NCBI GenBank assembly: GCA_016786765.1
Contig: JAEUUZ010000003.1
Location: 248,001-312,000 of the forward strand
DNA: 64,000 bases
Direction of reading: 5' to 3'
From: Chitinophagales bacterium
Lineage (GTDB): Bacteria; Bacteroidota; Bacteroidia; Chitinophagales; LD1
Part shown: in pieces, positions 1 to 64,000 of the stretch
How positions within the stretch are numbered: the first letter of the stretch is position 1
Layout: each line of letters begins with the position of its first letter
Translations under genes and position numbers: made by a program
Notes under the pieces: model-generated
Databases searched by the model: none
What the model was told of the DNA's origin: nothing
What the model saw: only the letters and a program-made list of their open reading frames with translations

Positions 1-1
1 A

Positions 2-742
2 GTTTGTGAGAAAGGTGGGGTAATTTCTATGGAACAGGAAGGCGATGTAAAATGGATGGTTGAAGTTAAAAACACTAGTACACAAGCCATTGCTGCGAAA
101 GCTCAGCCTTTAAACGCAACAAACGCAGTTACACTTTCTAACATTCCTGTTGGAACGTATGATATCGTTTTAACAAGCGGTAATGGTTATGTAGCAACCA
201 AAACGGTTACTATCAATGGAACAAATGCTCTAGTAGCACATTACACTTCTAGTTCAATTGCACCAACAGTTAACCAAACTGTAGCTTTTAACAGCTCGGT
301 TAACCAAGCGGCTACTCTTTCTTGGAACTTTGGTGATGGCTCAACAAGTACGATTGCAAATCCAAACCACATCTACACAACGCCTGGTATTTATACCGTT
401 GTTTTAAAGGCTATAAATAGCGATGGTTGTGAAGCTACTTTTGCTCAAACGATAACTGTTGCTGATGTTACAGGAATTGGAAATGTAAATTCTACAGGAA
501 AAGAAATTTCGATGTATGTAAATAGTGGAAAAAATCTTAATATTACGTTCTCAGGGTACAAATCAGAGGTGGCAAATATTCAAGTGTTTAATATTATTGG
601 TCAGGAAATTATAAACGCTAAACACAATACTGGCACAAAATTTGTCCAAGAGATCAGTCAAGTTGAAGCTGCTTATTTAATTGTAAAAGTTACAATTGCA
701 GGGCAGACGACTACTAAAAAAGTATTAATAACTAAAGAATAA
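2..742 (+). CDS. PKD-domain surface protein with T9SS sorting domain, 5' end missing
   Basis: The reading frame is open to the left edge of the window, so this is the C-terminal part of a larger secreted protein; the first in-frame ATG (base 29) is internal. A PKD-type beta-sandwich is visible around residues 90-155, with the typical SWNFGDGS and HIYTTPGIYTV signatures. The last ~75 residues resemble a type IX secretion C-terminal domain (VFNIIGQEI, then a Lys-rich KKVLITKE end). Proteins of this build are exported across the outer membrane by the T9SS and anchored or released at the surface. The missing N-terminus hides any catalytic domain. The stop is 8 bases before the next gene, so the two are probably co-transcribed. 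Secretion route is fairly sure; function unknown. Confidence 0.85.
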   Translation, partial: VCEKGGVISMEQEGDVKWMVEVKNTSTQAIAAKAQPLNATNAVTLSNIPVGTYDIVLTSGNGYVATKTVTINGTNALVAHYTSSSIAPTVNQTVAFNSSVNQAATLSWNFGDGSTSTIANPNHIYTTPGIYTVVLKAINSDGCEATFAQTITVADVTGIGNVNSTGKEISMYVNSGKNLNITFSGYKSEVANIQVFNIIGQEIINAKHNTGTKFVQEISQVEAAYLIVKVTIAGQTTTKKVLITKE

Positions 743-750
743 TACCAACC

Positions 751-963
751 ATGAAATCATACATGAGAACGAAAGGGTTTTACATCTTAAATCTTGTTTT
801 GGTAGTAGGGCTTATGCTTGTTGCCACTACGGTTATTGCCCAGCCACCGCCACCACCACCACCGCCACCGCCACCACCGGGAGTTCCTGTTGATGGAGGT
901 ATCATAGGGTTACTTGCTCTTGGTATTGGTTATGGTGTAAAGAAAATTTACAGCAGAAATTGA
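751..963 (+). CDS. Small polyproline protein with PID-CTERM-like sorting tail
   Basis: A 70-residue protein: an N-terminal hydrophobic signal segment (about residues 11-30, ending VIAQ), a run of exactly twelve prolines (32-43), then GVPVDGG (44-50), a hydrophobic stretch IIGLLALGIGYG and a basic end (KKIYSRN). The PxDGG-hydrophobic-KK order matches what I know of the PID-CTERM putative sorting signal in Bacteroidota, with Val in place of the usual Ile. If so, almost the whole mature protein is a proline linker between two processing signals. It follows the upstream T9SS gene by 8 bases and precedes a strong terminator, so it is the last gene of that operon. The family assignment is from memory of the motif; the substrate role is inference. 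Confidence 0.75.
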   Translation: MKSYMRTKGFYILNLVLVVGLMLVATTVIAQPPPPPPPPPPPPGVPVDGGIIGLLALGIGYGVKKIYSRN

Positions 964-978
964 TAAGCCGTTTATAGT

Positions 979-1008
979 AAAAGGGGAGTTATTCGACTCC
1001 CCTTTTTT
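979..1008 (+). terminator. Intrinsic terminator after the PID-CTERM gene
   Basis: An 11-bp perfect stem (979-989 with 996-1006), loop of six bases, followed by a T run. The A-tract on the other side lets it also serve the convergent gene. Confidence 0.85.
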
Positions 1009-1102
1009 AGTTTGAGGATAAAGCCTTGCTGTATAATCTCGTTATGTAAAATGAAGTTCGCTTTTTTAAATCAATGTTGAAAGAAGTGGATAGTCAAGAA
1101 TA

Positions 1103-1657
1103 TTAGGGTTTAAAGTCCGGATTTGCAGCTCTACGTTTGTTTTTCAATTTTTCGTAGATGGTAGAAATTGGATTGTAGAATTTAGCCTTTTCCTTATGGT
1201 AATATTTTGCAGGTTCCATGCCCGGAATGTTTACAACTTGTGGAACCCCGTCACCTTTCACAAAGGCTACCTCAAATTCTTGTTTGTTGCGAAACGGGTA
1301 AATGGTAACTTCTTTTAATTTATAAAAGTCTTTTACTAACTCAACCGTAAGAGAGTATCGCATTTCCTCCGGAATGCCGCTGATAGGAATTTCTTTGTAG
1401 ATATACCCAAGCGATGTGAATTTCAACGTATCTGTTGGGTATACATAGATTTGAAAGTCGCCATTTAAGTCTGCTGTAATACCTTTTTTCCGATTAGTTA
1501 TTACAATAGCTGCATTTGGAAGCGAAGATTTTGTTTGTAAATCAACCACTTTGCCCTTCAATAAAATTTTCCCCTCGGTATTTTCGAAATTGAGCTGACT
1601 TTTGGCCGTTAAGCTACAACTGGCAATGGCAATTAAAATGAAATGTTTGCAATTCAC
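1103..1657 (-). CDS. CarboxypepD_reg-like domain protein, exported
   Basis: 184 residues. The start is GTG (bases 1657-1655): no ATG lies near, and this start gives a proper signal peptide (FILIAIASCSLTAKSQ). Residues about 30-105 look like the carboxypeptidase-regulatory-like beta-sandwich seen at the N-terminus of TonB receptors: LKGKVVDLQTKSSLPNAAI, then GDFQIYV and LKFTSLGY. The remaining ~75 residues are basic and lack a recognised domain. Such free-standing proteins are common in Bacteroidota and probably sit in the periplasm or at the outer membrane. It stands alone, convergent with the operon to its left and divergent from the beta-oxidation operon. Specific function unknown. Confidence 0.8.
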   Translation of the reverse strand: MNCKHFILIAIASCSLTAKSQLNFENTEGKILLKGKVVDLQTKSSLPNAAIVITNRKKGITADLNGDFQIYVYPTDTLKFTSLGYIYKEIPISGIPEEMRYSLTVELVKDFYKLKEVTIYPFRNKQEFEVAFVKGDGVPQVVNIPGMEPAKYYHKEKAKFYNPISTIYEKLKNKRRAANPDFKP

Positions 1658-1750
1658 TGGATAAATATAAGGAATAGGCCAACTTAGGTCCTATTCGTTT
1701 GCGCAAATTAACAAGTTTCTTTCGTCTTTCTTCAAACCAAAATTTATTTT

Positions 1751-1766
1751 TACCAAACGTTTGGTA
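1751..1766. promoter_or_regulatory. 16-bp perfect palindromic operator upstream of the beta-oxidation operon
   Basis: TACCAAACGTTTGGTA is its own reverse complement. The identical 16 bases occur at 13552-13567 in front of the second acyl-CoA dehydrogenase gene, and I saw no other copy in the window. The TTTG within it (1760-1763) lies 20 bases upstream of a TAnnTTTG-like element, so the site would cover the -33 box. It is likely a repressor site, perhaps for a TetR-type fatty-acid regulator encoded elsewhere. Confidence 0.8.
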
Positions 1767-1791
1767 GATAAAAAAAATGCCTATACATTCG
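1760..1791 (+). promoter_or_regulatory. Predicted Bacteroidota-type promoter of the beta-oxidation operon
   Basis: TTTG (1760-1763), 20-base spacer, TACATTCG (1784-1791, seven of eight to TAnnTTTG), 36 bases before the ATG at 1828. The same arrangement and spacing recur before the gene at 13631. Confidence 0.5.
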
Positions 1792-1827
1792 TTACCTCAA
1801 AAAATTATAAACCAAAAATTAAGATAA

Positions 1828-4266
1828 ATGGAAGCAGTTCAAGGAAAAAGTGCAGTAAAAGTGATTCCTGCTAAACAACGCAAAATCAAGAACGTAGCCG
1901 TTTTGGGTGCGGGTGTGATGGGGTCGCGTATCGCATTGCATTGTGCCAACGTAGGGTTGAAAGTAACCTTGTTGGATATTGTTACACCGGGTCTATCGGA
2001 GGAAGATGCTAAGAAACCGGCTAAACGCAATCAAAAAGTAAATGACGAGTTAGCTTTTGCATTAAAAAGCAATCCATCGCCAAGCTATGATAAAGACACG
2101 GCTGGTTTAATCAAAACCGGAAACTTTGACGATAACTTATCGTGGGTGAAAGATGCCGATTGGATTATTGAAGTTGTTGTGGAGCGATTAGACATCAAAC
2201 AGCAAGTATTCGAAAAAGTAGAAAAGTTCAGAAGACCCGGAACAATAATTTCTTCTAACACATCTGGTATTCCTATTCACTTGATGGCAGAAGGAAGAAG
2301 CGAAGATTTCAAAGCGCACTTCTGCGGTACGCACTTCTTCAACCCACCGCGTTATTTACGTTTGTTGGAAATTATTCCTACACCGGATACGAATCAAGAA
2401 GTAATTGATTTCTTGATGCACTACGGTGATTTGTATTTAGGTAAGCAAACCGTATTGTGTAAAGATACTCCTGCTTTCATCGCAAACCGTGTTGGGGTAT
2501 TTGGAATTGCTGCTATCATCAAAACTATGCAGGAAATGGATTTGACGGTAGATGAAGTGGATGCATTAACTGGAACATTAATAGGAAAACCAAAATCAGC
2601 AACGTTCAGGACAACTGATGTTGTGGGTTTGGATACCATGATTAAAGTATTGCAAGGTGCATATGATAATTTGCCTAACGATGAGTATCGCGATGTATTG
2701 CAAGTACCGGCTTGGATTTTGAAAATGAACGAAAACAAATGGATTGGCGATAAAGCAGGTCAGGGTTTCGGACGTAAAGAAAAATCAGCAGACGGCAAAA
2801 AAGCGTTCTCTACGTTGAACTGGAAAACATTAGAGTATGAGCCATCTACTCGTCCAAAATCAGCAACTATAGAGATTGGAAAGAATGTAGATGATTTGAA
2901 ACAACGATTAGTAGCTGTGGCTAAATCGAAAGATAAGCATGGCGATTTCTTGCGCAAAGTAAATTACTACATGTGTTCTTATGTGTCGTTGCGTATTCCT
3001 GAAATTGCGGATGAGTTGTACAAAATTGACGATGCGATGCGTGCCGGTTTCCGTTGGGAATTGGGACCTTTCGAGCAGTGGGATATAGTAGGTGTTCAAA
3101 ACATCGTGAACGGCATGAAAGAAGCCGGATTCAAGTTGGGTGCATGGGTTGATGAAATGTTGGCTGCCGGTCATACTTCATTCTACAAAGTAGAAAATGG
3201 CGTTCGTAAATTTTACGATATTCCTTCTAAAGCATACAAAGCTATTCCGGGTCGTGAGTCGTTCATTATTTTATCTGATTTACAATCGTCTACTAAACCG
3301 GTATGGAAAAATGCGGCTTGTAGAATTGACGATATGGGCGATGGCATCTTGAACGTGTCGTGGAACACAAAGATGAACTCTTTAGGAGGAGAAGTTTTGG
3401 AAGCTATCAACAAAGGTATTGATATCGCTGAAGGTGAAGGTTGGAAAGGATTAGTATTAGGACATGAAGGTGAAAATTTCTCTGCCGGTGCGAACTTGGC
3501 TATGATTTTAATGATGGCCATTGAAGAAGATTGGGATGAATTGGATTACGCGATTCGTGCATTCCAATATACCATGACCAGAACTCGTTTCTCTTCTATT
3601 CCAACAGTAGCGGCAATCAAAAACTTAACACTAGGTGGTGGTTGCGAAATGTCGATGCATGTGGATTCAGCGGTAGCTTCTGCTGAAACTTACATTGGAT
3701 TGGTAGAAGTTGGTGTGGGCTTGATTCCTGGAGGAGGAGGTACAAAAGAATTTGCTTTACGTGCTTCTGATGCCTATTTCAACGGAGACCCGCAAATTCC
3801 AACATTGGCTGAAAAATTCACCGCTATCGCTACAGCGAAAGTGGCAACTTCAGCTGCGGAAGCCTTTAAGTTTGGTATCTTAGACAGAAAGAAAGATATT
3901 ATTGTATTGAACTCTGATCGTCATTTAGCGGCTGCAAAAGAAAGAGCCTTAGAGCTTTACAATGCAGGTTACACACAACCGGTAATGCGCGAAGATGTTG
4001 AAGTACTTGGTAAAACAGGTCTTGCAGCCTTGTATGCCGGAGCAGCAGCATTCAAAGTAGGTAATTATGCTTCTGAACACGATGAAAAAATTGCACGGAA
4101 AATCGCTTATGTACTTTGCGGTGGAGATTTATCTACGGCAACAAAAGTAAGTGAGCAATACTTATTGGATTTGGAGCGTGAGGCATTCTTGTCGTTGTGC
4201 GGTGAGAAGAAAACATTGGAAAGAATTCAGTCGATTTTGACGAAAGGAAAACCATTGAGAAACTAA
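1828..4266 (+). CDS. fadN: 3-hydroxyacyl-CoA dehydrogenase / enoyl-CoA hydratase fusion
   Basis: 812 residues. It catalyses the two middle steps of fatty-acid beta-oxidation: hydration of trans-2-enoyl-CoA and NAD-dependent oxidation of 3-hydroxyacyl-CoA. The NAD-binding Rossmann fold comes first (GAGVMG at 27-32), followed by the dehydrogenase C-terminal domains (to about 440), with the crotonase-fold hydratase last (ENFSAGANL near 550 and GGGCEM near 602 for the oxyanion hole and catalytic region). This order is the reverse of E. coli FadB and matches Bacillus FadN. First gene of an operon with thiolase, secreted lipase and acyl-CoA dehydrogenase; gap to the thiolase 38 bases. A palindromic operator lies about 60 bases upstream. 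Enzyme assignment is firm; the symbol follows the domain order and operon. Confidence 0.95.
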   Translation: MEAVQGKSAVKVIPAKQRKIKNVAVLGAGVMGSRIALHCANVGLKVTLLDIVTPGLSEEDAKKPAKRNQKVNDELAFALKSNPSPSYDKDTAGLIKTGNFDDNLSWVKDADWIIEVVVERLDIKQQVFEKVEKFRRPGTIISSNTSGIPIHLMAEGRSEDFKAHFCGTHFFNPPRYLRLLEIIPTPDTNQEVIDFLMHYGDLYLGKQTVLCKDTPAFIANRVGVFGIAAIIKTMQEMDLTVDEVDALTGTLIGKPKSATFRTTDVVGLDTMIKVLQGAYDNLPNDEYRDVLQVPAWILKMNENKWIGDKAGQGFGRKEKSADGKKAFSTLNWKTLEYEPSTRPKSATIEIGKNVDDLKQRLVAVAKSKDKHGDFLRKVNYYMCSYVSLRIPEIADELYKIDDAMRAGFRWELGPFEQWDIVGVQNIVNGMKEAGFKLGAWVDEMLAAGHTSFYKVENGVRKFYDIPSKAYKAIPGRESFIILSDLQSSTKPVWKNAACRIDDMGDGILNVSWNTKMNSLGGEVLEAINKGIDIAEGEGWKGLVLGHEGENFSAGANLAMILMMAIEEDWDELDYAIRAFQYTMTRTRFSSIPTVAAIKNLTLGGGCEMSMHVDSAVASAETYIGLVEVGVGLIPGGGGTKEFALRASDAYFNGDPQIPTLAEKFTAIATAKVATSAAEAFKFGILDRKKDIIVLNSDRHLAAAKERALELYNAGYTQPVMREDVEVLGKTGLAALYAGAAAFKVGNYASEHDEKIARKIAYVLCGGDLSTATKVSEQYLLDLEREAFLSLCGEKKTLERIQSILTKGKPLRN

Positions 4267-4304
4267 TTATCCTATAATAACTAACTATATAAAATCTTAA
4301 TAAA

Positions 4305-5477
4305 ATGCAAGAAGCATATATCATAGCCGGTTCAAGAACCGCCATTGGAAAGTCGAAGAGAGGAGGATTTCGTTTTACAACACCTGTAGATTTAGCTTAT
4401 TACGCTATCACTGATTTGTTGAAAAAAGTACCACAGTTAGATCCAACACGAGTTGATGATTTAATTGTAGGTAACGCTGTGCCTGAAGCAGAGCAAGGGT
4501 TACAGATGGCACGTTGGGTAGCCGTTCGTTCGTTGCCGGTAAGTGTTCCGGGAATGACGGTAAACCGTTATTGCGGTTCTGGTATCGAAACCATTGGTTT
4601 AGCAACAGCCAAAATCCGCGCAGGAATGGCTGATGTAATTATTGCAGGAGGAACAGAGAGTATGAGTTTGGTGCCTACTGTAGGGTATAAAACTGCACCG
4701 AATTTCGAAATTGCAAACACGCATCCGGAGTACTACATTGGTATGGGATTAACAGCAGAGAATGTTGCAGTGAAATACGGTATCACGCGTGAGCAAGCCG
4801 ATTTATTTTCTTTCAACTCGCACCAAAAGGCAATGGCAGCGATTGAAGCAGGCAAATTCAAAAATGATATTGTACCAGTAGAAGTAGAAGAAGTGTACTA
4901 CGAAAACGGCAAAAAGAAATCTAAAAAAACGCTCGTAGCACAAGATGAAGGTCCACGTGCCGACACTACGCTTGAAGGTTTAGCGAAACTTAAGCCTGCA
5001 TTCAAATTAGGCGGACAAGTTACAGCCGGCAACTCTTCACAAACATCAGATGCCGCTGCATTTGTATTGGTGGTGAGCGAGAAAGTCGTAAAAGAATTAG
5101 GCTTACAACCTATAGCTAGAATGGTAACCTTTGCAAGTGCCGGTGTTGATCCTACATTGATGGGTATTGGTCCGGTAGCTGCTATTCCAAAAGCACTAAA
5201 GCAAGCGAGTTTAAATTTAAGCGATATCGAATTGATTGAATTGAATGAAGCGTTTGCTGCACAATCGTTGGCGGTAATTCAAGAAGCCGGATTAAATGCA
5301 GATATTATCAACCCGAATGGAGGAGCTGTTGCATTAGGTCACCCACTAGGTGCCTCCGGAACATACTTATTCCAAAAATTGATTGGTGAAATGCAACGTA
5401 AAAATAATAAATACGGCATGGTGAGTGCTTGTATTGGGGGCGGTCAAGGTATTGCCGGAATTTTTGAGCGTTTATAA
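4305..5477 (+). CDS. fadA: Acetyl-CoA acyltransferase (beta-ketothiolase)
   Basis: 390 residues, the usual thiolase length. It cleaves 3-ketoacyl-CoA with CoA to acetyl-CoA and a shortened acyl-CoA, the last step of each beta-oxidation round. The nucleophilic cysteine is C90 in NRYCGSG; the C-terminal active-site blocks NEAFA, GGAVALGHPLGASG and CIGGGQG are all present. It lies 38 bases behind the dehydrogenase/hydratase gene and 22 bases before a secreted lipase gene, so the two enzymes probably act together as in other fadNA-type pairs. A biosynthetic acetyl-CoA acetyltransferase is the alternative, but the operon favours degradation. Confidence 0.94.
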   Translation: MQEAYIIAGSRTAIGKSKRGGFRFTTPVDLAYYAITDLLKKVPQLDPTRVDDLIVGNAVPEAEQGLQMARWVAVRSLPVSVPGMTVNRYCGSGIETIGLATAKIRAGMADVIIAGGTESMSLVPTVGYKTAPNFEIANTHPEYYIGMGLTAENVAVKYGITREQADLFSFNSHQKAMAAIEAGKFKNDIVPVEVEEVYYENGKKKSKKTLVAQDEGPRADTTLEGLAKLKPAFKLGGQVTAGNSSQTSDAAAFVLVVSEKVVKELGLQPIARMVTFASAGVDPTLMGIGPVAAIPKALKQASLNLSDIELIELNEAFAAQSLAVIQEAGLNADIINPNGGAVALGHPLGASGTYLFQKLIGEMQRKNNKYGMVSACIGGGQGIAGIFERL

Positions 5478-5499
5478 TTTAAATCAGAGAAATTACAAC

Positions 5500-7149
5500 A
5501 TGAAAACTCGCAAAAGTGCTTTAGTATTTTACTTGCTTTTTGCGAGTTTTTTTTGTGCAACAGCACAAACGAGAATTGTGAAAGATTCGTTGTTGTTTTC
5601 TTTGAGTAGAACCCAACTTGATTCGTTTTATAACAAAAACGGAATCCCTCCTTTTTTGTTAGGACTAGATTATGGAGTGAAGGCTTATAAAGTAATTTAT
5701 CGAACGTTGAATTACGACAGCACGCCAACTATTGCGTCAGGACTAATCATGATTCCGGAATCTCCTGAATACTGCAAATTGCCGATATCTTCATACCAAC
5801 ACGGAACATCAGTGCGTAAGAAAGATGTTCCATCGCGTTTATCGGGAAACGAAAAGTTGATTACCATGGCAATGGCATCAGCCGGTATGGTTTCTTGTAT
5901 GCCCGATTACTTAGGCATGGGCGATGGTCCGGGCTATCATCCCTATCAAAATGCAAGAACAGAAGCCTTCAGCGTAATTGATATTATTCGAGCTGCTAAA
6001 GAGTTTTGTGATACAATGAAACTAGGTTATAGCGATCAATTGTTTTTAGTGGGCTATTCGCAAGGCGGACACGCAACCATGGCTGCCCATAAAATGATTC
6101 AAGAGCAATTGTCTTCTGAAATGAAAGTAACTGCATCGGCACCTATGAGTGGAGCCTATGATATGAGTGGAGTGCAGACAGTTCAATTATTGAAAGATAC
6201 GCCATATGCCTCGCCCTACTATTTGCCATATTTGATTTTTGGTAATAATCCTATTTACCATTTCTTTACTAACGCCAACGAAATTCTTCGCTCTCCATAT
6301 GATGTAAATCTTCCTCCATTAATGAATGGTATTGCAAACTCAAATGCCATCAATGCAAAAATGAACGACACGGTGAAGTTGATTTTCAGACAAGAGATGC
6401 TGGATTCATTCCATGCCAACCCAAATCATTTTTTCAAAGTATTCCTACGTGATAATGATGTGTACCAATGGGTGCCTCAGAGTCCTATGCGAATGTATTA
6501 TTGTACGCTAGATGAAAATGTGCCTTATGAAAATACGGTGGTCGCTTATAACTATTTCAAAGCAAATGGAGCAACACAAGTGGATACGGTTAATTCAGGA
6601 GCTTTATATCATACCCCTTGTGCAGAACCATCTTTAATTCGGGCCAAAACATGGTTTGATGAAAAGAAGGATAGAAAAATGGAAATTGCAGAAACGCACC
6701 AAAACGCCTCTGCAGCAAATTCAGCTGATGGAACCCTACATTTAGATATTGCAGGCGGAAGAAAGCCATTTACGGTATCGTGGGATAACAATATGACAGG
6801 AACAGACCTCATGGGTTTGGCTCCCGGCACCTACACTTACAATATAGTTGACTCCAACCTATGTTCTAAAACAGGCACAGTTACCATTTCGTTTACTAAC
6901 GCCATTGCACAATTAACGAAAGAGCAAGTGAGTGTTTATCCTAATCCAACTACAAACACCATTACGATTTTTATCGGTCAAAATTTTGAAGAAGGGAAAT
7001 CGATAACCGTAATTAACACACTAGGGGAGGAAGTAAAAAGATGGACGACCAAGAACAAAGTACAAACAGAAACTGTTTCTGATTTGGCTGCGGGTGTTTA
7101 CACCCTTAAAATTGATAAAGTATTTACACAACAATTCATTAAACAATAA
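5500..7149 (+). CDS. Secreted alpha/beta-hydrolase (secretory-lipase-like) with SprB-like repeat and T9SS domain
   Basis: 549 residues from the ATG at 5500, chosen over an upstream in-frame TTG because it opens a clear signal peptide (LVFYLLFASFFCATAQ). The hydrolase domain (about 25-400) has the nucleophile elbow GYSQG with S187, a likely acid in LDENVPYENT and a likely histidine in ALYHTPC, the pattern of secretory lipases. A short SprB-like repeat follows (about 415-470), then a T9SS sorting domain (VYPNPTTNTI ... GVYTLKI). It sits between thiolase and acyl-CoA dehydrogenase genes, so it probably releases fatty acids outside the cell for the pathway encoded around it. Esterase activity on lipids is inferred, not shown. 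Confidence 0.85.
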   Translation: MKTRKSALVFYLLFASFFCATAQTRIVKDSLLFSLSRTQLDSFYNKNGIPPFLLGLDYGVKAYKVIYRTLNYDSTPTIASGLIMIPESPEYCKLPISSYQHGTSVRKKDVPSRLSGNEKLITMAMASAGMVSCMPDYLGMGDGPGYHPYQNARTEAFSVIDIIRAAKEFCDTMKLGYSDQLFLVGYSQGGHATMAAHKMIQEQLSSEMKVTASAPMSGAYDMSGVQTVQLLKDTPYASPYYLPYLIFGNNPIYHFFTNANEILRSPYDVNLPPLMNGIANSNAINAKMNDTVKLIFRQEMLDSFHANPNHFFKVFLRDNDVYQWVPQSPMRMYYCTLDENVPYENTVVAYNYFKANGATQVDTVNSGALYHTPCAEPSLIRAKTWFDEKKDRKMEIAETHQNASAANSADGTLHLDIAGGRKPFTVSWDNNMTGTDLMGLAPGTYTYNIVDSNLCSKTGTVTISFTNAIAQLTKEQVSVYPNPTTNTITIFIGQNFEEGKSITVINTLGEEVKRWTTKNKVQTETVSDLAAGVYTLKIDKVFTQQFIKQ

Positions 7150-7162
7150 AACGAAACACAAC

Positions 7163-8956
7163 ATGTCAACTACTGAAACAAAAGCAGTTTTAAAGGGTGG
7201 CGAATTCTTGATCAAAGAATCGGATTCAGCAACAATTTTCACCCCGGAACAATTAAGCGAAGAGCAACGAATGTTTGCTCAAACCACGGCCGATTTTATC
7301 AATACCCGTGTATTGCCTAATCTTCAAAAAATCGACAAACAAGAGCCGGGTCTTTCGGTGAAATTGTTGGAAGAAACAGCCGAATTGGGCTTATTAGGGG
7401 CATCAGTACCTGAAGAGTTTGGTGGAATGGGGGTTGATGTGGCAACGGATACAGCCATCAACGAAGAAATTGGTAAAGGACATTCGTTTGCAGCATCTTA
7501 TGCAGCACATACCGGTATTGGAACATTACCAATTTTGTATTTCGGAACAGAGGAGCAAAAACAAAAATACTTACCGGGTTTAGTAAACGGTACGTTGAAA
7601 GCGGCATACTGTTTAACAGAGCCAGGTTCAGGAAGTGATGCCTTAGGTGCAAAATCTAAAGCTGTGCTTTCAGAAGATGGAAAATATTATGTGTTGAACG
7701 GACAAAAAATGTGGATCACCAATGGTGGTTTTGCTGATATTTTCACTGTGTTCGCGAAAATCGATGGCGATAAATTTACAGGCTTTATTGTAGATGCAAA
7801 AAGCGAAGGACTTTCATTGGGAAGTGAAGAAGATAAATTAGGTATCAAAGGATCTTCTACCCGTCAGGTGTTTTTCAACGATGTGAAAGTACCAGTTGAA
7901 AATGTGTTGGGCGAAATTGGCAAAGGCCACAAAATTGCTTTTAACGTGTTGAATATTGGTCGTTACAAATTGTGCGTTTTAGCATTAGGCGGAATTAAAG
8001 CGGCAGCAACTACTGCAGTAAAATATGCCAATGAGCGTATTCAGTTTAACGTGCCTATTTCATCGTTTGGCGCTATTAAACACAAGTTGGCTGAAATGGC
8101 GGTTAAAGCCTATGCTTGCGAATCTGCCACCTACAGAACGGCAGGTTTGATTGACGAAAAAATTGCAGAATTGGTAGCCGGAGGAATGGATAAAGTGCAA
8201 GCTAAACTTGTAGCTGCTGAAGAGTACTCTATTGAATGTGCTATTTTGAAAGTATTTGGTTCTGAAGTGTTGGATTTTGTGGTAGATGAAACCGTACAAG
8301 TGTTTGGAGGAACCGGTTTTAGCGAAGAATATCCTGCAGCTCGCGCTTACCGTGATGCACGTATCAACAGAATTTTCGAAGGAACGAATGAAATTAACCG
8401 TTTGTTATCTGTTGGTCAGTTGGTGAAAAAAGCATTGAAAGGCGAAATGGATTTATTTACTCCGGCTATGGCTGTTCAGAAAGAATTGATGAGTGTGCCT
8501 GATTTCAGTGCACCGAATACAGATGATTTCTTTGGTGCGGAGAAAAAGGCCTTGACCAATGTGAAGAAAGCGATTTTGATGACTGCTGGTGCAGCAGTTC
8601 AGAAATTCATGCAGGGCTTAGAGAAAGAGCAAGAAATTATCATGAATGCTGCAGATATGTTGATTGAATTGTTTGTTTGCGAATCGGTGTTGTTGCGTAC
8701 CGAAAGAGCTATTGCCGTTAAAGGCGAAGAAGCTTGCGCGTTGCAAATTGATATGACAAGAACATATATTTCAGATGCATTAGAGCGCATTAATTTGAGC
8801 GGAAAGCATGCGATTACAGCCTTTAACGAAGGCGATGTGTTGCGTGTGATGTTGATGGGCTTGAAACGTTTCACGAAGTATGAAGCATACAATACTGTAG
8901 CCGCAAGAAGAAGAATTGCCGATAAAATGATTGAAGAAAACGGATATTGTTTCTAA
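7163..8956 (+). CDS. fadE: Acyl-CoA dehydrogenase, long form (operon copy)
   Basis: 597 residues from the ATG at 7163; the upstream in-frame TTG would run into the lipase gene. FAD-dependent first step of beta-oxidation. N-terminal helical domain, middle beta-domain (YCLTEPGSGSDA, MWITNGGFAD), C-terminal helical domain with RIFEGTNEINR, whose Glu fits the catalytic base, and an extra ~150-residue C-terminal extension as in very-long-chain enzymes. It is the last gene of the operon, 13 bases after the lipase. It is closely related along its whole length to the gene at 13631, including the first ~20 residues (ETK..L.GGEFLIK), so the two are paralogues, possibly of different chain-length preference. 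Confidence 0.94.
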   Translation: MSTTETKAVLKGGEFLIKESDSATIFTPEQLSEEQRMFAQTTADFINTRVLPNLQKIDKQEPGLSVKLLEETAELGLLGASVPEEFGGMGVDVATDTAINEEIGKGHSFAASYAAHTGIGTLPILYFGTEEQKQKYLPGLVNGTLKAAYCLTEPGSGSDALGAKSKAVLSEDGKYYVLNGQKMWITNGGFADIFTVFAKIDGDKFTGFIVDAKSEGLSLGSEEDKLGIKGSSTRQVFFNDVKVPVENVLGEIGKGHKIAFNVLNIGRYKLCVLALGGIKAAATTAVKYANERIQFNVPISSFGAIKHKLAEMAVKAYACESATYRTAGLIDEKIAELVAGGMDKVQAKLVAAEEYSIECAILKVFGSEVLDFVVDETVQVFGGTGFSEEYPAARAYRDARINRIFEGTNEINRLLSVGQLVKKALKGEMDLFTPAMAVQKELMSVPDFSAPNTDDFFGAEKKALTNVKKAILMTAGAAVQKFMQGLEKEQEIIMNAADMLIELFVCESVLLRTERAIAVKGEEACALQIDMTRTYISDALERINLSGKHAITAFNEGDVLRVMLMGLKRFTKYEAYNTVAARRRIADKMIEENGYCF

Positions 8957-8972
8957 TCAAAATCATATTACA

Positions 8973-9007
8973 AGAAAAGCCCGGACACATTGTTCGGGCT
9001 TTTCTTT
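8973..9007. terminator. Bidirectional terminator between the beta-oxidation operon and the convergent lipoprotein gene
   Basis: A 15-bp stem (8973-8987 with 8991-9005, one G-T pair) with a 3-base loop, A-rich on the left and T-rich on the right. Confidence 0.88.
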
Positions 9008-9027
9008 TGGGTAAAAAACGGTAAAGG

Positions 9028-9546
9028 TTATTCGGGCAATCCCAGATATTGCATGGTGGCTTTGTAGTCGCTGAAGTCAACGTCTTCTTTTTTGCCAACA
9101 ATATAGCTAGAGGCGGGCACAACAACTACTTTTAGTTGAGGGAGTTTAAGGCTACTGCCCGAATAGCTTGTGCCGTCTGGATTAAATACACTTAGTGTAA
9201 ATGAAGATGATGCACCAATTCCTAAAAAGAAATTTCTTGTTTGATAAGCACCTAACCGTCCTAAACCAGGAGAAGAATACCAAATACCTTTATTCGCTGT
9301 ATTTGCACTATCGGTGTAATACATCAATGCGAGTGAAGAATCTAGTGCACCGGTTGATATTGGAATAGTATCAATTACTCCATTGCCTGCTGTTAGCGTT
9401 TTGTTATAGAACATAAATACTTTCACATTTGCATTTCCGTCTTTTCCTGCCGGTCCCGCTTCTTTTTTACAAGCAGAAACCAGCATTAGAGTGCAAAGCA
9501 CGCTTATGCCAAGTAGCGATAGTGCTGTTTTTTTCATTGTTTTCAT
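9028..9546 (-). CDS. Lipoprotein with short collagen-like GPAGKDG motif
   Basis: 172 residues. The N-terminus is a lipoprotein signal (SLLGISVLCTLMLVSAC, Cys at residue 26 as lipid attachment site), then KKEAGPAGKDGNANVKVF. A single G-P-A-G-K-D-G stretch after the lipid anchor is common in small Bacteroidota lipoproteins and is too short to be a real collagen region. The rest appears beta-rich and Ser/Thr-rich, with no motif I recognise. A second Met three codons in (base 9537) is an equally good start. It is a single gene, convergent with the beta-oxidation operon and divergent from the TPR regulator. Function unknown. Confidence 0.78.
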   Translation of the reverse strand: MKTMKKTALSLLGISVLCTLMLVSACKKEAGPAGKDGNANVKVFMFYNKTLTAGNGVIDTIPISTGALDSSLALMYYTDSANTANKGIWYSSPGLGRLGAYQTRNFFLGIGASSSFTLSVFNPDGTSYSGSSLKLPQLKVVVVPASSYIVGKKEDVDFSDYKATMQYLGLPE

Positions 9547-9673
9547 GATTGTTGTTTTAGTGATTAATGCAGCAAAGACAATCCTTTATTGCATAACAGC
9601 CACTCTACAAATACTCTACATGTGTTGAAAGACAATGTTTATATGAATTTCATTTCTGATATTTGGTAATACA

Positions 9674-11287
9674 ATGAATAAAACGGAAAAAATACAGCAG
9701 CGGTTTGATGCTATAGTGGCATCTCTGAAAACGGCCATTTTTACCAAAGATCGGGTGGTTTATATGCCTGAAGTCTACGCGCTTAAAATGAAGGATGTGA
9801 CCAACACGCAGAAGCCTCTACTCAAATTGTTCCAGAATTTGAAACGTTACGAGGTGTCCGATTACAAAGGGTTTATTGAGCATCAAGTCGAAATTTTGGA
9901 ACAATTTCAACAGAATGAAACACACCGTTATTTCTGTGTTGTAGGGCGATTTTTTCAGGCCTTGGCCAACAATATTTTGGGCAATTACATGGAGGGATTA
10001 CGATTGATGCAGCATTGCCATATTGAAGCTAATGCGATGCAAGAAGCCCGATTGATTGCAGAAGTAGAAACGGGCTTGGGGCACGTATTTTCGGAATACG
10101 GATACCTGAAAATTGCAACTCATTATTTTGAAGTTTCTATGCAGTATAGCGAGCAAAATAATATAGAAAGTTTAGTGGTGATGAATGGCTTTGGCTTGCT
10201 CAAGTTATACAACGATCAATCCAAGCCGGAGAAAATGCGACCGGTACTAAACAGCCTAGCACCTTTAATGCAAAATGCTTCTGTACCTATGCGATTATCC
10301 CTTGTTCGATGGGAGATGGAGTGTTTGTTGCTAGAAAAAAACTGGATTGAACTGAGCGCAAAACGTCAATTTTTTGAAACGGTTAAGGGCGATTTTTTCA
10401 ATCCTTACTTTTTTATTGCCATACAGCTTATTGATGCAAAGTTGGCCATGCACAATGAACAAATAAAGGAGAGTATTGCTTTGTTTGATGCGGCTATTGC
10501 TAATGCAAAGCAGATTCAGTCGAAAGCAGCAGAAAGCATTGTTTATCGCGAATTAGCAGAAGTATTAATAGCCCAGCATCAAACGGATGCAGCTGAACGG
10601 TATTTGGTGCAATCGCTTGCATTAGCTAAAGAAATGAATTCAAATATTGCCTATTCGTTTACCTACCAGCATCTACATCAGTTAGCATTAAAGCGCTCAG
10701 ACTATCTACAAGCGCTGGAATATTTCAAGGCTTATCACAGTTATACTGAAAAACTAAATCAAGAAGACGAATCGATTAACGCACAACTTATACAATCAAT
10801 TGCTATGCAAAAAGCAAACACAGAAACTATCGCAATGTTACAGTCGGAATTATATAGGAAGGAAGATGAACTTCAAGCTACTCAATATGTGCTCTTACAG
10901 AAAAAACAGTTGATTGCCGATATGGATGGCTTTTTAGGTGCATTACGTAAAGAAAATGTTGCCAAGAACAAAGCAATGTTGCAATTTCAAAAACGCATTA
11001 AGGAGTCGGATTTGTTTGAAACGAACAAAGAACAACTGTCTAACGTAGCCAATGCTGCTTTAGCCAAATGGACGGAACAGCTATCGGTATTGTATCCGCA
11101 ACTATCTAAGTTAGAACTGAAAATTTGTTTTTTCACGTATAAAGGACACAGCAACAAAGAAATTTCAACTATTCAGTTTACCACTCCAAAGAGCATTGAA
11201 CAGGCAAAGTATAGAATCAAAAAGCGATTGGCGTATAATGACGATCGTTCTTTGGAACAGTTTTTAAAAAGCCTTAACTTGCAGTAA
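9674..11287 (+). CDS. TPR-containing regulator with C-terminal LuxR-like helix-turn-helix
   Basis: 537 residues, cytoplasmic, without signal peptide or membrane segment. Residues about 50-390 form helical TPR-like pairs (ALANNILGNYMEG, AERYLVQSLALAKEM, YLQALEYFKAYHSY). A coiled coil (about 385-450) connects to a C-terminal LuxR-like HTH: LSKLELKICFFTYKGHSNKEIS, then TPKSIEQAKYRIKKRL. Many Bacteroidota regulators have this TPR - coiled coil - HTH build, often with a membrane helix, which is absent here. The ligand or partner sensed by the TPR part is unknown. The VOC protein gene follows after 10 bases and is probably co-transcribed. It could regulate any neighbour; nothing in the sequence ties it to the palindromic operators, which do not suit a LuxR-type protein especially. 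Confidence 0.85.
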   Translation: MNKTEKIQQRFDAIVASLKTAIFTKDRVVYMPEVYALKMKDVTNTQKPLLKLFQNLKRYEVSDYKGFIEHQVEILEQFQQNETHRYFCVVGRFFQALANNILGNYMEGLRLMQHCHIEANAMQEARLIAEVETGLGHVFSEYGYLKIATHYFEVSMQYSEQNNIESLVVMNGFGLLKLYNDQSKPEKMRPVLNSLAPLMQNASVPMRLSLVRWEMECLLLEKNWIELSAKRQFFETVKGDFFNPYFFIAIQLIDAKLAMHNEQIKESIALFDAAIANAKQIQSKAAESIVYRELAEVLIAQHQTDAAERYLVQSLALAKEMNSNIAYSFTYQHLHQLALKRSDYLQALEYFKAYHSYTEKLNQEDESINAQLIQSIAMQKANTETIAMLQSELYRKEDELQATQYVLLQKKQLIADMDGFLGALRKENVAKNKAMLQFQKRIKESDLFETNKEQLSNVANAALAKWTEQLSVLYPQLSKLELKICFFTYKGHSNKEISTIQFTTPKSIEQAKYRIKKRLAYNDDRSLEQFLKSLNLQ

Positions 11288-11297
11288 ATAATAATTT

Positions 11298-11669
11298 ATG
11301 GCGAATCCAATTCTTACCTGGTTTGAAATTCCCGCCCTTGATGTGGAGCGTGCAGCAGCATTTTATCGCAATGTGTTGCAGCGGAAAATCGAAGTGCAAG
11401 ATTTAGGTGGAGTGCTCCATGCTTTTTTTGAGTTTAGTGAAGAATACACTTGTGGCGCTATTGTTAAAGAAGAAGGGTTAAAGCCGAGTAAAGAAGGTGT
11501 TTTGTTATACTTCAATTGTAATAATGAAATGGAAGCTCATTTAGCACGTGTAGTAGAAGCAGGTGGTGTTATTGAACAAGACAAGCGACTTATTGCCCCT
11601 GAAATTGGCTATCTATCCACTTTCATCGATACCGAAGGTAATCGTATGGCATTCTTCAGCAGACCGTAG
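11298..11669 (+). CDS. VOC (glyoxalase/bleomycin-resistance) family protein
   Basis: 123 residues, the length of a single-module VOC protein of two beta-alpha-beta-beta-beta units. The opening NPILTWFEIPALDVERAAAFYRNVL and the closing GYLSTFIDTEGNRMAFFS are the typical half-module signatures; the Glu in WFEI is in a position often used for metal binding. Proteins of this subgroup are mostly small cytoplasmic enzymes or binding proteins of unknown substrate. It begins 10 bases after the TPR/LuxR regulator and its 3' end faces a convergent gene only 5 bases away. Confidence 0.88.
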   Translation: MANPILTWFEIPALDVERAAAFYRNVLQRKIEVQDLGGVLHAFFEFSEEYTCGAIVKEEGLKPSKEGVLLYFNCNNEMEAHLARVVEAGGVIEQDKRLIAPEIGYLSTFIDTEGNRMAFFSRP

Positions 11670-11674
11670 ATTTC

Positions 11675-12046
11675 CTAAAACACCTTTTCTACTATTTGTC
11701 CGATGTTACGCTGATAGTTGTCGGGACCAACAGCCACAATGTTTTCGAACACCAACATATCTCCGGGTTTGCTCATTTTTATGAGTTTCTTGATTTTATC
11801 GTTGAAGAATTCGCCTACATTGGAAGCCGAGTAGACTTCGCCACTTTTTGTCAGCAATAGGAAATCGTATTTCGCTACTGTAAATTTTACGTCAAACTCG
11901 AAATTGGGCAGTTTGGCAATAACGCCCCAAAGCAGCGCTGTTTCACCTTTTGAGATGGTACCGCCTTTCATTTTTTTTACATCTTCGGTGGTTTGTGCTT
12001 GTGCTGCAAGGCAACAAAAGCAAAAGAGGAGCATAATTGTTCGCAT
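11675..12046 (-). CDS. Exported single-domain protein resembling the C-terminal domain of GldM
   Basis: 123 residues with a signal peptide (MLLFCFCCLAAQAQ). The mature part, FDVKFTVAKYDFLLLTKSG ... LIKMSKPGDMLVFENI ... VGPDNYQRNIGQIVEKV, follows the pattern of the last beta-domain of the gliding/T9SS motor protein GldM, where a KPGD..FF.NI..GPDG core is typical. Here it is free-standing, without the transmembrane helix or the preceding GldM domains. It could bind a T9SS or gliding component, or simply share the fold. The gene for a haem-binding protein lies 79 bases upstream on the same strand. The similarity is by motif recall and needs a profile search. Confidence 0.7.
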   Translation of the reverse strand: MRTIMLLFCFCCLAAQAQTTEDVKKMKGGTISKGETALLWGVIAKLPNFEFDVKFTVAKYDFLLLTKSGEVYSASNVGEFFNDKIKKLIKMSKPGDMLVFENIVAVGPDNYQRNIGQIVEKVF

Positions 12047-12125
12047 AATTGGGTTGTTTATTATGAGAACGTAAAGCGATGAATTTTTAGTATAAGTCGG
12101 TGGAAAGCACTATGAATACAATGTT

Positions 12126-12578
12126 TTAATTCGCATCCCCAGTTCTTAAAGTAGTGAACCAATCGACTAATAATTTCTGCTGTGCTTCATTAATTACCGC
12201 ATCTTTATGCACCAATGTATAAGACCACATGGGCATTTCTCCTTCTTGCACCATTTCAATGCACTCTTTCATTTTTTTGTCTTTGCGCTTAGCCGTATAA
12301 TCGCCCCAAATGGAGAAGTTTAATTCTCTGCGTCCTTCGTTGATATGGTTTTTCAACCACCACGATACGGGTGCAATTTTAAAGTACCATGGATAAGCAG
12401 TTTCATTAGCATGGCAATCGTAGCAAGAGGTTTTCAGAATTTGCGCTACTTCTTGCTGAGCTTTAGTTACAGTGATGAAATCTTTTTGTGTATCTACTGT
12501 CGGGTTTGTGGTATCCACAGGTATAAATTGAATCAAGACCAACAAAATCAATATACCTAGCGCTATTTTCTTTTTCAT
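12126..12578 (-). CDS. Haem-binding domain protein (Haem_bd type), membrane-anchored
   Basis: 150 residues. An N-terminal hydrophobic anchor (IALGILILLVLIQFIPVD) is followed by a single haem-attachment motif, C52-Y-D-C55-H56, and the conserved aromatic block ETAYPWYFKIAPVSWWLKNHI and GEMPMWSY that mark the bacterial Haem_bd family (a one-haem cytochrome c-like domain). It is probably held in the inner membrane facing the periplasm and takes part in electron transfer; the partner is unknown. It precedes the GldM-like gene on the same strand but the 79-base gap makes co-transcription uncertain. It diverges from the GDPD gene. Confidence 0.9.
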   Translation of the reverse strand: MKKKIALGILILLVLIQFIPVDTTNPTVDTQKDFITVTKAQQEVAQILKTSCYDCHANETAYPWYFKIAPVSWWLKNHINEGRRELNFSIWGDYTAKRKDKKMKECIEMVQEGEMPMWSYTLVHKDAVINEAQQKLLVDWFTTLRTGDAN

Positions 12579-12672
12579 GCAAATTATAAATTCTACATAA
12601 AGCTAACAAAAAGATATTGTCTAAAATCGCTTATTCCGCTAAGGCTGTGTAGGTTTACAAAAAATAACATAC

Positions 12673-13506
12673 ATGCGATTTCTACTGCTGTTCTGTCCAC
12701 TATTTGTGTTTGCTCAGTCCTTTGATGTACAGGGACATAGAGGTTGCCGCGGACTAATGCCCGAGAATACAATTCCTGCCTTTATAAAAGCGGTAGACAT
12801 TGGTGTAGTAACCCTTGAACTTGACTTAGCGGTTTCAAAAGACAGTCAACTTGTGGTTAGCCACGATCCGTGGATAGACGAATCTATTTGTAATTGCACA
12901 GAGCGCATCCCTATCCAATCGCTCACGGCTAGCGAAATTCAACAATTCGATTGTGGGAACAAAGGTAATGTTCGTTTCCAAAATCAACAAAGAATAATGG
13001 TCTCTAAGCCATTGTTTCAAAAAGTAGTAGATACCGTTGAATCCTATGTAGCCGCAAAGCAATTACCTTCGGCAAAATTCAATATCGAAATAAAGTCGAA
13101 GGCCGAATGGGATAATCGCTATACTCCCCCGGTTACTGATTTTGCAAGATTAGTGGTAGATTTTATTCACCGGCAAAAGGATCCGACTTTATTTTGTGTG
13201 CAATCGTTTGACAGTCGGGCTTTAGAAGCCGTTCATAAATTAGATTCTACTATTACAACAGCGTGGTTATTTGCACTGCCGAATGGATGGTCTGTTGGGC
13301 TTGAGGGGCTTTCTTTTCGCCCTACCATATTGAGTCCTAACTATTTGGTTACGCGAAAAAGTCACATACAAAAGGCGCATCGTTTAGGTTTTAAAGTTAT
13401 TCCATGGACAGTGAATGAGACCGGGGAAATGCAACGCCTAATAAAGCTCCATGTCGATGGTATTATTACCGATTACCCCGATATTTTGAAGGCTCTTATG
13501 AAGTAG
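12673..13506 (+). CDS. Glycerophosphodiester phosphodiesterase, exported
   Basis: 277 residues with a short signal peptide (FLLLFCPLFVFAQ). It hydrolyses glycerophosphodiesters to glycerol-3-phosphate and an alcohol. The TIM-barrel signature is complete: GHRGCRGLMPENT (H22, E31), ELDLAVSKD, VVSHDP, an internal NIEIKSK and a closing HVDGIITDYPD. Location is the periplasm or outside. It ends 125 bases before the second acyl-CoA dehydrogenase gene, with an operator and promoter in between, so it is a separate unit, though its product fits a lipid-scavenging theme. Confidence 0.92.
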   Translation: MRFLLLFCPLFVFAQSFDVQGHRGCRGLMPENTIPAFIKAVDIGVVTLELDLAVSKDSQLVVSHDPWIDESICNCTERIPIQSLTASEIQQFDCGNKGNVRFQNQQRIMVSKPLFQKVVDTVESYVAAKQLPSAKFNIEIKSKAEWDNRYTPPVTDFARLVVDFIHRQKDPTLFCVQSFDSRALEAVHKLDSTITTAWLFALPNGWSVGLEGLSFRPTILSPNYLVTRKSHIQKAHRLGFKVIPWTVNETGEMQRLIKLHVDGIITDYPDILKALMK

Positions 13507-13551
13507 CATTTCGTTTTTAGATGCCCCATTTTCCCAATTCAATTTTTTACC

Positions 13552-13567
13552 TACCAAACGTTTGGTA
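13552..13567. promoter_or_regulatory. Second copy of the 16-bp palindromic operator
   Basis: TACCAAACGTTTGGTA, identical in all 16 bases to 1751-1766 and again overlapping a TTTG -33 box (13561-13564). It links the two acyl-CoA dehydrogenase units into one presumed regulon. Confidence 0.82.
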
Positions 13568-13592
13568 AAATCAACAAAATATTCTTCTTTTG
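13561..13592 (+). promoter_or_regulatory. Predicted promoter of the second acyl-CoA dehydrogenase gene
   Basis: TTTG (13561-13564), 20-base spacer, TTCTTTTG (13585-13592, seven of eight to TAnnTTTG), 38 bases before the start codon. Confidence 0.48.
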
Positions 13593-13630
13593 AGTTATAA
13601 GTATCAAAAACACAATTAAAAAATAGTACA

Positions 13631-15430
13631 ATGAGCACAGCTACAGAAACAAAAACAGCCCTTCGTGGAGGCGAATTTTTGATTAAAGATTCTACGTGGG
13701 AAGACATTTACATTCCTGAAGAAATTACGGAAGAGCAAAAGATGATGCGTGATATGACAAAAGATTTTATCCGCACCGAAATTGATCCGAACTTGGATAA
13801 ATTGGATCACGACCCGATGTTGGGTATAGATATCTTGAACAAAGCCGGAGAGTTAGGTCTGTTAGGATTGCACATTCCACAAGAGTTTGGAGGCGAAGGA
13901 AAAGATTTAACTACGTTCTCTTTCGTAACAGAAGTGTTAGGTTGGGGACATGGTGTATCGGTTGCTATTGGTGCACATACAGGAATTGGAACTTGTCCGA
14001 TTATCTACTATGGAACAGATGAACAACGCAAAAAATATTTGCCGAAATTAGCTACTGGCGAATTGAAAGCAGCATACTGCTTAACAGAGCCATGGAGTGG
14101 ATCAGATGCATTGGGAGCGAAAACAAAAGCAGAACTTTCGGCTGATGGTACACACTATGTTTTGAACGGACAAAAAATGTGGATTACGAACGCAGGCTTT
14201 GCAGATGTGTTTGTTGTGTTCGCAAAAATTGATGGCGATAAATTCACCGGATTCATTGTAGAGAAAGGATTTGAAGGCGTGAGCACCGGAGCGGAGGAAA
14301 AGAAAATGGGCATTAAATCTTCGTCTACTCGTCAGGTGTTTTTCAATAACGTGAAAGTGCCGGTAGAAAACTTGTTGGGCGAAATTGGTAAAGGGCATAA
14401 AATCGCTTTCCAAATTTTAAACATTGGTCGTTACAAATTGTGTAACGGAGTTTTAGGTGGTGCTAAACGCGCGTTGAATCAAGCAGTAAAATATGCGAAT
14501 GAGCGTCAACAATTCAAAACACCTATCGCACAGTTTGGTGCTATCAAACACAAATTGGGCGAAATGGCTATCCGTACATGGACGGCAGAATCTGCATCGT
14601 ACCGAGTTTGCGATTGGATTAACCAAGAAGAGCATAAGTTGAAAGCAGCCGGCAAAACAATGACAGAATACTTGACTGGAGGTGCTGAAGAATATCAAAT
14701 TGAATGTGCTTTGTTGAAAGTGTTAGGTTCGGAGGTGTTGGATTTTGTTGTAGATGAGGCTTTGCAAATTCACGGAGGTTACGGATTTTCGGAAGAGTAT
14801 CCAATGGCTCGTGCTTACAGAGATTCACGTATCAATCGTATTTTCGAAGGAACAAACGAAATCAATCGTATGTTGTCTATCGATGCATTATTGAAATTTG
14901 CGATGAAGGGCAAAATTGATTTGATGACACCGGGTATGAATATTCAGAAAGAATTGATGAGCGTGCCTGATTTCAGCTCACCGGATGCAGATGATATTTT
15001 CGGAGCAGAACGCAAAGTATTGAAAAATGCGAAGAAAGCCTTCTTGTTAGTAGCAGGAGGTGCAGTACAAAAATTGATGATGCAATTGGAGAAAGAACAA
15101 GAAATTTTGATGCACGCTGCGGATGTATTGATTGATATTTTCGCTATGGAATCTGCATTGTTAAGAGCAGAAAAATTAGTGAACTTGCATGGTTTAGAAG
15201 CTTCTCAAATCTATGTTGATATGGTGAAATGTTTCTTCTTCGATGCATTGGATCGCATCAACACAAATGGAAAACAAGGTTTGGCGGCATTTGCATCAGG
15301 CGATGAATTGCGATTAATGATGATGGGCTTGAAACGTTTCACGAAATATGAAATGATTAATACCCGCGATATCAGAAGAGCTGTTGCTGATAAGATGATT
15401 GCAGAAAACGGATATTGTTTCTGGGATTAA
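13631..15430 (+). CDS. fadE: Acyl-CoA dehydrogenase, long form (monocistronic copy)
   Basis: 599 residues. Same build as the enzyme at 7163: helical N-domain, beta-domain with YCLTEPWSGSDA and MWITNAGFAD, helical C-domain with RIFEGTNEINR carrying the catalytic Glu, and a ~150-residue extension ending ADKMIAENGYCFWD. The flavin-contact stretch reads EPWSG where the paralogue has EPGSG. It stands alone between its own promoter/operator and a terminator. Sharing the operator with the beta-oxidation operon suggests joint induction by fatty acids; the two copies may split the substrate range, which is inference. Confidence 0.94.
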   Translation: MSTATETKTALRGGEFLIKDSTWEDIYIPEEITEEQKMMRDMTKDFIRTEIDPNLDKLDHDPMLGIDILNKAGELGLLGLHIPQEFGGEGKDLTTFSFVTEVLGWGHGVSVAIGAHTGIGTCPIIYYGTDEQRKKYLPKLATGELKAAYCLTEPWSGSDALGAKTKAELSADGTHYVLNGQKMWITNAGFADVFVVFAKIDGDKFTGFIVEKGFEGVSTGAEEKKMGIKSSSTRQVFFNNVKVPVENLLGEIGKGHKIAFQILNIGRYKLCNGVLGGAKRALNQAVKYANERQQFKTPIAQFGAIKHKLGEMAIRTWTAESASYRVCDWINQEEHKLKAAGKTMTEYLTGGAEEYQIECALLKVLGSEVLDFVVDEALQIHGGYGFSEEYPMARAYRDSRINRIFEGTNEINRMLSIDALLKFAMKGKIDLMTPGMNIQKELMSVPDFSSPDADDIFGAERKVLKNAKKAFLLVAGGAVQKLMMQLEKEQEILMHAADVLIDIFAMESALLRAEKLVNLHGLEASQIYVDMVKCFFFDALDRINTNGKQGLAAFASGDELRLMMMGLKRFTKYEMINTRDIRRAVADKMIAENGYCFWD

Positions 15431-15452
15431 TTTAATCTCGATTCTACTATTG

Positions 15453-15488
15453 AAGCGCCATGGAACACTGTTTCGTGGCGCTTTTATT
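15453..15488 (+). terminator. Intrinsic terminator after the second acyl-CoA dehydrogenase
   Basis: A 13-bp imperfect stem (15453-15465 with 15471-15483, G-T pairs in the middle) followed by TTTTATTTT. Confidence 0.75.
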
Positions 15489-15565
15489 TTGGGGAAAATA
15501 CGTGAGCCATGAAACAAATGCTTCATGGCTCTAACGTAGGGGTAAAATAAGTTGACGTTATGTAA

Positions 15566-16066
15566 CTATACAATAACAATAGGTGCTGCGAGTCTTTGTA
15601 TACCGCTTCTGTGGGTGTATTCTAATTGTAGATAATAGTTTCCGGCATCAAGCTTATTGCAGGCTATCTGACGGATGAGCGATCCTCCATTGTAATCCGA
15701 CAATTCTCCATCGCTCATTTTTTGTCCATCGTGTTTTAAAAGTGAATAGTTCAGTTTTCCGGCTTGAGCCGCCACAAAGCCAAACCATAATTCGATGGGC
15801 GAAGTTGTAGGACAAAGCACCAATGCCCCTTTCATCTTTTTATTGTTTTCGAGGATTGCGCTTATTTGCTGCTCAGGGGAACAGTTGGAATTTATGATTC
15901 CGGGTATGTTGTAAATGGCAAATTCTCCGGTGATGTAGCTATACATATTGCCATTAGCCGAATGACTGCACCCACTTCCAATCTTCGTTTCCGTTTGTTC
16001 TAGATTAAAATGCAAAGACGAAGCCAATGGGAAAAACGAACTAAGTAAAACATGTTTATTGTCCAT
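15566..16066 (-). CDS. Uncharacterised protein, 166 aa
   Basis: I do not recognise the family. There is no clear signal peptide or membrane segment. The N-terminal part (about 1-70) contains Cys residues (GCSHSANG, NSNCSPEQQ). The second half looks like an all-beta domain: GALVLCPTTSPIELWFGFVAAQAG, then LSDYNGGSLIRQIACNKLDAGNYYLQLEY, a pattern of a Tyr-corner immunoglobulin-like sandwich. Codon use looks like the neighbours and the frame is clean, so it is likely real. It is a single gene, facing away from an AT-rich 140-base region that also holds the promoter side of the next gene. Confidence 0.65.
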   Translation of the reverse strand: MDNKHVLLSSFFPLASSLHFNLEQTETKIGSGCSHSANGNMYSYITGEFAIYNIPGIINSNCSPEQQISAILENNKKMKGALVLCPTTSPIELWFGFVAAQAGKLNYSLLKHDGQKMSDGELSDYNGGSLIRQIACNKLDAGNYYLQLEYTHRSGIQRLAAPIVIV

Positions 16067-16209
16067 ATGGCATTCTTTTCATCAAGAATACGGAGAGTTA
16101 CAATGCAGAAATTCAAAACTTAAGTTTTATATTTAAATCAAAATAGTTTATATTTTATTTTAAATAGTTGATAATTAATTATTTAGTTAAATAATATATT
16201 TAATTTATA

Positions 16210-17676
16210 ATGCAAAAAAACAGCCTGCATTTATTAGTAGCATCGCTTACTCAAGGCGAAAAAATGTACTTCAAGAAGTATGGTTTTCCGGGAACAAAGA
16301 AGGAAAGTCTGCCCTTGAAGATATATGCATTGGTGGAGCAAGATGCAACCATATCGAATGAGTCGATTGCAAAAAAGTTGAGGAAAACGGAATTGTCAAA
16401 ACAAACAATAAGTAAGTTTTTGCTGTACGAAGAAATCTTGACATCGCTATATCGCTATAACGAAGAGGATCTCATTTATGCCAAGTATATTCAACGCATC
16501 ATGCAAACAAAACTCTTGTTTGAAAAGGGTTTGCGAGAGGAGGCTGCACTACGATTAGAAAAACATATTCAACAACTTTCGCAATACGAACAGTTTGATG
16601 TGTTGCTTATTGCATGGAATATCTTGAAAGGATTCTACCGAACAGACGACCGAAAGGCATTGTTGTTAGACGATTGTAACAAAGCGATTGATCAATGTCT
16701 TTCCCTTATTGCAAACTTACAAACGTGTAGTAGCCTACTCGATTTTATCTATGTACGAAGAGCGAAAAAAGGAACACTTACATTGGGCAACATTGCTACA
16801 ACTGAAAGTTGGCTGCCTTTTACAAGTCATCCTTTCTTCGAGGATGATGAATTAGCCTTATCTGTTTCTGCAAAGCTTTCTTTATTTATTGCAAAAGCAT
16901 TCTACTATGCCACAAGCCAGAACACAGCAATGGAGTCGGTTTATCTAGAAAAAATGCGCATGTTATACGACAGTTCCCCTTATTATAAGTCGCGCAACGT
17001 TTTCAATTATTTTGTGCTGATGAATCAGTATCTCAACTTACTTAACCGCACCAACCAAGAGCAAAAGTTTGATGAGTATTACAAAAGCCTACAGCAAGAA
17101 AAGCCCAAGCTTAATGCCAATGAAAACGCACGGCTCTTTCTAATCATGAGCAATTTAGCTTTATTACGCATCATGGGAGTGCCCGGAAATATTGGCTTTT
17201 CATATGATTTGAATCAGATGGTGAAGGATATCGACAAGCACAAAAAGTATACTTCAGAAACAAGTATTCGAACCTTGTATGCTAATTTTGCGATTACTTT
17301 TTTTCAGTTGAAAGAGTATAAGAAGTCGCTTGTATTTGTGCAGAAAATTTTATTGAATTTGTCGGATCGAAATGTAAGTGTACATTACAAAATAGCGGTT
17401 ACATTGCTTGTTATGATTGAGTTACAAGGAAAAGATTACACCGGGGTAATGCTTAGTCTAAAAAAATATTTCCAAGTAATTGCAGAAGACGAGTACTTTG
17501 AAATCATGATTCAAAAGATTGAGCCCATTGCAACATCTTCCTCTAATAAAGTTCGCCAACAATTGTTTAGCGAGTGGCAAACAGAGTTAGCCTCGGAAAC
17601 TTTTCCTAACAGTGTAAAGCAGATATGGTATAGTGTTTATCTGCCGAAATGGGTACGCGAAAAGGTTGTCCATTGA
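16210..17676 (+). CDS. Uncharacterised ~490-aa helical (TPR-like) protein, paralogue A
   Basis: 488 residues, almost entirely predicted helical, cytoplasmic (no signal peptide, no membrane segment). The N-terminus LHLLVASLTQGEKMYFKKYGF lines up with IIASLSREEVRHFKMYL of the 489-aa protein at 53700: an I/V-A-S-L..E...FK.Y start, then helix pairs like TPR units, and a similar length and end. So the window holds two members of one family, probably with a short N-terminal helical domain plus TPR-like repeats. I know no function for it. It precedes the export operon by 208 bases, on the same strand but with a promoter-like element between them, so a link to export is not shown. Confidence 0.8.
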   Translation: MQKNSLHLLVASLTQGEKMYFKKYGFPGTKKESLPLKIYALVEQDATISNESIAKKLRKTELSKQTISKFLLYEEILTSLYRYNEEDLIYAKYIQRIMQTKLLFEKGLREEAALRLEKHIQQLSQYEQFDVLLIAWNILKGFYRTDDRKALLLDDCNKAIDQCLSLIANLQTCSSLLDFIYVRRAKKGTLTLGNIATTESWLPFTSHPFFEDDELALSVSAKLSLFIAKAFYYATSQNTAMESVYLEKMRMLYDSSPYYKSRNVFNYFVLMNQYLNLLNRTNQEQKFDEYYKSLQQEKPKLNANENARLFLIMSNLALLRIMGVPGNIGFSYDLNQMVKDIDKHKKYTSETSIRTLYANFAITFFQLKEYKKSLVFVQKILLNLSDRNVSVHYKIAVTLLVMIELQGKDYTGVMLSLKKYFQVIAEDEYFEIMIQKIEPIATSSSNKVRQQLFSEWQTELASETFPNSVKQIWYSVYLPKWVREKVVH

Positions 17677-17828
17677 TATTGTATAGGCATATTGTGTCTA
17701 AAATAACAGGATGTTGATTGTGAAAAAATGTTATGTTCCAATGTGTAAGATTGTATGAAAACCTTTGCTGCAATGGGTTTGGGGTTGTTTCCCACAGCTT
17801 ATTTATAATTTTTTAACCTAACGATTTT

Positions 17829-17858
17829 TTTGTTTGGAACATTTCTAAACTATAATTG
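17829..17858 (+). promoter_or_regulatory. Possible promoter of the ABC/HlyD/TolC operon
   Basis: TTTG (17829-17832), 18-base spacer, TATAATTG (17851-17858, seven of eight to TAnnTTTG), 26 bases before the start codon. AT-richness makes chance matches likely. Confidence 0.35.
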
Positions 17859-17884
17859 TTAAAATCTAAACAAATCAAAGTTGG

Positions 17885-19627
17885 ATGGCAGAACAATTTA
17901 CAAACAATACAACAAATCCTGTTAAGCGTTTTTACAGCTATCTCATGCTGGAGCGCAATGAGATTCTGTATATCTATTTTTATGCTGCTTTGAGTGGTCT
18001 GCTTTATCTTTCTTTACCGTTAGGTATACAAGCCATTGTCTCTTTTTTGTTTGGCGGTTTAGTGTCTACTTCCCTTATTATTCTGATTTTACTGGTTGTT
18101 GCCGGTGTGGCCCTTAATGGCTATCTGCAAATTTTGCAAATGAAAGTCACAGAGCGTATTCAACGCAAGTTGTTTACTCGTTTTGCTTTAGCTTTTTCTG
18201 AACGATTCCCCCGATTGAAATTAGAAGCCGTAGATGATTATTATTTACCTGAATTAGTGAATCGGTTTTTTGATACCTCTTCTCTTCAGAAAGGCATTTC
18301 AAAAATATTGTTGGACTTACCTTCTGCAAGTATTCAAATTTTATTTGGATTGATATTGTTATCGCTTTACAGTCCGTTGTTTATTGCTTTCGGTTTATTA
18401 TTAGTGTTTTTGTTGTATTTAATTTTCCGTTTCACTGCACCTGCAGGTATTTCTTCCAGTATTTTAGAGTCAGATTATAAATATCAAGTGGGACACTGGT
18501 TGGAAGAAATCGCTCGAAATGTCAAAACCTTCAAGCTGTCAGGGAATACAGACATCGCCATAAACAAAACCGATGAATTAGTGAGCGGTTACTTAGATGC
18601 CCGAAAGCATCACTTCAAGATACTTCTTACTCAGTATTGGTCGTTTGTGGCCTTTAAAACCATAATAACAGCAGCCTTGCTAATTGCTGGTTCTTTACTC
18701 TTTGTTCAGCAACAAATTAATATCGGACAGTTTGTAGCTTCAGAAATTATTATTCTCACTATTCTCAATTCCGTTGAAAAAATCATTACCGGGTTAGAGG
18801 GGATCTATGATATTTTAACCTCTTTAGAAAAAATTGGAAAGGTGCTCGATAAGCCGGTAGAGGAAGATGTAGCCGGTGCGGTGATTGCTGAAGAAACTCC
18901 GTTTAATGTTTCAATGCAAGATGTTTCTTTTGCTTATCCCGATGCCAAAACAAATGTGTTAGAAGGATTAACCTTAGACATTTTACCGGGAGAAAAAGTG
19001 GCCATTTGCGGAACAAAAGATTCCGGAAAATCATCTTTGATTAAGTTGTTTACCGGTATGTACGAGAATTATACCGGAAGTATTCTAATTAACGAAATGC
19101 CCATTTCTTCATATGATTTGAAGTCGTTGCGCGATAAAATTGGCGTCTATTTTTCACGTACCGAAATCTTTGAAGGTACCTTATTCGAAAATCTAACATT
19201 GTTGCGTACGGGCATAACAGAAGAGCACATCATTCCTGTTGCCAAAGCCGTGGGTTTGTTAGAGTATATACAATCGCACAGGTTAGGTCTACACCAAACA
19301 TTAGATACGCATGGACGTAAATTGCCGGAAAGTGTAAAGGCTAAAATTTTATTGTGCCGCGCATTGCTCAAACAGCCAAAGTTGTTGCTAATAGACGATT
19401 TTAGACACCATTTAGAATACAATGAACAAATGGCGGTTGCCCAATATCTAACAGATAGTAGTCGAAAATACAGTTTAATTATTCGTACATCAGACGAGAA
19501 ACTTATGCAACAATGCAGTAAAGTGATTTTAATGCATGGAGGAAAAATTGCTGCAATTGGACCTTACCAAAAAGTAAAGGAGACTTCTGTTTACAAGGCA
19601 TACACAAGCAATAAAAACAGTAATTAG
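17885..19627 (+). CDS. ABC exporter half-transporter with degenerate ATPase motifs
   Basis: 580 residues: a membrane domain with about six helices (25-330) and a nucleotide-binding domain (345-575), as in HlyB/MsbA-type exporters without a peptidase domain. Walker A is intact (376-384, GTKDSGKSS, K382). The other motifs are altered: the Q-loop Gln is replaced by Ser424 (VYFSRTEIF), the LSGGQ signature reads LPESV (480-484), the Walker B Glu is Asp505 (LLLIDD), and the H-loop His is Thr535 (IIRTSDEK). ATP binding looks possible but hydrolysis by the usual mechanism is doubtful. The HlyD-like gene starts 1 base after its stop and a TolC-like gene follows, so it belongs to a three-part type I secretion-like system. 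The substrate is unknown. Confidence 0.88.
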   Translation: MAEQFTNNTTNPVKRFYSYLMLERNEILYIYFYAALSGLLYLSLPLGIQAIVSFLFGGLVSTSLIILILLVVAGVALNGYLQILQMKVTERIQRKLFTRFALAFSERFPRLKLEAVDDYYLPELVNRFFDTSSLQKGISKILLDLPSASIQILFGLILLSLYSPLFIAFGLLLVFLLYLIFRFTAPAGISSSILESDYKYQVGHWLEEIARNVKTFKLSGNTDIAINKTDELVSGYLDARKHHFKILLTQYWSFVAFKTIITAALLIAGSLLFVQQQINIGQFVASEIIILTILNSVEKIITGLEGIYDILTSLEKIGKVLDKPVEEDVAGAVIAEETPFNVSMQDVSFAYPDAKTNVLEGLTLDILPGEKVAICGTKDSGKSSLIKLFTGMYENYTGSILINEMPISSYDLKSLRDKIGVYFSRTEIFEGTLFENLTLLRTGITEEHIIPVAKAVGLLEYIQSHRLGLHQTLDTHGRKLPESVKAKILLCRALLKQPKLLLIDDFRHHLEYNEQMAVAQYLTDSSRKYSLIIRTSDEKLMQQCSKVILMHGGKIAAIGPYQKVKETSVYKAYTSNKNSN

Positions 19628-19628
19628 T

Positions 19629-20993
19629 ATGTGGTTAACAAACAACGAAATGCAACATAGTTTGGATCGAAAGCGATTAAAGTCGCTTGAAAAGTCGTTT
19701 GGCGAAACCACCGATATAAAATTGGTACGTCAATTTGGTTTTATCTTGATTCTATTGTTAGTCTTCTTGCTTTTACCCTGGACACAAAATATTAAGTCGG
19801 GAGGCAAGGTAACAACACTTCGTCCGGAGCAACGACCACAAGAACTCAATGCACTAATTGCCGGCCGAATTGAAAAATGGTACGTAAAAGAAGGCGACAT
19901 TGTAAAAGCCGGAGATACTATTTTGCGCATATCGGAAATTAAATCGGAGTATTTGGATCCTGCATTAATGGATAGAACTGAAGAGCAAATTCAATCCAAA
20001 ATTGACGCCAATAATTTGTACGATAACAAAGCCGGAGCATTAATGCATCAAATTGCCGCTCTCGAACAAGCGCGTGCACTAAAAATCGAACAACTCAAAA
20101 ACAAAGTAAAGCAAGCGCAACTTTACATCGTGTCCGACAGTATGGCCATGCAAGCAGCCGGTAATCAACTTAACATTGCTAAAGAGCAATTCAAGCGACA
20201 AAAAGAATTGTACGATGCCGGTTTGAAATCGTTAACCGAGTTGGAACAACGCAATCAAGCGCTACAAGATGCCAATGCACGTAAGACCATTGCCGAAAAC
20301 AAATACTACAACACCAAGAACGACTTACTAAACGCTATGATTGAGTTACAAAGCACCAATCGCGATTACGAGGAGAAAATTGCCAAAGCCGAAGCTGAAC
20401 GATTTCAGTCGCTTTCACAAGTCTCAAGTGGTACTGCCGATGTTGCAAAGCTTCAGAATCAGTTTTCCAATTATAAAATTCGTAACGGCTTTTATTTGAT
20501 TACTGCTCCGCAAGACGGACAAATTACCAAAACCGTAAAAGCCGGTATTGGCGAGAGTGTAAAGGAAGGGGATTTGTTGGTAAGTATAACTCCGCAACAC
20601 TACGATATTGCTGTAGAAATTTATGTTACACCCAACGATTTACCATTGGTACACAAAGGCGAAAAAGTGCGTTTGCAATTTGATGGATTTCCTGCTATTG
20701 TGTTTACCGGTTGGCCGAACGCTTCATACGGAACGTTTGGTGGCATCATCACAGCTGTAGATAATAACATTAGCGTAGGCGGTAAATTCCGCATTCTAGT
20801 AGCTGAAGATAAAGCCGAAAAGCCATGGCCAAAGAATTTGCGGTTAGGTGGTGGAGTAGAAGGAATGGCGCTTTTGAAAGATGTGCCTATTTGGTACGAA
20901 TTGTGGCGAAACATTAATGGCTTCCCGGCCGACTATTATGCAGGCAAGGAAGATACTAAAGCAAAAGCAAAGAAATCCGATGCAGAAAAGTAA
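19629..20993 (+). CDS. HlyD-family membrane fusion protein
   Basis: 454 residues. One N-terminal transmembrane helix (about 34-53, FILILLLVFLLLPW), then a lipoyl-like half (ALIAGRIEKWYVKEGDIVKAGDTIL), a long coiled-coil hairpin (about 110-270, Gln/Lys/Glu-rich), the second lipoyl half (YLITAPQDGQITKTVKAG) and a beta-barrel domain (VEIYVTPNDLPLVHKGEKVRL). It would bridge the ABC protein in the inner membrane and the TolC-like channel. Translation is probably coupled to both: 1 base after the ABC gene's stop, and its own last codons overlap the start of the next gene. An internal Met at 19650 is an alternative start. Confidence 0.9.
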   Translation: MWLTNNEMQHSLDRKRLKSLEKSFGETTDIKLVRQFGFILILLLVFLLLPWTQNIKSGGKVTTLRPEQRPQELNALIAGRIEKWYVKEGDIVKAGDTILRISEIKSEYLDPALMDRTEEQIQSKIDANNLYDNKAGALMHQIAALEQARALKIEQLKNKVKQAQLYIVSDSMAMQAAGNQLNIAKEQFKRQKELYDAGLKSLTELEQRNQALQDANARKTIAENKYYNTKNDLLNAMIELQSTNRDYEEKIAKAEAERFQSLSQVSSGTADVAKLQNQFSNYKIRNGFYLITAPQDGQITKTVKAGIGESVKEGDLLVSITPQHYDIAVEIYVTPNDLPLVHKGEKVRLQFDGFPAIVFTGWPNASYGTFGGIITAVDNNISVGGKFRILVAEDKAEKPWPKNLRLGGGVEGMALLKDVPIWYELWRNINGFPADYYAGKEDTKAKAKKSDAEK

Positions 20994-22446
20994 ACTACAT
21001 CAGGTTCTATGCGCACTGTTTATGCCAACATTTCGATTTAAGTGGTACATGGCAACACTTTGCTTGTTGTTGAATAACAGCAGTTTTGCACAAAGCGATT
21101 CGTTGCGAACCTTTACCTTGGCTGAATTTCTGACCATCGTTAAAACCTATCATCCTTTAGCCAAGCAAGCCGATATTGTGACCGACAAAGCCAAGGCGGA
21201 ACTATTAATTGCACGCGGAGGTTTTGATCCCATGTTGTATTCCGATTACGATCGAAAAGTGTTTTACGGCAATAACTACTATTCCTTTTTTAGTTCCGAA
21301 ATTAAAATACCCGGATGGTATGGGATTGAAGTGAAAGCCGGATACGACTATTCGTATGGTTCGAACATTAACCCTTCTGATTTTATTCCGAAAACGGGTC
21401 TGGCCTACGTAGGTGTTTCTGTGCCTTTATTGAAAGGGTTGTTTACCGACAAGAAACGAGCCGATTTGCAAAAAGCAAAATTGTTTGTGTCGGCTTCTGA
21501 ACAACAACGCATTTTAATGTTGAACGACTTGCTGTTGGATGCGGTGAAAGGATACTATGAATGGACGTTGGCCTACCGAAATAAGCGAATTATCGAAGAA
21601 GCCTTGCTGCTTTCACAACAACGTTTTGCTGCCACAACACAAGCTACTCTTTTAGGCGATAGGGCACCCATAGATTCTACCGAAGCTATGGCCCAATATC
21701 AAACACGACAATATGAATTCAATCAGGCGAATCTCGATTTTCAAAAAGCGAGTTTTGAGTTGTCGAATTTTTTGTGGACGCAAAACGAACAGCCTTATTT
21801 GTTGCCTAATGGCGTAGTGCCGGAATTCAATGATGCTGCTGTTTTTGCCCAAAGCGTAAAACTGAAACCGTTAACAGAACTAGAGCAAACTATTCAAACT
21901 ACTCACCCTAATGTGTTGATGTATCAATTGAAGGTAAAGCAGTTGGAGGTGGAACGCAAACTCAAAATCGAAAACCTGAAACCCACGCTCAACGCCAGTT
22001 ATAACCTGCTGAGTAAAGATGTTTCCACTTGGAGTAACCCAGAATGGTCTATGTTTAAAGACTATTACAAGTTTGGGGTGAAGTTCAGCATGCCGCTTAC
22101 TTTTGCACAAGGACGAGGCGATGTGCGTATCGCTAATCTTAAAATCCGCGAAGCGAAATATGATTTGGAGCTCAAGCGTAATGAGCTCAACAATAAGCTA
22201 CGCAGCTATTATACAGAATTGGTTGTGCTTAAAGACCAAGTCAACTTATACAAAGCCACTGTTACCAATTACGAGAAGTTGTACACCGGAGAAGTGATGC
22301 GTTTCAATGCCGGAGAAAGCAATGTGTTTTTGGTAAATACCCGCGAAAATAAATGGCTCGAAGCCCAACAAAAATTAGCTGAAGTACAACTCAAGTATTT
22401 CAAAGCCGAAGCAGCACTCAAATGGGTGATGATGCAGTTGAATTAA
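20980..22446 (+). CDS. TolC-family outer-membrane efflux protein
   Basis: 488 residues from the ATG at 20980, which overlaps the end of the HlyD-like gene by 14 bases; ATGs at 21022 and 21049 would shorten the signal region (MATLCLLLNNSSFAQ). The mature protein starts with the TolC-type helix TLAEFLTIVKTYHPLAKQADI, has paired long amphipathic helices and two short strand regions (GIEVKAGYDYSYG, FGVKFSMPLTFAQGRGD), and ends in a long helix (AGESNVFLVNTRENKWLEAQ). It forms the outer-membrane channel of the three-gene exporter. It is the last gene of the operon; the convergent permease gene ends 16 bases away without an obvious hairpin between. Confidence 0.88.
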   Translation: MQKSKLHQVLCALFMPTFRFKWYMATLCLLLNNSSFAQSDSLRTFTLAEFLTIVKTYHPLAKQADIVTDKAKAELLIARGGFDPMLYSDYDRKVFYGNNYYSFFSSEIKIPGWYGIEVKAGYDYSYGSNINPSDFIPKTGLAYVGVSVPLLKGLFTDKKRADLQKAKLFVSASEQQRILMLNDLLLDAVKGYYEWTLAYRNKRIIEEALLLSQQRFAATTQATLLGDRAPIDSTEAMAQYQTRQYEFNQANLDFQKASFELSNFLWTQNEQPYLLPNGVVPEFNDAAVFAQSVKLKPLTELEQTIQTTHPNVLMYQLKVKQLEVERKLKIENLKPTLNASYNLLSKDVSTWSNPEWSMFKDYYKFGVKFSMPLTFAQGRGDVRIANLKIREAKYDLELKRNELNNKLRSYYTELVVLKDQVNLYKATVTNYEKLYTGEVMRFNAGESNVFLVNTRENKWLEAQQKLAEVQLKYFKAEAALKWVMMQLN

Positions 22447-22462
22447 GTTTAAGTAGTAATTA

Positions 22463-23875
22463 TCAATGCGCCACTTTCACATCCTCTCCCTTGTTGTTGT
22501 TCATGGCCCACCAACCAAAGTAAGCTAAATAGGCAAAGCAAAGCGGAGTAACAATGTATGATGTTTTAATGCTTGTAACATCGCCTAACCATCCTTGAAA
22601 CGGAGGAATAACAGCCCCTCCCAAGATCATCATAATTAAAAAGGCTGATGCTTGCGAAGTATAGTTACCCAAGTTTTTAATGGATTGCGAAAAAATACAC
22701 GGCCACATCACCGAGCACCACAAGCCTCCACTCATGAATAAAAGAATCGAAATAGGTCCGGTAGTGAGCATGCCGCCAATCATACAAGCCATCGCTGAAA
22801 TGGAAAACGCAAATAGCATTTTCGCAGCATTTTCGATAGTGAAATAAGCAACAGCTACCATCAGCGCTACAAAGCCTAAATAAGGCAAGAAAATTTCGCT
22901 GATGTTGATGCCTTCCACGCCTTGTGCTTTAAAGAAGTTAACTCCATATACTACAAGGAAAGCTAAGAATGGCAAGGCTATCAATAATAGTTTTTTCAGT
23001 TTTTGATCTTCCGTCATGGCTTCTGCAGCACCTGTCCAGCGACCCATCATCAAACTTCCCCAATACAACGAAATGAAAGGAAACAACAATGTGTTCGGCA
23101 CACTGCCATATTCCGGTAATTGTAACAAGGCGCCCATGTTGCTTTGTATGGTTACTTCTACACCTACGTATACGAAAATCGCCAACATGCCCAGTTGCAG
23201 TTGCGGTTTTTTCAAGGCTTCAAACGAAAAGGCTTCTGTGCTTTCTTGTGCACGTTCTTCAATTTTGATGGAGCGAAGAATAAAGGCCAGTATAAGGAAG
23301 AGTACAATCAAGAGAATATATAAGGTATCTACGCTCTTGAGCTCAACGGCTTTGCTGGTATCGGCTACAGAGATTCCACCAAATAAAAAATACGCAACAA
23401 TCAGCGGACCAATAGTAGTACCAAACGAATTGATTCCTCCCGCCAAATTCAAGCGGTGCGCGCCTGTACGTTCATCGCCCAACAACACCACAAAAGGATT
23501 GGCAGCCGTTTGTTGCAAACTAAAACCTAGGGCAATCAAAAAGAACGAACCTAAAATCAATCCATAATTCCCGATGTGCAAACTCGGAATCATACACAAT
23601 GCACCAAAGGCTGAAACAATCAATCCTATGGAAAATGATTTCGCGTAACCCTGTTCAATCACAAAATCTTTTTTGAAAAAATAAGTATAGATAAACAACA
23701 GAACAGAGCCAATGAAATAGCCACCGTAAAAAGTGGAATCGATTAACTGACTTTGAAATTGCGATAAATTGAAGTGTGTTTTACAAAACGGAATAAAGAT
23801 ACCGTTGCTGGCGGCCATAAATCCCCAAAAGAAGAAAATGGAAATTACCGCGTAAAAAGTGGTTTGCTTTTGCAT
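22463..23875 (-). CDS. Sugar MFS transporter, FucP (FHS) family
   Basis: 470 residues with about twelve transmembrane helices. The start FYAVISIFFFWGFMAASNGIFIPF and the block LIALGFSLQQTAANPFV followed by RLNLAGGINSFGTTIGPLI are characteristic of the fucose/glucose/galactose:H+ symporter family. It would import a monosaccharide through the inner membrane. There is no sugar kinase, isomerase or regulator beside it, so the substrate cannot be told from context. A single gene, divergent from icd with about 200 bases between them. Confidence 0.9.
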   Translation of the reverse strand: MQKQTTFYAVISIFFFWGFMAASNGIFIPFCKTHFNLSQFQSQLIDSTFYGGYFIGSVLLFIYTYFFKKDFVIEQGYAKSFSIGLIVSAFGALCMIPSLHIGNYGLILGSFFLIALGFSLQQTAANPFVVLLGDERTGAHRLNLAGGINSFGTTIGPLIVAYFLFGGISVADTSKAVELKSVDTLYILLIVLFLILAFILRSIKIEERAQESTEAFSFEALKKPQLQLGMLAIFVYVGVEVTIQSNMGALLQLPEYGSVPNTLLFPFISLYWGSLMMGRWTGAAEAMTEDQKLKKLLLIALPFLAFLVVYGVNFFKAQGVEGINISEIFLPYLGFVALMVAVAYFTIENAAKMLFAFSISAMACMIGGMLTTGPISILLFMSGGLWCSVMWPCIFSQSIKNLGNYTSQASAFLIMMILGGAVIPPFQGWLGDVTSIKTSYIVTPLCFAYLAYFGWWAMNNNKGEDVKVAH

Positions 23876-24009
23876 GCATTAAATTTTATTAATGATAAGT
23901 AAAATTCGATTTAAGCGCATCTGTACCAACGAAATAATAGTCACATAGCACCCAAAACTGTCTTGTTTTTTGATTAAAATCATATTCAAGCTTAAGGAAT
24001 GCTAAATAA

Positions 24010-24040
24010 TTTGCCCTTTACCTAAACTTATTTAGTTTCG
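24010..24040 (+). promoter_or_regulatory. Predicted icd promoter
   Basis: TTTG (24010-24013), 19-base spacer, TAGTTTCG (24033-24040, seven of eight to TAnnTTTG), 36 bases before the icd start. Spacing is the standard one for Bacteroidota. Confidence 0.5.
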
Positions 24041-24076
24041 TCATCGTATTAAACCAAATCTAATTATTAAAACATC

Positions 24077-25402
24077 ATGGGAGAGAAAATTACGATTCAG
24101 AATGGCAAGTTAAATGTGCCGAACAATCCGGTGGTTCCTTTTATCGAGGGCGATGGAACCGGAAGAGATATTTGGAAAGCATCGGTACGTGTATTGGATG
24201 CAGCAGTAGAAAAAGCATACGGAGGAACACGCAAAATAGAGTGGAAAGAAGTATTGGCGGGCGAAAAAGCCTTCAACGAAACAGGTAACTGGTTGCCGGA
24301 TGCAACATTGGCGGCCTTCAACGAATATTTAGTTGGGATCAAAGGACCGTTAACAACACCGATTGGCGGAGGTATCCGTTCATTGAATGTGGCGTTGCGT
24401 CAGATTTTGGATTTGTATGTATGTCTTCGTCCGGTGCGTTACTACGCTGGAACACCATCACCGGTTAAACGTCCGGAGGCGGTTGACATGGTTATTTTCC
24501 GTGAAAACACAGAAGATATCTATGCCGGTATCGAGTTTGTGGGTGGAAGTGCAGAAGCACAAAAAGTATTGGATTTCTTGAGTGCAAATTTCCCGAAAGA
24601 TTTCAGTAAAATTCGTTTCAATTCACCTGAAAAAGGAGCTGAATATATCGCTGCTGCAGGCATTACATCGGATGCTGCAACATGTGTAGGTATTGGTATC
24701 AAACCGGTATCAAAATTAGGTTCTCAACGTTTGATTCGTTCTGCGATTGAGTATGCTGTATTGCACAAACGCAAAAGCTTAACCTTGGTGCATAAAGGAA
24801 ACATCATGAAATACACCGAAGGCGGTTTCCGCGACTGGGGTTATGAATTGGCAGAAACTGAATTTGCAGATTCAACCTATACTTGGTCGCAATGGGAGCG
24901 CACGAAAAAAGAAAAAGGCGAAGAGGCTGCGAATGCAGAGCAGAAAGCAGCTTTGGCGAGCGGAAAAGTGTTAGTGAAAGATGCGATTGCTGATATCGCT
25001 TTGCAACAAGTATTAACGCGTCCGGAAGATTTTGATGTAATTGCTACATTGAACTTGAACGGAGATTATTTGAGCGATGCATTAGCGGCTCAAATCGGAG
25101 GAATCGGAATTGCTCCGGGTGCGAATATTAACTATGTAACAGGCCACGCGATTTTCGAAGCTACCCATGGAACAGCTCCTAAATATGCTGATTTGGATAA
25201 AGTAAATCCAGGTTCGGTGATTCTTTCAGGCGCTATGATGTTTGAATATTTCGGTTGGTTAGAAGCGGCTGAATTGATTCACCAAGGTTTGGAAAAATCA
25301 ATCAAAGGAAAACGTGTCACTTATGATTTTGAACGATTGATGGAAGGCGCAACTACTTTGAAATGTTCAGAGTTTGGCGATGAAATCATCAAAAATTTCT
25401 AA
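24077..25402 (+). CDS. icd: NADP-dependent isocitrate dehydrogenase
   Basis: 441 residues, the E. coli Icd (type I dimeric) form. It oxidises isocitrate to 2-oxoglutarate in the TCA cycle. Visible landmarks: [12 protein letters not shown], the substrate loop [13 protein letters not shown] (Ser near 102 equals the regulatory serine of E. coli Icd), [31 protein letters not shown], and [25 protein letters not shown] before HGTAPKYA. Monocistronic, with its own promoter and terminator. It provides NADPH and complements the acetyl-CoA-producing genes of the window; no physical linkage is implied. Confidence 0.96.
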
Positions 25403-25421
25403 TCCATAATTTACAATACTG

Positions 25422-25456
25422 AAAAGCAATCTGATGAACATCAGGTTGCTTTTTTA
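25422..25456 (+). terminator. icd terminator
   Basis: A 15-bp stem (25422-25436 with 25439-25453, one mismatch) and 2-base loop followed by a T-rich run. Confidence 0.85.
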
Positions 25457-25476
25457 TTTTTAAGAAAAGCAACACT

Positions 25477-26049
25477 ATGACGAACATCGAAATAGAACAG
25501 CAAATTCAAAAGCGCTACGATGCGATTCAAGCGCTTAAAGAACAAATCAACGATTTGCAAAACCAGCGAGAACCGGAGCTTGTAGCCAATTATACGTTTG
25601 TAGCAAAAACAGGCGAACCGATTTCTTTGAATGAATTGTTTGGCGATAAAGACGAATTGATAGTGATTCATAACATGGGTAAGAGCTGTTCCCATTGCAG
25701 CTTATGGGCCGATGGGTTTATGGGCTATACGCAGCACATCGAACAACGATGCGCCTTTGTATTGGTTTGCCCTGATGCCCCTGAAGTACACAAAGCGTTT
25801 GCTGAAAGCCGAGATTGGAATTTCAAATCGTGTTCTTCTGCGGGAAATACATTCACCAAAGACATGGGTTTTGCGGAAGAAAAAGACGGTAAAACCTATA
25901 ACATGCCCGGTTTCTCGGTTTTCAAAAAGGAAGACGACAAAATCTATAGAACCGCCAAAGACCAATTTGGTCCGGGCGATTTCTACATGCCGCTGTGGCA
26001 TTTTTTTGATGTTTTACCTAAAGGTGTAAACGGTTTTCAACCGAAGTAA
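25477..26049 (+). CDS. DUF899 family thioredoxin-fold protein
   Basis: 190 residues. A short N-terminal coiled coil (IQALKEQINDLQNQ) leads into a thioredoxin-like domain with a CxxC at C71-S-H-C74 (GKSCSHCSLWADGF), VLVCPDAPEVHKAFAESRDW and the closing GPGDFYMPLWHFFDVLP, all typical of the DUF899 family. Members are small cytosolic proteins of suspected redox function; no substrate is known to me. It starts 21 bases after the icd terminator stem and is convergent, by 5 bases, with the giant metalloprotease gene. Confidence 0.88.
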   Translation: MTNIEIEQQIQKRYDAIQALKEQINDLQNQREPELVANYTFVAKTGEPISLNELFGDKDELIVIHNMGKSCSHCSLWADGFMGYTQHIEQRCAFVLVCPDAPEVHKAFAESRDWNFKSCSSAGNTFTKDMGFAEEKDGKTYNMPGFSVFKKEDDKIYRTAKDQFGPGDFYMPLWHFFDVLPKGVNGFQPK

Positions 26050-26054
26050 TCGTC

Positions 26055-29000
26055 TTATTGTTTCATTACTTTAGCCACCATTGTTCCTTGTTGTGTGGTG
26101 ATTCGAACGTAATAAAAACCGGAAGCAAGTTCTGCTGTGTTTAACGTCATTACTTCCTCCTTCACGTTTTCATAACTGTTGTGTAATAGCACTTGTCCGC
26201 TGATGTTCACTATGTCAACAGTAATGTTTTCGGCCGTGTTGCAAGTGATTGCTAAGTTCAAAATGTTTTCAGTTGGATTAGGATAAATATCCAACTTGCC
26301 AATATTCTCAACAAGCGCAATGCCTATAGTACTTCCAACGGAAATAGCTTGTAGTGCCGTACAACCACTTTGATCGGTCACGGTAACTATATATTGTCCG
26401 GAATTCAAACCTGTAGCGGTTTGTGTTGTTTGTCCGTTGCTCCAAGTATATGTGTACGGACTAACACCGCCTATTGCAGTTACTGTAGCGGTTCCATTGT
26501 TTGTAAGATTTGTGGTAGCGGTGCTTGTTGCAGTTACGGTAAGTAATGAACTTCCGGCAACAGTAAAATTGCCCGTAGCCGAACAACCATTCGAAACGGC
26601 TGTAACGGTGTATGTGCCGGCCGACAAGTTCGTAATGGCCGGTGTTGTAGCGCCAGTGTTCCATATATAGGTATAGGTGCTTCCTCCACTCGCAGTTACT
26701 GTTACTGAACCATTGTTTTTACCACATGAAGTGCTTGTTCCGGTTGTGTTTACAGAAATGCCGTTTGGAGCAGTAACCGTGTAGCTTGCAGAAGCACTGC
26801 AACCATTTGAAAAAGCGGTAACAGTGTAGTTGCCCGTTCCCAATCCGCTGATCGTAGCTGTTGTTCCTCCATTGCTCCATGCATAGGTATAGGTCAACCC
26901 TCCTGATCCTGCAGCAGATGCAGTTCCGTCTGTAGCTGTGCAAGAAGAAGTAGCTGTTCCGGCTGTTGAAACCGCAATACCAAAACTACCTGTAATCGTT
27001 TGAGTAGCTGTGGCTGTGCATAACCCTGAAGTAACGGTAACATCGTAGGTGCCCGGTGCCAATCCGTTAATGTTGGCAGTAGTTTCCCCGTTGCTCCAAG
27101 CATAAGTGTATGCCGAACCTCCTGAAGCAGTAACAAGAGCAGTACCATTGGTAAATCCGCATGTGGTATTATTTCCTGAGGTGGAGGCGGTAATTCCATT
27201 TGGTGAAGTAACAGTATAAGATGCAGTAGCACTACAGCCATTAGAGAGTACTGTTACCGTGTAGACTCCGTCTTGAAGTCCTGTGATAGCAGCTGTTGTA
27301 GCTCCGTTGCTCCATGTGAAGGTGTAATTTGAACCACCTGCAGGAGTAGCGGTTGCTGTTCCATCGTTGGTGCCACAACCTGTTGCAGGGGTTCCTGAAG
27401 CCGTTGCTGTGATACCATTTGGGGCTGTTACTGTATAACTTGCCGTGGCGCTACAACCATTCGACAAAACGGTTACCGTATAGGTGCCGGCTTGAAGTCC
27501 TGTAATAGCTTGCGATGTGCCCCCATTGCTCCAAGTATAGGTGTAGTTGGATCCACCACTCGGTAGTACTGCTGCTGCTCCATCGTTCGTGCCACAGCCT
27601 GTTGCCGCAGTTCCATTCGCAGAAGCTGTGATGCCATTCGGAGCTGTAACCGTGTACGATGCAGAGGCGCTGCAACCATTCGATAACGCGGTTACGGTAT
27701 AGGTGCCGGCTTGAAGTCCAGTAATGGTTTGTGATGTAGCTCCATTGCTCCAAGTATAGGTGTAGGTTGTTCCACCGGAAGGATTAGCGGTTGCTGTTCC
27801 ATCGTTCGTGCCGCAGCCTGTTGCCGCAGTACCTGTTGCCGTTGTGCTGATATTTCCGGATGAAGTTACTACTCTGCTAGCCGAAACGGAGCAGCCATTT
27901 GATGTTACGGTTACGGTATAGGTGCCGGCCGAAAGACCTGAAATTGTTGCCGTTGAGCCGCCATTGCTCCATGCATACGCATAGGTTGTTCCACCTGAAG
28001 GCGTTGCCGTTGCTGTTCCGTTGCTTTGTCCGCAAGTAGCCGCATTCCCTGAAGTGGTTGCTGTTATTCCGTTTGGTGCACTCACAGTAAAGGTTGCCGT
28101 TGCAGTACAGCTGTTCGAAGTTACGGTTACCGTGTAATTGCCTGATGATAGACCGGTAATGCTTGCTGTTGTTCCACCATTGCTCCAAGCGTAGGTATAG
28201 GTTGTTCCTCCGGCAGGCGTAGCAGTGGCAGTTCCATCGTTGGTGCCGCACGCTGAAGTTGCAGTGCCTGTGGCCGTTGCAGTAATGCCTGTGCTGGTGG
28301 CAACTGTTCTTGTTGCCGTTACGGTACATGTGCCTGACGTAACTGTTACGGTGTATGTTCCGGCTGCTAAGCCTGTGATAGTAGCCGTTGTGCCACTGTT
28401 ACTCCAAGCATAAGTGTAGGTTGTTCCGCCTGAGGGCGAAACGGTTGCGGTACCGTTGTTCTGGCCGCAAGTAGTACCATTGCCCGAAGTGGTTGCGGTA
28501 AGATTACATGCGCTTGTACAAGCAGTTAATTGACTGTTCAATAACGAAGATCTTCCTGCATAGGGATTGCCATTAACTGTTATTGGTGTGCCTTGTACTA
28601 CATTGCGCATAACGTTCACTTGTCCGGTTGTAAATGTGGAGTAGCAGGCATCATCGTCTATGTAATCCATATAGTCGCAATACATAGATTGTACACCACT
28701 ACACGATGTAGGAGGCACACCGCTCGAGCACGAAAAACTCGTGTTGCTGGAAGTGGGTCCTTGTTGGAGTGGTGTGTCTGCAATGCCGTCATCATCAGTA
28801 CATACGTGATTACTAGGAGTTTCTCCCCAAGTATGCGGTAAGCCCAAATAGTGCCCGGTTTCATGCGTTAAAGCTCTGCAATCGCCCGATACCCCTGAAA
28901 AAGACGGAGATCCAAACCAACGGTAGTCAATAACAACCCCATCTACATCTGATCCTACCGCCCCAAATGTTGGCAAATAGGCATAGCCCAAGGTTCCACC

Positions 29001-29582
29001 AAAGGCATTTGTGCCGGGGATGGCCAACGTCCAAATGTTTAAATATTTTGTGGCATCCCAAGTTGTTAGTGGCTTAATATTGGTTTCTATGTCGTTAGTG
29101 CTGACAGGATTTGCAAATACTTGTCGGTCAATCCCCGTTGTTGTATTGCCATTGGGGTCTTTGGTGGCCAAGCAAAACTGAATTTCAGGGGTGCCTCTTA
29201 AACTTTGAAATACAGCAGGCGTTCCTGATGTCCAATTGGGGTTTTGCGACATGTAATCTCTGTTGAGAATTTGGATTTGGGCTTGAACCCTTGCATCGGT
29301 TAAGTTTCGGCCCGTACCCACAGCTTCAGTCGAAAGGTGAATAACGTGAACAACAACCGGAATGGTTAAAATAGAAGCTCTTCCGGCCGAGCGATGCGTG
29401 GAATAATATTGAATCACCTGTTTGAAATCGCTAAGCTCTTGTGCATACTGCGGATGCGTTAAACTATAGTTATATTCTACCTCATTCATTGCGCATTTTT
29501 CATTGGGAACATAACTGATTTGCGCTTGACTGAATTGAATAAGCATTGTGAACAGTACTAACGGTAAAAACTTCTTACACAT
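26055..29582 (-). CDS. M43 (pappalysin/cytophagalysin-type) metalloprotease with ten SprB-like repeats and T9SS domain
   Basis: 1175 residues. Signal peptide (FLPLVLFTMLIQFSQAQ), propeptide-like segment with ILTIPVVVHVIH, then the zinc metalloprotease domain with HETGHYLGLPH (H240, E241, H244, H250) and Met-turn region MDYIDDDACYSTF; this is the extended zinc motif of peptidase family M43. Residues about 358-1082 are ten consecutive ~73-residue SprB-like repeats (CG..NGTATATPSGG..YTYAWSNG.T...I.GL..GTYTVTV.SNGC). A T9SS sorting domain closes the protein (IYPNPTENILNL ... GFYYVRI). A secreted protease on a long repetitive stalk, probably at the cell surface. Single gene. Confidence 0.93.
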   Translation of the reverse strand: MCKKFLPLVLFTMLIQFSQAQISYVPNEKCAMNEVEYNYSLTHPQYAQELSDFKQVIQYYSTHRSAGRASILTIPVVVHVIHLSTEAVGTGRNLTDARVQAQIQILNRDYMSQNPNWTSGTPAVFQSLRGTPEIQFCLATKDPNGNTTTGIDRQVFANPVSTNDIETNIKPLTTWDATKYLNIWTLAIPGTNAFGGTLGYAYLPTFGAVGSDVDGVVIDYRWFGSPSFSGVSGDCRALTHETGHYLGLPHTWGETPSNHVCTDDDGIADTPLQQGPTSSNTSFSCSSGVPPTSCSGVQSMYCDYMDYIDDDACYSTFTTGQVNVMRNVVQGTPITVNGNPYAGRSSLLNSQLTACTSACNLTATTSGNGTTCGQNNGTATVSPSGGTTYTYAWSNSGTTATITGLAAGTYTVTVTSGTCTVTATRTVATSTGITATATGTATSACGTNDGTATATPAGGTTYTYAWSNGGTTASITGLSSGNYTVTVTSNSCTATATFTVSAPNGITATTSGNAATCGQSNGTATATPSGGTTYAYAWSNGGSTATISGLSAGTYTVTVTSNGCSVSASRVVTSSGNISTTATGTAATGCGTNDGTATANPSGGTTYTYTWSNGATSQTITGLQAGTYTVTALSNGCSASASYTVTAPNGITASANGTAATGCGTNDGAAAVLPSGGSNYTYTWSNGGTSQAITGLQAGTYTVTVLSNGCSATASYTVTAPNGITATASGTPATGCGTNDGTATATPAGGSNYTFTWSNGATTAAITGLQDGVYTVTVLSNGCSATASYTVTSPNGITASTSGNNTTCGFTNGTALVTASGGSAYTYAWSNGETTANINGLAPGTYDVTVTSGLCTATATQTITGSFGIAVSTAGTATSSCTATDGTASAAGSGGLTYTYAWSNGGTTATISGLGTGNYTVTAFSNGCSASASYTVTAPNGISVNTTGTSTSCGKNNGSVTVTASGGSTYTYIWNTGATTPAITNLSAGTYTVTAVSNGCSATGNFTVAGSSLLTVTATSTATTNLTNNGTATVTAIGGVSPYTYTWSNGQTTQTATGLNSGQYIVTVTDQSGCTALQAISVGSTIGIALVENIGKLDIYPNPTENILNLAITCNTAENITVDIVNISGQVLLHNSYENVKEEVMTLNTAELASGFYYVRITTQQGTMVAKVMKQ
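26335..28515 (-). repeat. Ten tandem ~219-bp coding repeats (SprB-like)
   Basis: The repeat array inside the metalloprotease gene. Units are about 72-74 codons long, each with a central YTYAWSNG-type core and a Cys near the start and one near the end. Neighbouring units 4-6 are the most alike, as expected from recent internal duplication. Long antisense frames rich in Val arise from the Thr/Ala-rich code and are not genes. Confidence 0.9.
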
Positions 29583-29656
29583 AGATTTTTAAAATTGGTT
29601 TACGCTACAATAAGCAGATAACGAATCTAATAAAAATGTGCAAAAATCAGCGTGTG

Positions 29657-30250
29657 CTATCCGGTTTTCAACCATCCGGTGATACTCATCCGCGGAACAT
29701 TGGTTTTCAGTACCTCATGGAGTAGTTCATTGCTCTTAAAAAAAACGAGTTTGCCGTTTTCCGGAGATATTCGCTGTTGGGCCTTTTCCTGATAAATGCA
29801 CAGCTCTCCACCATCGGTTTTTTGCCAATTGGTGTTGAGATACATGATCATCGAATATTGCCGACAGTCATTGTTGCGAAATTGATCGAAGTGTTTTTTG
29901 TAAAAGCTGCCTTTTTCGTAAAGGGTGTAATGAAATTCGTAATCAGTAATACCAGTGTAGCATGTGGTATTAAGAAATAACACAAACGCATCCATAAGCT
30001 TGAAAAATTCATGTTCAAAGGCATTGTTGTGGGAGCGGTCGAGCCAGTAAATGCTATCGCTTCTATTGTTTTGATCTTGATGAACAGCAGCGCTGTTGCC
30101 GGTTCCGGCCTCGTGGAATTTATTTTCCGCAAACGCTGTTATTAGATTTTCTTTTAGATGAAAGGCTAATTCCGGGGATAAAAAGTGCTCGGCAATACCT
30201 ACTTTATCGCGAATGAAATCGGTAATGAGCGCCTCAAAAAGTTGTTCCAA
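29657..30250 (-). CDS. 2OG-Fe(II) dioxygenase (prolyl-4-hydroxylase-like)
   Basis: 197 residues, cytoplasmic. The double-stranded beta-helix iron site is visible: H120-x-D122 in YKKHFDQF, H178 in NELLHEVL, and the 2-oxoglutarate-binding Arg about ten residues on in PRMSITGWLK. Upstream are FHYTLYEKGSFYKKHFD and MIMYLNTNW.. DGGELCIY, typical of the P4H-like subfamily that hydroxylates proteins or small molecules. It lies about 70 bases downstream of iaaA on the same strand, so it may be co-transcribed with cphB-iaaA; no role in cyanophycin metabolism is known to me. Substrate unknown. Confidence 0.88.
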   Translation of the reverse strand: MEQLFEALITDFIRDKVGIAEHFLSPELAFHLKENLITAFAENKFHEAGTGNSAAVHQDQNNRSDSIYWLDRSHNNAFEHEFFKLMDAFVLFLNTTCYTGITDYEFHYTLYEKGSFYKKHFDQFRNNDCRQYSMIMYLNTNWQKTDGGELCIYQEKAQQRISPENGKLVFFKSNELLHEVLKTNVPRMSITGWLKTG

Positions 30251-30320
30251 TGCATTAGCTTGAAATAGGGCAAATCACCGTATTTCAAGAAAGGTAAACT
30301 AAATAAAGGCAATAAACGAT

Positions 30321-31250
30321 TTATTGGTAAATCGCTACTATAGGCTCTTCTCCTTCTTTTACGAAGCCTCTGTACATTCCGGCAGAATTGAAGGGTAAAC
30401 ACAGGTTTCCATTTTTGTCGACTGCAATTAAGCCGCCTTCGCCACCAATGGCTTTTAGTTTTTGTTGTACAACCATTTCGCAGGCCTCTTCCAGTGAGCA
30501 GTTTTTGTATTCCATCAAGCAAGAAACATCGTAGGCCACTACTTCTTTCATAAAATACTCGCCATGTCCAGTGCAGGAAATGGCACAAGTATTATTATTT
30601 GCATAGGTTCCAACACCAATGATAGGTGTATCGCCAACGCGTCCGAATTTTTTATTGGTCATTCCTCCGGTAGAAGTAGCGGCTGCTAAATTCCCTGATC
30701 GATCAATCGCTACAGCACCAACGGTACCGAATTTCTTCTCTTTGTTTTCACTGTGATCGAGTTGCATTTTATCTTCAGCCTTGGCCTGTAACCATTGTTC
30801 GTGGCGGAATGCATCGAAAAAATAGTCGTCTGATTCCATCGCAAAATGGTTTGCTTTGGCGAAGGCTTCAGCCCCCTGACCAATCAACAATACGTGCTCT
30901 GTTTTTTCCATCACGGCACGTGCCAACGCTACCGGGTTTTTTACGCCACTTACACCTGCCACTGCACCGCAACGTTTATCGGAGCCGTTCATTATGGCTG
31001 CATCCATTTCATGTCCGCCCGCAGCGTTAAATACAGCACCTTTGCCGGCATTGAACAACGGACAATCTTCTAACACTTTCACTGCTGCTTCTACGGCATC
31101 CAAACTAGAGCCGTTAGCGGCTAAGATTTTTTCTCCGGCTAATATCGCATCACGCAAAGCGCTTTTGTAGGCGACTTCTTTTTCCGGTGTAAGCAAATGC
31201 GGAAGAATGGTGCCTGCTCCTCCGTGAACAGCTATAGCAAAGGGTTTCAT
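30321..31250 (-). CDS. iaaA: Isoaspartyl peptidase / L-asparaginase (Ntn-hydrolase)
   Basis: 309 residues. Made as a precursor that cleaves itself before the nucleophilic threonine, here T176 in FGTVGAVAID; substrate-binding landmarks are AVHGGAGTI at the start, GKGAVFNAAGGHEMDAAIM, and TSTGGMTNKKFGRVGDTPIIG. The enzyme hydrolyses beta-aspartyl dipeptides, including the beta-Asp-Arg released from cyanophycin, to aspartate and arginine. Its start overlaps the cphB stop by 4 bases (ATGA), so it is translated with cphB; cphA diverges from the pair. This context makes the cyanophycin role likely. Cytoplasmic. Confidence 0.94.
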   Translation of the reverse strand: MKPFAIAVHGGAGTILPHLLTPEKEVAYKSALRDAILAGEKILAANGSSLDAVEAAVKVLEDCPLFNAGKGAVFNAAGGHEMDAAIMNGSDKRCGAVAGVSGVKNPVALARAVMEKTEHVLLIGQGAEAFAKANHFAMESDDYFFDAFRHEQWLQAKAEDKMQLDHSENKEKKFGTVGAVAIDRSGNLAAATSTGGMTNKKFGRVGDTPIIGVGTYANNNTCAISCTGHGEYFMKEVVAYDVSCLMEYKNCSLEEACEMVVQQKLKAIGGEGGLIAVDKNGNLCLPFNSAGMYRGFVKEGEEPIVAIYQ

Positions 31251-32119
31251 GGGTTGATTTTATAGTGCGAATCCATTTCAAAGCTGTGTGTGTTAAGATC
31301 GTAGCGGTTGCTGTTTTCCATGATATGCACCACTAAGTTCTGTACAGAAAATGGGGAACCTTCTTCAATATCGGCAATGTTGCTTTGTTCGATTTGTCGT
31401 CCGTCAAATAAAAATACAGCGCCACTTCCAATCGTTTCGAACTGTGTTCCATTGGTGATAATTACGCCTGTATCTTCGCTTAAGCCAATGCCTAAGCAAG
31501 ATGGATTTGCCGCTACAGCCTGCGCCAATCGAGCAAATCGACCGCGTTTGTTGAAGTGCGAATCAATGATAACACCATCAATAAACGCCAATCCTGTTGT
31601 AATTTTTACTTCGCCTTTCAAGTGTGCACGTTCCGCATTGCCTTGATAAATCATGGTGCTGCTCATGGCCATCGCACCTGCGCTAGTTCCTGCAATTACA
31701 AAGTTTTCGTTTTGATAGCGTTTTTTCAAAATGTCTAAAAATTCGGTACCACCATAAATAGCGGTTAGTCGCAATTGATTTCCGCCTGAAAACATAATCG
31801 CATCGCAATCTTTCAACCGCTGAACTGTAGCCGAATCCATGGCTTGCTTGCGTTCGCGAACATCTAAAATGCCCACATTGGTGCATCCGATTTTGGTTAA
31901 CGCACTCAAATAGTTATCTCCCACTTCCACCGGAATAGAGGATGCTGTAGTCACCACTTCTATGCGTGCATCGAGCCGACCCACCTCTTTCACAAAGCGT
32001 TTCAGGATGCCCAATTCAAAAAAGTTAAGATTGTTACGTTCAACTACGCCAAGCTCTAAATCGGTGCCCTTATCTTCGGCTCCGCCAATCGGTATTAATT
32101 TCCCTTTAGGATTTTGCAT
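31247..32119 (-). CDS. cphB: Cyanophycinase
   Basis: 290 residues from the ATG at 32119; an in-frame Met 16 codons upstream (32167) adds a tail not expected for the family. A serine-type exopeptidase of the S51-like class that degrades cyanophycin to beta-Asp-Arg dipeptides. The catalytic serine is S146 in GTSAGAMAMS; also present are KGKLIPIGGAEDKG, FSGGNQLRL and FIDGVIIDSHFNKRGRFARL. The stop overlaps the iaaA start, and the gene diverges from cphA across a short intergenic region of 96 bases that must hold both promoters. Confidence 0.94.
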   Translation of the reverse strand: MQNPKGKLIPIGGAEDKGTDLELGVVERNNLNFFELGILKRFVKEVGRLDARIEVVTTASSIPVEVGDNYLSALTKIGCTNVGILDVRERKQAMDSATVQRLKDCDAIMFSGGNQLRLTAIYGGTEFLDILKKRYQNENFVIAGTSAGAMAMSSTMIYQGNAERAHLKGEVKITTGLAFIDGVIIDSHFNKRGRFARLAQAVAANPSCLGIGLSEDTGVIITNGTQFETIGSGAVFLFDGRQIEQSNIADIEEGSPFSVQNLVVHIMENSNRYDLNTHSFEMDSHYKINP

Positions 32120-32215
32120 AAGCAAATTTGTATTTTCTATTTTAAAATTCCATATTACAATATCCAATGTTGTGGAAAACAGTAGCTCAATTATAATCCT
32201 TAAAATAGTAAGTAG

Positions 32216-34867
32216 ATGAAGATTCTAGACATTAAAGTAATGAACGGCCCGAATTATTGGAGCGTGAAACGCCATAAGCTGATTGTAATGGTGTTAGATA
32301 TTGAAGAACTGGAACAACGCCCAACCAACCTCATTGATGGCTTTTCTGCTCGATTACAAGCTATGTTTCCGTCAATGCAAGGTCATCGTTGTTCGAAAGA
32401 GTATGAAGGCGGATTCTTTGAACGTGTAGAAGAAGGCACTTGGATGGGACATGTGATTGAACATATTGCCCTAGAAATTCAGACATTGGCGGGTATGGAT
32501 GTGGGTTTTGGCCGAACGCGCGAAACCAGCACTAGTGGAATTTACAATGTGGTGTTTACCTATATGGAAGCGAAAGTAGGTCGTTATGCGGCTGAGGCCA
32601 GTGTGGATATTGCGCAAGCCTTGATTGATAGTACCCCTATTGATTTACCTGCTATTATTCAGAAGTTGCGCGAAATGCGGGAAGTGGAGCGTTTGGGGCC
32701 GTCAACAGGTTCTATTGTGGATGAGGCTGTGAAACGAAAAATTCCGTTCATTCGATTGAATCGTCATTCGTTAGTGCAGTTGGGATATGGAATTAATCAG
32801 CGCAGAATTCAAGCAACTGTAGCCAGTACTACCAGCAACATTGCGGTAGAAATTGCTTGCGATAAAGAAGATACAAAGAACTTGCTGGAAGCCGCGCAAA
32901 TTCCGGTGCCTAAAGGAATCATTGTGTATGATGAAGAGGATTTGGAACGCGCGATTAAGAAGTTGGGTTATCCGTTAGTAACCAAGCCTATTGATGGGAA
33001 TCATGGCAAAGGCGCAACTACCGATTTGAAGAATTTGGAAGAAGCGAAAGCCGGATTTTATGCAGCAAAGAAATATTCGAAAGCAGTTATTTGCGAGCGT
33101 TTCATTGTGGGTCGCGATCATCGGGTGTTGGTAATTAACTATAAATTTGTAGCCGCTGCTTTGCGTACACCGGCCGCTGTTATTGGCGATGGGAAGTCTA
33201 CTATTCAACAACTCATCGATTTAGTAAATACGGATCCACGTAGAGGGTATGGACATGAAAAAACGTTGACGTCTATTAAGGTCGATGAATTCACTGAAAA
33301 CATTTTGCGTGATAGAAACTTCACACTCGAAACAGTGCTGGACAAAGACTATGAGCTTTGGTTGAAACCTACAGCTAACTTGAGCACCGGAGGAACAGCA
33401 ACAGACGTTACCGATACTGTGCATCCTTCCAATATTGTGATGGCAGAACGAATTGCGCGAATCATTGGATTAGATATTTGCGGTATAGATATTATGGCAC
33501 CCGATTTACGTGATCCGATTGCGGAGAACGGAGGTGCGGTGCTGGAAGTGAATGCTGCACCGGGTTTCAGAATGCACTTAGATCCTACATCCGGATTGCC
33601 AAGAAACGTTGCAGAACCAGTGATTGATATGCTCTACCCTCCCGGAAAAAGTGCGCGCATTCCTATTATCGCCATTACAGGTACGAACGGAAAAACAACC
33701 ACCACAAGACTTACAGCCCATATTGTAAAGCAAATGGGTAAGAAAGTAGGCTTCACTACTACAGAAGGTGTCTACATTCATAGCGAGAAATTAATGTCGG
33801 GCGATTGCACCGGACCTGTGAGTGCCGAGTTTGTGTTGAAAGATCCAACAGTAGAATTCGCAGTGCTGGAATCGGCTCGTGGCGGTATTTTGAGAGCTGG
33901 GTTAGGTTTTCATAATTGCAATATTGCTATTGTTACGAATATTGCGCCCGACCACTTAGGCTTGGGTGGAATTGATACGTTGGATCAATTAACGCGGGTA
34001 AAAGCAGTAGTGCCGAAGTCGGTGTTCCCCAATGGATATGCGATTTTGAATGCCGATGATAGACATGTGCTTTCGATGCGCGAAGAATTGGATTGTAAAA
34101 TTGCATTGTTCTCGTTGAATGAAAACAATTCGCATATTCAAGCGCACTGCGAAAAGGGCGGTATTGCTGCGGTGTACGAAAATGGCTATGTAACCATCAT
34201 GAAAGGAACATGGAAGATCCGTGTAGACAAAGTAACCAATATTCCGATTACGTTTGGCGGTAAAGCAGAGTTCAATATTGCCAACGTGTTGCCGGCAATC
34301 TTGGCAACATATCTTTCCGATTTCAAAATAGAAGATATTCGCTTGGCGCTTGAAACCTTTGTACCATCGCCTGTTCAGACACCTGGGCGTATGAATATTT
34401 TCCATTTCAAAAACTTTGCAGTAATGGCCGATTACGCCCACAATGCTCATGGAATGGAAGCTATAGGAAAGTTTGTACAGAAAATTGATGCGACAAAAAA
34501 AGTAGGTGTTATTGCCGGAGTAGGCGACAGACGTGATGAAGATACCATCGCATTGGGTGTTGAAGCCGCAAAAGTGTTCGATGAAATTATTATTCGTCAG
34601 GATAAAAACTTGCGCGGAAAATCAGAAGCAGAGATTATTGCGTTGTTAACGAAAGGCATTCACAGCGTAAAAAGTGATTTAAAAATTACATCTATTAAAA
34701 CCGAACGTGAAGCCATTGAGTATGCTATCCGCAATGCCATTAAAGGTTCGTTTGTGGTTATTATTAATGATGTTGTTGACAATGCACTCGGACAAATTCA
34801 AGAATTGAAAGAGGCAGAAGACAGCGGGAAAATTACCATTGACGGATTAAATGATTGGGTGATATAG
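32216..34867 (+). CDS. cphA: Cyanophycin synthetase
   Basis: 883 residues, full length. It polymerises aspartate and arginine into cyanophycin using ATP, without a ribosome. Three parts: an N-terminal domain (WMGHVIEHIALEIQTLAGMDVGFGRTRET), an ATP-grasp domain (about 220-470, KPIDGNHGKGATTDL, VLEVNAAPGFRMH) that adds arginine or aspartate in turn with the third, Mur-ligase-like domain (about 485-875, P-loop ITGTNGKTTTTR, YAHNAHGMEAI). Both active-site regions look intact, so an active polymerase is expected. It diverges from cphB-iaaA. Two bases after its stop lies a detached 3' fragment of a T9SS gene, and it has no terminator of its own before that fragment. Confidence 0.96.
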   Translation: MKILDIKVMNGPNYWSVKRHKLIVMVLDIEELEQRPTNLIDGFSARLQAMFPSMQGHRCSKEYEGGFFERVEEGTWMGHVIEHIALEIQTLAGMDVGFGRTRETSTSGIYNVVFTYMEAKVGRYAAEASVDIAQALIDSTPIDLPAIIQKLREMREVERLGPSTGSIVDEAVKRKIPFIRLNRHSLVQLGYGINQRRIQATVASTTSNIAVEIACDKEDTKNLLEAAQIPVPKGIIVYDEEDLERAIKKLGYPLVTKPIDGNHGKGATTDLKNLEEAKAGFYAAKKYSKAVICERFIVGRDHRVLVINYKFVAAALRTPAAVIGDGKSTIQQLIDLVNTDPRRGYGHEKTLTSIKVDEFTENILRDRNFTLETVLDKDYELWLKPTANLSTGGTATDVTDTVHPSNIVMAERIARIIGLDICGIDIMAPDLRDPIAENGGAVLEVNAAPGFRMHLDPTSGLPRNVAEPVIDMLYPPGKSARIPIIAITGTNGKTTTTRLTAHIVKQMGKKVGFTTTEGVYIHSEKLMSGDCTGPVSAEFVLKDPTVEFAVLESARGGILRAGLGFHNCNIAIVTNIAPDHLGLGGIDTLDQLTRVKAVVPKSVFPNGYAILNADDRHVLSMREELDCKIALFSLNENNSHIQAHCEKGGIAAVYENGYVTIMKGTWKIRVDKVTNIPITFGGKAEFNIANVLPAILATYLSDFKIEDIRLALETFVPSPVQTPGRMNIFHFKNFAVMADYAHNAHGMEAIGKFVQKIDATKKVGVIAGVGDRRDEDTIALGVEAAKVFDEIIIRQDKNLRGKSEAEIIALLTKGIHSVKSDLKITSIKTEREAIEYAIRNAIKGSFVVIINDVVDNALGQIQELKEAEDSGKITIDGLNDWVI

Positions 34868-34869
34868 CA

Positions 34870-35176
34870 GTTTATCGGCCGATAGTTGTGGAACGCGGAT
34901 AGTAAGCAGTGTTCGTTATAACAGTAACGAAACGCCAACCATAAGTTTGTATCCTAATCCGGCACACAACAACGTAAAACTAAAACTCGAGCAACTCAAC
35001 GGATTAGCGTATGTGCGCATTAGCTTTTACGCAGTAATAGGCACCAAGGTATTTGAAACCCGGATTGAAAAACACGAAACAGAAATCGCAACCAAAGACT
35101 GGGAAAGGGGCATTTATCTTTATCGAATAGAAGCCAGTGGAGGAATAGTGAAGAGTGGAAAATTGGTGGTGGAATA
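34870..35176 (+). repeat. Direct repeat, copy 1 (T9SS tail)
   Basis: Gapless match to 36578-36884, offset 1708 bases, eight mismatches. Both copies lie in the same direction, so recombination between them would delete most of the T9SS gene. Confidence 0.9.
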
Positions 35177-35177
35177 G
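34870..35177 (+). pseudogene. Detached 3' fragment of a T9SS-domain gene
   Basis: In the plus frame this reads SLSADSCGTRIVSSVRYNSN, then SLYPNPAHNNVKLKLEQLNG and on to a stop at 35175-35177: a T9SS sorting domain with no start codon or signal peptide of its own. It matches the last 307 bases of the gene at 35296-36885 without gaps, with eight base differences that I counted (about 97 percent). It begins two bases after the cphA stop codon. It is a leftover of a duplication or recombination and probably not translated as a functional protein. Confidence 0.85.
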
Positions 35178-35202
35178 TAGGCAATTGTAATAGACAAAAT
35201 AG

Positions 35203-35241
35203 ACAGAAAGACCATCTATAGCGGTGGTCTTTCTGTTTTTA
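35203..35241 (+). terminator. Terminator behind the T9SS fragment (and cphA)
   Basis: A 13-bp stem (35203-35215 with 35224-35236, one G-T pair), 8-base loop and T run. It is probably the functional terminator of cphA transcripts. Confidence 0.82.
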
Positions 35242-35257
35242 GGATTGTTTTAATGTG

Positions 35258-35265
35258 TATATTTG
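35258..35265 (+). promoter_or_regulatory. -7 element of the T9SS gene at 35296
   Basis: TATATTTG fits TAnnTTTG fully, 30 bases before the start codon. No good TTTG at the expected -33 distance. Confidence 0.42.
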
Positions 35266-35295
35266 GAATGTTAAGGTTAAACCCATCCCCAAAAG

Positions 35296-36885
35296 ATGAA
35301 AAGAATAATTCTCGCAATACTGCTATTTGTAGGAATGAACGTAGTCTCTGCACAGCCACCCAAGTTTACGCGTGTACCATTTTTCAGGAACAATGCGAAT
35401 ATGCTCAATTATAGTTTAGAGTATGCTAATCATATTTTGGCTATTGGAAGTTGTGATCAAGGAATAACGTCTAATCTTTTTACCAAGGCAATTGACTATG
35501 AATCTTCGTTCATAATTGACTCTAGTTATTTAGGGCAACCGTGGGGGTTAACGTTGGCAAGACAGACAACAAATCGCGTTAGAACAATTAATAATGGGCT
35601 TTATGTAGCAACAACAAAGGGCTTTAATCTAAACATTTATTTGCCCAGCCTCGTAAAAATCAACGCAACGGGTCACATAGATAGTGTTTGGGACTATGCT
35701 TTTAGCCAACCCACTCGTTTCACCCATTACGATTACAGTCCCGATAACTTTATATATGCACAGGCGGAGATAGATGACGATACGGTATCGGTGGCTTACG
35801 AGAGTTCAGGCGCAATTTTGAAACTCGATACCAATGGAAATGAATTGTGGCGTTATACGTATAATTTTAGTGCGCAATATGCCGATATACCAGGAGGAGT
35901 TCAGGCTACAGAAGATAGTGGTTGTGTATTTTTGTGTTATTCCGGGGCATGGCCGGCTTATAGCCAAGCTAAATTGGTTCGACTTGATAAAAACGGCACT
36001 GTAAAATGGCTAAGAAATGTATCTATTCCAATAGGAATCTATTCTATGAAGTTGATAGATTATAATACAGACGAAAACTTGATGCTCACCTATTTTTCAG
36101 ACCAACACCAAGATGCACAAGGAAGAGTAATCCCATCTTCGCTTGTAAAAGTAGATAAAGCCAATCAAATAATTTGGTCTATAAAGAATGCAGATATAGA
36201 TAGTTTTAAAACGGTTATTAATCAGTTTGGAGATTCGGGGTTAGTTTATGTAGCATCTGTAGGTACGGCAAACTATATTAAAGCACATAATGGCGGATGG
36301 TTAGGCTTTGGGGCAGATGAGAGAGACAGCTTAGGCCGTTGGATACAAGGCACAGACCCTAAAAGTGGAGGCTATGTTCGTTTTGTAAACGATAGCGGCA
36401 GAGTGGTGTGGGAGGCAACATATAACGGACTTTATCATGGCAGTAAGAAGGTAGTGGGCGGCTATGGTTTTACGGGTGTAAATCTCACGAGTGATGGGGG
36501 CTATATTCTTACAGGTAGTTGTTTTGATTCAACGGGTCAACAAGTAGGTTTTTTGATGAAAATAGACAGCATGGGGTGTTTATCGGCCGATAGTTGTGAA
36601 ACTCGGATAGTAAGCAGTGTTCGTTATAACAGTAACGAAACGCCAACCATAAGTTTGTATCCTAATCCGGCACACAACAACGTAAAACTAAAACTCGAGC
36701 AACTCAACGGATTAGCGGATGTGCGCATTAGCTTCTACGCAGTAATAGGCACCAAGGTATTTGAAACCCGAATTGAAAAACCTGAAACAGAAATCGCAAC
36801 CAAAGACTGGGAAAGGGGCATTTATTTTTATCGAATAGAAGCCAGTGGAGGAATAGTGAAGAGTGGAAAATTGGTGGTGGAATAA
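35296..36885 (+). CDS. Secreted T9SS-domain protein, probable beta-propeller
   Basis: 529 residues. Signal peptide (IILAILLFVGMNVVSAQ). The body contains recurring units of the type L.KLD.NGNELW...Y (GAILKLDTNGNELWRYTY, KLVRLDKNGTVKWLR, SLVKVDKANQIIW, YVRFVNDSGRVVWEATY), spaced as blades of a propeller such as in PQQ/delta-60-like proteins. The end is a T9SS sorting domain (SLYPNPAHNNVKL ... GIYFYRIEASGG). It is exported to the surface or medium; ligand or substrate unknown. Its last 307 bases are duplicated behind cphA. Single gene with its own -7 element and terminator. Confidence 0.87.
   Translation: MKRIILAILLFVGMNVVSAQPPKFTRVPFFRNNANMLNYSLEYANHILAIGSCDQGITSNLFTKAIDYESSFIIDSSYLGQPWGLTLARQTTNRVRTINNGLYVATTKGFNLNIYLPSLVKINATGHIDSVWDYAFSQPTRFTHYDYSPDNFIYAQAEIDDDTVSVAYESSGAILKLDTNGNELWRYTYNFSAQYADIPGGVQATEDSGCVFLCYSGAWPAYSQAKLVRLDKNGTVKWLRNVSIPIGIYSMKLIDYNTDENLMLTYFSDQHQDAQGRVIPSSLVKVDKANQIIWSIKNADIDSFKTVINQFGDSGLVYVASVGTANYIKAHNGGWLGFGADERDSLGRWIQGTDPKSGGYVRFVNDSGRVVWEATYNGLYHGSKKVVGGYGFTGVNLTSDGGYILTGSCFDSTGQQVGFLMKIDSMGCLSADSCETRIVSSVRYNSNETPTISLYPNPAHNNVKLKLEQLNGLADVRISFYAVIGTKVFETRIEKPETEIATKDWERGIYFYRIEASGGIVKSGKLVVE
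36578..36884 (+). repeat. Direct repeat, copy 2 (T9SS tail)
   Basis: The in-gene partner of 34870-35176; it covers the linker and sorting domain of the T9SS protein. Confidence 0.9.
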
Positions 36886-36951
36886 TCGCTGTTGAGCATT
36901 GCTTGATGGCCGAAATGGTTGGAAAATACATGTAGCATTTTTGATTAAATT

Positions 36952-36990
36952 AAGGGTCTTCGAATACTTCCGAAGACCCTTTTTGTTTTT
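36952..36990. terminator. Bidirectional terminator between the T9SS gene and the VWA-fusion gene
   Basis: An 11-bp perfect stem (36952-36962 with 36971-36981), then a T-rich run; an A-rich flank lies on the left. Confidence 0.82.
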
Positions 36991-37015
36991 CGTGTTATTT
37001 GTTCGATGTTTTAGC

Positions 37016-39202
37016 TTATCTCTTTTCAGCTAAATCAACAAGGCTAAGCATTTCTTCGCGAAGACCGTCAGGGTCTTCTCCTAATGCCCCTTTCGCCAAT
37101 GTTGCTGTTTTTTCAAGTGTAAAATTTCCCGAAAATTTCGAATGGCGAAGTAACATTCCAAACGATGCTACTGCGGCCGCAAATCTAAAGTCGTTGCTGG
37201 TTTCTGACAACTTTCTAATGTCAAAGCCAACCCGCTCTTCGATTAATGCGCTTTTGTTTTCATCCGGTTTTTTGAAGCGAATGCGTAGTCCCATCAAATC
37301 ATTAGAAGAGAGCTCCATTTGGTCGTTTTTGTGTTTTTTGTCGTCCAAATCTATTGTAGCCATTTTTCTTTCTTTGCTCAACACTAACTCATACAATGCA
37401 GTAACATTTGCTCCTGCACCAATTTCACCGGCATCGATTTTGTCGTTACTAAAATCTTCATCCTGTAATTTTCGGTTTTCATAGCCAATAAGTCGGTAGC
37501 TTTTAACGGCAGTAGGGTTGAAAACAGCCTGAATCTTTACGTCTTTAGCAATAGTGATAAAGTTAGCACCCATTTGTGCCACCATATTTTTTTGCGCTTC
37601 TTTTTCGTTGTCGATATAGGCATAGTTGCCGTTACCTTTATCGGCCAATTGCTCCATTCTACTGTCTTTGTAGTTGCCGGTTCCAAACCCGAGAACAGAA
37701 AGAAACACACCGGATTTTCTCTTTTCTTCAATTAAATTGACCAACTCATTTTCGCTCGAAACACCAACATTGAAGTCGCCATCTGTACAAAGGATGACTC
37801 TGTTGTTGCCCTCTTTTTTAAAATTATCAATAGCGGTTTTGTAGGCTAGTTGAATACCTGCTCCACCTGCAGTTGAACCTCCTGCTTCTAATTGTTCAAT
37901 GGCGTCAATGATCTTTTGTTTATTGGCAGCAGGTGTTGTCGGTAAAACAAGTCCGGCACTTCCTGCGTAGACCACAAGGGCCACTTGGTCGTCAGGTTTG
38001 AGTTGATTGACCAAGAGTTTTAGTGATTTTTGAACGAGAGGTAATTTATCCATGCTTTGCATCGAACCCGATACATCAATCAAAAAAACCAAGTTGCTTG
38101 GAGGTTGTTTATCGGTGTCAATTTTTTTGCCTTGAATACCAATTTTAAGCAACACGTGACTACTATCCCAAGGGCAATCGCTCATTTCTGTTTGTACAGA
38201 AAATGGCTGTTCTGCCGATGCATTCGGATAATTGTATGGGAAATAGTTTATCATTTCTTCCAAGCGAATAGCGTCAGCCGGAATAGCATTTCTTTCCATA
38301 AGTTTTCTACGAAGAATACTATACGATGCCGCGTCCACATCAATTGAAAACGTGGATAGTGGAGACCTGGCAGCAACTAGAAATTCATTTTCAATAATGG
38401 TATTGAACTCCTCTGTGCTAGTTTCGGGTTTCGTTGGTTCCACACGAGTATTATCGATTGGCATTTTGGCTTGATCCAATTGCATATCCTCTGCACTGCC
38501 GTATTTTGCGGGAACGCCACCGGTTATAATACTTAACTGATCAACACCTTGAATGGGTACATTGGGTTTTCCAATCACCTTTCTTCCATTCACATAGTAC
38601 ACCGTTGCATCCTCGCGTCCTCCACGTATGCTTAGACCTTTGTTGGCGTCTTGCTGGTATACGCCAGCAGTTTGTGAGGCCAGATCCGATATACTTTGCG
38701 TTGGTAGGTTTTTGATATTATTATGGTGAATAACACTCGATAATGTGGTTGATGATTTCTGTATCAATGGCATTTTATAGGCAATCACCATTACCTCGCT
38801 CATGGCATTATCCGCAGGTTCAAGTTTAATACTCAATAATGTAGTGTTGTCGGCCCTAACAACAACGCCTTTTTCTATACGGGTTTTATATCCTATATAT
38901 TGAAACTTCAAATCGTAATGCCCGACTTTCAGATTTTTGATTTCATAGTTTCCATCATAATCTGATTTAGCCCCCACGGCTGTAGCTCTGCCTATACTAT
39001 CTAAAACAATAACACTTGCGCTGGGAAATCCTTCACCATTTTCATCCACAATTTTTCCGCTGATACTTCCTGTTTGGGAAAAGGCATTCAGGGTCCAGTA
39101 GAAAAGAAAAAGCATTGTTGCGATAAAACGCAAAAGCGTGTTGCCAACGTGGTGAACAATAGGTCTGTCTTGGCTTAGGTTGAAAGTAGAATGCTTTTTC
39201 AT
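37016..39202 (-). CDS. Fusion: CarboxypepD_reg - TonB plug - YfbK-like VWA protein
   Basis: 728 residues. Order: basic N-terminus and hydrophobic export segment (LRFIATMLFLFYWTLNAFSQ, about 24-43), carboxypeptidase-regulatory-like domain (GSISGKIVDENGEGFPSASV, about 45-130), a TonB-receptor plug (about 150-245, GLSIRGG..DATVYYVNGRKV, GGVPAKYGSAE), the YfbK N-terminal domain (about 280-350), a VWA domain with an intact metal site DVSGSM near 375, and a YfbK-type C-terminal (DUF3520-like) domain to the end. No beta-barrel follows the plug. A periplasmic or outer-membrane-associated protein is likely. YfbK-type VWA proteins are common, the added plug is not something I know well. Single gene. 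Confidence 0.88.
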   Translation of the reverse strand: MKKHSTFNLSQDRPIVHHVGNTLLRFIATMLFLFYWTLNAFSQTGSISGKIVDENGEGFPSASVIVLDSIGRATAVGAKSDYDGNYEIKNLKVGHYDLKFQYIGYKTRIEKGVVVRADNTTLLSIKLEPADNAMSEVMVIAYKMPLIQKSSTTLSSVIHHNNIKNLPTQSISDLASQTAGVYQQDANKGLSIRGGREDATVYYVNGRKVIGKPNVPIQGVDQLSIITGGVPAKYGSAEDMQLDQAKMPIDNTRVEPTKPETSTEEFNTIIENEFLVAARSPLSTFSIDVDAASYSILRRKLMERNAIPADAIRLEEMINYFPYNYPNASAEQPFSVQTEMSDCPWDSSHVLLKIGIQGKKIDTDKQPPSNLVFLIDVSGSMQSMDKLPLVQKSLKLLVNQLKPDDQVALVVYAGSAGLVLPTTPAANKQKIIDAIEQLEAGGSTAGGAGIQLAYKTAIDNFKKEGNNRVILCTDGDFNVGVSSENELVNLIEEKRKSGVFLSVLGFGTGNYKDSRMEQLADKGNGNYAYIDNEKEAQKNMVAQMGANFITIAKDVKIQAVFNPTAVKSYRLIGYENRKLQDEDFSNDKIDAGEIGAGANVTALYELVLSKERKMATIDLDDKKHKNDQMELSSNDLMGLRIRFKKPDENKSALIEERVGFDIRKLSETSNDFRFAAAVASFGMLLRHSKFSGNFTLEKTATLAKGALGEDPDGLREEMLSLVDLAEKR

Positions 39203-39377
39203 AACCCTGAATTTTAAAAGTGAATAAATAGGATGTCATTCCTAAGATACGCACCAATAGGGCAATAGGCGAAAATGCTGTGTCACACCTTTGTCATATT
39301 AATTTGACGTACAGAAATTAACAGCATTTCACTGTTCATTACAAACAAAATGCTTACGATAGTGTTAAATTAGTATC

Positions 39378-40622
39378 ATGAAGCAACATATTTTACTCAT
39401 CTTTTTGTTGGTTGTTGGATACGCACAAGCACAGCAATCCTTTAGTAACGATAGGTCACAAGCCTTATTCATGGTAAGTCAGGGCGATCTTTTGATGCGA
39501 AACGGTGAACCCGAAAAGGCAATTTTTAAGTACACCGATGCTATAGTTTCTGATCCGAATTGTAGTGAAGCTTATATGAAGCGAGCAAGTGCTAATGCGA
39601 AAATACTCCGCTGGGAGCAGTCTCAGAAGGATTATAATGTTGCCGTTTCGCTCAATCCTTCATCGGTGATTTTCTATGAGTCTAGACACAAGCTCTATCT
39701 TTTGCATCATGAATATGAAAAGGCAATAGATGATATTTCAATAGCTGTGAAGTTGAATCCATATGCAATTCACCTAAAGCACGAATATATATCTGCCTTA
39801 ATTTTAAAGGGTAACATTAATGCTGCCCAGAGTTATTGTGATAGCCTTCTTGCTCTTGATTCTGCCGATATTACGTTGTTACTCTATCGTTCCTATATCT
39901 ATTATGTTAATGAAGAGTTTGCGTTTGCCGAAGACTTTGCCAATAAGGCATTGTTTCTTAATCCACAGTCTGCTATTGGTTATGATTTTTTAGGTAATGC
40001 TTATGCACGAGAAGGGCGTTTTTTGGATGCCGAAGATGCCTATTCAAAAGCAATTTCCCTCCAATCAGCATTTTCAATTGCTTATTTCAACAGAAGCATA
40101 GTTCGGCAAAAGTTGAAACGATTTGAAGCTGCAAAAAACGATTTGGATAGTGCTTTAGCCATTGATAGAAGTTATGCAATAGCCTATTTTAATAGGGCAG
40201 TTTTACATAAAATGTCAAACGATTATAAAGCTGCAGAATTAGACTTGTCTAAAGCTATAGCCATAAAGCCTGATTTTGCTGAAGCCTTTCTAAATAGGGG
40301 TTTTGCAAGCAAGTTTTTGGGAGATCATTTATCTGCAATTGAAGACATTAAGATGTCCATTCAACTGAACCCTAACGATAAGAATTCACATCTTATGTTG
40401 GCCAATATGTATATGTTGTTTGGCGATTACTTAGAAGCGATAGATGTTTATAATCAGATTATCGAAAAAGAACCCACTTATGCGCCTGCCTACCTCAATC
40501 GAGGATTTGCGCACATATTGTTCAATAACAGAATACAAGGTTGTGATGATTTTCGAAAAGCAAAAGAGAATGGGATCAACAAGGCGGAAGAATACATTGT
40601 TTCGTTTTGCGAAAAATTTTAA
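39378..40622 (+). CDS. Exported TPR protein
   Basis: 414 residues with a signal peptide (HILLIFLLVVGYAQAQ). The mature protein is a run of about ten 34-residue TPR units (GEPEKAIFKYTDAI, EYEKAIDDISIAVKLNP, FLDAEDAYSKAISLQ, DYKAAELDLSKAIAIKP, DYLEAIDVYNQIIEKEP), ending with GCDDFRKAKENGINKAEEY. It probably acts as a periplasmic scaffold; no enzymatic domain. It is convergent with the nuclease/phosphatase-family gene, with 9 bases between the stops. Function otherwise unknown. Confidence 0.85.
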   Translation: MKQHILLIFLLVVGYAQAQQSFSNDRSQALFMVSQGDLLMRNGEPEKAIFKYTDAIVSDPNCSEAYMKRASANAKILRWEQSQKDYNVAVSLNPSSVIFYESRHKLYLLHHEYEKAIDDISIAVKLNPYAIHLKHEYISALILKGNINAAQSYCDSLLALDSADITLLLYRSYIYYVNEEFAFAEDFANKALFLNPQSAIGYDFLGNAYAREGRFLDAEDAYSKAISLQSAFSIAYFNRSIVRQKLKRFEAAKNDLDSALAIDRSYAIAYFNRAVLHKMSNDYKAAELDLSKAIAIKPDFAEAFLNRGFASKFLGDHLSAIEDIKMSIQLNPNDKNSHLMLANMYMLFGDYLEAIDVYNQIIEKEPTYAPAYLNRGFAHILFNNRIQGCDDFRKAKENGINKAEEYIVSFCEKF

Positions 40623-40631
40623 TCCGTAAAC

Positions 40632-41672
40632 TTATTTCACCTCCTTCAAAAATTCCAAGTATGTTGGGAAGTGATCGGAATACCCTTGATTATATATGTT
40701 TCCGTCCCAAGTGCGTAGCGGATAACCTTTAAAACGTCCCGTTTTTTGCACCATAAAATCGCGATTGAAAATGCGTGCCGTGCGATAAAACACACCGTCT
40801 TGTTGCTTGTTTAAAAAGCCGTAAGAAATAATGATTTGATCGAATAAATTCCATGCATCGTTATAGGCCAATGTGCCAATGCCTTGTTTGTAAAAATCGA
40901 TCCATGGGTTAAACATACCCCCCGGTTTTACTTGCTCCGGCTTTTGCTTAGCGTTCAGTACCTTTGCAACACTTGGACTTATGGGGTCATCATTTAAGTC
41001 GCCCATCACTATACATTTTGTTTCCGGGTTGATAGCCATCAATGAATCGATTACTTTTTTGCATACCCCTGCGGCTATTGCTCTTCCCGGAGCAGAGGCT
41101 TCTTCGCCTCCTCTTCGTGAGGGCCAGTGGTTAACAAATACGTGTAAGGGTTCGCCCATATAATTGCCCCAAACCCACAATACATCTCTGGTTTTTCGCG
41201 CTTTCCCATCTTCCATTTTAAGCGGAACATTAAGCGGCTTGCTTCCTGTTACGGTAAAATATTTTGGGTTGTACATTAAGGCTACATCAACGCCACGCTC
41301 ATCGGGCGAATCGTAGTGCACGATTTTGTAATTGCGCGCCTTCAATTTGGGGCTGTTCACCAAATCATAAAGCACCGATTCGTTTTCAATTTCCGCAGAA
41401 CCGAATATCGAGAGTCCATCCGGAGAGTCTTCAATCCCTATTTTAGATAATACATCCGAGAGGCGTTCAATTTTATCGGTATATACACTGGTATTATAAT
41501 GACGAGGACCGTTTGGTGTAAATTCTTCGTCACTCACATTCGGTTGATCGATGGTGTCGTAAAAGTTTTCCAAGTTATAGAAGCCGATAATGCCAATTTT
41601 GTAGGCTTTTGTTTTTTGCGCAAAGGTAGCGATCGAAAAAAGGCAAAACAGACTTAATGTGATGTGACGCAT
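40632..41672 (-). CDS. Endonuclease/exonuclease/phosphatase family protein, exported
   Basis: 346 residues with a signal peptide (LSLFCLFSIATFAQ). The fold's catalytic blocks are visible: GFYNLENFYD, GSAEIENE (metal-binding Glu), HVFVNHWPSRRGGE (His), VMGDLNDDP (Asp/Asn), and a closing SDHFPTYLEF (Asp-His pair). Members cut nucleic acids or phosphoesters. It diverges from a TonB receptor / DUF5689 pair; in Bacteroidota such nucleases often sit beside those two gene types, pointing to scavenging of extracellular nucleic acid or phosphate. That role is inferred. Confidence 0.9.
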   Translation of the reverse strand: MRHITLSLFCLFSIATFAQKTKAYKIGIIGFYNLENFYDTIDQPNVSDEEFTPNGPRHYNTSVYTDKIERLSDVLSKIGIEDSPDGLSIFGSAEIENESVLYDLVNSPKLKARNYKIVHYDSPDERGVDVALMYNPKYFTVTGSKPLNVPLKMEDGKARKTRDVLWVWGNYMGEPLHVFVNHWPSRRGGEEASAPGRAIAAGVCKKVIDSLMAINPETKCIVMGDLNDDPISPSVAKVLNAKQKPEQVKPGGMFNPWIDFYKQGIGTLAYNDAWNLFDQIIISYGFLNKQQDGVFYRTARIFNRDFMVQKTGRFKGYPLRTWDGNIYNQGYSDHFPTYLEFLKEVK

Positions 41673-41760
41673 GTAACCAAATTTTTGTGCAATTTATGAT
41701 TTTCCAATTTATACCTACTGGTTTTATTGGAATGGTAAAGCTGCCTTAACATAGTCGTGT

Positions 41761-41789
41761 TTTGTTTTTAAGCAAATTAGTTAGTTTTG
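41761..41789 (+). promoter_or_regulatory. Predicted promoter of the TonB receptor / metal cluster
   Basis: TTTG (41761-41764), 17-base spacer, TAGTTTTG (41782-41789, full match to TAnnTTTG), 24 bases before the ATG at 41814. Its position rules out the in-frame TTG at 41787 as the start. Confidence 0.55.
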
Positions 41790-41813
41790 TTGCCTTGCTC
41801 ATTAACGCATTTT

Positions 41814-44618
41814 ATGAAATTTAGAATCTACGCTATTTATACATGCTGTCTGTTGTTGGTATCAACGGCTGTTCAAGCACAGAATATGTATGAAGACAAA
41901 GCTTTTCAGACATCATTTATAACTGAATGTACCAATGGCGCTTCGAAGGATGGAGCGTTCACTCCGGATGAAGCCGCAATCTATTGCAACTGCGCTTTTG
42001 AGAAAATGAAGGCAAAAAATTTGAACTTAGACGACATTAAGCGAATGCAAGACCCTTCTTCAGACGCCTTCAAGGAAATTGTGCTTCCATGTGTAGAAGA
42101 AGCCAAGGGTTCTGCCGCGAAAGGCATTAATACCGATTCCTTATCAACAAATGCCAACAATGCTAATGCCGATAACATTCCTGTGATTAATTTATCGGAA
42201 TCGGAAACAGAAAGTGCTACAAATACACAAAATGTGGCCGGTATTCTTTCTTCTTCCAATGATGTGTTTCAGTCGAATGCTACATTTCAATTATCATCAG
42301 GGGGGTACCACTATCGTGGCTACACCGGAGATAGAATAAATGTAATGATCAATGGTATTTCCATGAATGATGCCGAAAGTGGACAGGTGCTTTGGAACGA
42401 GTGGGGCGGATTGAATGATATGTTTCGGGGTCGTCAAACTACTGTTGGATTAGCTCATTCAACATTTACCTTTGGTGGAATAGGAGGGGCTTTAATGTTC
42501 GATTCACGTGCAGGGCACTTGTTTAAAGGGTTGAATGCCGGTTATGCTATTACAAACCAACGCTACCGCAATAGAGTGAATGCAAGTTACGTGAGCGGCT
42601 TCCTAAAAGGGAATTGGGCAGTTGCCGGAGCTTTTGTGCGCAGATGGGCAGAGAAAGGCTATGAGCCGGGCACCTATTATGATGGCTATTCCTATTTCTT
42701 CTCTGTTGAAAAATTGATTCAAAACAAGCATAGTATTTCGTTTACAACCTTTGGTGCGCCTACGCGTTCAGCTCGAGCAGCTTATTCTAACAAAGAAATG
42801 CAAGCCTTAGCCAAAGATCGATTCTACAATCCGGCTTGGGGTTACCAAAATGGACAAATTCGAAATGCGAACGAAACACGAACATTTATTCCTGTTTTTA
42901 TTCTGACTTACGAAGGAAAATTTAGTCCGAAAACAAATTTAGTTGCATCGGGCTCTTATCAATTCGGAACCAACAAATATTCGGGGTTAGATTGGTATAA
43001 CGCCCAAAATCCTTCCCCTGATTATTACAAAAACTTGCCAAGTTTAATTGAAGATCCCGAAGCGAGTGCTGCGGCTAAAGCCTATTTGGAATCTCACCCG
43101 GAAATGTTACAAATCCAATGGGATAGAATATATGAAGTGAACAGAAACATTAATGATTCAGTAGTTAATGCCAACGGAAGCGGACAAACAGTGTACGGAA
43201 AATGGTCAAGGTATATAGTTTCTGACCGGGTAGAACAATCGCAAGCAGGGCAGTTTAACGCCATTGTTAATCACACTATTGACGATCATTTTTCTGTCAA
43301 CGGAGGTCTTTCTTATCAATTCGATAAATCGCGCTATTACAAACAAGTGCGCGATTTGTTGGGAGGTGATTTCTTTGTTAATGTGAATCAGTTTGCGGAG
43401 CGCGATTTCCCCGGAAACGACACGGCTAATCAACTCAATCTCGACAAGCCTAATCAAATCTTAAAAGTTGGTGATACTTATGGCTACGATTATTACAGTA
43501 CTTTGCACAAAGCATCTGCATGGGGTCAGGCCTATGTTAAGTACAGTCGTATTGAAGCTTTTTTGGGTGCTAATATCTCCAATAGCTATTTTTGGCGAAC
43601 CGGTAATTTTACGAATGGCTTGTTTCCCACCGATTCTAAAGGTGATTCCAAAAAAATTAACTCGTTTAACTATGGTGTAAAAGGAGGTTTACAAGGGAAG
43701 ATTAACGGAAGAAATTATTTGTATGCGAATGCAATGTTTCAAACGATAGCGCCTACATTCCGCGATGCTTTTGTTTCTCCCATTACCCGCAATGTTGTGT
43801 TACCGGGGTTAAAAAGCGAAAAAGTATATAGCGTTGAGGCCGGCTACATTTATAAAGCACCGCGATTATCGGTTAAAGCCAACTTCTTCTATACCCAATT
43901 TTATGATGGAATTCAAAACTATACCTATTTCCACGATGAATACCGAACGCAGGTGAATTATTCGTTGAGCGGAATTAGCAAGCGCCATATTGGAGGGGAG
44001 CTAGGCGCCAATTGGGATATTTGGAAAGGTATTAGTGCAAGCTTTGTAGCCAATGTGGCCAAATACACCTATACTTCTCGTCCATCAGCCTATGTGACAC
44101 GCGATAATAATGCGCAAGTGTTAGAGCAAGAGAAAACGATTTATTTGAAAGATTTTAATGCCGGTAGAGGTCCACAAATGGCCTATTCGCTTGGTTTAAG
44201 ATATCGATCTCCACAGTTTTGGAACGTGGGCTTGAATTTGAATTATTTTGATTGGATGTATATTGAGGCAAGCCCGGCTAGACGAGTATCAGATGCCATT
44301 GTGGGTTTAGATCCAACATCACCTCATGGTCAAACAATCCTTGCGCAAGAAAAGTTGAAAGGACAGTTTACCATGGATCTACGAGGCGGGTATTCGTTAT
44401 TCATGAACAAGATGTTCCGATTTAAAGCAAAACAGCGGTTTTACCTTCAAATCAATTGGACGATTTCCAATATCACTAACAACAAAAATTTTGTTTTATA
44501 TGGCGGTGAGCAGTTGCGATTCGACTATGACGAAAAGAATGTAGATAAATTTGCTACACGTTACAAGTATGCACGCGGAATAGGCTATTTCGTGTCACTC
44601 AACTTCAGAATGCAATAG
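41814..44618 (+). CDS. TonB-dependent receptor with Cys-containing N-terminal domain
   Basis: 934 residues from the ATG at 41814, which opens a signal peptide (YAIYTCCLLLVSTAVQAQ). The mature N-terminus is unusual: a ~75-residue helical domain with four Cys (TECTNGAS, AAIYCNCAFEKM, VLPCVEEAK) where a CarboxypepD_reg domain is normally found. The plug follows (NDVFQSNATFQLSSGGYHYRGY, INVMINGISMNDAE) and then a large outer-membrane barrel ending in an aromatic strand (YFVSLNFRMQ). It takes up a substrate through the outer membrane with TonB energy. First gene of a plus-strand cluster that continues with DUF5689, CxGKC, MbnP and MbnH genes; the substrate may be a metal complex or a nucleic-acid-derived compound. 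Confidence 0.88.
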   Translation: MKFRIYAIYTCCLLLVSTAVQAQNMYEDKAFQTSFITECTNGASKDGAFTPDEAAIYCNCAFEKMKAKNLNLDDIKRMQDPSSDAFKEIVLPCVEEAKGSAAKGINTDSLSTNANNANADNIPVINLSESETESATNTQNVAGILSSSNDVFQSNATFQLSSGGYHYRGYTGDRINVMINGISMNDAESGQVLWNEWGGLNDMFRGRQTTVGLAHSTFTFGGIGGALMFDSRAGHLFKGLNAGYAITNQRYRNRVNASYVSGFLKGNWAVAGAFVRRWAEKGYEPGTYYDGYSYFFSVEKLIQNKHSISFTTFGAPTRSARAAYSNKEMQALAKDRFYNPAWGYQNGQIRNANETRTFIPVFILTYEGKFSPKTNLVASGSYQFGTNKYSGLDWYNAQNPSPDYYKNLPSLIEDPEASAAAKAYLESHPEMLQIQWDRIYEVNRNINDSVVNANGSGQTVYGKWSRYIVSDRVEQSQAGQFNAIVNHTIDDHFSVNGGLSYQFDKSRYYKQVRDLLGGDFFVNVNQFAERDFPGNDTANQLNLDKPNQILKVGDTYGYDYYSTLHKASAWGQAYVKYSRIEAFLGANISNSYFWRTGNFTNGLFPTDSKGDSKKINSFNYGVKGGLQGKINGRNYLYANAMFQTIAPTFRDAFVSPITRNVVLPGLKSEKVYSVEAGYIYKAPRLSVKANFFYTQFYDGIQNYTYFHDEYRTQVNYSLSGISKRHIGGELGANWDIWKGISASFVANVAKYTYTSRPSAYVTRDNNAQVLEQEKTIYLKDFNAGRGPQMAYSLGLRYRSPQFWNVGLNLNYFDWMYIEASPARRVSDAIVGLDPTSPHGQTILAQEKLKGQFTMDLRGGYSLFMNKMFRFKAKQRFYLQINWTISNITNNKNFVLYGGEQLRFDYDEKNVDKFATRYKYARGIGYFVSLNFRMQ

Positions 44619-44654
44619 TTTTTAAATAAATCGTTTATACTCAATATATTTATC

Positions 44655-46130
44655 ATGAAATTTCAAATCTCAAATATGCTTTTCAATCTTCGTAAAGTGG
44701 CTGTTGCCCTAACATTAGTAACCGCTTTGGGTGGTTGTGTTAAAGAAAAATTCGATACACCTCCTGTGGGTGGAGAAGACCCCGTAGGTATAGTGGCCAA
44801 TACTACAATCAAATCGTTGAAATCGCGCTATACTATTGGTGCTTCAACACCAGTGAAAGTTACAGATGATTTAATTATTTCGGGCATTGTGAATGCGGAC
44901 GATAAAGACGGGAACTTTTATAAAGTGATTACACTTCAAGATTCTACAGGTGGAATCCAAATTAAGGTAGACAATTCTTCGCTTAGTGGCGATTTTCCGG
45001 TAGGACGAAGAGTGTTTGTGAAATGTAAAGATTTGTTTTTAGGGGAATATTCCGGGTTAGTACAATTGGGTGGATATATCGATAATTCAGATGGCTATCC
45101 ACAATTGGGTTACGTAAGCAGTACTGTTGCGCAAGAAAAAATCTTAAAAGGTAAATGGGGGCTAACCGTTACGCCAATTCCGGTGTCTATAGCTACGCTT
45201 GACAATATTACCTATCAAAACATGCTCGTACAGTTTGATGATGTTCAGTTTGCTTGTGCCGATGTGTTTCAAACCTATGCCGATGTTAAAAATTTAGGCT
45301 CATTGAACAGAACAATTGAAGACTGTTCAGGGAATACCATTATTGCACGAACAAGTGGTTTTGCGCGTTTTGGTGGGGAGAAAACTCCAGGGGGCAAGTT
45401 AAAGGTATTGGGGGTTTTTACAGTTTATAAATCGGGAAGTACTTGGACTAAACAATTGGGGTTGAGAAACACGAATGATGTTGTTCAAACAGGATCTACA
45501 CGTTGCGATGGAACAACGATTGGAAGTTCTGCAGATATTTCGATTTCAACGATTCGCGGATTATATGCAGGATCAGATGTTGATGCTCCTTGTGCTCGAG
45601 TGGTTAAGGGTGTAGTGGTTGCCGATAATACACAGTCTAACTTTGATACGCGAACAATTTTTGTTCAGGATGCTACCGGAGGTATTGCTGTTTATGTTGG
45701 CTCTGTACATAACTTTGCTGTTGGCGATTCTGTTGAGGTGTCTACATCTGGCGCAACAATTACAGAGTTTAAAGGATTGTTAGAATTGAAAACAAGCATT
45801 AGCTATGTGACTAAAATTTCTTCAACAACAGCCAAAGCAAGAAAACTTACTGTGGCTCAAATTTTAGCCGATTTCGAAAATTACGAGTCTACATTAGTTA
45901 CCATCGATAACGCAACATTAAGTGGCAATGGTGGTATTTATGGCGGCAATGTTACATTAACTGATGGTACATCGGGTTCTTTAACACTGTACACCAAAAC
46001 CGGAACTACACCTGCCACTTTCGCCACATCGACTTATCCAACACCCGGACCGAGTTCTGTTACAGGTGTATTACAGCAGTTTAATTCAACGTATCAAATT
46101 AGTATTCGAACTACAGCCGATATCCAATAA
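44655..46130 (+). CDS. DUF5689-domain lipoprotein
   Basis: 491 residues. Lipoprotein signal with the Cys at residue 28 (ALTLVTALGGC). The first half is the DUF5689 domain (NTTIKSLKSRY, VTDDLIISGIVNADDKDGNFYKVI, LQDSTGGIQIKVD); the second half holds an OB-fold-like segment of similar pattern (CARVVKGVVVADNTQSNF, FVQDATGGIAVYVG) and a third, weaker one. DUF5689 lipoproteins accompany TonB receptors in Bacteroidota and are thought to be their surface-exposed partners, like SusD for sugars. The 36-base gap to the receptor gene supports one operon. Ligand unknown. Confidence 0.88.
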   Translation: MKFQISNMLFNLRKVAVALTLVTALGGCVKEKFDTPPVGGEDPVGIVANTTIKSLKSRYTIGASTPVKVTDDLIISGIVNADDKDGNFYKVITLQDSTGGIQIKVDNSSLSGDFPVGRRVFVKCKDLFLGEYSGLVQLGGYIDNSDGYPQLGYVSSTVAQEKILKGKWGLTVTPIPVSIATLDNITYQNMLVQFDDVQFACADVFQTYADVKNLGSLNRTIEDCSGNTIIARTSGFARFGGEKTPGGKLKVLGVFTVYKSGSTWTKQLGLRNTNDVVQTGSTRCDGTTIGSSADISISTIRGLYAGSDVDAPCARVVKGVVVADNTQSNFDTRTIFVQDATGGIAVYVGSVHNFAVGDSVEVSTSGATITEFKGLLELKTSISYVTKISSTTAKARKLTVAQILADFENYESTLVTIDNATLSGNGGIYGGNVTLTDGTSGSLTLYTKTGTTPATFATSTYPTPGPSSVTGVLQQFNSTYQISIRTTADIQ

Positions 46131-46149
46131 TTGACACAAATCACTCAAC

Positions 46150-46157
46150 TAATTTTG
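46150..46157 (+). promoter_or_regulatory. -7 element upstream of the CxGKC gene
   Basis: TAATTTTG matches TAnnTTTG, 32 bases before the GTG start at 46190; a TTG lies at 46131, slightly close for a -33 box. It may allow the downstream metal genes to be expressed apart from the receptor pair. Confidence 0.4.
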
Positions 46158-46189
46158 GTTGTAATAAAAATCTGTATTACTATTGTATT

Positions 46190-46579
46190 GTGAAAAAGGG
46201 AATTACAATTGTTTTAACCTCAGCTATACTGCTTGTCTCATTTAGTAAGGCAATTGTATTTGGTGCATTTTTATTGAATCAATCTGCTATTGCAAAAACA
46301 TTGTGTGAAAACCGTTCTCAGCCTAAAAAGCATTGTGACGGAAAGTGTTACCTCAAAAAAGAAATGACAAAGGATGAAAAGAAGGATAAAACAAATTCCC
46401 CTTTTTCCGTTAATGACATTCTTCAAGAATTTGTTTGGGTGAATGCTCCAATTACTGTTCATATTCCCTCTAGTGTGTTTTTTGCACCTGCATCATCGCT
46501 TGTTTATGCTAGCCACGTAGAACAAGTTTTTTCTCAATATTACCACTCAGAAATTCCTCATCCTCCTTCCATAGTTTGA
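46190..46579 (+). CDS. Small membrane protein with CxGKC cysteine motif
   Basis: 129 residues, GTG start (46190), which gives MKKGITIVLTSAILLV; no nearer ATG fits. An N-terminal hydrophobic segment (about 6-35) is followed by LCENRSQPKKHCDGKCYLKK with C39, C49 and C53, then a charged linker and a His-containing tail. I recall this L-C-x-N-x-x-x-P-x-x-x-C-x-G-K-C-x-L pattern from small uncharacterised Bacteroidota proteins near metal and TonB genes. Three conserved cysteines suggest metal binding, Cu or Fe, but this is inference. It lies between the DUF5689 lipoprotein and a Cys-rich beta-barrel protein. Confidence 0.75.
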   Translation: MKKGITIVLTSAILLVSFSKAIVFGAFLLNQSAIAKTLCENRSQPKKHCDGKCYLKKEMTKDEKKDKTNSPFSVNDILQEFVWVNAPITVHIPSSVFFAPASSLVYASHVEQVFSQYYHSEIPHPPSIV

Positions 46580-46656
46580 TTTTTGTTTGGGAGTGAACTC
46601 CCTTACCTGCATCATTGATGTAGGTTAAAAGCTTAATCATCCAAATATGGTAATCA

Positions 46657-47562
46657 GTGAAAAAATTATTGCTTTTCGCTTGTATTAGTAGCTTAACGAT
46701 AGCACTACAAGCTCAAAGTTGTTGTACCGCCAGCAGTTGCAGCAATACAGGTTGTTCAGACCAATCGGTTAACGGAATGGCTTCTTTTATAGGTGTGCGC
46801 TATGCCACTTCTAGCAGTCGTTTTCATCTTTCTTCTATGTTTGGAGAAAATCAAGCGATACGGTATAGTGACAACTTTCACTCCGTTGCTTTTACGGGGC
46901 GCTGGTCGGTGAAAGATTATCTTGCTTTCCAAGCAGAAGTGCCGTTTGCTTTCAACAAGCGAAAAGGGTCGGAAAACGCCTTTTACACCGGTTTAAGCGA
47001 TGTGAGTTTTGGTGTTACCGGCAAATTGCCAACCTTTGTGCACCACAATACTAAACATAAGGTTTACTTGGGGTGTATGATTTATGCACCAACTGGAGAG
47101 TTCCGAAAATCAATTGATACCACCGGGTTTGCACCATTGATTCAACAAGGTGTTGGCGCTTGGGCCTTTATTCCAAATATCGAATACAATTTGTTTGTGA
47201 AGCGTTTCGGGTTTTCTGTAGGAGCATCTTATCGTTATGCATTGCACAATCTCGATCATTTGCAAATTGGAGGAAAATCGCAATTATGGATAAAAGGCAT
47301 TTTCGATAAGCAAGTATTTGATAGCCACATCATTCCATCTCTGGCATTTATTGGAGAATACTATCAGCAAAATAAATTTCATACTACAGTTGTAGATCTC
47401 AGTGGCGGCTATGTGGTATCTACCGAAGCAGGACTCGATTTCAAATTTATCGATAAGTATGCCATTGGTCTGAAATACCGACAGCCGCTCGCTTCCAAGT
47501 TAGCTAAAGGAAAACTTCAGCCCTATGGCACTTTTGCCATTCAATTCAACTATTTTTTATAA
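46657..47562 (+). CDS. Outer-membrane beta-barrel protein with Cys-rich N-terminus
   Basis: 301 residues, GTG start at 46657. Signal peptide (LLLFACISSLTIALQAQ), then directly a cysteine cluster SCCTASSCSNTGCSD (five Cys within 13 residues), followed by alternating-residue strands of a transporter-like barrel (GVRYATSSSRFHLSS, HSVAFTGRWSVKDYLAFQAEVPF, FGFSVGASYRYALH, KYAIGLKYRQP) ending in Phe-Leu. The Cys cluster at the mature N-terminus looks like a thiolate metal site, for example for Cu(I). It is followed after 24 bases by the MbnP-like gene, so they are likely one operon. The metal is not shown by sequence alone. Confidence 0.82.
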   Translation: MKKLLLFACISSLTIALQAQSCCTASSCSNTGCSDQSVNGMASFIGVRYATSSSRFHLSSMFGENQAIRYSDNFHSVAFTGRWSVKDYLAFQAEVPFAFNKRKGSENAFYTGLSDVSFGVTGKLPTFVHHNTKHKVYLGCMIYAPTGEFRKSIDTTGFAPLIQQGVGAWAFIPNIEYNLFVKRFGFSVGASYRYALHNLDHLQIGGKSQLWIKGIFDKQVFDSHIIPSLAFIGEYYQQNKFHTTVVDLSGGYVVSTEAGLDFKFIDKYAIGLKYRQPLASKLAKGKLQPYGTFAIQFNYFL

Positions 47563-47586
47563 AATCTTAAAATAAAAACAACAAAA

Positions 47587-48414
47587 ATGAAAACAACAAA
47601 ACTTATCCTCGGCTTATTTGCCATCGCAACACTTGCTTTGTCTTCTTGTAAAAAAGACAACAACACATCCGATATTGATCCAAACAGAAAAGGAGACATT
47701 GGATTGCATTTCGACAACCGCGCAGGAGCTCAAGATTTAGTATTGAATACGCAAACATATCAGAATGCTCTAGGGCAAGATGTAAACCTGTCGATGTTTA
47801 AATACTATATCAGCAACATTAAATTGATTAATAAGGATGGATCAACATTTACCTACCCTAAAGATCAAAGTTATTTTTTAGTAAATGAGGCAGATGCAAA
47901 CACCCAAGAAATTGAGTTAACTAATGTTCCGGAGGGCGACTATACCGGTGTTACCTTTACTGTTGGTGTTGATAGCTTGAAAAGCACAGCGCCTTTAGCA
48001 GAAAGAACAGGTGTTTTAGATCCAGCAGTGGGCGCAGCCGGTATGTATTGGATGTGGAACTCCGGTTACATCTTCATGAAAATGGAAGGAACATCACCTG
48101 CCGCTCCGTTAGATACAGCATCTGGAACAAGACCATTCTTTTACCACATTGGCTTGTTTGGAGGATACTCTACGCCAACAATAAACAACATTAAAACAGT
48201 TACTGTTTCTTTTGGTTCATCAGTAGCATCCGTTCGTCAAGCAAAAACATCTGCTCCTGAAGCACATTTATATGTTGATGCCTTGAAAGTACTAAACGGA
48301 ACAACGAACATCAATATTGCGAATTATCCGGTGGTAATGGCTAATCCGTATTCTGCGAATATTGCTAACAACTACAAAGAAATGTTCAGCTTAGATCACG
48401 TACACAACGATTAA
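47587..48414 (+). CDS. MbnP-family lipoprotein (putative copper-binding)
   Basis: 275 residues. Lipoprotein signal (LFAIATLALSSC, Cys 21). The mature part has the blocks I associate with MbnP: LSMFKYYISNIKLINKDGS, YFLVNEADANTQEIEL, VGVDSLKSTAPLAERTGVLDP, MYWMWNSGYIFMKMEG, and a closing EMFSLDHVHND with His. In methanotrophs MbnP binds copper after its partner MbnH turns a tryptophan into kynurenine; Trp residues are present in YWMWNSG. An MbnH-like dihaem gene follows here too, after a short gap that carries a strong hairpin and a decayed second mbnP piece. No methanobactin genes are near. Family fairly sure; copper role inferred. Confidence 0.88.
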   Translation: MKTTKLILGLFAIATLALSSCKKDNNTSDIDPNRKGDIGLHFDNRAGAQDLVLNTQTYQNALGQDVNLSMFKYYISNIKLINKDGSTFTYPKDQSYFLVNEADANTQEIELTNVPEGDYTGVTFTVGVDSLKSTAPLAERTGVLDPAVGAAGMYWMWNSGYIFMKMEGTSPAAPLDTASGTRPFFYHIGLFGGYSTPTINNIKTVTVSFGSSVASVRQAKTSAPEAHLYVDALKVLNGTTNINIANYPVVMANPYSANIANNYKEMFSLDHVHND

Positions 48415-48422
48415 TTTACAAG

Positions 48423-48455
48423 ATTCGTGCAGGCAAATCTCTTGCCTGCACGAAT
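48423..48455 (+). terminator. Strong hairpin after mbnP
   Basis: A perfect 14-bp stem (48423-48436 with 48442-48455) with a 5-base loop. There is no long T run after it, so it may be a partial terminator or an RNA-stabilising element that sets the mbnP:mbnH ratio. Confidence 0.65.
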
Positions 48456-48513
48456 ACTTATAAAAATGAATAATAAGCAGCAGGTTCTCGTTCAAAATTA
48501 AACGGAACAAGAA

Positions 48514-48640
48514 TATAGTTTGAAAACAGTAACTGTTTCTTTTAATGGAAGAGCAGTAGTCTTTCGCCAAAACAAAGCTAGTATATACGCATTATTGGTG
48601 TATATCGATCCACTAAAACTGCTAAGTAGTTCTTTAACTT
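48514..48640 (+). pseudogene. Decayed fragment of a second mbnP-like gene
   Basis: In frame from 48520 the translation KTVTVSFNGRAVVFRQ ... YALLVYIDPLKLL aligns without gaps to KTVTVSFGSSVASVRQ ... EAHLYVDALKVL in MbnP (about 16 of 34 identical by eye; the first seven residues are the same). There is no start codon, signal peptide or proper C-terminus. It is likely the remains of an old tandem duplicate of mbnP, wedged between mbnP and the mbnH-like gene. Confidence 0.7.
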
Positions 48641-48691
48641 TTATTTTCTTTAGAGTATATTCAACATTAATTCATATTCAAAAACAAAGCA

Positions 48692-49708
48692 ATGCGAGCG
48701 TTTGGTTTCATTTGTGTAGCGCTATTACTTGTAGTGGCAGGTTGTAAGAAAGAGGACGCAAAAACTCCTTTTGAAGGATTTGCTTCTCCGGCTAATTTCC
48801 CACAACCTACCTATAATTTTGCAGGTAATGCGGTAACTGAGCCCGGTTTTTTACTCGGAAAAAAATTGTTTTATGATGGACGTCTTTCGCGCGATGGTTC
48901 AATCTCTTGTGCGTCTTGCCACATTTCGTTCTCTGCTTTTTCGCATGTAGACCATTCTGTAAGTCATGGTATTGACGATCGTTTGGGGATACGCAACGCA
49001 CCTGCCATTCAGAATATGGCATGGGAGCGATTTTTCTTTTGGGATGGTGGTGTTTTTGATCTTGATTTATTTTCGATCAATCCTATTCAAAACCACGAGG
49101 AAATGGACGATACTATTCCAAATGTTATAGCAAAACTAAAAGCAGATCCCGAATATGTTCGCCAGTTCAAAGCTGCTTTTGGAACAGAAGATGTAACCCC
49201 AACCCGAATGTTTCAAGCACTTTCTCAGTTTATGTGTATGTTAGTTTCTAACGACTCTAAATACGATAAAGTATTGAAAGGGACAGCCACGTTTACATCG
49301 GCTGAAAACCTAGGCAAAGTAGCCTTTGAACAAAAATGCGCTTCTTGTCATAGCGGAATTTTATTTACCGATCGTACATTTAAAAACAACGGCTTGTCGC
49401 TTACAGGAGATTTGGGGCGTGCACGCGTAACACTAAACCCCAAAGATGATCATTGTTTCAAGGTGCCGAGCCTAAGAAATATTGCTAAAACTAACCCTTA
49501 TATGCACGATGGGCGATTTTCAACATTGGAGCGTGTGCTCGATCATTATGCTTCCGGAGTGCAAAATACCCCAACATTAGATACCTTATTAAAGCAAAAC
49601 GGTCAGTTAGGAATAGCATTAACAAATGATGAGAAAGCAAACATCATTCTGTTTCTAAATACACTAACGGATGAAACATTTATCAAAAATCCACTCTTCG
49701 CACAGTAA
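48692..49708 (+). CDS. MbnH-like dihaem cytochrome c peroxidase family lipoprotein
   Basis: 338 residues. Lipoprotein signal (FICVALLLVVAGC, Cys 18). Two c-type haem motifs: C73-ASC76-H77 and C216-ASC219-H220, with the family blocks GKKLFYDGRLSRDGSISCASCH, RNAPAIQNMAWERFFFWDGG and VPSLRNIAKTNPYMHDGRF. This is the MauG/cytochrome c peroxidase superfamily, and next to an MbnP gene it is best read as MbnH, the enzyme that oxidises a tryptophan in MbnP. An ordinary hydrogen-peroxide-reducing peroxidase is the alternative. The start at 48692 gives a good lipobox. A small His-rich lipoprotein follows 13 bases later. Confidence 0.88.
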   Translation: MRAFGFICVALLLVVAGCKKEDAKTPFEGFASPANFPQPTYNFAGNAVTEPGFLLGKKLFYDGRLSRDGSISCASCHISFSAFSHVDHSVSHGIDDRLGIRNAPAIQNMAWERFFFWDGGVFDLDLFSINPIQNHEEMDDTIPNVIAKLKADPEYVRQFKAAFGTEDVTPTRMFQALSQFMCMLVSNDSKYDKVLKGTATFTSAENLGKVAFEQKCASCHSGILFTDRTFKNNGLSLTGDLGRARVTLNPKDDHCFKVPSLRNIAKTNPYMHDGRFSTLERVLDHYASGVQNTPTLDTLLKQNGQLGIALTNDEKANIILFLNTLTDETFIKNPLFAQ

Positions 49709-49721
49709 AAAATAAAGCATT

Positions 49722-50114
49722 ATGAAATTTAAAACATCAATCACCATCGCTATTCTTTTCCTTGTATTTATTGGTGTGCAGTCGTGTAAGAAAACCGAAA
49801 ACGGTGCACCGGTTGTAAATATTATCGAACCTGAAATTGGAGATACTGTTTACAGTGGTTCCGATGTGCATTTCCATGGAACAGCATCTGACGATGATGC
49901 GCTTCACGAAGGTAAATTACAGTTACTTCGAGCCTCAGATGATTCTCTAATTACGCAACTTTCTGTAAGCGTTCATGGCAAAAAATCTTACACATTTCAT
50001 GAGCACCTTACTGTGCAAACAAATGTTGCAATTTTGGCTAAAGCCAAAGCTACGTTTTCCGATCATGACGATGCTATTACTTCCAAAGAAGTACTTATTC
50101 AGTTAATGCCGTAA
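49722..50114 (+). CDS. Small His-rich lipoprotein (DUF4625-like)
   Basis: 130 residues. Lipoprotein signal (IAILFLVFIGVQSC, Cys 22), then an immunoglobulin-like region APVVNIIEPEIGDTVYSGSDVHFHGTASDDDALHEGKLQL. His residues are frequent and partly paired (HFHG, LHEG, VHGKK, FHEH, DHDD), a pattern of surface metal sites. The family resemblance to DUF4625 is tentative. It is the last gene of the metal cluster, 13 bases behind the MbnH-like gene, and its 3' end overlaps the convergent wbqC-like gene by 20 bases. Confidence 0.75.
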   Translation: MKFKTSITIAILFLVFIGVQSCKKTENGAPVVNIIEPEIGDTVYSGSDVHFHGTASDDDALHEGKLQLLRASDDSLITQLSVSVHGKKSYTFHEHLTVQTNVAILAKAKATFSDHDDAITSKEVLIQLMP

Positions 50115-50706
50115 GATAGTTATAGGCATTTGGTCCTTCGTTAAACAACAAATCGATTACGGAAACATTGGGATTAAATCCGTGCTTCTCGCTAAAAACT
50201 TGTATGTATTTTTCTTTAGGTTGTATTGCAGATGATGCGTGAATGCTGTCCCTCAAATCATTAATGCCAATCGGCTGTTGCTCGAACGAACTTGTTTTAG
50301 CGATAGCCGATTTCGTTTTTACTAGTCTTAGCAAAACGAGTAATAATGCATAGTTGAAATCATACAACGTTGGATAATGCTTTTCATAAAACGGTTTTAG
50401 ATAATCGGCATAATGCTCAAAAAAAGGGGAACTGCCATAAGCCGAAGTAATACTTAACCAATGCTGATGTTGCCAATTGTTCTCGTAACAAATCTCTACT
50501 TTGTTGTAAGGTAAACGAACACCTCTTCCACCTTTCAATGGTATGCTGAGTGTCATACTTCCATTAGCAGCATTGATGATGGTGCGGTTGCGCAATGACG
50601 ATTTTTGATAGTTGTCGAATTGCTCCAATACAACAGATTCGTTCTTGACAAAGTAAGCGAACCATTCTATTTTCGGAAGATAGTGCAGCGTGAGCAAAGG
50701 AATCAT
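50095..50706 (-). CDS. WbqC family protein
   Basis: 203 residues, cytoplasmic. The opening LLTLHYLPKIEWFAYFVKNE and the blocks YQKSSLRNRTIINAANGSMTLSIPLKGG, NWQHQHWLSITSAYGSSPFFEHY identify the WbqC-like family, found with glycan and amide biosynthesis genes; the exact reaction is uncertain. The 3' end overlaps the His-rich lipoprotein gene by 20 bases. The 5' end faces mutS2, with about 100 bases between the start codons for both promoters. Confidence 0.9.
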   Translation of the reverse strand: MIPLLTLHYLPKIEWFAYFVKNESVVLEQFDNYQKSSLRNRTIINAANGSMTLSIPLKGGRGVRLPYNKVEICYENNWQHQHWLSITSAYGSSPFFEHYADYLKPFYEKHYPTLYDFNYALLLVLLRLVKTKSAIAKTSSFEQQPIGINDLRDSIHASSAIQPKEKYIQVFSEKHGFNPNVSVIDLLFNEGPNAYNYLTALTE

Positions 50707-50808
50707 GTTGCGAAAATAAAAAGATACGCAAGTTTCTTCAGTAGAAACAAGACGCTGTTCATTTTTTATTTCTCGCTTTTTATGCAGTTTTGGGGCATAT
50801 TGCAGCAG

Positions 50809-52911
50809 ATGTTAAGAACGTATCCGAATACTACACTCGATAAGCTCGAGTTCGAAAAAATAAAAGAACAAATTGCCGGCCATTGCAAAAGTTCCCTCGG
50901 GAAAAAGCAAGTGGAGGTGATGTACATTTCCACCGAATACCTTGAAATTAAAAAGTGGCTAAAACAAACACACGAGTTCAAATCACTCACACAAACCGGC
51001 ACTTATTTTCCGTTAGATTATTTGGTGGATATCGATAAAGAACTGCAATTGCTGGGCATTGTGAATGCGGTATTATCAGAAGATCAGTTGGTGGATGTGA
51101 AAAAAACCTGTTTAGCCGTTCGCTCAGTATTCAATTTTTTCAAACATGACGAAGTGCTTTACCCCAACTTACTAAGCATTATAGCCGATAGTTATTACGA
51201 GAAAAAAATAGTAGAGCTTATCGATGCAGTGATTGATGAAGATAAACTGGTGCGCGATCGGGCATCAAAAGAATTAGCGCAGATTCGGGGCGATTTATCT
51301 AAGAAACGAACAGAGCTCAACAAAGTATTCAATCGAGTAATTCAAAAATACCAGCAAGCGAAAATTATTGCCGATGTAGAACAGTCGGTGCGTAACGGAC
51401 GCAGAGTAATTGCTATTCAAGCTGAGAGTAAACGTCAATTGGGCGGTATTATTCACGATGAATCCGATTCCGGTAAAACAGCGTATATAGAACCGGCTGA
51501 AACGATTCAACTCAACAACGATATTTTCGATTTAGAGCGTGCCGAAGGAAGAGAAGTGTATCGCGTGTTGCGTCAGCTCTCTGCCGATATATCGGTGTAT
51601 CGCGAATTACTAGTTGCCTATCAACACATATTGTCGCAGTTCGATTTTATTCAGGCAAAAGCAGCTTTTGCGGTTCGCATTGGCGCATCGTATCCGGTAT
51701 TGAAAGAAACGCCTGAAATTAAGCTTAGAAATGCATATCACCCTATTTTGTGGATGCGTAACAAACAATCAGGGAAAGAAACCATTCCGTTGACGATTCA
51801 CCTGAATCAAGAAAAACGAATTTTGGTGATTAGTGGTCCGAATGCAGGCGGGAAAACAATTTGTTTGAAAACTGTGGCGCTGTTGCAAGTGATGTTGCAA
51901 TCGGGCATGCTTATTCCGGCCGATGAACGTTCGGAGTTAGGTGTTTTCAGTCAGTTATATTTAGATATAGGTGATGCCCAAAGTATAGAATATGAATTGA
52001 GCACTTACAGTTCGCATTTGCAAACCATGAAACACTTCATCGAGTTTGCCGATAGTAAAACATTGTTTTTTGTAGATGAATTGGGTTCGGGTACAGATCC
52101 TGCACTGGGCGGGGCTTTTGCCGAAGTAATCTTAGAACGATTGGCAGAAGTAAAATCGTTCGGTGTGGTAACTACGCACTACCTGAATTTGAAAATCATG
52201 GCCAATAAAGTGAAAGGCATTATGAATGGTGCCATGAGTTTTGATGAAGAGAAGTTGTTGCCATTGTATCAGTTGGTGGTAGGGAAGCCAGGCAGCTCCT
52301 ATACATTCTCGATTGCCAAGCGAAGCGGATTACCCGAATCGATGATCAATCGTGCGAAAACCCTCGTAGATATTGACCATTTGCGTTATGATTATTTGTT
52401 GAGCATGGTCGAAATTCTCGAGAAAAAAGTGAAGGATGAGGCAGAAGTAATTCAACAAAAGGAAAAAGAAATTCAATCCGAAAAGGAAGAGGTTGCCGAC
52501 TTAAAAGGAAAGCTGTTGAAGTTAAACGATCAAATGCATGCCTTACAAATCGCCAAAAAGAATACCTCACCTTTTGTAAAGGAAGCAGAACGACAGTTAC
52601 AGAAATTACTCCGCGATTGGCAAACGAAAAAGGAAAGCGAGAAGGAAGTGGTAGCCGAGCAAACGCAGGTATGGATCGAAAAAATTGAAAAAGCAAACCC
52701 CCAACCTGCGAAGACTAAAACAAAGGAAGTAACGCCTCAGTTACCGCAATACGAATACATTGAAGGCGAGTTGCTGCCCGGTAAGCGAGTCTATATTCGA
52801 AAGATGGATAAAGTAGGTATACTGGATTCCGTAAAAGGCAATAAAGCGATTGTAATGCTTGATTTGTTGCGTCTAACGGTTGCTAAGGAAGAACTGCGAT
52901 TAGTGAAATAG
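50809..52911 (+). CDS. mutS2: MutS2-type protein lacking the Smr nuclease domain
   Basis: 700 residues from the ATG at 50809 (MLRTYPNTTLDKLEFEKI, the usual MutS2 opening); the ATG at 50782 is possible, and the far-upstream in-frame starts would overlap the wbqC promoter and gene. Core/clamp helices (about 30-320), ATPase domain with GPNAGGKT near 343, STYSSHLQTMKHF, and DELGSGTDPALGG, then a long coiled coil (about 530-640) and a KOW-like end (GKRVYIRKMDKVGILDSVKG). MutS2 normally closes with an Smr endonuclease domain; here none is seen. MutS2 acts on recombination intermediates or stalled ribosomes. Single gene. Confidence 0.92.
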   Translation: MLRTYPNTTLDKLEFEKIKEQIAGHCKSSLGKKQVEVMYISTEYLEIKKWLKQTHEFKSLTQTGTYFPLDYLVDIDKELQLLGIVNAVLSEDQLVDVKKTCLAVRSVFNFFKHDEVLYPNLLSIIADSYYEKKIVELIDAVIDEDKLVRDRASKELAQIRGDLSKKRTELNKVFNRVIQKYQQAKIIADVEQSVRNGRRVIAIQAESKRQLGGIIHDESDSGKTAYIEPAETIQLNNDIFDLERAEGREVYRVLRQLSADISVYRELLVAYQHILSQFDFIQAKAAFAVRIGASYPVLKETPEIKLRNAYHPILWMRNKQSGKETIPLTIHLNQEKRILVISGPNAGGKTICLKTVALLQVMLQSGMLIPADERSELGVFSQLYLDIGDAQSIEYELSTYSSHLQTMKHFIEFADSKTLFFVDELGSGTDPALGGAFAEVILERLAEVKSFGVVTTHYLNLKIMANKVKGIMNGAMSFDEEKLLPLYQLVVGKPGSSYTFSIAKRSGLPESMINRAKTLVDIDHLRYDYLLSMVEILEKKVKDEAEVIQQKEKEIQSEKEEVADLKGKLLKLNDQMHALQIAKKNTSPFVKEAERQLQKLLRDWQTKKESEKEVVAEQTQVWIEKIEKANPQPAKTKTKEVTPQLPQYEYIEGELLPGKRVYIRKMDKVGILDSVKGNKAIVMLDLLRLTVAKEELRLVK

Positions 52912-52919
52912 TTTCGTAA

Positions 52920-53603
52920 TCAATATTTCAGAAACTTTATTGTATTGCGTTTATTGTTGTTGAGAAGCAATTCGCAAAGGTACATGCCGCGTGGTAGTAT
53001 ATCAATGTTTATACTGATGTTGTTTTCATCATGACTTTGTTGCAACAAAAGTTGTCCTGCCAAATCAAAAATTCTTACTTGTTTGAGGTTGTTATTAGCA
53101 GTCACACCACTGTGAATGGAGAGTTGGTTTCCGTTTACAGTAAGATAGTGCTTATTTTTTGTAAATCCTTCAATGCCAAGCGCTTGGTGAATGGTAATCG
53201 GAACTCGAATAGAATCTTTTGGAGGCAGCGTAGTCATTGGCCAAATCACAATAATATCGGGTCCGGCTTTAAAATATTGCTCGTCTACTTTCACTGTAAA
53301 CAAAGCCGGGATTTCTTCTTTAGGGTCAAGTGTAATTTGGGTTCCACTATACGGTGGCGAACTGAGAATGTTTTTGTTGCTTAAGTTTTGAATGCCATTG
53401 GCTACTTCAAAGCTAACAACCCCCGAAAAAGAGTTTGTACTATCTGTATTCTGTAAATTTGCAAATACCAATATTTCATCGCCCAAAGCCGGTGCAGTAT
53501 CAGATACTGTAATCACATTCAGCCGGAGACTGCTTTGCGAAAAGCCTATTGTTGCTGTCAAAAGCAACCCAATGAATAAAATGTATCGTCTAGTACACGA
53601 CAT
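52920..53603 (-). CDS. Small secreted protein with T9SS sorting domain
   Basis: 227 residues. Signal peptide (YILFIGLLLTATIGFSQ). The middle is a beta-sandwich of the CARDB/DUF11 sort: LRLNVITVSDTAPALGDEILVFANLQNTDSTN, PALFTVKVDEQYFKAGPDIIVIWP. The last ~70 residues form a T9SS sorting domain, somewhat degenerate (HYLTVNGNQLSIHSG, QVRIFDLAGQLLLQQ, GMYLCELLLNN). Probably a surface or matrix protein. Convergent with mutS2, 8 bases between the stops. Confidence 0.83.
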   Translation of the reverse strand: MSCTRRYILFIGLLLTATIGFSQSSLRLNVITVSDTAPALGDEILVFANLQNTDSTNSFSGVVSFEVANGIQNLSNKNILSSPPYSGTQITLDPKEEIPALFTVKVDEQYFKAGPDIIVIWPMTTLPPKDSIRVPITIHQALGIEGFTKNKHYLTVNGNQLSIHSGVTANNNLKQVRIFDLAGQLLLQQSHDENNISINIDILPRGMYLCELLLNNNKRNTIKFLKY

Positions 53604-53699
53604 GTTTTTGCTACTTATACAACAAAGATAAAAACAGCCTTCAGAAGGTTGCTTACCAATTTACTTGTTTCTTACTTGTTTAAAGCATAATTTTAAGTT

Positions 53700-55169
53700 A
53701 TGGATTCACTACGTACCATCATAGCATCATTATCACGCGAGGAAGTTCGGCATTTTAAAATGTACTTGAAACGTGTGCAAACAGCGGAGGAGCGGAAAGA
53801 TGAAATGTTATTTGATTATATCCGTACCAAAGGAGAGGACTATAACGAAGACAAAGTCTTTCGAAAATTATATCCGGGCATAGAAGATAAAAATTCTTTT
53901 TATCGGTTGAAGAATCGTTTACAGGACATGATTTGCGAAAACTTAGTGATGTTACACGATGCCAAAGACGAGCAAAGCAAGCTCTTGCACTATCATGCCG
54001 TGTATCACGTATTTGCCGGAAAAAGTCAGTTTGAACTCGCCTTACACTACTTAAAAAAGGCAGAAAAACTGGCAGAGAAAGCCGAAAACTTAGAAATGCT
54101 GGATTTGATTTTTGCTGGCTTTGTAAAAATATCTAATGAGTTGCCAGAAATCAATCCGGAAGCCTATATCGAGAAGCGAAGACAAAATGCTGAACGCTTG
54201 AATAAGTTGCGCGAGATGGATCAAATTCTTTCAATAGTGGTGTATCGTATGAAAATGTCGCAAGCCAAGGGCCGCGAAGATTTGAATACACTTGCCATTC
54301 TCGATGACATCACCCAAAAATACAGCGATGATGATGCTTTGTCGAATAGTAAAACCTTTCAAACGCGTATCTATAGAGCAGTTAGTCAAACGTTGTTACA
54401 GCGTCACAACTATAAAGAGTTACAACGCTTCATGGTGGCTATCTACAAACGTTTCACCAGTAGTAATTGGTTCGATAAAACAAATCACGATACAAAATTG
54501 CAAATGTTAGTGTATTTGGTGAATTCCTTTTCCATGATTAAAAATTATAAGGGCTCATTGGGTTATGCCGATGAGTTGGGCAAGGAAATGGAACGGTTCA
54601 ATAAACTGCATTACGATAAATACGCTTTGTATTATTACAATGCACAGGTGATTAATTATTCCGAAACCGACCCTGCCAAAGCCTTACAAGCTTTACGTGA
54701 GCTCGAGGCAAGTATGGCCGGAAAACTATCTACCTACTACGAAATGTTTATTCATCTCAATCGAGGAATTTTGAATTTCAAAGTTGGAAAATACCAAGAT
54801 GCGATTCGTAGTTTTGTGAAATACTACACCAACGACTATTACAAACAGTCCGATTCGCTTTTCAAACTGCGTGTAGCCATTGTAGAATTAATGATGCACG
54901 TAGAATCGAAAGATATTGAAAGTACACAAATAAGGCTTGAACAAGTAAGACGACAATTTAAAGAGGAGTGGCAAAACGAAGAAGCTTATGCCGAGAAAAA
55001 AATCTACGATTTGTTGAAACTTGTAGCCAAGTGGGACGGGCGATGGAAGAACGAATCTGTTACAAATACGATTAAGTCGTTGTTAACCGACAAGGCAATG
55101 CGCAAACACGAAGGCAGTCAATTGGTGAATTACTTACAGTGGATTAAAACAAAGGAACAATTGAAATAG
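53700..55169 (+). CDS. Uncharacterised ~490-aa helical (TPR-like) protein, paralogue B
   Basis: 489 residues, helical and charged throughout, no signal peptide. N-terminus LRTIIASLSREEVRHFKMYL corresponds to that of the 488-aa protein at 16210, and overall size and repeat pattern agree. Segments such as KSQFELALHYLKKAEKLAEKAENLEM and GILNFKVGKYQDAIRSFVKYY look like TPR units. It lies 100 bases before a large T9SS adhesin-like gene. Function unknown; an intracellular scaffold or regulator is plausible. Confidence 0.8.
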   Translation: MDSLRTIIASLSREEVRHFKMYLKRVQTAEERKDEMLFDYIRTKGEDYNEDKVFRKLYPGIEDKNSFYRLKNRLQDMICENLVMLHDAKDEQSKLLHYHAVYHVFAGKSQFELALHYLKKAEKLAEKAENLEMLDLIFAGFVKISNELPEINPEAYIEKRRQNAERLNKLREMDQILSIVVYRMKMSQAKGREDLNTLAILDDITQKYSDDDALSNSKTFQTRIYRAVSQTLLQRHNYKELQRFMVAIYKRFTSSNWFDKTNHDTKLQMLVYLVNSFSMIKNYKGSLGYADELGKEMERFNKLHYDKYALYYYNAQVINYSETDPAKALQALRELEASMAGKLSTYYEMFIHLNRGILNFKVGKYQDAIRSFVKYYTNDYYKQSDSLFKLRVAIVELMMHVESKDIESTQIRLEQVRRQFKEEWQNEEAYAEKKIYDLLKLVAKWDGRWKNESVTNTIKSLLTDKAMRKHEGSQLVNYLQWIKTKEQLK

Positions 55170-55269
55170 TTGTCTTAAGTAAGTAAGAAAAGTCTTATTC
55201 TGATATTATTTTCCTCTTTTATCGAATCATATTTGTACTGTAATTCAATTTCATTCTAAAACAGATATT

Positions 55270-58200
55270 ATGAAAACACACAAATTAATCATGGCATGTT
55301 TGCTCATTATGATGGGCATGTATGCCAAAGCACAAATAGGTTGTCAAGCCTATTACCTTTTTAATGTAAATGGGAATACGGTACAGTTCAATGATACCAG
55401 TTATAGCAGTACACCTGTAGGTGGAACAATTTCCTATTCCTATTTATGGACATTTAGCGATGGCTCAAGTTCAACACAACAAGACCCTTTACATACCTTT
55501 GCGCAGCCGGGAACATACAATGTGTGTCTGCTTTTCAGCGTGGCGCAAAATGGGGTAACTTTTTGTTCAGATACCTTCTGTAATTCCATTACTATAAATC
55601 CTTGTTCGAACCCTCCGGTAGTAACAGTAACCGGTAATTCATTAATCAATGCCGGACAATCTACAACCTTAACGGCTACAGCGGCATTAGGTACAGCGCC
55701 TTATTTTTATGTATGGAGCACTGGTGCAAACACGGCTCAAATAACGGTATCGCCAACCAATACCACAACCTATTGTGTTACGGTTTACGATAATATGCAA
55801 TGCTCTGCAAGTTATTGCCATATAGTTCAAATCAATACCTCAACACTTAAACCATTAGCTGCTGATGATTCAACCTGCACCACACCTGGTAATGCGGTGG
55901 TTATCGATGTTTTAAACAATGATCAACAGTTAAGCTCGCCAACCGTTTCAATCTTAGGAACATCTACAGGCACAACAACGTTAAGTCCATCGGGCGCATT
56001 AGGGTACGAACCAAACGCAGGTTTTAACGGAACGGCTTATATCTATTATAGTGTATGTAATTCAAATGGATTATGCGACACCGGTAAAGTATCAGTATGG
56101 GTGTCTCCAAACTGTATAAATGTAAATCACCCACCGGTAGCACAACCTTTTACTACACAAATGTGTAATACTGCTTCTGGACGTGATATAGATTTAACAT
56201 CACTCACTTCAGACCCAGATGCAAATGATTCTTTAACTTATTCTATAGTAGTGAATGCTGTTCCTGGCATAGCAACCTTCATTTCTTACGGAATGATTTA
56301 CTATACTCCAGTACCTGCATTTAGCGGTCTAGATCAATTCGTTTATTCAGTATGTGATAACGGAAGCCCGCAATTATGTGATACTAATACGGTTTACATC
56401 TATGTAGATAGTTGCGGCAATTCTTGCCCTAATCCACCGCAAGCTTTTATTACTAAAACAGCTGCAGGTTTATGCGATGTGTTAACCGTTACTATTGGCG
56501 GAGGCGTTGCTCCATATACTTTTATGTGGAACAATGGAATGACAGGTTCAGTTGTAACTGTCTGCAATGTTTCCACTTGTTATACTGTTACGGTTTTAGA
56601 TGCCAATGGATGTTCAGCTACTGCAACCTATTGCTATGGCCAACAACCCACTTGCTACGATACCATTTGCGGTGAAGTATTTAACGACATCAACGGCAAT
56701 GGCGTGAAGGATGCCGGAGAACAAGGTATTTCTAATACCTATGTGAATGCCGGAAACTATACAGCTTTCACCGACACGTTTGGTCATTACGAAATTGTTG
56801 TCCCTTGTGGAACAAACTACATCTACGCTTATCCTAATCCAAACCAAAATTGCTGTGTGGTAACAACAGTGCCGGTGCCAAATCCTTTAGATTCTACACA
56901 GGGTGGCTATTACCTATTGAACGATACATCCGGCTCAAAAATTTGCGGCTTTAATTTTGGCTATCAAAATTCAGGCGTTACCATCTCCGGATTCATTTAT
57001 TTAGATGCAAACAACAATGGAGTAAAAGATCCGGGCGAAGGTCCTGTAGCTTACCAAAGTGTTATTGTTGGCGGATATTATGCATACACCGATCAAAGCG
57101 GCTATTATGTGATTAACATGCCTGCCGGAAATTATGCTTTATCGTGCACACCATATGCACCATATACAGGAGCAACCGTTTCACCTGCATCTATTAGCGT
57201 GAACGCCACTACAGTGGGTGCAACATATCCAAACAACAACTTCGGTATCTATGTACAACCGGGCGTTAACTTAGAAATCTCGATTGGACAAATTTCTACC
57301 GTAGCACCGGGCTTCCCGGCTTACTATTGGGTAGATGTATGTAACGTTGGAACCGTTACAACAGGCGGAGTAGCAAGCATGTATTACGATCCGAGTTTGT
57401 TATTTACCTACGCATCTCCAACACAAACCTCACACAACACAAGTGCACATACGCTTTCGTTTAATGTGCCAACATTAGTTCCTGGCGATTGCGTTGGATA
57501 TTATGTGAACTTTACTTTGCCAACCTCTGTAGCATTGGGAACACCTGTGTTTAACTTGGTTACCGTAACACCAACCATCAATCCTGATATTAACTTGGCG
57601 AATAACAGAGATACGCTCCACCAAATCGTTACAGGTTCATGGGATCCAAACAACAAGTTAGCCAACGGAACGTACACGCATCCTGAAACATCAACCAAAT
57701 ACATCTTGCCGAATACCGACTTAGAATACACCGTGAACTTCCAAAACACAGGAACAGCTCCGGCAGTGAACGTGATTATCAAAGATGAGTTACAAGCGAA
57801 TATAGATTTGAATTCATTCAAAATGTTAGGCGCAAGCCACAACTGCCAAGTAGTTCGCGATGGCAACAAGTTGAATTTCAAATTCAGCAATATTATGTTG
57901 GCCGATAGTTTCCACAACGAAAAAGAAAGTCACGGCTTTGTACGTTTCTCCGTGAAACCGAATACTGCAGCTATTGGAACCATCGTTAACAATACAGCAG
58001 AAATATTCTTCGATTTCAACGAAGCTGTAGTTACTAATACTGCCGAGAATGTAATAGCAGTAACCACTGGAATTGATGGCGAATTAGAGGCCACAAATAT
58101 CGTAGTTGCTCCAAATCCATTCTCTTCGTTCACCACTATCTCGGTAAAAGGCGCAGCAGCAGAAGAGATGCAGTTAACCGCATTCGACTTAACCGGTAGA

Positions 58201-58335
58201 ATCGTAGCAAATCAAACCTACGCTAACCCACAAGCCATGCAGTTCAACCGAAACGAATTGAAACAAGGCGTTTACATCTACGAGTTGAAACAACACGGAC
58301 AACTCATCGGCAAAGGAAAACTAGTCATAGAATAA
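55270..58335 (+). CDS. Large SdrD-like surface protein with PKD, SdrD-B repeats and T9SS domain
   Basis: 1021 residues. Signal peptide (IMACLLIMMGMYAKAQ). Domains in order: PKD (about 40-110, YLWTFSDGSSSTQQDPLHTFAQPGTY), Ig-like and Cys-rich segments (110-460) including two cadherin/tandem-95-like units (VVIDVLNNDQQL, GFNGTAYIYYSVC; GLDQFVYSVCD), two SdrD-B calcium-binding-type units (FNDINGNGVKDAGEQGI near 470, LDANNNGVKDPGEGP near 580), a DUF11/DUF7619-like region (SWDPNNKLANG, LEYTVNFQNTGTAPA), and a T9SS sorting domain (VAPNPFSSFTTISV ... GVYIYELKQHG). Probably an adhesin or structural surface protein. Ends with its own terminator. Confidence 0.92.
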   Translation: MKTHKLIMACLLIMMGMYAKAQIGCQAYYLFNVNGNTVQFNDTSYSSTPVGGTISYSYLWTFSDGSSSTQQDPLHTFAQPGTYNVCLLFSVAQNGVTFCSDTFCNSITINPCSNPPVVTVTGNSLINAGQSTTLTATAALGTAPYFYVWSTGANTAQITVSPTNTTTYCVTVYDNMQCSASYCHIVQINTSTLKPLAADDSTCTTPGNAVVIDVLNNDQQLSSPTVSILGTSTGTTTLSPSGALGYEPNAGFNGTAYIYYSVCNSNGLCDTGKVSVWVSPNCINVNHPPVAQPFTTQMCNTASGRDIDLTSLTSDPDANDSLTYSIVVNAVPGIATFISYGMIYYTPVPAFSGLDQFVYSVCDNGSPQLCDTNTVYIYVDSCGNSCPNPPQAFITKTAAGLCDVLTVTIGGGVAPYTFMWNNGMTGSVVTVCNVSTCYTVTVLDANGCSATATYCYGQQPTCYDTICGEVFNDINGNGVKDAGEQGISNTYVNAGNYTAFTDTFGHYEIVVPCGTNYIYAYPNPNQNCCVVTTVPVPNPLDSTQGGYYLLNDTSGSKICGFNFGYQNSGVTISGFIYLDANNNGVKDPGEGPVAYQSVIVGGYYAYTDQSGYYVINMPAGNYALSCTPYAPYTGATVSPASISVNATTVGATYPNNNFGIYVQPGVNLEISIGQISTVAPGFPAYYWVDVCNVGTVTTGGVASMYYDPSLLFTYASPTQTSHNTSAHTLSFNVPTLVPGDCVGYYVNFTLPTSVALGTPVFNLVTVTPTINPDINLANNRDTLHQIVTGSWDPNNKLANGTYTHPETSTKYILPNTDLEYTVNFQNTGTAPAVNVIIKDELQANIDLNSFKMLGASHNCQVVRDGNKLNFKFSNIMLADSFHNEKESHGFVRFSVKPNTAAIGTIVNNTAEIFFDFNEAVVTNTAENVIAVTTGIDGELEATNIVVAPNPFSSFTTISVKGAAAEEMQLTAFDLTGRIVANQTYANPQAMQFNRNELKQGVYIYELKQHGQLIGKGKLVIE

Positions 58336-58353
58336 TACCATCGCTTTTGTTGC

Positions 58354-58387
58354 AAAGGGTAAGGTGAGTCATCATCTTACCCTTTTT
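58354..58387 (+). terminator. Terminator of the SdrD-like gene
   Basis: A 10-bp stem (58354-58363 with 58376-58385), loop of 12 bases, then TT-rich sequence. Confidence 0.78.
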
Positions 58388-58407
58388 TATTTTGATGATT
58401 TGCATGT

Positions 58408-58498
58408 GGGCGTGCTCCACTAAGAAGCGGGCCGCGCTGTCCGCTGCAATCTTTGCCTCTCGGAATCGGCAAAGGATTTCCGCTTCCATCGCTCACGC
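58408..58498. repeat. GC-rich intergenic repeat-like element
   Basis: A sharply GC-rich island in AT-rich surroundings, with the core CTGTCCGCTGCAATCTTTGC and an inverted pair CTTTGCC (58451-58457) / GGCAAAG (58468-58474), then GGATTTCCGCTTCCATCGCT. From memory, very similar stretches are scattered in many Bacteroidota genomes as intergenic repeats. A 78-codon open frame that crosses it is not a gene. With the next element it fills the 322-base gap between the SdrD-like and ORF6N genes. Confidence 0.6.
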
Positions 58499-58524
58499 AA
58501 ACATTGTGCAAGTAAGTTTATTTT

Positions 58525-58562
58525 GTCATCCTGAGCAAAGTCTTCGGAGCGAAGAATCTGCA
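58525..58562. repeat. Short REP-like element (GTCATCCTGAGC type)
   Basis: GTCATCCTGAGC followed by a small hairpin CTTCG-GAG-CGAAG (58542-58554) and AATCTGCA. The GTCATCCTGAGC...GAAGAATCT pattern is a widespread dispersed repeat in bacterial genomes of this phylum. Confidence 0.6.
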
Positions 58563-58657
58563 TTGAAAATGAACAAAAAAAATTATAGTATCCTTTTTAT
58601 TTATTTGGAAATTGAGTTTTACTTTTAGTAATTGTTGCAAACCAAGCACAACAACTA

Positions 58658-59212
58658 TTGCAAAATCAATTAACCCCAAATATGAAAAGGCAAGTACTCA
58701 TCCCCGAAACAATTATCATCAGCAAAATTTTGCATTTGCGAAATAAAAAAGTGATGATCGATAGAGATTTAGCAACATTATATGGCGTTGAAACAAAACG
58801 GCTAAACGAAGCTGTAAAACGGAATAGTTTCCGATTTCCTGAAGATTTCATGTTTCAACTTACAAAGCAAGAAAAAGACGAGGTGGTCGCAATTTGCGAC
58901 CACCTCGGTCCGCTTAAATTTTCTAAAACATTACCCTTTGCATTTACAGAACATGGCGCTGTAATGCTTGCGAGTGTAATTAATAGCGAAACGGCAATAG
59001 CTATGAACATTCAAATTGTGCGTGTATTTATGCAAATGCGCGAAATGGCGCTAACACACAAAGACATTTTGGTAAAACTGATGAAAGTAGAGCAGAAGAT
59101 TACAGCTCACGATGCCGATTTAAAATTGCTCTTTGAAGCCGTTGGAAAAATGCTTGATGAACCCCAAACAGAAAGAGTAAGAATAGGGTATAAAACTAAA
59201 GACATAAAATAA
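58658..59212 (+). CDS. ORF6N-domain protein
   Basis: 184 residues from the ATG at 58658, or 176 from the Met at 58682 (MKRQVLIPETI), which looks the more typical start. The ORF6N domain is at 15-125: IISKILHLRNKKVMIDRDLATLYGVETKRLNEAVKRN, FPEDFMFQLTKQE, LPFAFTEHGAVMLASVI. The C-terminal third is a coiled coil. ORF6N proteins are KilA-N-related DNA-binding proteins of phages and bacteria; those in Bacteroidota are common and their role is unknown. Inside the frame (58880-58906) lies a perfect 13-bp-arm palindrome coding EVVAICDHL, and an almost identical palindrome begins on the last base of the stop codon. No phage genes are near. Confidence 0.88.
   Translation: MQNQLTPNMKRQVLIPETIIISKILHLRNKKVMIDRDLATLYGVETKRLNEAVKRNSFRFPEDFMFQLTKQEKDEVVAICDHLGPLKFSKTLPFAFTEHGAVMLASVINSETAIAMNIQIVRVFMQMREMALTHKDILVKLMKVEQKITAHDADLKLLFEAVGKMLDEPQTERVRIGYKTKDIK
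58880..58906. repeat. Perfect palindrome inside the ORF6N gene
   Basis: Arms GAGGTGGTCGCAA / TTGCGACCACCTC with one central base, in frame. Bases 58881-58911 match 59212-59242 at 28 of 31 positions. Confidence 0.9.
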
Positions 59213-59242
59213 GGTGGTCGCAATATACGACCACCTCTGTCC
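59212..59242. repeat. Second copy of the palindrome on the ORF6N stop codon
   Basis: Arms AGGTGGTCG (59212-59220) and CGACCACCT (59228-59236) around a 7-base centre. The first base is the last base of the TAA stop. A T-rich stretch follows about 20 bases later, so it may also work as a terminator. Confidence 0.88.
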
Positions 59243-59367
59243 CTTCCTATTTTTGTTTTTCGAACCAACATATTTAGTTTTACCCCTTTTTGTTTCTCTA
59301 CTTTTTGTAACTTTAAAAAGCAAAAAAATCACTATTCAAAAGCGACCCCAACCCTTAGAACGATACT

Positions 59368-59892
59368 ATGAAACAACTCATTGATGATATAGAAGGCTTA
59401 CTAATTTTTTTCTTTGTAGTAATATTCCCTTTGTTTTATCTATTCCAAAATACTTGTCGTAGTTATGAGTATCACAAAGAATTAGAAAAGAGGGGAGTAA
59501 CCGCAACAGCTAATTTTCCTCCTCCCTTTTGGTTAGGTGGTGGGAAAACTGCAACTGCGTTTCCTTTTGTATTCAAGTACCAAGGAGAAATAGATACAGG
59601 TTACTATACGTGGCAGACTAGTCGGATCAGGGATATTGATAGAGAAGAGCAACCATTTTTAAGAAATGCTGAGGTGATTTTCTTGCCGGAAATGCCTGAA
59701 AAGGCAATATTCAAGATTGATTTATACTATTTTAATCAAATGATGTGGGGAGAATTTTGGCCATTTTTTACAGGCAATTCATTTTGGTTATCTGTACTAG
59801 CGATATGCTTTATAATATACATGTCCCTTGGGTTATATGCGTTGAAAAGGGATAGGAAAAGGAACGGTTCAATTCCACCTACTTCTGACTGA
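59368..59892 (+). CDS. Membrane protein with two transmembrane helices (DUF3592-like build)
   Basis: 174 residues. Helices at about 9-28 (GLLIFFFVVIFPLFYLFQ) and 132-157 (FWLSVLAICFIIYMSLGLYAL), enclosing a ~100-residue loop predicted as beta-rich (VTATANF, FPFVFKYQGEIDTGYYTWQTSR, AEVIFLPEMPEKAIF). The V.A.......F.Y...G........... V.YLP..P..A order recalls the DUF3592 family, but I am not sure. A single gene in a repeat-rich stretch; function unknown. Confidence 0.7.
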   Translation: MKQLIDDIEGLLIFFFVVIFPLFYLFQNTCRSYEYHKELEKRGVTATANFPPPFWLGGGKTATAFPFVFKYQGEIDTGYYTWQTSRIRDIDREEQPFLRNAEVIFLPEMPEKAIFKIDLYYFNQMMWGEFWPFFTGNSFWLSVLAICFIIYMSLGLYALKRDRKRNGSIPPTSD

Positions 59893-59987
59893 AGTAATTT
59901 TCAATCTCAGCGTCTAGCATCTATTCAAAAGCAGCCGGAGGCATTTTGAAGACTCACTCGCTGGAAGCGAGCGAGGGCGCGTTGTGT

Positions 59988-60070
59988 CGTCATTTCGAAC
60001 GAGTCTTCGAGGAGAAATCTCAGCAATAATAAATGAGACTTCTCTCCGCCTCTGACGGATCGAAGTGACG
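59988..60070. repeat. Imperfect inverted repeat (REP-like, ~83 bp)
   Basis: The left arm, starting CGTCATTTCGAACGAG and running to GAGAAATCTCA, pairs imperfectly with the right arm TGAGACTTCTCT ... CGAAGTGACG. The GTCATTTCGA...GAGAAATCT pattern is another widespread dispersed repeat. Just upstream (59958-59972) is a small hairpin of CTCGCT / AGCGAG. Together these fill the 194-base gap before the FAD monooxygenase gene's end. Confidence 0.7.
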
Positions 60071-60086
60071 AAAAACAGAAGCAGTT

Positions 60087-61229
60087 TCAAAAATCAACAT
60101 CATACACCACCTGCACTTGCTTTTCATTGATACTTGCCGGAATATGTCTAAACAAAAAATTACGAGCGCTAATCAACCACGGGTTTTCGATATGCGCAAT
60201 TTTGCCAAAGGTCCACGAGGTGTTCACGATGCGGTGCACGCGTTGGATTCGCCTGTTTTCAAAGGCTTTGAAGGCCGCGGCTACATCATTTGTTTTGCTT
60301 AATTCATCGGCTAAAACTATGGCATCTTCAATCGCCTGACAAGCCCCTTGTCCCATATTTGGAGTAGTGGCATGCCCTGCATCGCCTATCAACACTATGT
60401 TTCCAAAGGCAAGTTGATGAATAGGTTGTAAATCATTGATGTCGTTCCACAACAAATGTTCATCTTTGGTTTCTTGTAATATCTGCGGAATAGGCACATG
60501 AAAGTCTTTGAAATGCTCCAGTAAATCAGCCACACGGTAGGCTTTCATCTTTTCGTCTTGCGCTTTCGCATTGATGCAGGCAAACCAATAAATTTTATTG
60601 TGCGCTAAGGGTACAATCCCAAAACGGCCACTGTTTCCCCAGGTTTCAGACGATTCCGTAATCTGAAGTTTAGTGTTGTCGATAATGGCTCTCCAACAAG
60701 TGTATCCGGCATACCGCTCTTTAGAATTGGGCAACAATTTTTTTCGAATAGGCGAATGAATCCCATCGGCCGCCACCAATACTTCCGCTTCATGCATACT
60801 TCCGTCTTGAAAAGTCAATAACGTTTTTTCGCCCTGCGTTACTATATCTACAATTCGTTTATTGCTGTGTACCGTTGTAGGGTCTAATTTGGAAAGTAAT
60901 ACACGGTGTAAATCAGCCCGATGAATCGTGAAATTATCTACCCCATATTTTTTACTCAGTGCTTCACTGTTTGTTTTCGCCAATTGTTTTCCTTGCTGAT
61001 CGAGCAACAAAAACGCAGGGAGAATTCTTCCTTCAGCAATAACGTCTTCCGCAATGCCTATTTTCTGAAAGGCTTTCATAGCATTGGCGGCTAGCGCTAA
61101 TCCTGCACCTACAGCTTTTATTTCCGATGCCGCTTCGAAAATAGTGGTGGAAAATCCTGCTTTGTTTAAAGCAATGGCAGTGGTAAGTCCGGCAATGCCA
61201 CCGCCCACAATGGTGATGTTCTTTTTCAT
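60087..61229 (-). CDS. FAD-dependent monooxygenase
   Basis: 380 residues, cytoplasmic. Class A flavin hydroxylase fold: GGGIAGLTTAIALNKAGF at the N-terminus (dinucleotide site), a DG motif in LVAADGIHSPIRKKL, and the second FAD motif GDAGHATTPNMGQGACQAIEDA near 283. The group includes salicylate hydroxylase-, zeaxanthin epoxidase- and TetX-like enzymes; the sequence does not tell the substrate. Single gene between a REP-like element and recA. Confidence 0.91.
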   Translation of the reverse strand: MKKNITIVGGGIAGLTTAIALNKAGFSTTIFEAASEIKAVGAGLALAANAMKAFQKIGIAEDVIAEGRILPAFLLLDQQGKQLAKTNSEALSKKYGVDNFTIHRADLHRVLLSKLDPTTVHSNKRIVDIVTQGEKTLLTFQDGSMHEAEVLVAADGIHSPIRKKLLPNSKERYAGYTCWRAIIDNTKLQITESSETWGNSGRFGIVPLAHNKIYWFACINAKAQDEKMKAYRVADLLEHFKDFHVPIPQILQETKDEHLLWNDINDLQPIHQLAFGNIVLIGDAGHATTPNMGQGACQAIEDAIVLADELSKTNDVAAAFKAFENRRIQRVHRIVNTSWTFGKIAHIENPWLISARNFLFRHIPASINEKQVQVVYDVDF

Positions 61230-61289
61230 AATGCTATGTTGGGGTAAAACAACTAAAGATTTAGTTCAAGTGGAAATCGTACATCCATA

Positions 61290-61325
61290 TAAAACGAAAA
61301 TCCGCCCGATTGCTCAGGCGGATTC
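61290..61325 (-). terminator. recA terminator
   Basis: On the minus strand: AATCCGCC, 10-base loop, GGCGGATT, then TTCGTTTTAT. The stem is 61297-61306 with 61317-61324. Confidence 0.72.
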
Positions 61326-61362
61326 AATTCATCAATTGTTAACCAAAATAATTGCGAATCGT

Positions 61363-62412
61363 TTATACTTTTTCGTCTTCCGTGAGTGGCTCTACTTTCA
61401 CCACTTCAACACCGGCTAAATACTTCGCCTTAATTTTTTTCTCAATATCTAATGCCAGTTCCGGATTGTCGGTGAGCAATTGCTTCACCCCTTCACGACC
61501 TTGACCTAATTTTGTTCCATCGTAGCTATACCAAGAGCCCGATTTTTGCAAAATCTCTAACTCGGTTCCTATATCTACAATCTCACCCACTTTAGAAACC
61601 CCTTCGCCATACATGATATCGAATTCGGTAGTTCTGAACGGTGGAGCCATTTTGTTTTTCACCACTTTCACTTTCGTTCTGTTCCCTACAATTTCTTCTT
61701 TGTCTTTAATTTGCCCAATTCTTCTAATATCCAATCGCACCGAAGCATAGAATTTCAAAGCATTTCCACCCGTTGTGGTTTCCGGGTTACCGAACATCAC
61801 TCCAATTTTCTCACGTAATTGGTTGATGAAAATACAGCAGCAACCTGTTTTGTTAATCGTTCCGGTAAGTTTTCGGAGTGCTTGCGACATCAAACGCGCT
61901 TGCAATCCCATTTTCGATTCTCCCATTTCACCTTCTAACTCGCTACGCGGTACCAAGGCAGCAACGGAGTCAATCACACAAATATCAACCGCTCCGGAAC
62001 GAATCAAATGCTCTGCAATATCCAACGCTTGCTCTCCATCATCCGGCTGCGAAATCAAAAGATTGTTTACGTCTACTCCTAATTTCTCAGCATAGGCTTT
62101 GTCAAAGGCGTGCTCTGCGTCAATGAACGCTGCAATTCCTCCTGCTTTTTGACAACTGGCAATTGCGTGAATTGCTAATGTTGTTTTACCCGAAGATTCC
62201 GGTCCGTAGATTTCTACTACACGGCCTTTGGGTAAACCACCAATGCCTAAAGCAATATCTAATCCAAGTGAACCGGTAGAGATGACTTCTGCCGCCAAAA
62301 TTTTGGAATCACCCAATTTCATGATAGTTCCTTTTCCGTAGGCTTTGTCGATTTTATCCAACGTGAGTTGGAGTGCCTTCATCTTTTCCTTTCTGTCTTT
62401 ATCGTCTGCCAT
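61363..62412 (-). CDS. recA: Recombinase RecA
   Basis: 349 residues. DNA strand-exchange ATPase for homologous recombination and SOS induction. Walker [10 protein letters not shown], the [19 protein letters not shown] loop L1 region, [52 protein letters not shown] (loop L2 and RecA signature) and a short acidic C-terminus. Preceded by a full-match TACCTTTG element. I see no LexA-type box that I can name. Monocistronic with terminator. Confidence 0.98.
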
Positions 62413-62434
62413 AGTGTTTGTTATTTTGATGAGG

Positions 62435-62442
62435 CAAAGGTA
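62435..62442 (-). promoter_or_regulatory. recA -7 promoter element
   Basis: TACCTTTG on the minus strand, a full match to TAnnTTTG, ending 22 bases before the start codon. A clear -33 TTG is not visible. Confidence 0.5.
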
Positions 62443-62556
62443 AATGGATTTGCTAAAATACTTAGTTTTTTCACTAAAATATTTTGCATGTGAATTTAAT
62501 TAACTGAAAATCAGCAAATTAAAATTTTACAAAAAACGTATAATCTTAGTTTTCGA

Positions 62557-62736
62557 CTACACAGCAACAGCGTTGCCTTGTTTTAAACTATATGCTTTTA
62601 TGATGTTCAGGCTGGTTTCGCTAGGCTTCATCATTCTGTTGTGGAAATGACGGCTCAATTCTGCGTCCATCTTGTCAATCAAATTGTTTTTCAGCATATC
62701 TTTTTTGTCGGAGAGTGGAGTAGAGCTTCTGTTCAT
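62557..62736 (-). CDS. Small 59-aa ORF upstream of recA
   Basis: An ATG at 62736 opens 59 codons: a Ser/Asp/Lys-rich start (MNRSSTPLSDKKDML), an amphipathic helical middle with LIDKMDAELSRHFHNRMM, and KPSETSLNIIKAYSLKQG before the stop. Codon use is like that of the neighbouring genes and there is no overlapping gene. It reads in the same direction as recA, about 145 bases upstream. I do not recognise a family. It occupies the middle of the 449-base gap between recA and the lipoprotein gene; the rest of that gap is AT-rich with no other feature seen. Confidence 0.55.
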   Translation of the reverse strand: MNRSSTPLSDKKDMLKNNLIDKMDAELSRHFHNRMMKPSETSLNIIKAYSLKQGNAVAV

Positions 62737-62861
62737 GTATTTAATTTTGAAACTAGAACGTATAACTAAAAAAATATTGTGTTGCAGAATTCCATTGATG
62801 ATGAAAATTTAGCCGTTTGCTATAAAAACAATACTTTCGTTAGAAACAAACAACATCTATT

Positions 62862-63290
62862 ATGAAAAAATCAACCCTCGTTGGCGGTATCCTTATCGCC
62901 TTTTTATTCCTCATTTCTTCATGTGCTAAAGATCAGCAAGCACTAAATAAGTTGAAAGGCTCTTGGCGCTATACCAAGATTAGTGCATTAGGATTCTCTT
63001 TCGACATGGCACAGTTTGGCTATACAAATGCCACAATTCAATTTGACGAATGCTCAGCTAAATCAGCAAAATGCAGCGGAACCATTAATTTAACAGGTAT
63101 AGATCCCACACCGTTTTTATATGAGATTAATAAAAATGGCGATGAAGTAACTGTGTCGGATGCCACTACTACAACTATTTACAAAATTAAAAAGTTGGAT
63201 AAAAGCAACTTGGTATATACAACATCATATGATACTATTATTAATTCTGCTCCACTTAAACTGGAGTTAGAATTTACTTGTGTAAAATAA
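62862..63290 (+). CDS. Small lipoprotein, lipocalin-like
   Basis: 142 residues. Lipoprotein signal (GGILIAFLFLISSC, Cys 21). The mature part starts NKLKGSWRYTKISALGFSF, the G-x-W pattern of lipocalin-like domains of Bacteroidota, then alternates strands (ATIQFDECSAKSAKCSGTINL, EVTVSDATTTTIYKIKKL) and ends with LELEFTCVK. Three further Cys may form disulphides. Single gene with a strong terminator; function unknown. Confidence 0.82.
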   Translation: MKKSTLVGGILIAFLFLISSCAKDQQALNKLKGSWRYTKISALGFSFDMAQFGYTNATIQFDECSAKSAKCSGTINLTGIDPTPFLYEINKNGDEVTVSDATTTTIYKIKKLDKSNLVYTTSYDTIINSAPLKLELEFTCVK

Positions 63291-63303
63291 CGATTAAGGC
63301 AAA

Positions 63304-63342
63304 AAAAAGCCGCAAGTAAAACTACTTGCGGCTTTTTGTTTT
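63304..63342. terminator. Bidirectional terminator between the lipoprotein and macroglobulin-like genes
   Basis: A perfect 15-bp stem (63304-63318 with 63323-63337), 4-base loop, flanked by A and T runs. Confidence 0.9.
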
Positions 63343-63355
63343 TATGCCGGTAACG

Positions 63356-64000
63356 TTAATTAATCGTGATTTTTGCTCCGCTATTCCAAGTTTTCAACTC
63401 ATTCGTATAATAGAGATAGGCAGAAGAAGCAGCGGCCTCGTATGTTCCGGCAATATCAGCCTTCAAATCGAGATTAATGTTCTTGCTTTCGTTTGGAGCC
63501 AAAGAACGATAGTAACACACCACATTGTTCCCGGTGGTTTCGTAGAAATCTATCACATGTTTGTCCATCAATTCTTTTAACTGAAACGGTTGCACCGAAA
63601 GCCCTGCAGGTATGCCTAAAATAGCCATACTCATCGGTTGTCCTTTATCGGTTACGTTTTTCAATACAGCTGAAAGACGAACCGTTTCACCCACCTTAGT
63701 ATTTGCTGTGTTTAGTTTTGTTTCTAACCCTAGCACACATTCTTTTGACGATTGTGGCAAGCTCGTGTTGTAGGCCACGCTCATTGAATATGGAAGAGCG
63801 TTTTTGCAACCTTTGAATTTCACTTCCACTTTCTGTTTGCCTTCTTTGAAGAAGCCTTGCAAACTATCAATGGTCACGTTTTTCTTTTCGCCTTTTTCGT
63901 ATGCTTTCGAGCCCACCAGTTTATCATTTACATAGATTTCAACAGTACCCGATTCATCAGTTTTTTTGCTGTATTGCGCATATTTCGTTAAGGCTTTCAA
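63356..64000 (-). CDS. C-terminal part of an alpha-2-macroglobulin-like protein, cut by the window edge
   Basis: The frame is open at base 64000, so the start lies outside the window; the apparent first codon is an internal Leu. The 214 visible residues begin with the end of a helical thioester-type domain (ALTKYAQYSKKTDESGTVEIY), then beta-sandwiches: VGETVRLSAVLKNVTDKGQPM and the receptor-binding-like domain MAILGIPAGLSVQPFQLKEL, VIDFYE, VVCYYRSLAPNESKNINLDLKADIAGTYEAAASSAYLYYTNE. Bacterial macroglobulins trap foreign proteases in the periplasm or at the surface. Whether the thioester motif exists cannot be seen here. Confidence 0.85.
   Translation of the reverse strand: MKALTKYAQYSKKTDESGTVEIYVNDKLVGSKAYEKGEKKNVTIDSLQGFFKEGKQKVEVKFKGCKNALPYSMSVAYNTSLPQSSKECVLGLETKLNTANTKVGETVRLSAVLKNVTDKGQPMSMAILGIPAGLSVQPFQLKELMDKHVIDFYETTGNNVVCYYRSLAPNESKNINLDLKADIAGTYEAAASSAYLYYTNELKTWNSGAKITIN

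Follow-up and report, generated by a model that had tools for sequence, protein, structure and literature searches.

A TMD-HlyD-TolC exporter family of Bacteroidota in which ATP hydrolysis by the exporter's own nucleotide-binding domain may no longer be the drive

Half-size ABC exporters that work with a HlyD-type adaptor and a TolC-type factor are known from type I secretion of the HlyB-HlyD-TolC type. The complex of HlyB and HlyD contains six copies of each, HlyB being arranged as a trimer of dimers; two of these three dimers are described as not transport-competent (PMC9751043). The PCAT/ComA/NHLP bacteriocin exporters (TIGR03796, TIGR03797; the peptide exporters ComA, 8hf4, and PCAT1, 8vow) are a second described group. 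Heterodimeric exporters in which one site is degenerate are common in nature (PMC7756269). Exporter transmembrane domains (TMDs) that lack the nucleotide-binding domain (NBD) have been engineered as MsbA-MD and LmrA-MD, and proton-coupled transport is reported for them: NBD-less MsbA exports ethidium on a pH gradient, though with lower efficiency than the complete MsbA (PMC4979069), and proton-coupled (ion-coupled) transport is described for LmrA (PMC2704374). These reports of ion-driven transport are one group's papers. We found no natural NBD-less exporter family of such a kind in the open-access papers searched.

The window (the whole stretch of 64,000 nucleotides from a Chitinophagales bacterium that was analysed) carries the three genes of a type I secretion-like operon, ABC exporter, HlyD adaptor and TolC-like factor, as intact and closely coupled ORFs (Table 1). 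The HlyD-like frame starts one base past the ABC stop, and the TolC-like frame, in its most likely version, overlaps the end of HlyD; a longer version runs from 20881. The exporter TMD is recognized by Pfam ABC_membrane (5.9e-14). The AF2 model of the 580-residue exporter has a mean pLDDT of 89, and its best PDB matches are TM287/288, ABCB1, MsbA, PCAT1 and HlyB, with Z of about 30-32 over ~560 residues. Apart from this operon, the minus strand of the window encodes a secreted-looking protein of 1175 residues (26055-29582). It has an HExxH segment like that of metalloproteases, about nine repeats similar to one another, and at its C terminus a tail resembling a type IX sorting signal.

Table 1. 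Features of the exporter operon, in window coordinates
Feature	Coordinates	Strand	Basis
Half-size ABC exporter, type IV/PCAT-like TMD with degenerate NBD, 580 aa	17885..19627	+	Pfam ABC_membrane and ABC_tran; AF2 model
TMD, residues 12-321, six long helices, conserved part of family	17918..18847	+	AF2 model, conservation
Lys258, TM5	18656..18658	+	alignment, TMD conservation
Glu287, TM6	18743..18745	+	alignment, TMD conservation
Degenerate NBD, about residues 330-566	18872..19582	+	Pfam ABC_tran 69 bits
Walker A GTKDSGKSS, residues 376-384, intact	19010..19036	+	sequence, alignment
Q-loop column, Ser424 replaces Gln	19154..19156	+	alignment to canonical exporters
Signature column, LPESV (480-484) replaces LSGGQ	19322..19336	+	alignment to canonical exporters
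Walker B/catalytic pair, Asp504-Asp505 replaces Asp-Glu	19394..19399	+	alignment to canonical exporters
H-loop column, Ser536 replaces His	19490..19492	+	alignment to canonical exporters
HlyD-type periplasmic adaptor, 454 aa	19629..20993	+	Pfam HlyD_3 1.8e-14
TolC-type outer-membrane factor, 487 aa from likely start	20983..22446	+	Pfam OEP 3e-38

The locus resembles each of the described systems in part. It shares its three-gene order with HlyB-HlyD-TolC, and HlyB (8dck) matches the fold with Z 30.2 over 567 residues. However, the catalytic motifs of the NBD, or the whole NBD, are lost in the family, the window protein is without a C39-like domain, no conserved substrate gene accompanies the operon, and a TetR gene lies near about half of the loci. 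By profile search the TMD is closest to ComA (1.6e-10) and then to PCAT1 (7e-5), and the deep relatives of the window family score best with TIGR03797; unlike the PCAT/ComA/NHLP exporters, the family has no peptidase domain and a seemingly dead NBD, and its scores fall far below the curated cut-offs. The heterodimers with a single degenerate site (TM287/288, MsRv1273c/72c, TAP) also tolerate degenerate NBD motifs and are the top structural matches (Z 31-32), but they keep one active site, whereas the window product is degenerate at every site and has relatives with no NBD at all. The engineered MsbA-MD and LmrA-MD are laboratory truncations, whereas the loss described here is natural, old, retained together with an adaptor and an outer-membrane factor, and known from sequence.

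The motif columns of the window NBD were set by alignment with four canonical exporters from the window's own genome. Among the canonical motifs, only the Walker A and the Walker B Asp are retained. The sequence-only reading of this DNA had given the same Walker A, Ser424, LPESV and Asp505; it had placed the H-loop at Thr535, and the alignment moves the His column to Ser536. Misalignment masking standard motifs is ruled out by the joint alignment with the four canonical exporters, although in some Chitinophagaceae a Gln lies one or two positions past the Q-loop column and a one-residue shift could in principle claim it. A local pseudogene or a sequencing error is ruled out by the intact frames, by recurrence of the degeneracy in 148 homologues and by a dN/dS far below 1: in close pairs the NBD value is ~0.04-0.2, about two to four times looser than in the TMD. 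The earlier statement that the gene is not decaying thus holds.

The degenerate family is widespread. A search of 99 relatives yielded ~39 orthologues at 35-54% identity, and a search across the phylum gave members in 97 of 394 genomes. In a scan of named genomes it was present in Flavobacteriaceae, Cyclobacteriaceae, Hymenobacteraceae, Chitinophagaceae, Saprospiraceae, Sphingobacteriaceae and Marinilabiliaceae, among others. Motifs were counted in a core set of 148 distinct NBD-bearing homologues from Bacteroidota. Walker A is intact in 137. The Q-loop Gln is present in five, the H-loop His in one (Asn being the commonest residue there, in 71), and the signature Gly-Gly in none, with the second Gly alone in eight. 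At the Walker B/catalytic pair, 60 proteins have Glu-Asp, 30 have Glu-Glu and only four have the canonical Asp-Glu; at least one residue of the pair is acidic in 147. Taking six catalytic positions together, 117 of the 148 keep none or one, and the canonical controls keep five or six. The alignment of Bacteroidota orthologues that had been proposed as a check has been made, and the degenerate pattern recurs throughout it; the suggestions that both ATP sites of the homodimer are degenerate and that the energetics are unusual are both strengthened, the second also by the two lineages without any NBD described below.

These counts bear on whether the homodimer might be an unorthodox ATPase, hydrolysing ATP slowly with substitutes (Glu-Asp for Asp-Glu, Asn for the H-loop His), so that the NBD-bearing species would still be ATP-driven. 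The frequencies of intact Walker A, of an acidic residue in the Walker B pair and of Asn at the H-loop all speak for such an enzyme, as does purifying selection on the NBD, but every core protein lacks the Gly-Gly of the signature, which closes the ATP sandwich. The NBD has, moreover, been deleted twice with the operon left in place, and an NBD-bearing lineage beside the NBD-less clade has also lost the Mg2+-binding Ser/Thr. We consider a slow ATPase of this sort improbable. That the family's own NBD carries out no canonical ATP hydrolysis is, from the motif counts, probable.

Standard motifs in the same operon were sought as the case that would turn the degeneracy into a local loss. They were approached only in 19 deep relatives from other classes of the phylum, which are near-canonical (Asp-Glu in 18 of 19, His at the H-loop in 14 and the second Gly of the signature also in 14) and, where checked, mostly have the same operon arrangement. 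Near-canonical orthologues thus do exist, but they mark an old transition and not a local loss. The core joins the group of deep relatives by a long branch, and together with their near-canonical motifs this makes active ATPase to dead ATPase the likely direction of change; an ancient degeneration from an active ATPase, within Bacteroidia, is the likely history. L095, L103 and other deep relatives, as well as L108-L113, have an N-terminal domain of ~150-250 residues ahead of the TMD, at the position of the C39 or C39-like domain of related exporters; it is not recognized by Pfam and has been lost in most of the core. In members of family f21 (L030, L032, L034) that carry an N-terminal extension, Walker A itself is altered (KATGGAGKTT, RTGNQPGKTT).

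The NBD is absent altogether in two lineages: one has a stand-alone TMD and spans three families, and the other, in the family to which the window belongs, has a fusion of TMD and HlyD. TMD-only ORFs (~335 aa, mostly 334-370 aa) occur at 40 places in the 201 genomes searched of one family and at 52 places in the 150 genomes searched of a second (92 places over both). At the 22 loci read, which cover three families, the TMD-only gene encodes 332-347 aa, a HlyD match starts within ~150 bases after it in every case, and TolC comes next wherever the flank sufficed. Counted over NBD-less loci with enough flank, HlyD and TolC follow in 18 of 18. No NBD fragments lie 3' of the TMD-only genes in the loci read. 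The three families are Sphingobacteriaceae (f23, which contains Mucilaginibacter rigui), a large-genome family (f30) and, by tree position, probably Hymenobacteraceae (f29). Two further short ORFs were left out of the counts, one (in G617) cut by a contig end and the other (in G622) with no HlyD nearby. The fusion is a single chain of ~760-780 aa with no NBD between its parts and with TolC adjoining, and was seen in two species. The two fusion proteins are 89% identical and lie on contigs of 241-254 kb; at the cut-off used, no match to them was found in the other five genomes of the fusion genus.

A tree built from 70 TMDs calls for exactly two NBD losses. The TMD-only proteins form one clade (SH-aLRT 100) nested within NBD-bearing proteins; the trees were quick ones with SH-aLRT, and the fusion branch is long and its exact position uncertain, yet it stands apart from the TMD-only clade in both. 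The genus g265 was considered as a third independent loss (47-50% identity), but the tree places it inside the TMD-only clade. Its TMD-only copies group with copies from another family, which suggests transfer between families. One g265 genome, G735 (L216, L217, L234), and others of the genus show that TMD-only and NBD-bearing paralogues can share one genome. In the nearest NBD-bearing relatives of the TMD-only clade, the Walker A Ser/Thr that binds Mg2+ is lost (GKNT, GKET, GKHT or GKDT in place of GKST). With this damaged Walker A next to the TMD-only clade, the family forms a series from near-canonical motifs to Walker A only, to a failing Walker A, to no NBD.

The same findings limit a role for nucleotide in gating. 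ATP binding without hydrolysis could gate a passive TMD conduit, making the protein a nucleotide-gated channel or sensor of which the NBD-less members would be constitutive forms. Walker A is indeed kept where the hydrolytic residues are gone, and the sequence of the NBD is constrained, but the NBD-bearing lineage beside the NBD-less clade is without the Mg2+ ligand. Since NBD-less members persist, gating of this type cannot be general. The sequence-only reading had offered a nucleotide-gated channel or an assembly platform; either may hold for NBD-bearing members, but gating as the general mode does not stand, and we give it little credit as an account of the family. Nucleotide may still matter in the members that have an NBD, Walker A and the domain as a whole being under purifying selection.

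The sequence-only reading had suggested pairing with another ATPase. The partner of the degenerate half could be an active ABC half-exporter whose gene lies elsewhere, as the frequency of natural exporters with one degenerate site would allow (PMC7756269). Neighbourhoods were compared at about 109 loci. Only three neighbours recur widely: HlyD and TolC downstream (TolC as a following gene in 103) and a TetR-type regulator, found at 58 loci, about half, and usually just upstream. The window operon itself has no adjoining TetR gene. A canonical ABC exporter gene lies nearby, on the upstream side, in two of the neighbourhoods (L047 3731-5518; L126 3635-5452), but in only these two, so that a partner ATPase gene is as a rule absent from the operon. 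Nor was an orphan NBD of the family found in the NBD-less genomes searched: the best NBD matches there reach 24-33% identity and all lie within full-size exporters of about 580-640 aa. A partner, furthermore, could not use the signature that is missing from the window protein. Pairing of this kind, which might still involve an unlinked full-size partner, is, on these results, very improbable.

The conservation of the family is concentrated in the TMD. Core pairs average 0.54 identity over the TMD against 0.33 over the NBD, and each of the 10,878 pairs shows lower identity in the NBD than in the TMD; in three canonical pairs the order is reversed. Two charged residues within the TMD, Lys258 and Glu287, are invariant in character. 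Position 258 is Lys or Arg in 148 of 148 core members and in the TMD-only forms and fusions examined; position 287 is Glu or Asp in 148 of 148 and Glu in all NBD-less forms examined. Both positions are uncharged in the four canonical controls. At the position of Lys258 ComA has His and PCAT1 has Val, and at that of Glu287 both have Asn. In the fusions, loss of conserved residues is concentrated by the coupling helices, the place for an NBD to dock (7 of 9 in that region and 3 of 43 outside it; Fisher P about 3e-5, for a region picked after the data were seen and with rows misaligned in the NBD excluded), and Lys258 and Glu287 persist. In the TMD-only clade, Arg211 of coupling helix 2 is lost and Pro109, Glu123 and Arg127 of helix 1 are kept, a pattern compatible with a different cytosolic domain docking there. 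The two membrane charges may have a part in packing or in binding substrate, and not in ion movement.

The main rival to a working exporter is an assembly platform, in which the ABC-derived domain would transport nothing and would organize HlyD and TolC, the substrate being supplied by another inner-membrane protein or by a periplasmic route. The six-to-six HlyB:HlyD assembly offers a precedent in its two dimers that are not transport-competent (PMC9751043), and the one-chain TMD-HlyD fusion fixes the same 1:1 ratio. No conserved substrate gene recurs in the about 109 neighbourhoods, as a platform would allow; a remotely encoded substrate would also fit this. However, one dimer is still active in the complex for which the HlyB role was described, no other transporter gene is found repeatedly beside the operon, and the conserved charges inside the TMD exceed what a scaffold should need. 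We regard the platform as unlikely.

The reading that we prefer is of a TMD-HlyD-TolC exporter in which ATP hydrolysis by its own NBD is no longer the drive and which is possibly ion-driven; as a whole we put it at about an even chance. The ancestor would have been an ATP-driven, type-I-like ABC exporter, and the operon would now encode a tripartite envelope exporter. In Bacteroidia the motor has, at the level of sequence, lost its catalytic sandwich, so that the homodimer would bind nucleotide at Walker A without hydrolysing it in the usual way. The NBD then became dispensable in two lineages. Because it was deleted twice with TMD, HlyD and TolC kept in the operon, the working part appears to be the TMD docked on the adaptor, and that these three still form a working conduit is probable. 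What remains of the NBD in window-type members would most likely be a nucleotide-binding regulatory or structural domain. For movement of the substrate, an ion gradient through the TMD would be the most likely drive, by analogy with MsbA and LmrA engineered to lack the NBD, and Lys258 and Glu287 would be candidates for the groups that couple the two; we hold this part tentatively, at somewhat below an even chance. Still more tentative is the broader proposal, drawn from the sequences compared, of a natural class of tripartite exporters in which an ABC TMD might act as a secondary-active transporter, with living intermediates leading from an active ATPase through a dead NBD to none.

ABC transporters are defined by ATP-driven transport, and arguments on whether their TMD can work without an NBD have so far drawn on MsbA and LmrA proteins truncated in the laboratory. 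In Bacteroidota the removal of the NBD has apparently been done twice by nature, with intermediates in living species, which makes the question directly testable with native proteins in complete operons. If the preferred reading is true, HlyD-TolC systems would gain an ABC-derived inner-membrane partner that is not powered by ATP hydrolysis. Many Bacteroidota genes that annotation would label as ABC transporter ATPases may not encode ATPases.

Follow-up and report, generated by a model that had tools for sequence, protein, structure and literature searches.

A copper module headed by a candidate copper-sensing CxGxC...HPP leader peptide beside a probable DNA-uptake unit in a Chitinophagales genome

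Two described copper regulators stand closest to the gene studied here. In the cited sections of the respective papers, CutF of Rhodobacter capsulatus senses periplasmic copper during its export, with copper raising CutO (PMC9973294), and CruR (Bp2923, DUF2946) of Bordetella pertussis is signal independent, with a spacing of 45 and with copper lowering expression (PMC9426467). In an E. coli assay, CutF's own Pro-rich end did not prove to be a strong stall; list D of CutF-like proteins holds many Bacteroidota proteins that go unnamed in the main text (PMC9973294), and a survey of RAPP/RGPP arrest peptides gave copper-type uORFs in various lineages, excepting some such as Bacillota and Bacteroidota (PMC12992588, PMC10951233, PMC10987492).

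We analyzed a window of 64,000 nucleotides (the whole stretch of DNA, from a Chitinophagales bacterium) in which seven genes follow one another on the plus strand, with gaps of 24 to 105 nt as called. A sequence-only reading had taken this run for one extended copper locus, and its observation stands in part: all seven genes lie where it had placed them, but they do not form one unit, and the cysteines of the barrel were miscounted. Its interpretation is likewise partly supported. We favor two transcription units side by side, with a probability of about 0.62: unit 1, for which DNA uptake is the most likely role, and unit 2, a copper module headed by a copper-sensing CxGxC leader.

The boundary between the units is marked by the pattern TAnnTTTG, which we take to be the Bacteroidota -7 element. 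It occurs at 41782 to 41789 (plus strand, TAGTTTTG) before the TonB gene and at 46150 to 46157 (plus strand, TAATTTTG), 40 nt upstream of the leader gene, and in none of the remaining window gaps examined. If all seven genes instead belonged to a single operon for copper acquisition at the outer membrane, the TonB receptor being the importer, the shared strand and the short gaps would be accounted for, and 6 of 60 other loci (L118, L120, L121, L122, L125, and L152) do have a copper-type TonB gene adjacent to MbnP. However, the window receptor falls outside that copper-type cluster, its relatives carry DUF5689 and endonuclease genes rather than copper genes, and the element at 46150 lies between the units. 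On the neighbor survey and the promoter-like elements we rejected the single operon, which we consider quite improbable.

The receptor of unit 1 (41814 to 44618, plus strand; PF00593, PF07715 slightly below cut-off) carries the four N-terminal cysteines already remarked on, C39, C58, C60, and C93, ahead of the plug, in a segment located where its relatives have a carboxypeptidase-like region. Behind it comes a lipoprotein (44655 to 46130, plus strand), a probable DNA-uptake partner whose earlier assignment to DUF5689 is borne out by PF18942 (E 2e-94; NCBIfam M949_1556 family, E 9e-40, below cut-off), and on the opposite strand a gene for a secreted endonuclease/exonuclease/phosphatase (40632 to 41672, minus strand; PF19580, E 3e-115) neighbors the pair. 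Relatives of the receptor were found in 27 of 149 genomes, and in the 20 of their loci that were read, DUF5689 came directly after the TonB gene in 17 and the endonuclease gene was present in 14, while CxGxC, MbnP, MbnH, and barrel genes were found in none. When 103 loci were clustered, the TonB, DUF5689, and DUF4625 proteins of the window each formed a singleton cluster, and no counterpart of the first two adjoined MbnP in other MbnP loci. The receptor and lipoprotein of unit 1 resemble the Riemerella anatipestifer pair RA0C_RS04915/RA0C_RS04920, described in the cited sections as required for natural transformation: a TonB-receptor-type outer-membrane protein adjoining a DUF5689 protein, matched here by domain make-up (PMC8459023). 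Judged by these likenesses, the TonB receptor, the DUF5689 protein, and the opposite-strand endonuclease most likely serve DNA binding and uptake, and TonB-DUF5689 genes should not count as copper genes.

Unit 2 (46150 to 50114), whose copper label rests on homology, is a predicted copper module composed of the CxGxC leader, a Cys-tagged barrel, MbnP, MbnH, and a small lipoprotein. The MbnP lipoprotein (47587 to 48414, plus strand) was correctly recognized in the sequence-only reading: it matches PF20243 with 185 bits against a cut-off of 27 (E 1.6e-54), and its predicted model matches 7l6g (E 1e-10, TM about 0.5) and no other fold with an E value under 0.001. The WxW motif (W155/W157), M153, and H187 are nearly invariant in the family alignment (53/53, 52/53, 52/53, and 53/53, respectively), and W155, M153, and H187 align with the same residues of 7l6g. 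A 2021 PNAS study of MbnP reportedly covers the roles of the Met, the His, and the kynurenine in the copper site. With the MbnP_like_WxW equivalog (TIGR04052), the protein reaches 52 bits, below the curated cut-off of 140; the four-Cys motif is absent, and the single cysteine is the lipid anchor. The adjoining dihaem lipoprotein (48692 to 49708, plus strand; CASCH at residues 73 and 216) is MbnH-like, as had been proposed, with TIGR04039 as its first-ranked family (199 bits, E 1.1e-58, below the model cut-off of 362.85) and, as its closest solved relative, 6e1c (E 1.6e-43), presumably MbnH itself; both CxxCH motifs are kept in 57/57 members. The MbnP/MbnH pair appears genuine, and the suggestion of a copper locus without methanobactin holds: no match to the MbnB-family enzyme (PF05114) was found anywhere in the window's genome, which argues against a methanobactin operon. 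The module shares with Methylosinus trichosporium the MbnP fold, the WxW, Met, and His residues, and the adjoining dihaem partner, but it differs in lacking the four-Cys motif and methanobactin genes, in that both MbnP and MbnH are lipoproteins, and in having the leader and the barrel added.

The barrel (46657 to 47562, plus strand) is predicted to be a 12-strand outer-membrane protein like FapF/COG4313 (model pLDDT, 82.9; Foldseek matches 5o67, E 1.5e-12, and 4rl8). It had been credited with five cysteines within 13 residues; there are four within 12 after the signal peptide (C22, C23, C28, and C33; SCCTASSCSNTGC), C9 being within the signal peptide, and the family motif is CDxCGC. Neither the window copy nor one relative had a Pfam match, and assignment to a known efflux family was dropped. 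Such a Cys-tagged barrel is a recurrent partner of MbnP/MbnH, and its modeled fold suggests FapF/COG4313 channels only. The last gene of the run (49722 to 50114, plus strand) encodes a small DUF4625-like lipoprotein (25.7 bits, slightly below the cut-off of 27) with 7 His in 130 residues.

The joint recurrence of CxGxC, MbnP, MbnH, and barrel goes beyond chance. Among 43 MbnP loci, made up of the best 40 of the places listed and three from the window's own genome, 24 had MbnP no more than three genes behind CxGxC, 43 had MbnH, and 22 had the barrel. The gene calls for the other 19 show no MbnP behind a CxGxC gene in this way; these calls follow a simple longest-ORF rule that missed some genes, and among the 19 are L039 and L040, where the caller missed an MbnP gene that the profile search lists directly behind CxGxC. 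The sequence-only reading had named a lack of conservation with mbnP/mbnH as grounds for its own refutation; by that measure the survey refutes it for the TonB, DUF5689, and last lipoprotein genes but not for the CxGxC protein and the barrel. The DUF4625 lipoprotein does not recur with the set.

The small CxGKC protein is present as described (46190 to 46579, plus strand; 129 aa, GTG start), with the CDGKC motif (residues 49 to 53) encoded at 46334 to 46348 and a Pro-Pro (residues 125 and 126) at 46562 to 46567, three residues ahead of the stop. Its family was found in 122/296 genomes of the phylum and 108/197 of the class, and we collected 60 further loci picked by hand from the family's listed matches, mostly top scoring. 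Alignment of 28 members, with about 25% identity, leaves only six invariant columns, C39, C49, G51, C53, P125, and P126, and the residue ahead of the Pro-Pro is kept at the protein level as His, Arg, or Lys, giving a tail of the form [F][H/R/K]PP. The Pro-Pro lies 1 to 8 residues ahead of the stop in 97/98 members, the sole exception being a truncated copy with an in-frame TAG, and an N-terminal profile run within the same 103 loci again gave 97/98 ending in PP. A blind set found with the N-terminal profile only (40 loci taken down the list of its matches, ten duplicates removed before counting) ended in PP in 61/61 cases, compared to 6/354 control genes of 90 to 220 aa with PP within the last nine residues. 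The segment between CxGxC and PP is conserved in length but not in sequence: it spans 71 residues in the window copy, 61 to 71 across 97 members, and 65.6 +/- 1.9 (standard deviation) in the blind set. Scattered Pfam matches (TGF_beta, DAN, DUF6769, and others; E 0.0006 to 1, in 1 to 3 of 28 members) were set aside as driven by cysteines. The CxGxC cysteines could also bind a metal other than copper.

In the sequence-only reading, the Cys-rich pieces, this protein among them, would hand over Cu(I). If it were a Cu(I) chaperone or reductase partner anchored in the membrane, supplying copper to the barrel and MbnP and having the Pro-Pro tail as part of the protein, this would fit its three conserved cysteines, its N-terminal hydrophobic segment (94/98 members by a Kyte-Doolittle window), and its recurrence alongside MbnP and the Cys-tagged barrel. 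We nevertheless consider a chaperone unlikely. The stretch between CxGxC and PP keeps its length and not its sequence, the Pro-Pro is held close to the stop, and the gene is always first in its run, as CruR and CutF are, also ahead of TonB-PepSY, SCO1, and YtkA units. The promoter-like element precedes the gene in 62/98 cases (40/60 in the blind set) yet precedes the gene behind it in only 3/93, compared to 45/214 for other co-directional gaps; pairs with a -33 element were too few to be of use (14/98). Copper-type genes, namely MbnP, MbnH, barrel, TonB with PepSY_TM, SCO1, and YtkA, lie within three genes downstream in 93/98 cases (52/61 in the blind set). The fixed Pro-Pro, the fixed spacing, the separate promoter-like element, and the first place favor a leader over a hand-over piece, and in our analysis the protein more probably resembles CutF and CruR, as a leader that senses copper, than a copper carrier.

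The conserved end of the gene might instead act as RNA, for example through CCUCC pairing with the ribosome binding site, the peptide being incidental, and the Pro-Pro codons of the window copy do read CCTCCT. Among 97 members, however, CCT, CCA, CCG, and CCC are all used freely; therefore, the protein, and not an RNA word, is under selection, and in the protein sequence the cysteines and the His/Arg/Lys stay conserved. An RNA-level role for the Pro codons, already disfavored, was rejected on this codon variation and seems to us barely credible. Behind the leader gene of the window, in the gap upstream of the barrel gene, two hairpins can form (46589 to 46602 and 46605 to 46625, plus strand; fold z, -2.3), with no U-tract, hence no intrinsic terminator in the scan. 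Across the family, neither intrinsic terminators (9/86 gaps versus 34/321 control gaps) nor simple long hairpins (22/86 versus 89/321) were in excess behind the leader; an intrinsic attenuator was dropped as an explanation since terminators did not exceed those in the control gaps. The gaps behind the leader had a mean folding z of -2.5, below the -1.5 of the control gaps (P = 0.0014), and overall folding energy was the only one of these RNA features to differ.

The course of events that we infer from these sequences, from ribosome arrest and copper binding to the direction of control, the termination step, and the kynurenine, would be as follows. The leader would be targeted to the inner membrane during synthesis through its N-terminal hydrophobic segment, and with the ribosome at the Pro-Pro, the CxGxC motif, already some 66 residues further along the chain (71 for the window copy), would have passed SecYEG and would lie on the periplasmic side. 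At low copper, the ribosome would pause at HPP and downstream transcription or translation would continue; periplasmic Cu(I) on the CxGxC cysteines would end the pause so that translation is completed, after which the downstream genes may be shut down by Rho or by an RNA structure over the next start. We guess the direction of control from the type of gene that lies downstream, since CutF raises and CruR lowers expression with copper. In the products, MbnH would oxidize the first Trp of the WxW in MbnP, giving a kynurenine copper site.

In size, tail, following gene, and Cys motif, the window leader (129 aa, PP at 125-126, gap of 77 nt, CDGKC) falls within the published filters for CutF-like proteins: under 150 aa, PP within the last 15 residues, a same-strand gene starting no more than 1000 nt further on, and a Cys metal motif (PMC9973294). 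These filters also ask for a Sec signal peptide, and the family has the N-terminal hydrophobic segment in 94/98 members. Like CutF, whose Cys motif is CxxxC, the leader would be a small exported protein that senses periplasmic copper during export, with copper-type genes behind it. It differs from CutF in having CxGxC with a further Cys ten residues upstream and the F[H/R/K]PP tail, and its usual next genes are MbnP, barrel, or TonB, in contrast to the multicopper oxidase behind CutF and the mostly efflux proteins of list D; the main text of that paper does not mention Mbn genes (PMC9973294). With CruR, as presented in the cited sections, the leader shares the first place in a copper unit, a Cys motif, PP three residues from the end, a conserved spacing, and similar genes behind (TonB receptor, PepSY_TM, Sco, and MbnPH), but CruR has CXXC and RAPP with 45 residues between them, whereas the leader has CxGxC and F[H/R/K]PP with about 66 (PMC9426467). 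Membership in DUF2946 was rejected on these differences (71 residues and HPP in the window copy) and on the absence of any PF11162 match in the 28 leader members at E values up to 1 and in the window's genome. The RAPP/RGPP peptides, as described in the cited parts, likewise combine a C-terminal PP arrest module with a small exported ORF ahead of the controlled genes, but their basic residue stands two before PP, whereas that of the leader stands directly before it (PMC12992588, PMC10951233, PMC10987492), and a family with the F[H/R/K]PP tail would be missed by the search of that survey. Two points weigh against an arrest: the tail differs from the proven RAPP, and CutF's own Pro-rich end was no strong stall in E. 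coli.

Copper sensing and uptake in Bacteroidota are poorly known, and leaders of this kind, spread through many Bacteroidota, are hardly described in that phylum; the literature searched, which excludes subscription journals and supplements, yielded no description of a CxGxC/HPP leader from this phylum. We give even odds to the broader proposal that a widespread family of arrest peptides for copper sensing is particular to Bacteroidota, with an F[H/R/K]PP tail and a ruler of about 66 residues that would place CxGxC just outside the inner membrane at the pause, controlling copper-acquisition units with MbnP/MbnH, the Cys-tagged channel, TonB-PepSY, and SCO1. If true, this family would take the part in Bacteroidota that DUF2946/CruR has in Proteobacteria, closing a gap that the RAPP/RGPP uORF survey points out. 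It would also be a direct and testable example of a metal outside the cytoplasm being read by a nascent chain, and it would mark as copper specific many operons whose function is unknown, such as those with the barrel, MbnP, or a YtkA-like lipoprotein.

Every gene named in the sequence-only reading, which had taken positions 41814-50114 as one copper locus, is present and in the order described. DUF5689 (E 2e-94) and MbnP (E 1.6e-54) have Pfam matches, and the dihaem protein, a CCP/MauG member in Pfam, has the MbnH family as its best NCBIfam match (E 1.1e-58, under that model's cut-off). No Pfam family was found at E up to 0.1 for the CxGKC small protein or the barrel, and the enzyme MbnB had no match anywhere in the window's genome. 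The cysteine cluster of the barrel is real but smaller than proposed: it has four Cys, not five, within 12 residues. The sole Rfam match of the window is a Flavo-1 RNA at 58426-58503 (-), with 54.1 bits.

The gene-neighbourhood survey divides the proposed locus. In 43 MbnP loci (the 40 best-scoring and three of the window's own genome), MbnH was near MbnP in all 43, a CxGxC protein followed by MbnP within three genes in 24 and the barrel among the neighbors in 22, but the TonB receptor, DUF5689 and DUF4625 proteins of the window each formed a singleton cluster that did not recur in this comparison. The TonB receptor (41814-44618) has relatives in 27 of 149 class genomes; in the 20 loci that we read, DUF5689 adjoined the relative in 17 and an Exo_endo_phos_3 endonuclease was nearby in 14, while CxGxC, MbnP, MbnH and the barrel were found in none. 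Riemerella anatipestifer lacking a DUF5689 protein and its adjoining TonB-type outer-membrane protein is described as not transformable (PMC8459023), and we therefore read the receptor and the DUF5689 lipoprotein (44655-46130), from domains and gene order, as a putative DNA-uptake pair. The four-Cys N-terminal segment of the receptor (41814-42160 (+)) is absent from all 20 relatives, which carry other, mostly carboxypeptidase-like sequence at that position, and none of the genes surveyed is related to it.

The CxGxC protein (46190-46579 (+)) has the features of a regulatory leader. Alignment of 28 such proteins, about 25% identical, left six invariant columns, C39, C49, G51, C53, P125 and P126, and in the window the Pro-Pro lies three residues from the end. 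The first profile, made from this alignment, gave 98 members in 103 loci; CxGxC was present in all 98 and Pro-Pro lay 1 to 8 residues before the stop in 97, the exception being a truncated copy (L073) with an in-frame TAG listed. The two motifs are 66.6 ± 1.9 residues apart (61 to 71), and the intervening stretch is not conserved. Since this profile contained the tail, we searched 197 class genomes with the N-terminal part (A4) only, and 108 were positive. All 61 complete new members that we read from this blind set ended in Pro-Pro, 1 to 7 residues before the stop, with a spacing of 65.6 ± 1.9 (62 to 71). Among other genes of 90 to 220 amino acids in the loci, 6/354 had Pro-Pro in the last nine residues, and two of these six resemble another leader type. 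All four Pro codons are used at both positions, so selection acts on the protein. The preceding residue is mostly His, Arg or Lys, and the one before it mostly Phe (72/97). Named carriers include Flavobacterium glaciei, F. psychrolimnae, Chryseobacterium vrystaatense and a Taibaiella MAG. Two loci (L113, 7253-8176; L127, 6972-7976) have a tandem pair of leaders ahead of one TonB gene. Another Bacteroidota leader type is probably represented by two small proteins, hydrophobic at the start and with IWQPP in the tail, at L005 10980-11435 (+) and L122 1885-2265 (-), the latter beside an RND-type gene.

TAnnTTTG, which we take to be the Bacteroidota -7 box, was found upstream of 62/98 leaders, compared to 27/309 genes inside tight runs, and of 40/60 leaders in the blind set. 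Before the gene behind the leader it was rare (3/93, against 45/214 other codirectional gaps of 40 to 220 nt). The window has it at 46150 and in none of the gaps before the barrel, MbnP, MbnH and the last lipoprotein, so the copper genes would rely on initiation ahead of the leader. The gene after the leader was TonB in 34 of the 98 members (directly followed by PepSY_TM in 10), MbnP in 29, a YtkA-like lipoprotein and then TonB in 9, the barrel in 7 and others in the rest; in the blind set it was the barrel in 27, MbnP in 11, YtkA-like in 8, TonB in 6 and other genes in 9. Four loci (L118, L120, L121 and L122) have a leader-YtkA-TonB unit followed immediately by a second leader with MbnP-MbnH.

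Of the WxW motif, the first Trp (W155 in the window) was present in all 53 Bacteroidota MbnPs compared and the second (W157) in 52; a Met two residues before the first Trp (M153) was kept in 52 and a His (H187) in all 53. In a pairwise alignment with 7l6g, all four fall on identical residues. The Methylosinus site, according to a PNAS study from 2021, reportedly consists of His, Met, solvent and a kynurenine made from the first Trp, and the residues required for such a site are thus present in the window MbnP. Its AlphaFold2 model (pLDDT 91.6) matched only 7l6g chains with E under 0.001. The protein lacks the four TIGR04052-type Cys. Both CxxCH motifs are retained in 57/57 MbnH. Between MbnP and MbnH, 48517-48633 (+) encodes a degenerate copy of MbnP residues 201 to 239 (16/39 identical, E 1e-6), a remnant of duplication. 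The window's genome has two further MbnP-MbnH pairs without a CxGxC leader, L004 (G000:C7, 5361-6050), preceded by genes resembling an ECF sigma factor and a small partner in an order shared with L069 and L071, and L005 (G000:C36, 9241-9996), whose MbnP lacks WxW. The folds most similar to the barrel model (pLDDT 82.9, low confidence in the N-terminal Cys part) are those of FapF and the COG4313 channel; the barrel family has CDxCGC near the mature N-terminus (C23 in 30/31, C26-type in 29/31, C28 in 26/31).

MbnP/MbnH are already known outside methanobactin loci (PMC3621798) and behind CruR-type open reading frames in Proteobacteria (PMC9426467). The CxGxC family may sit unnamed in list D of the CutF paper, since that list holds many Bacteroidota proteins; Mbn genes go unmentioned in its main text (PMC9973294). 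The RAPP/RGPP survey reports no copper-type upstream reading frames in Bacteroidota, and our searches, which covered the main texts of openly accessible literature, found no paper on a CxGxC/Pro-Pro leader in this phylum.

CruR is described as a small first reading frame with CXXC and RAPP; without copper the genes behind it are expressed, and copper ends the pausing, upon which Rho halts transcription (PMC9426467), the arrest later being demonstrated in vitro (PMC12992588). CutF, with CxxxC and a Pro-rich end, is reported to be exported during translation and to sense periplasmic copper, increasing expression (PMC9973294). The leader family has the motif of CutF and a putative export segment as in CutF, and it heads the kind of genes that CruR does. 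Behind the leader there was no excess of intrinsic terminators (9/86 gaps versus 34/321 controls) or long hairpins (22/86 versus 89/321), and the predicted folding of these gaps was more stable than that of controls (mean z of -2.5, n = 76, versus -1.5, n = 80; p = 0.0014). The distance from the peptidyl-transferase center to the opening of SecYEG on the periplasmic side corresponds to about 50 residues of extended chain (PMC7513700), and a spacing of 66 residues would therefore put CxGxC just outside, whereas the 45 residues of CruR do not reach that far. The leader's CxGxC would sense copper on the periplasmic side, and because the genes behind it look like acquisition genes, we infer that copper would repress them.
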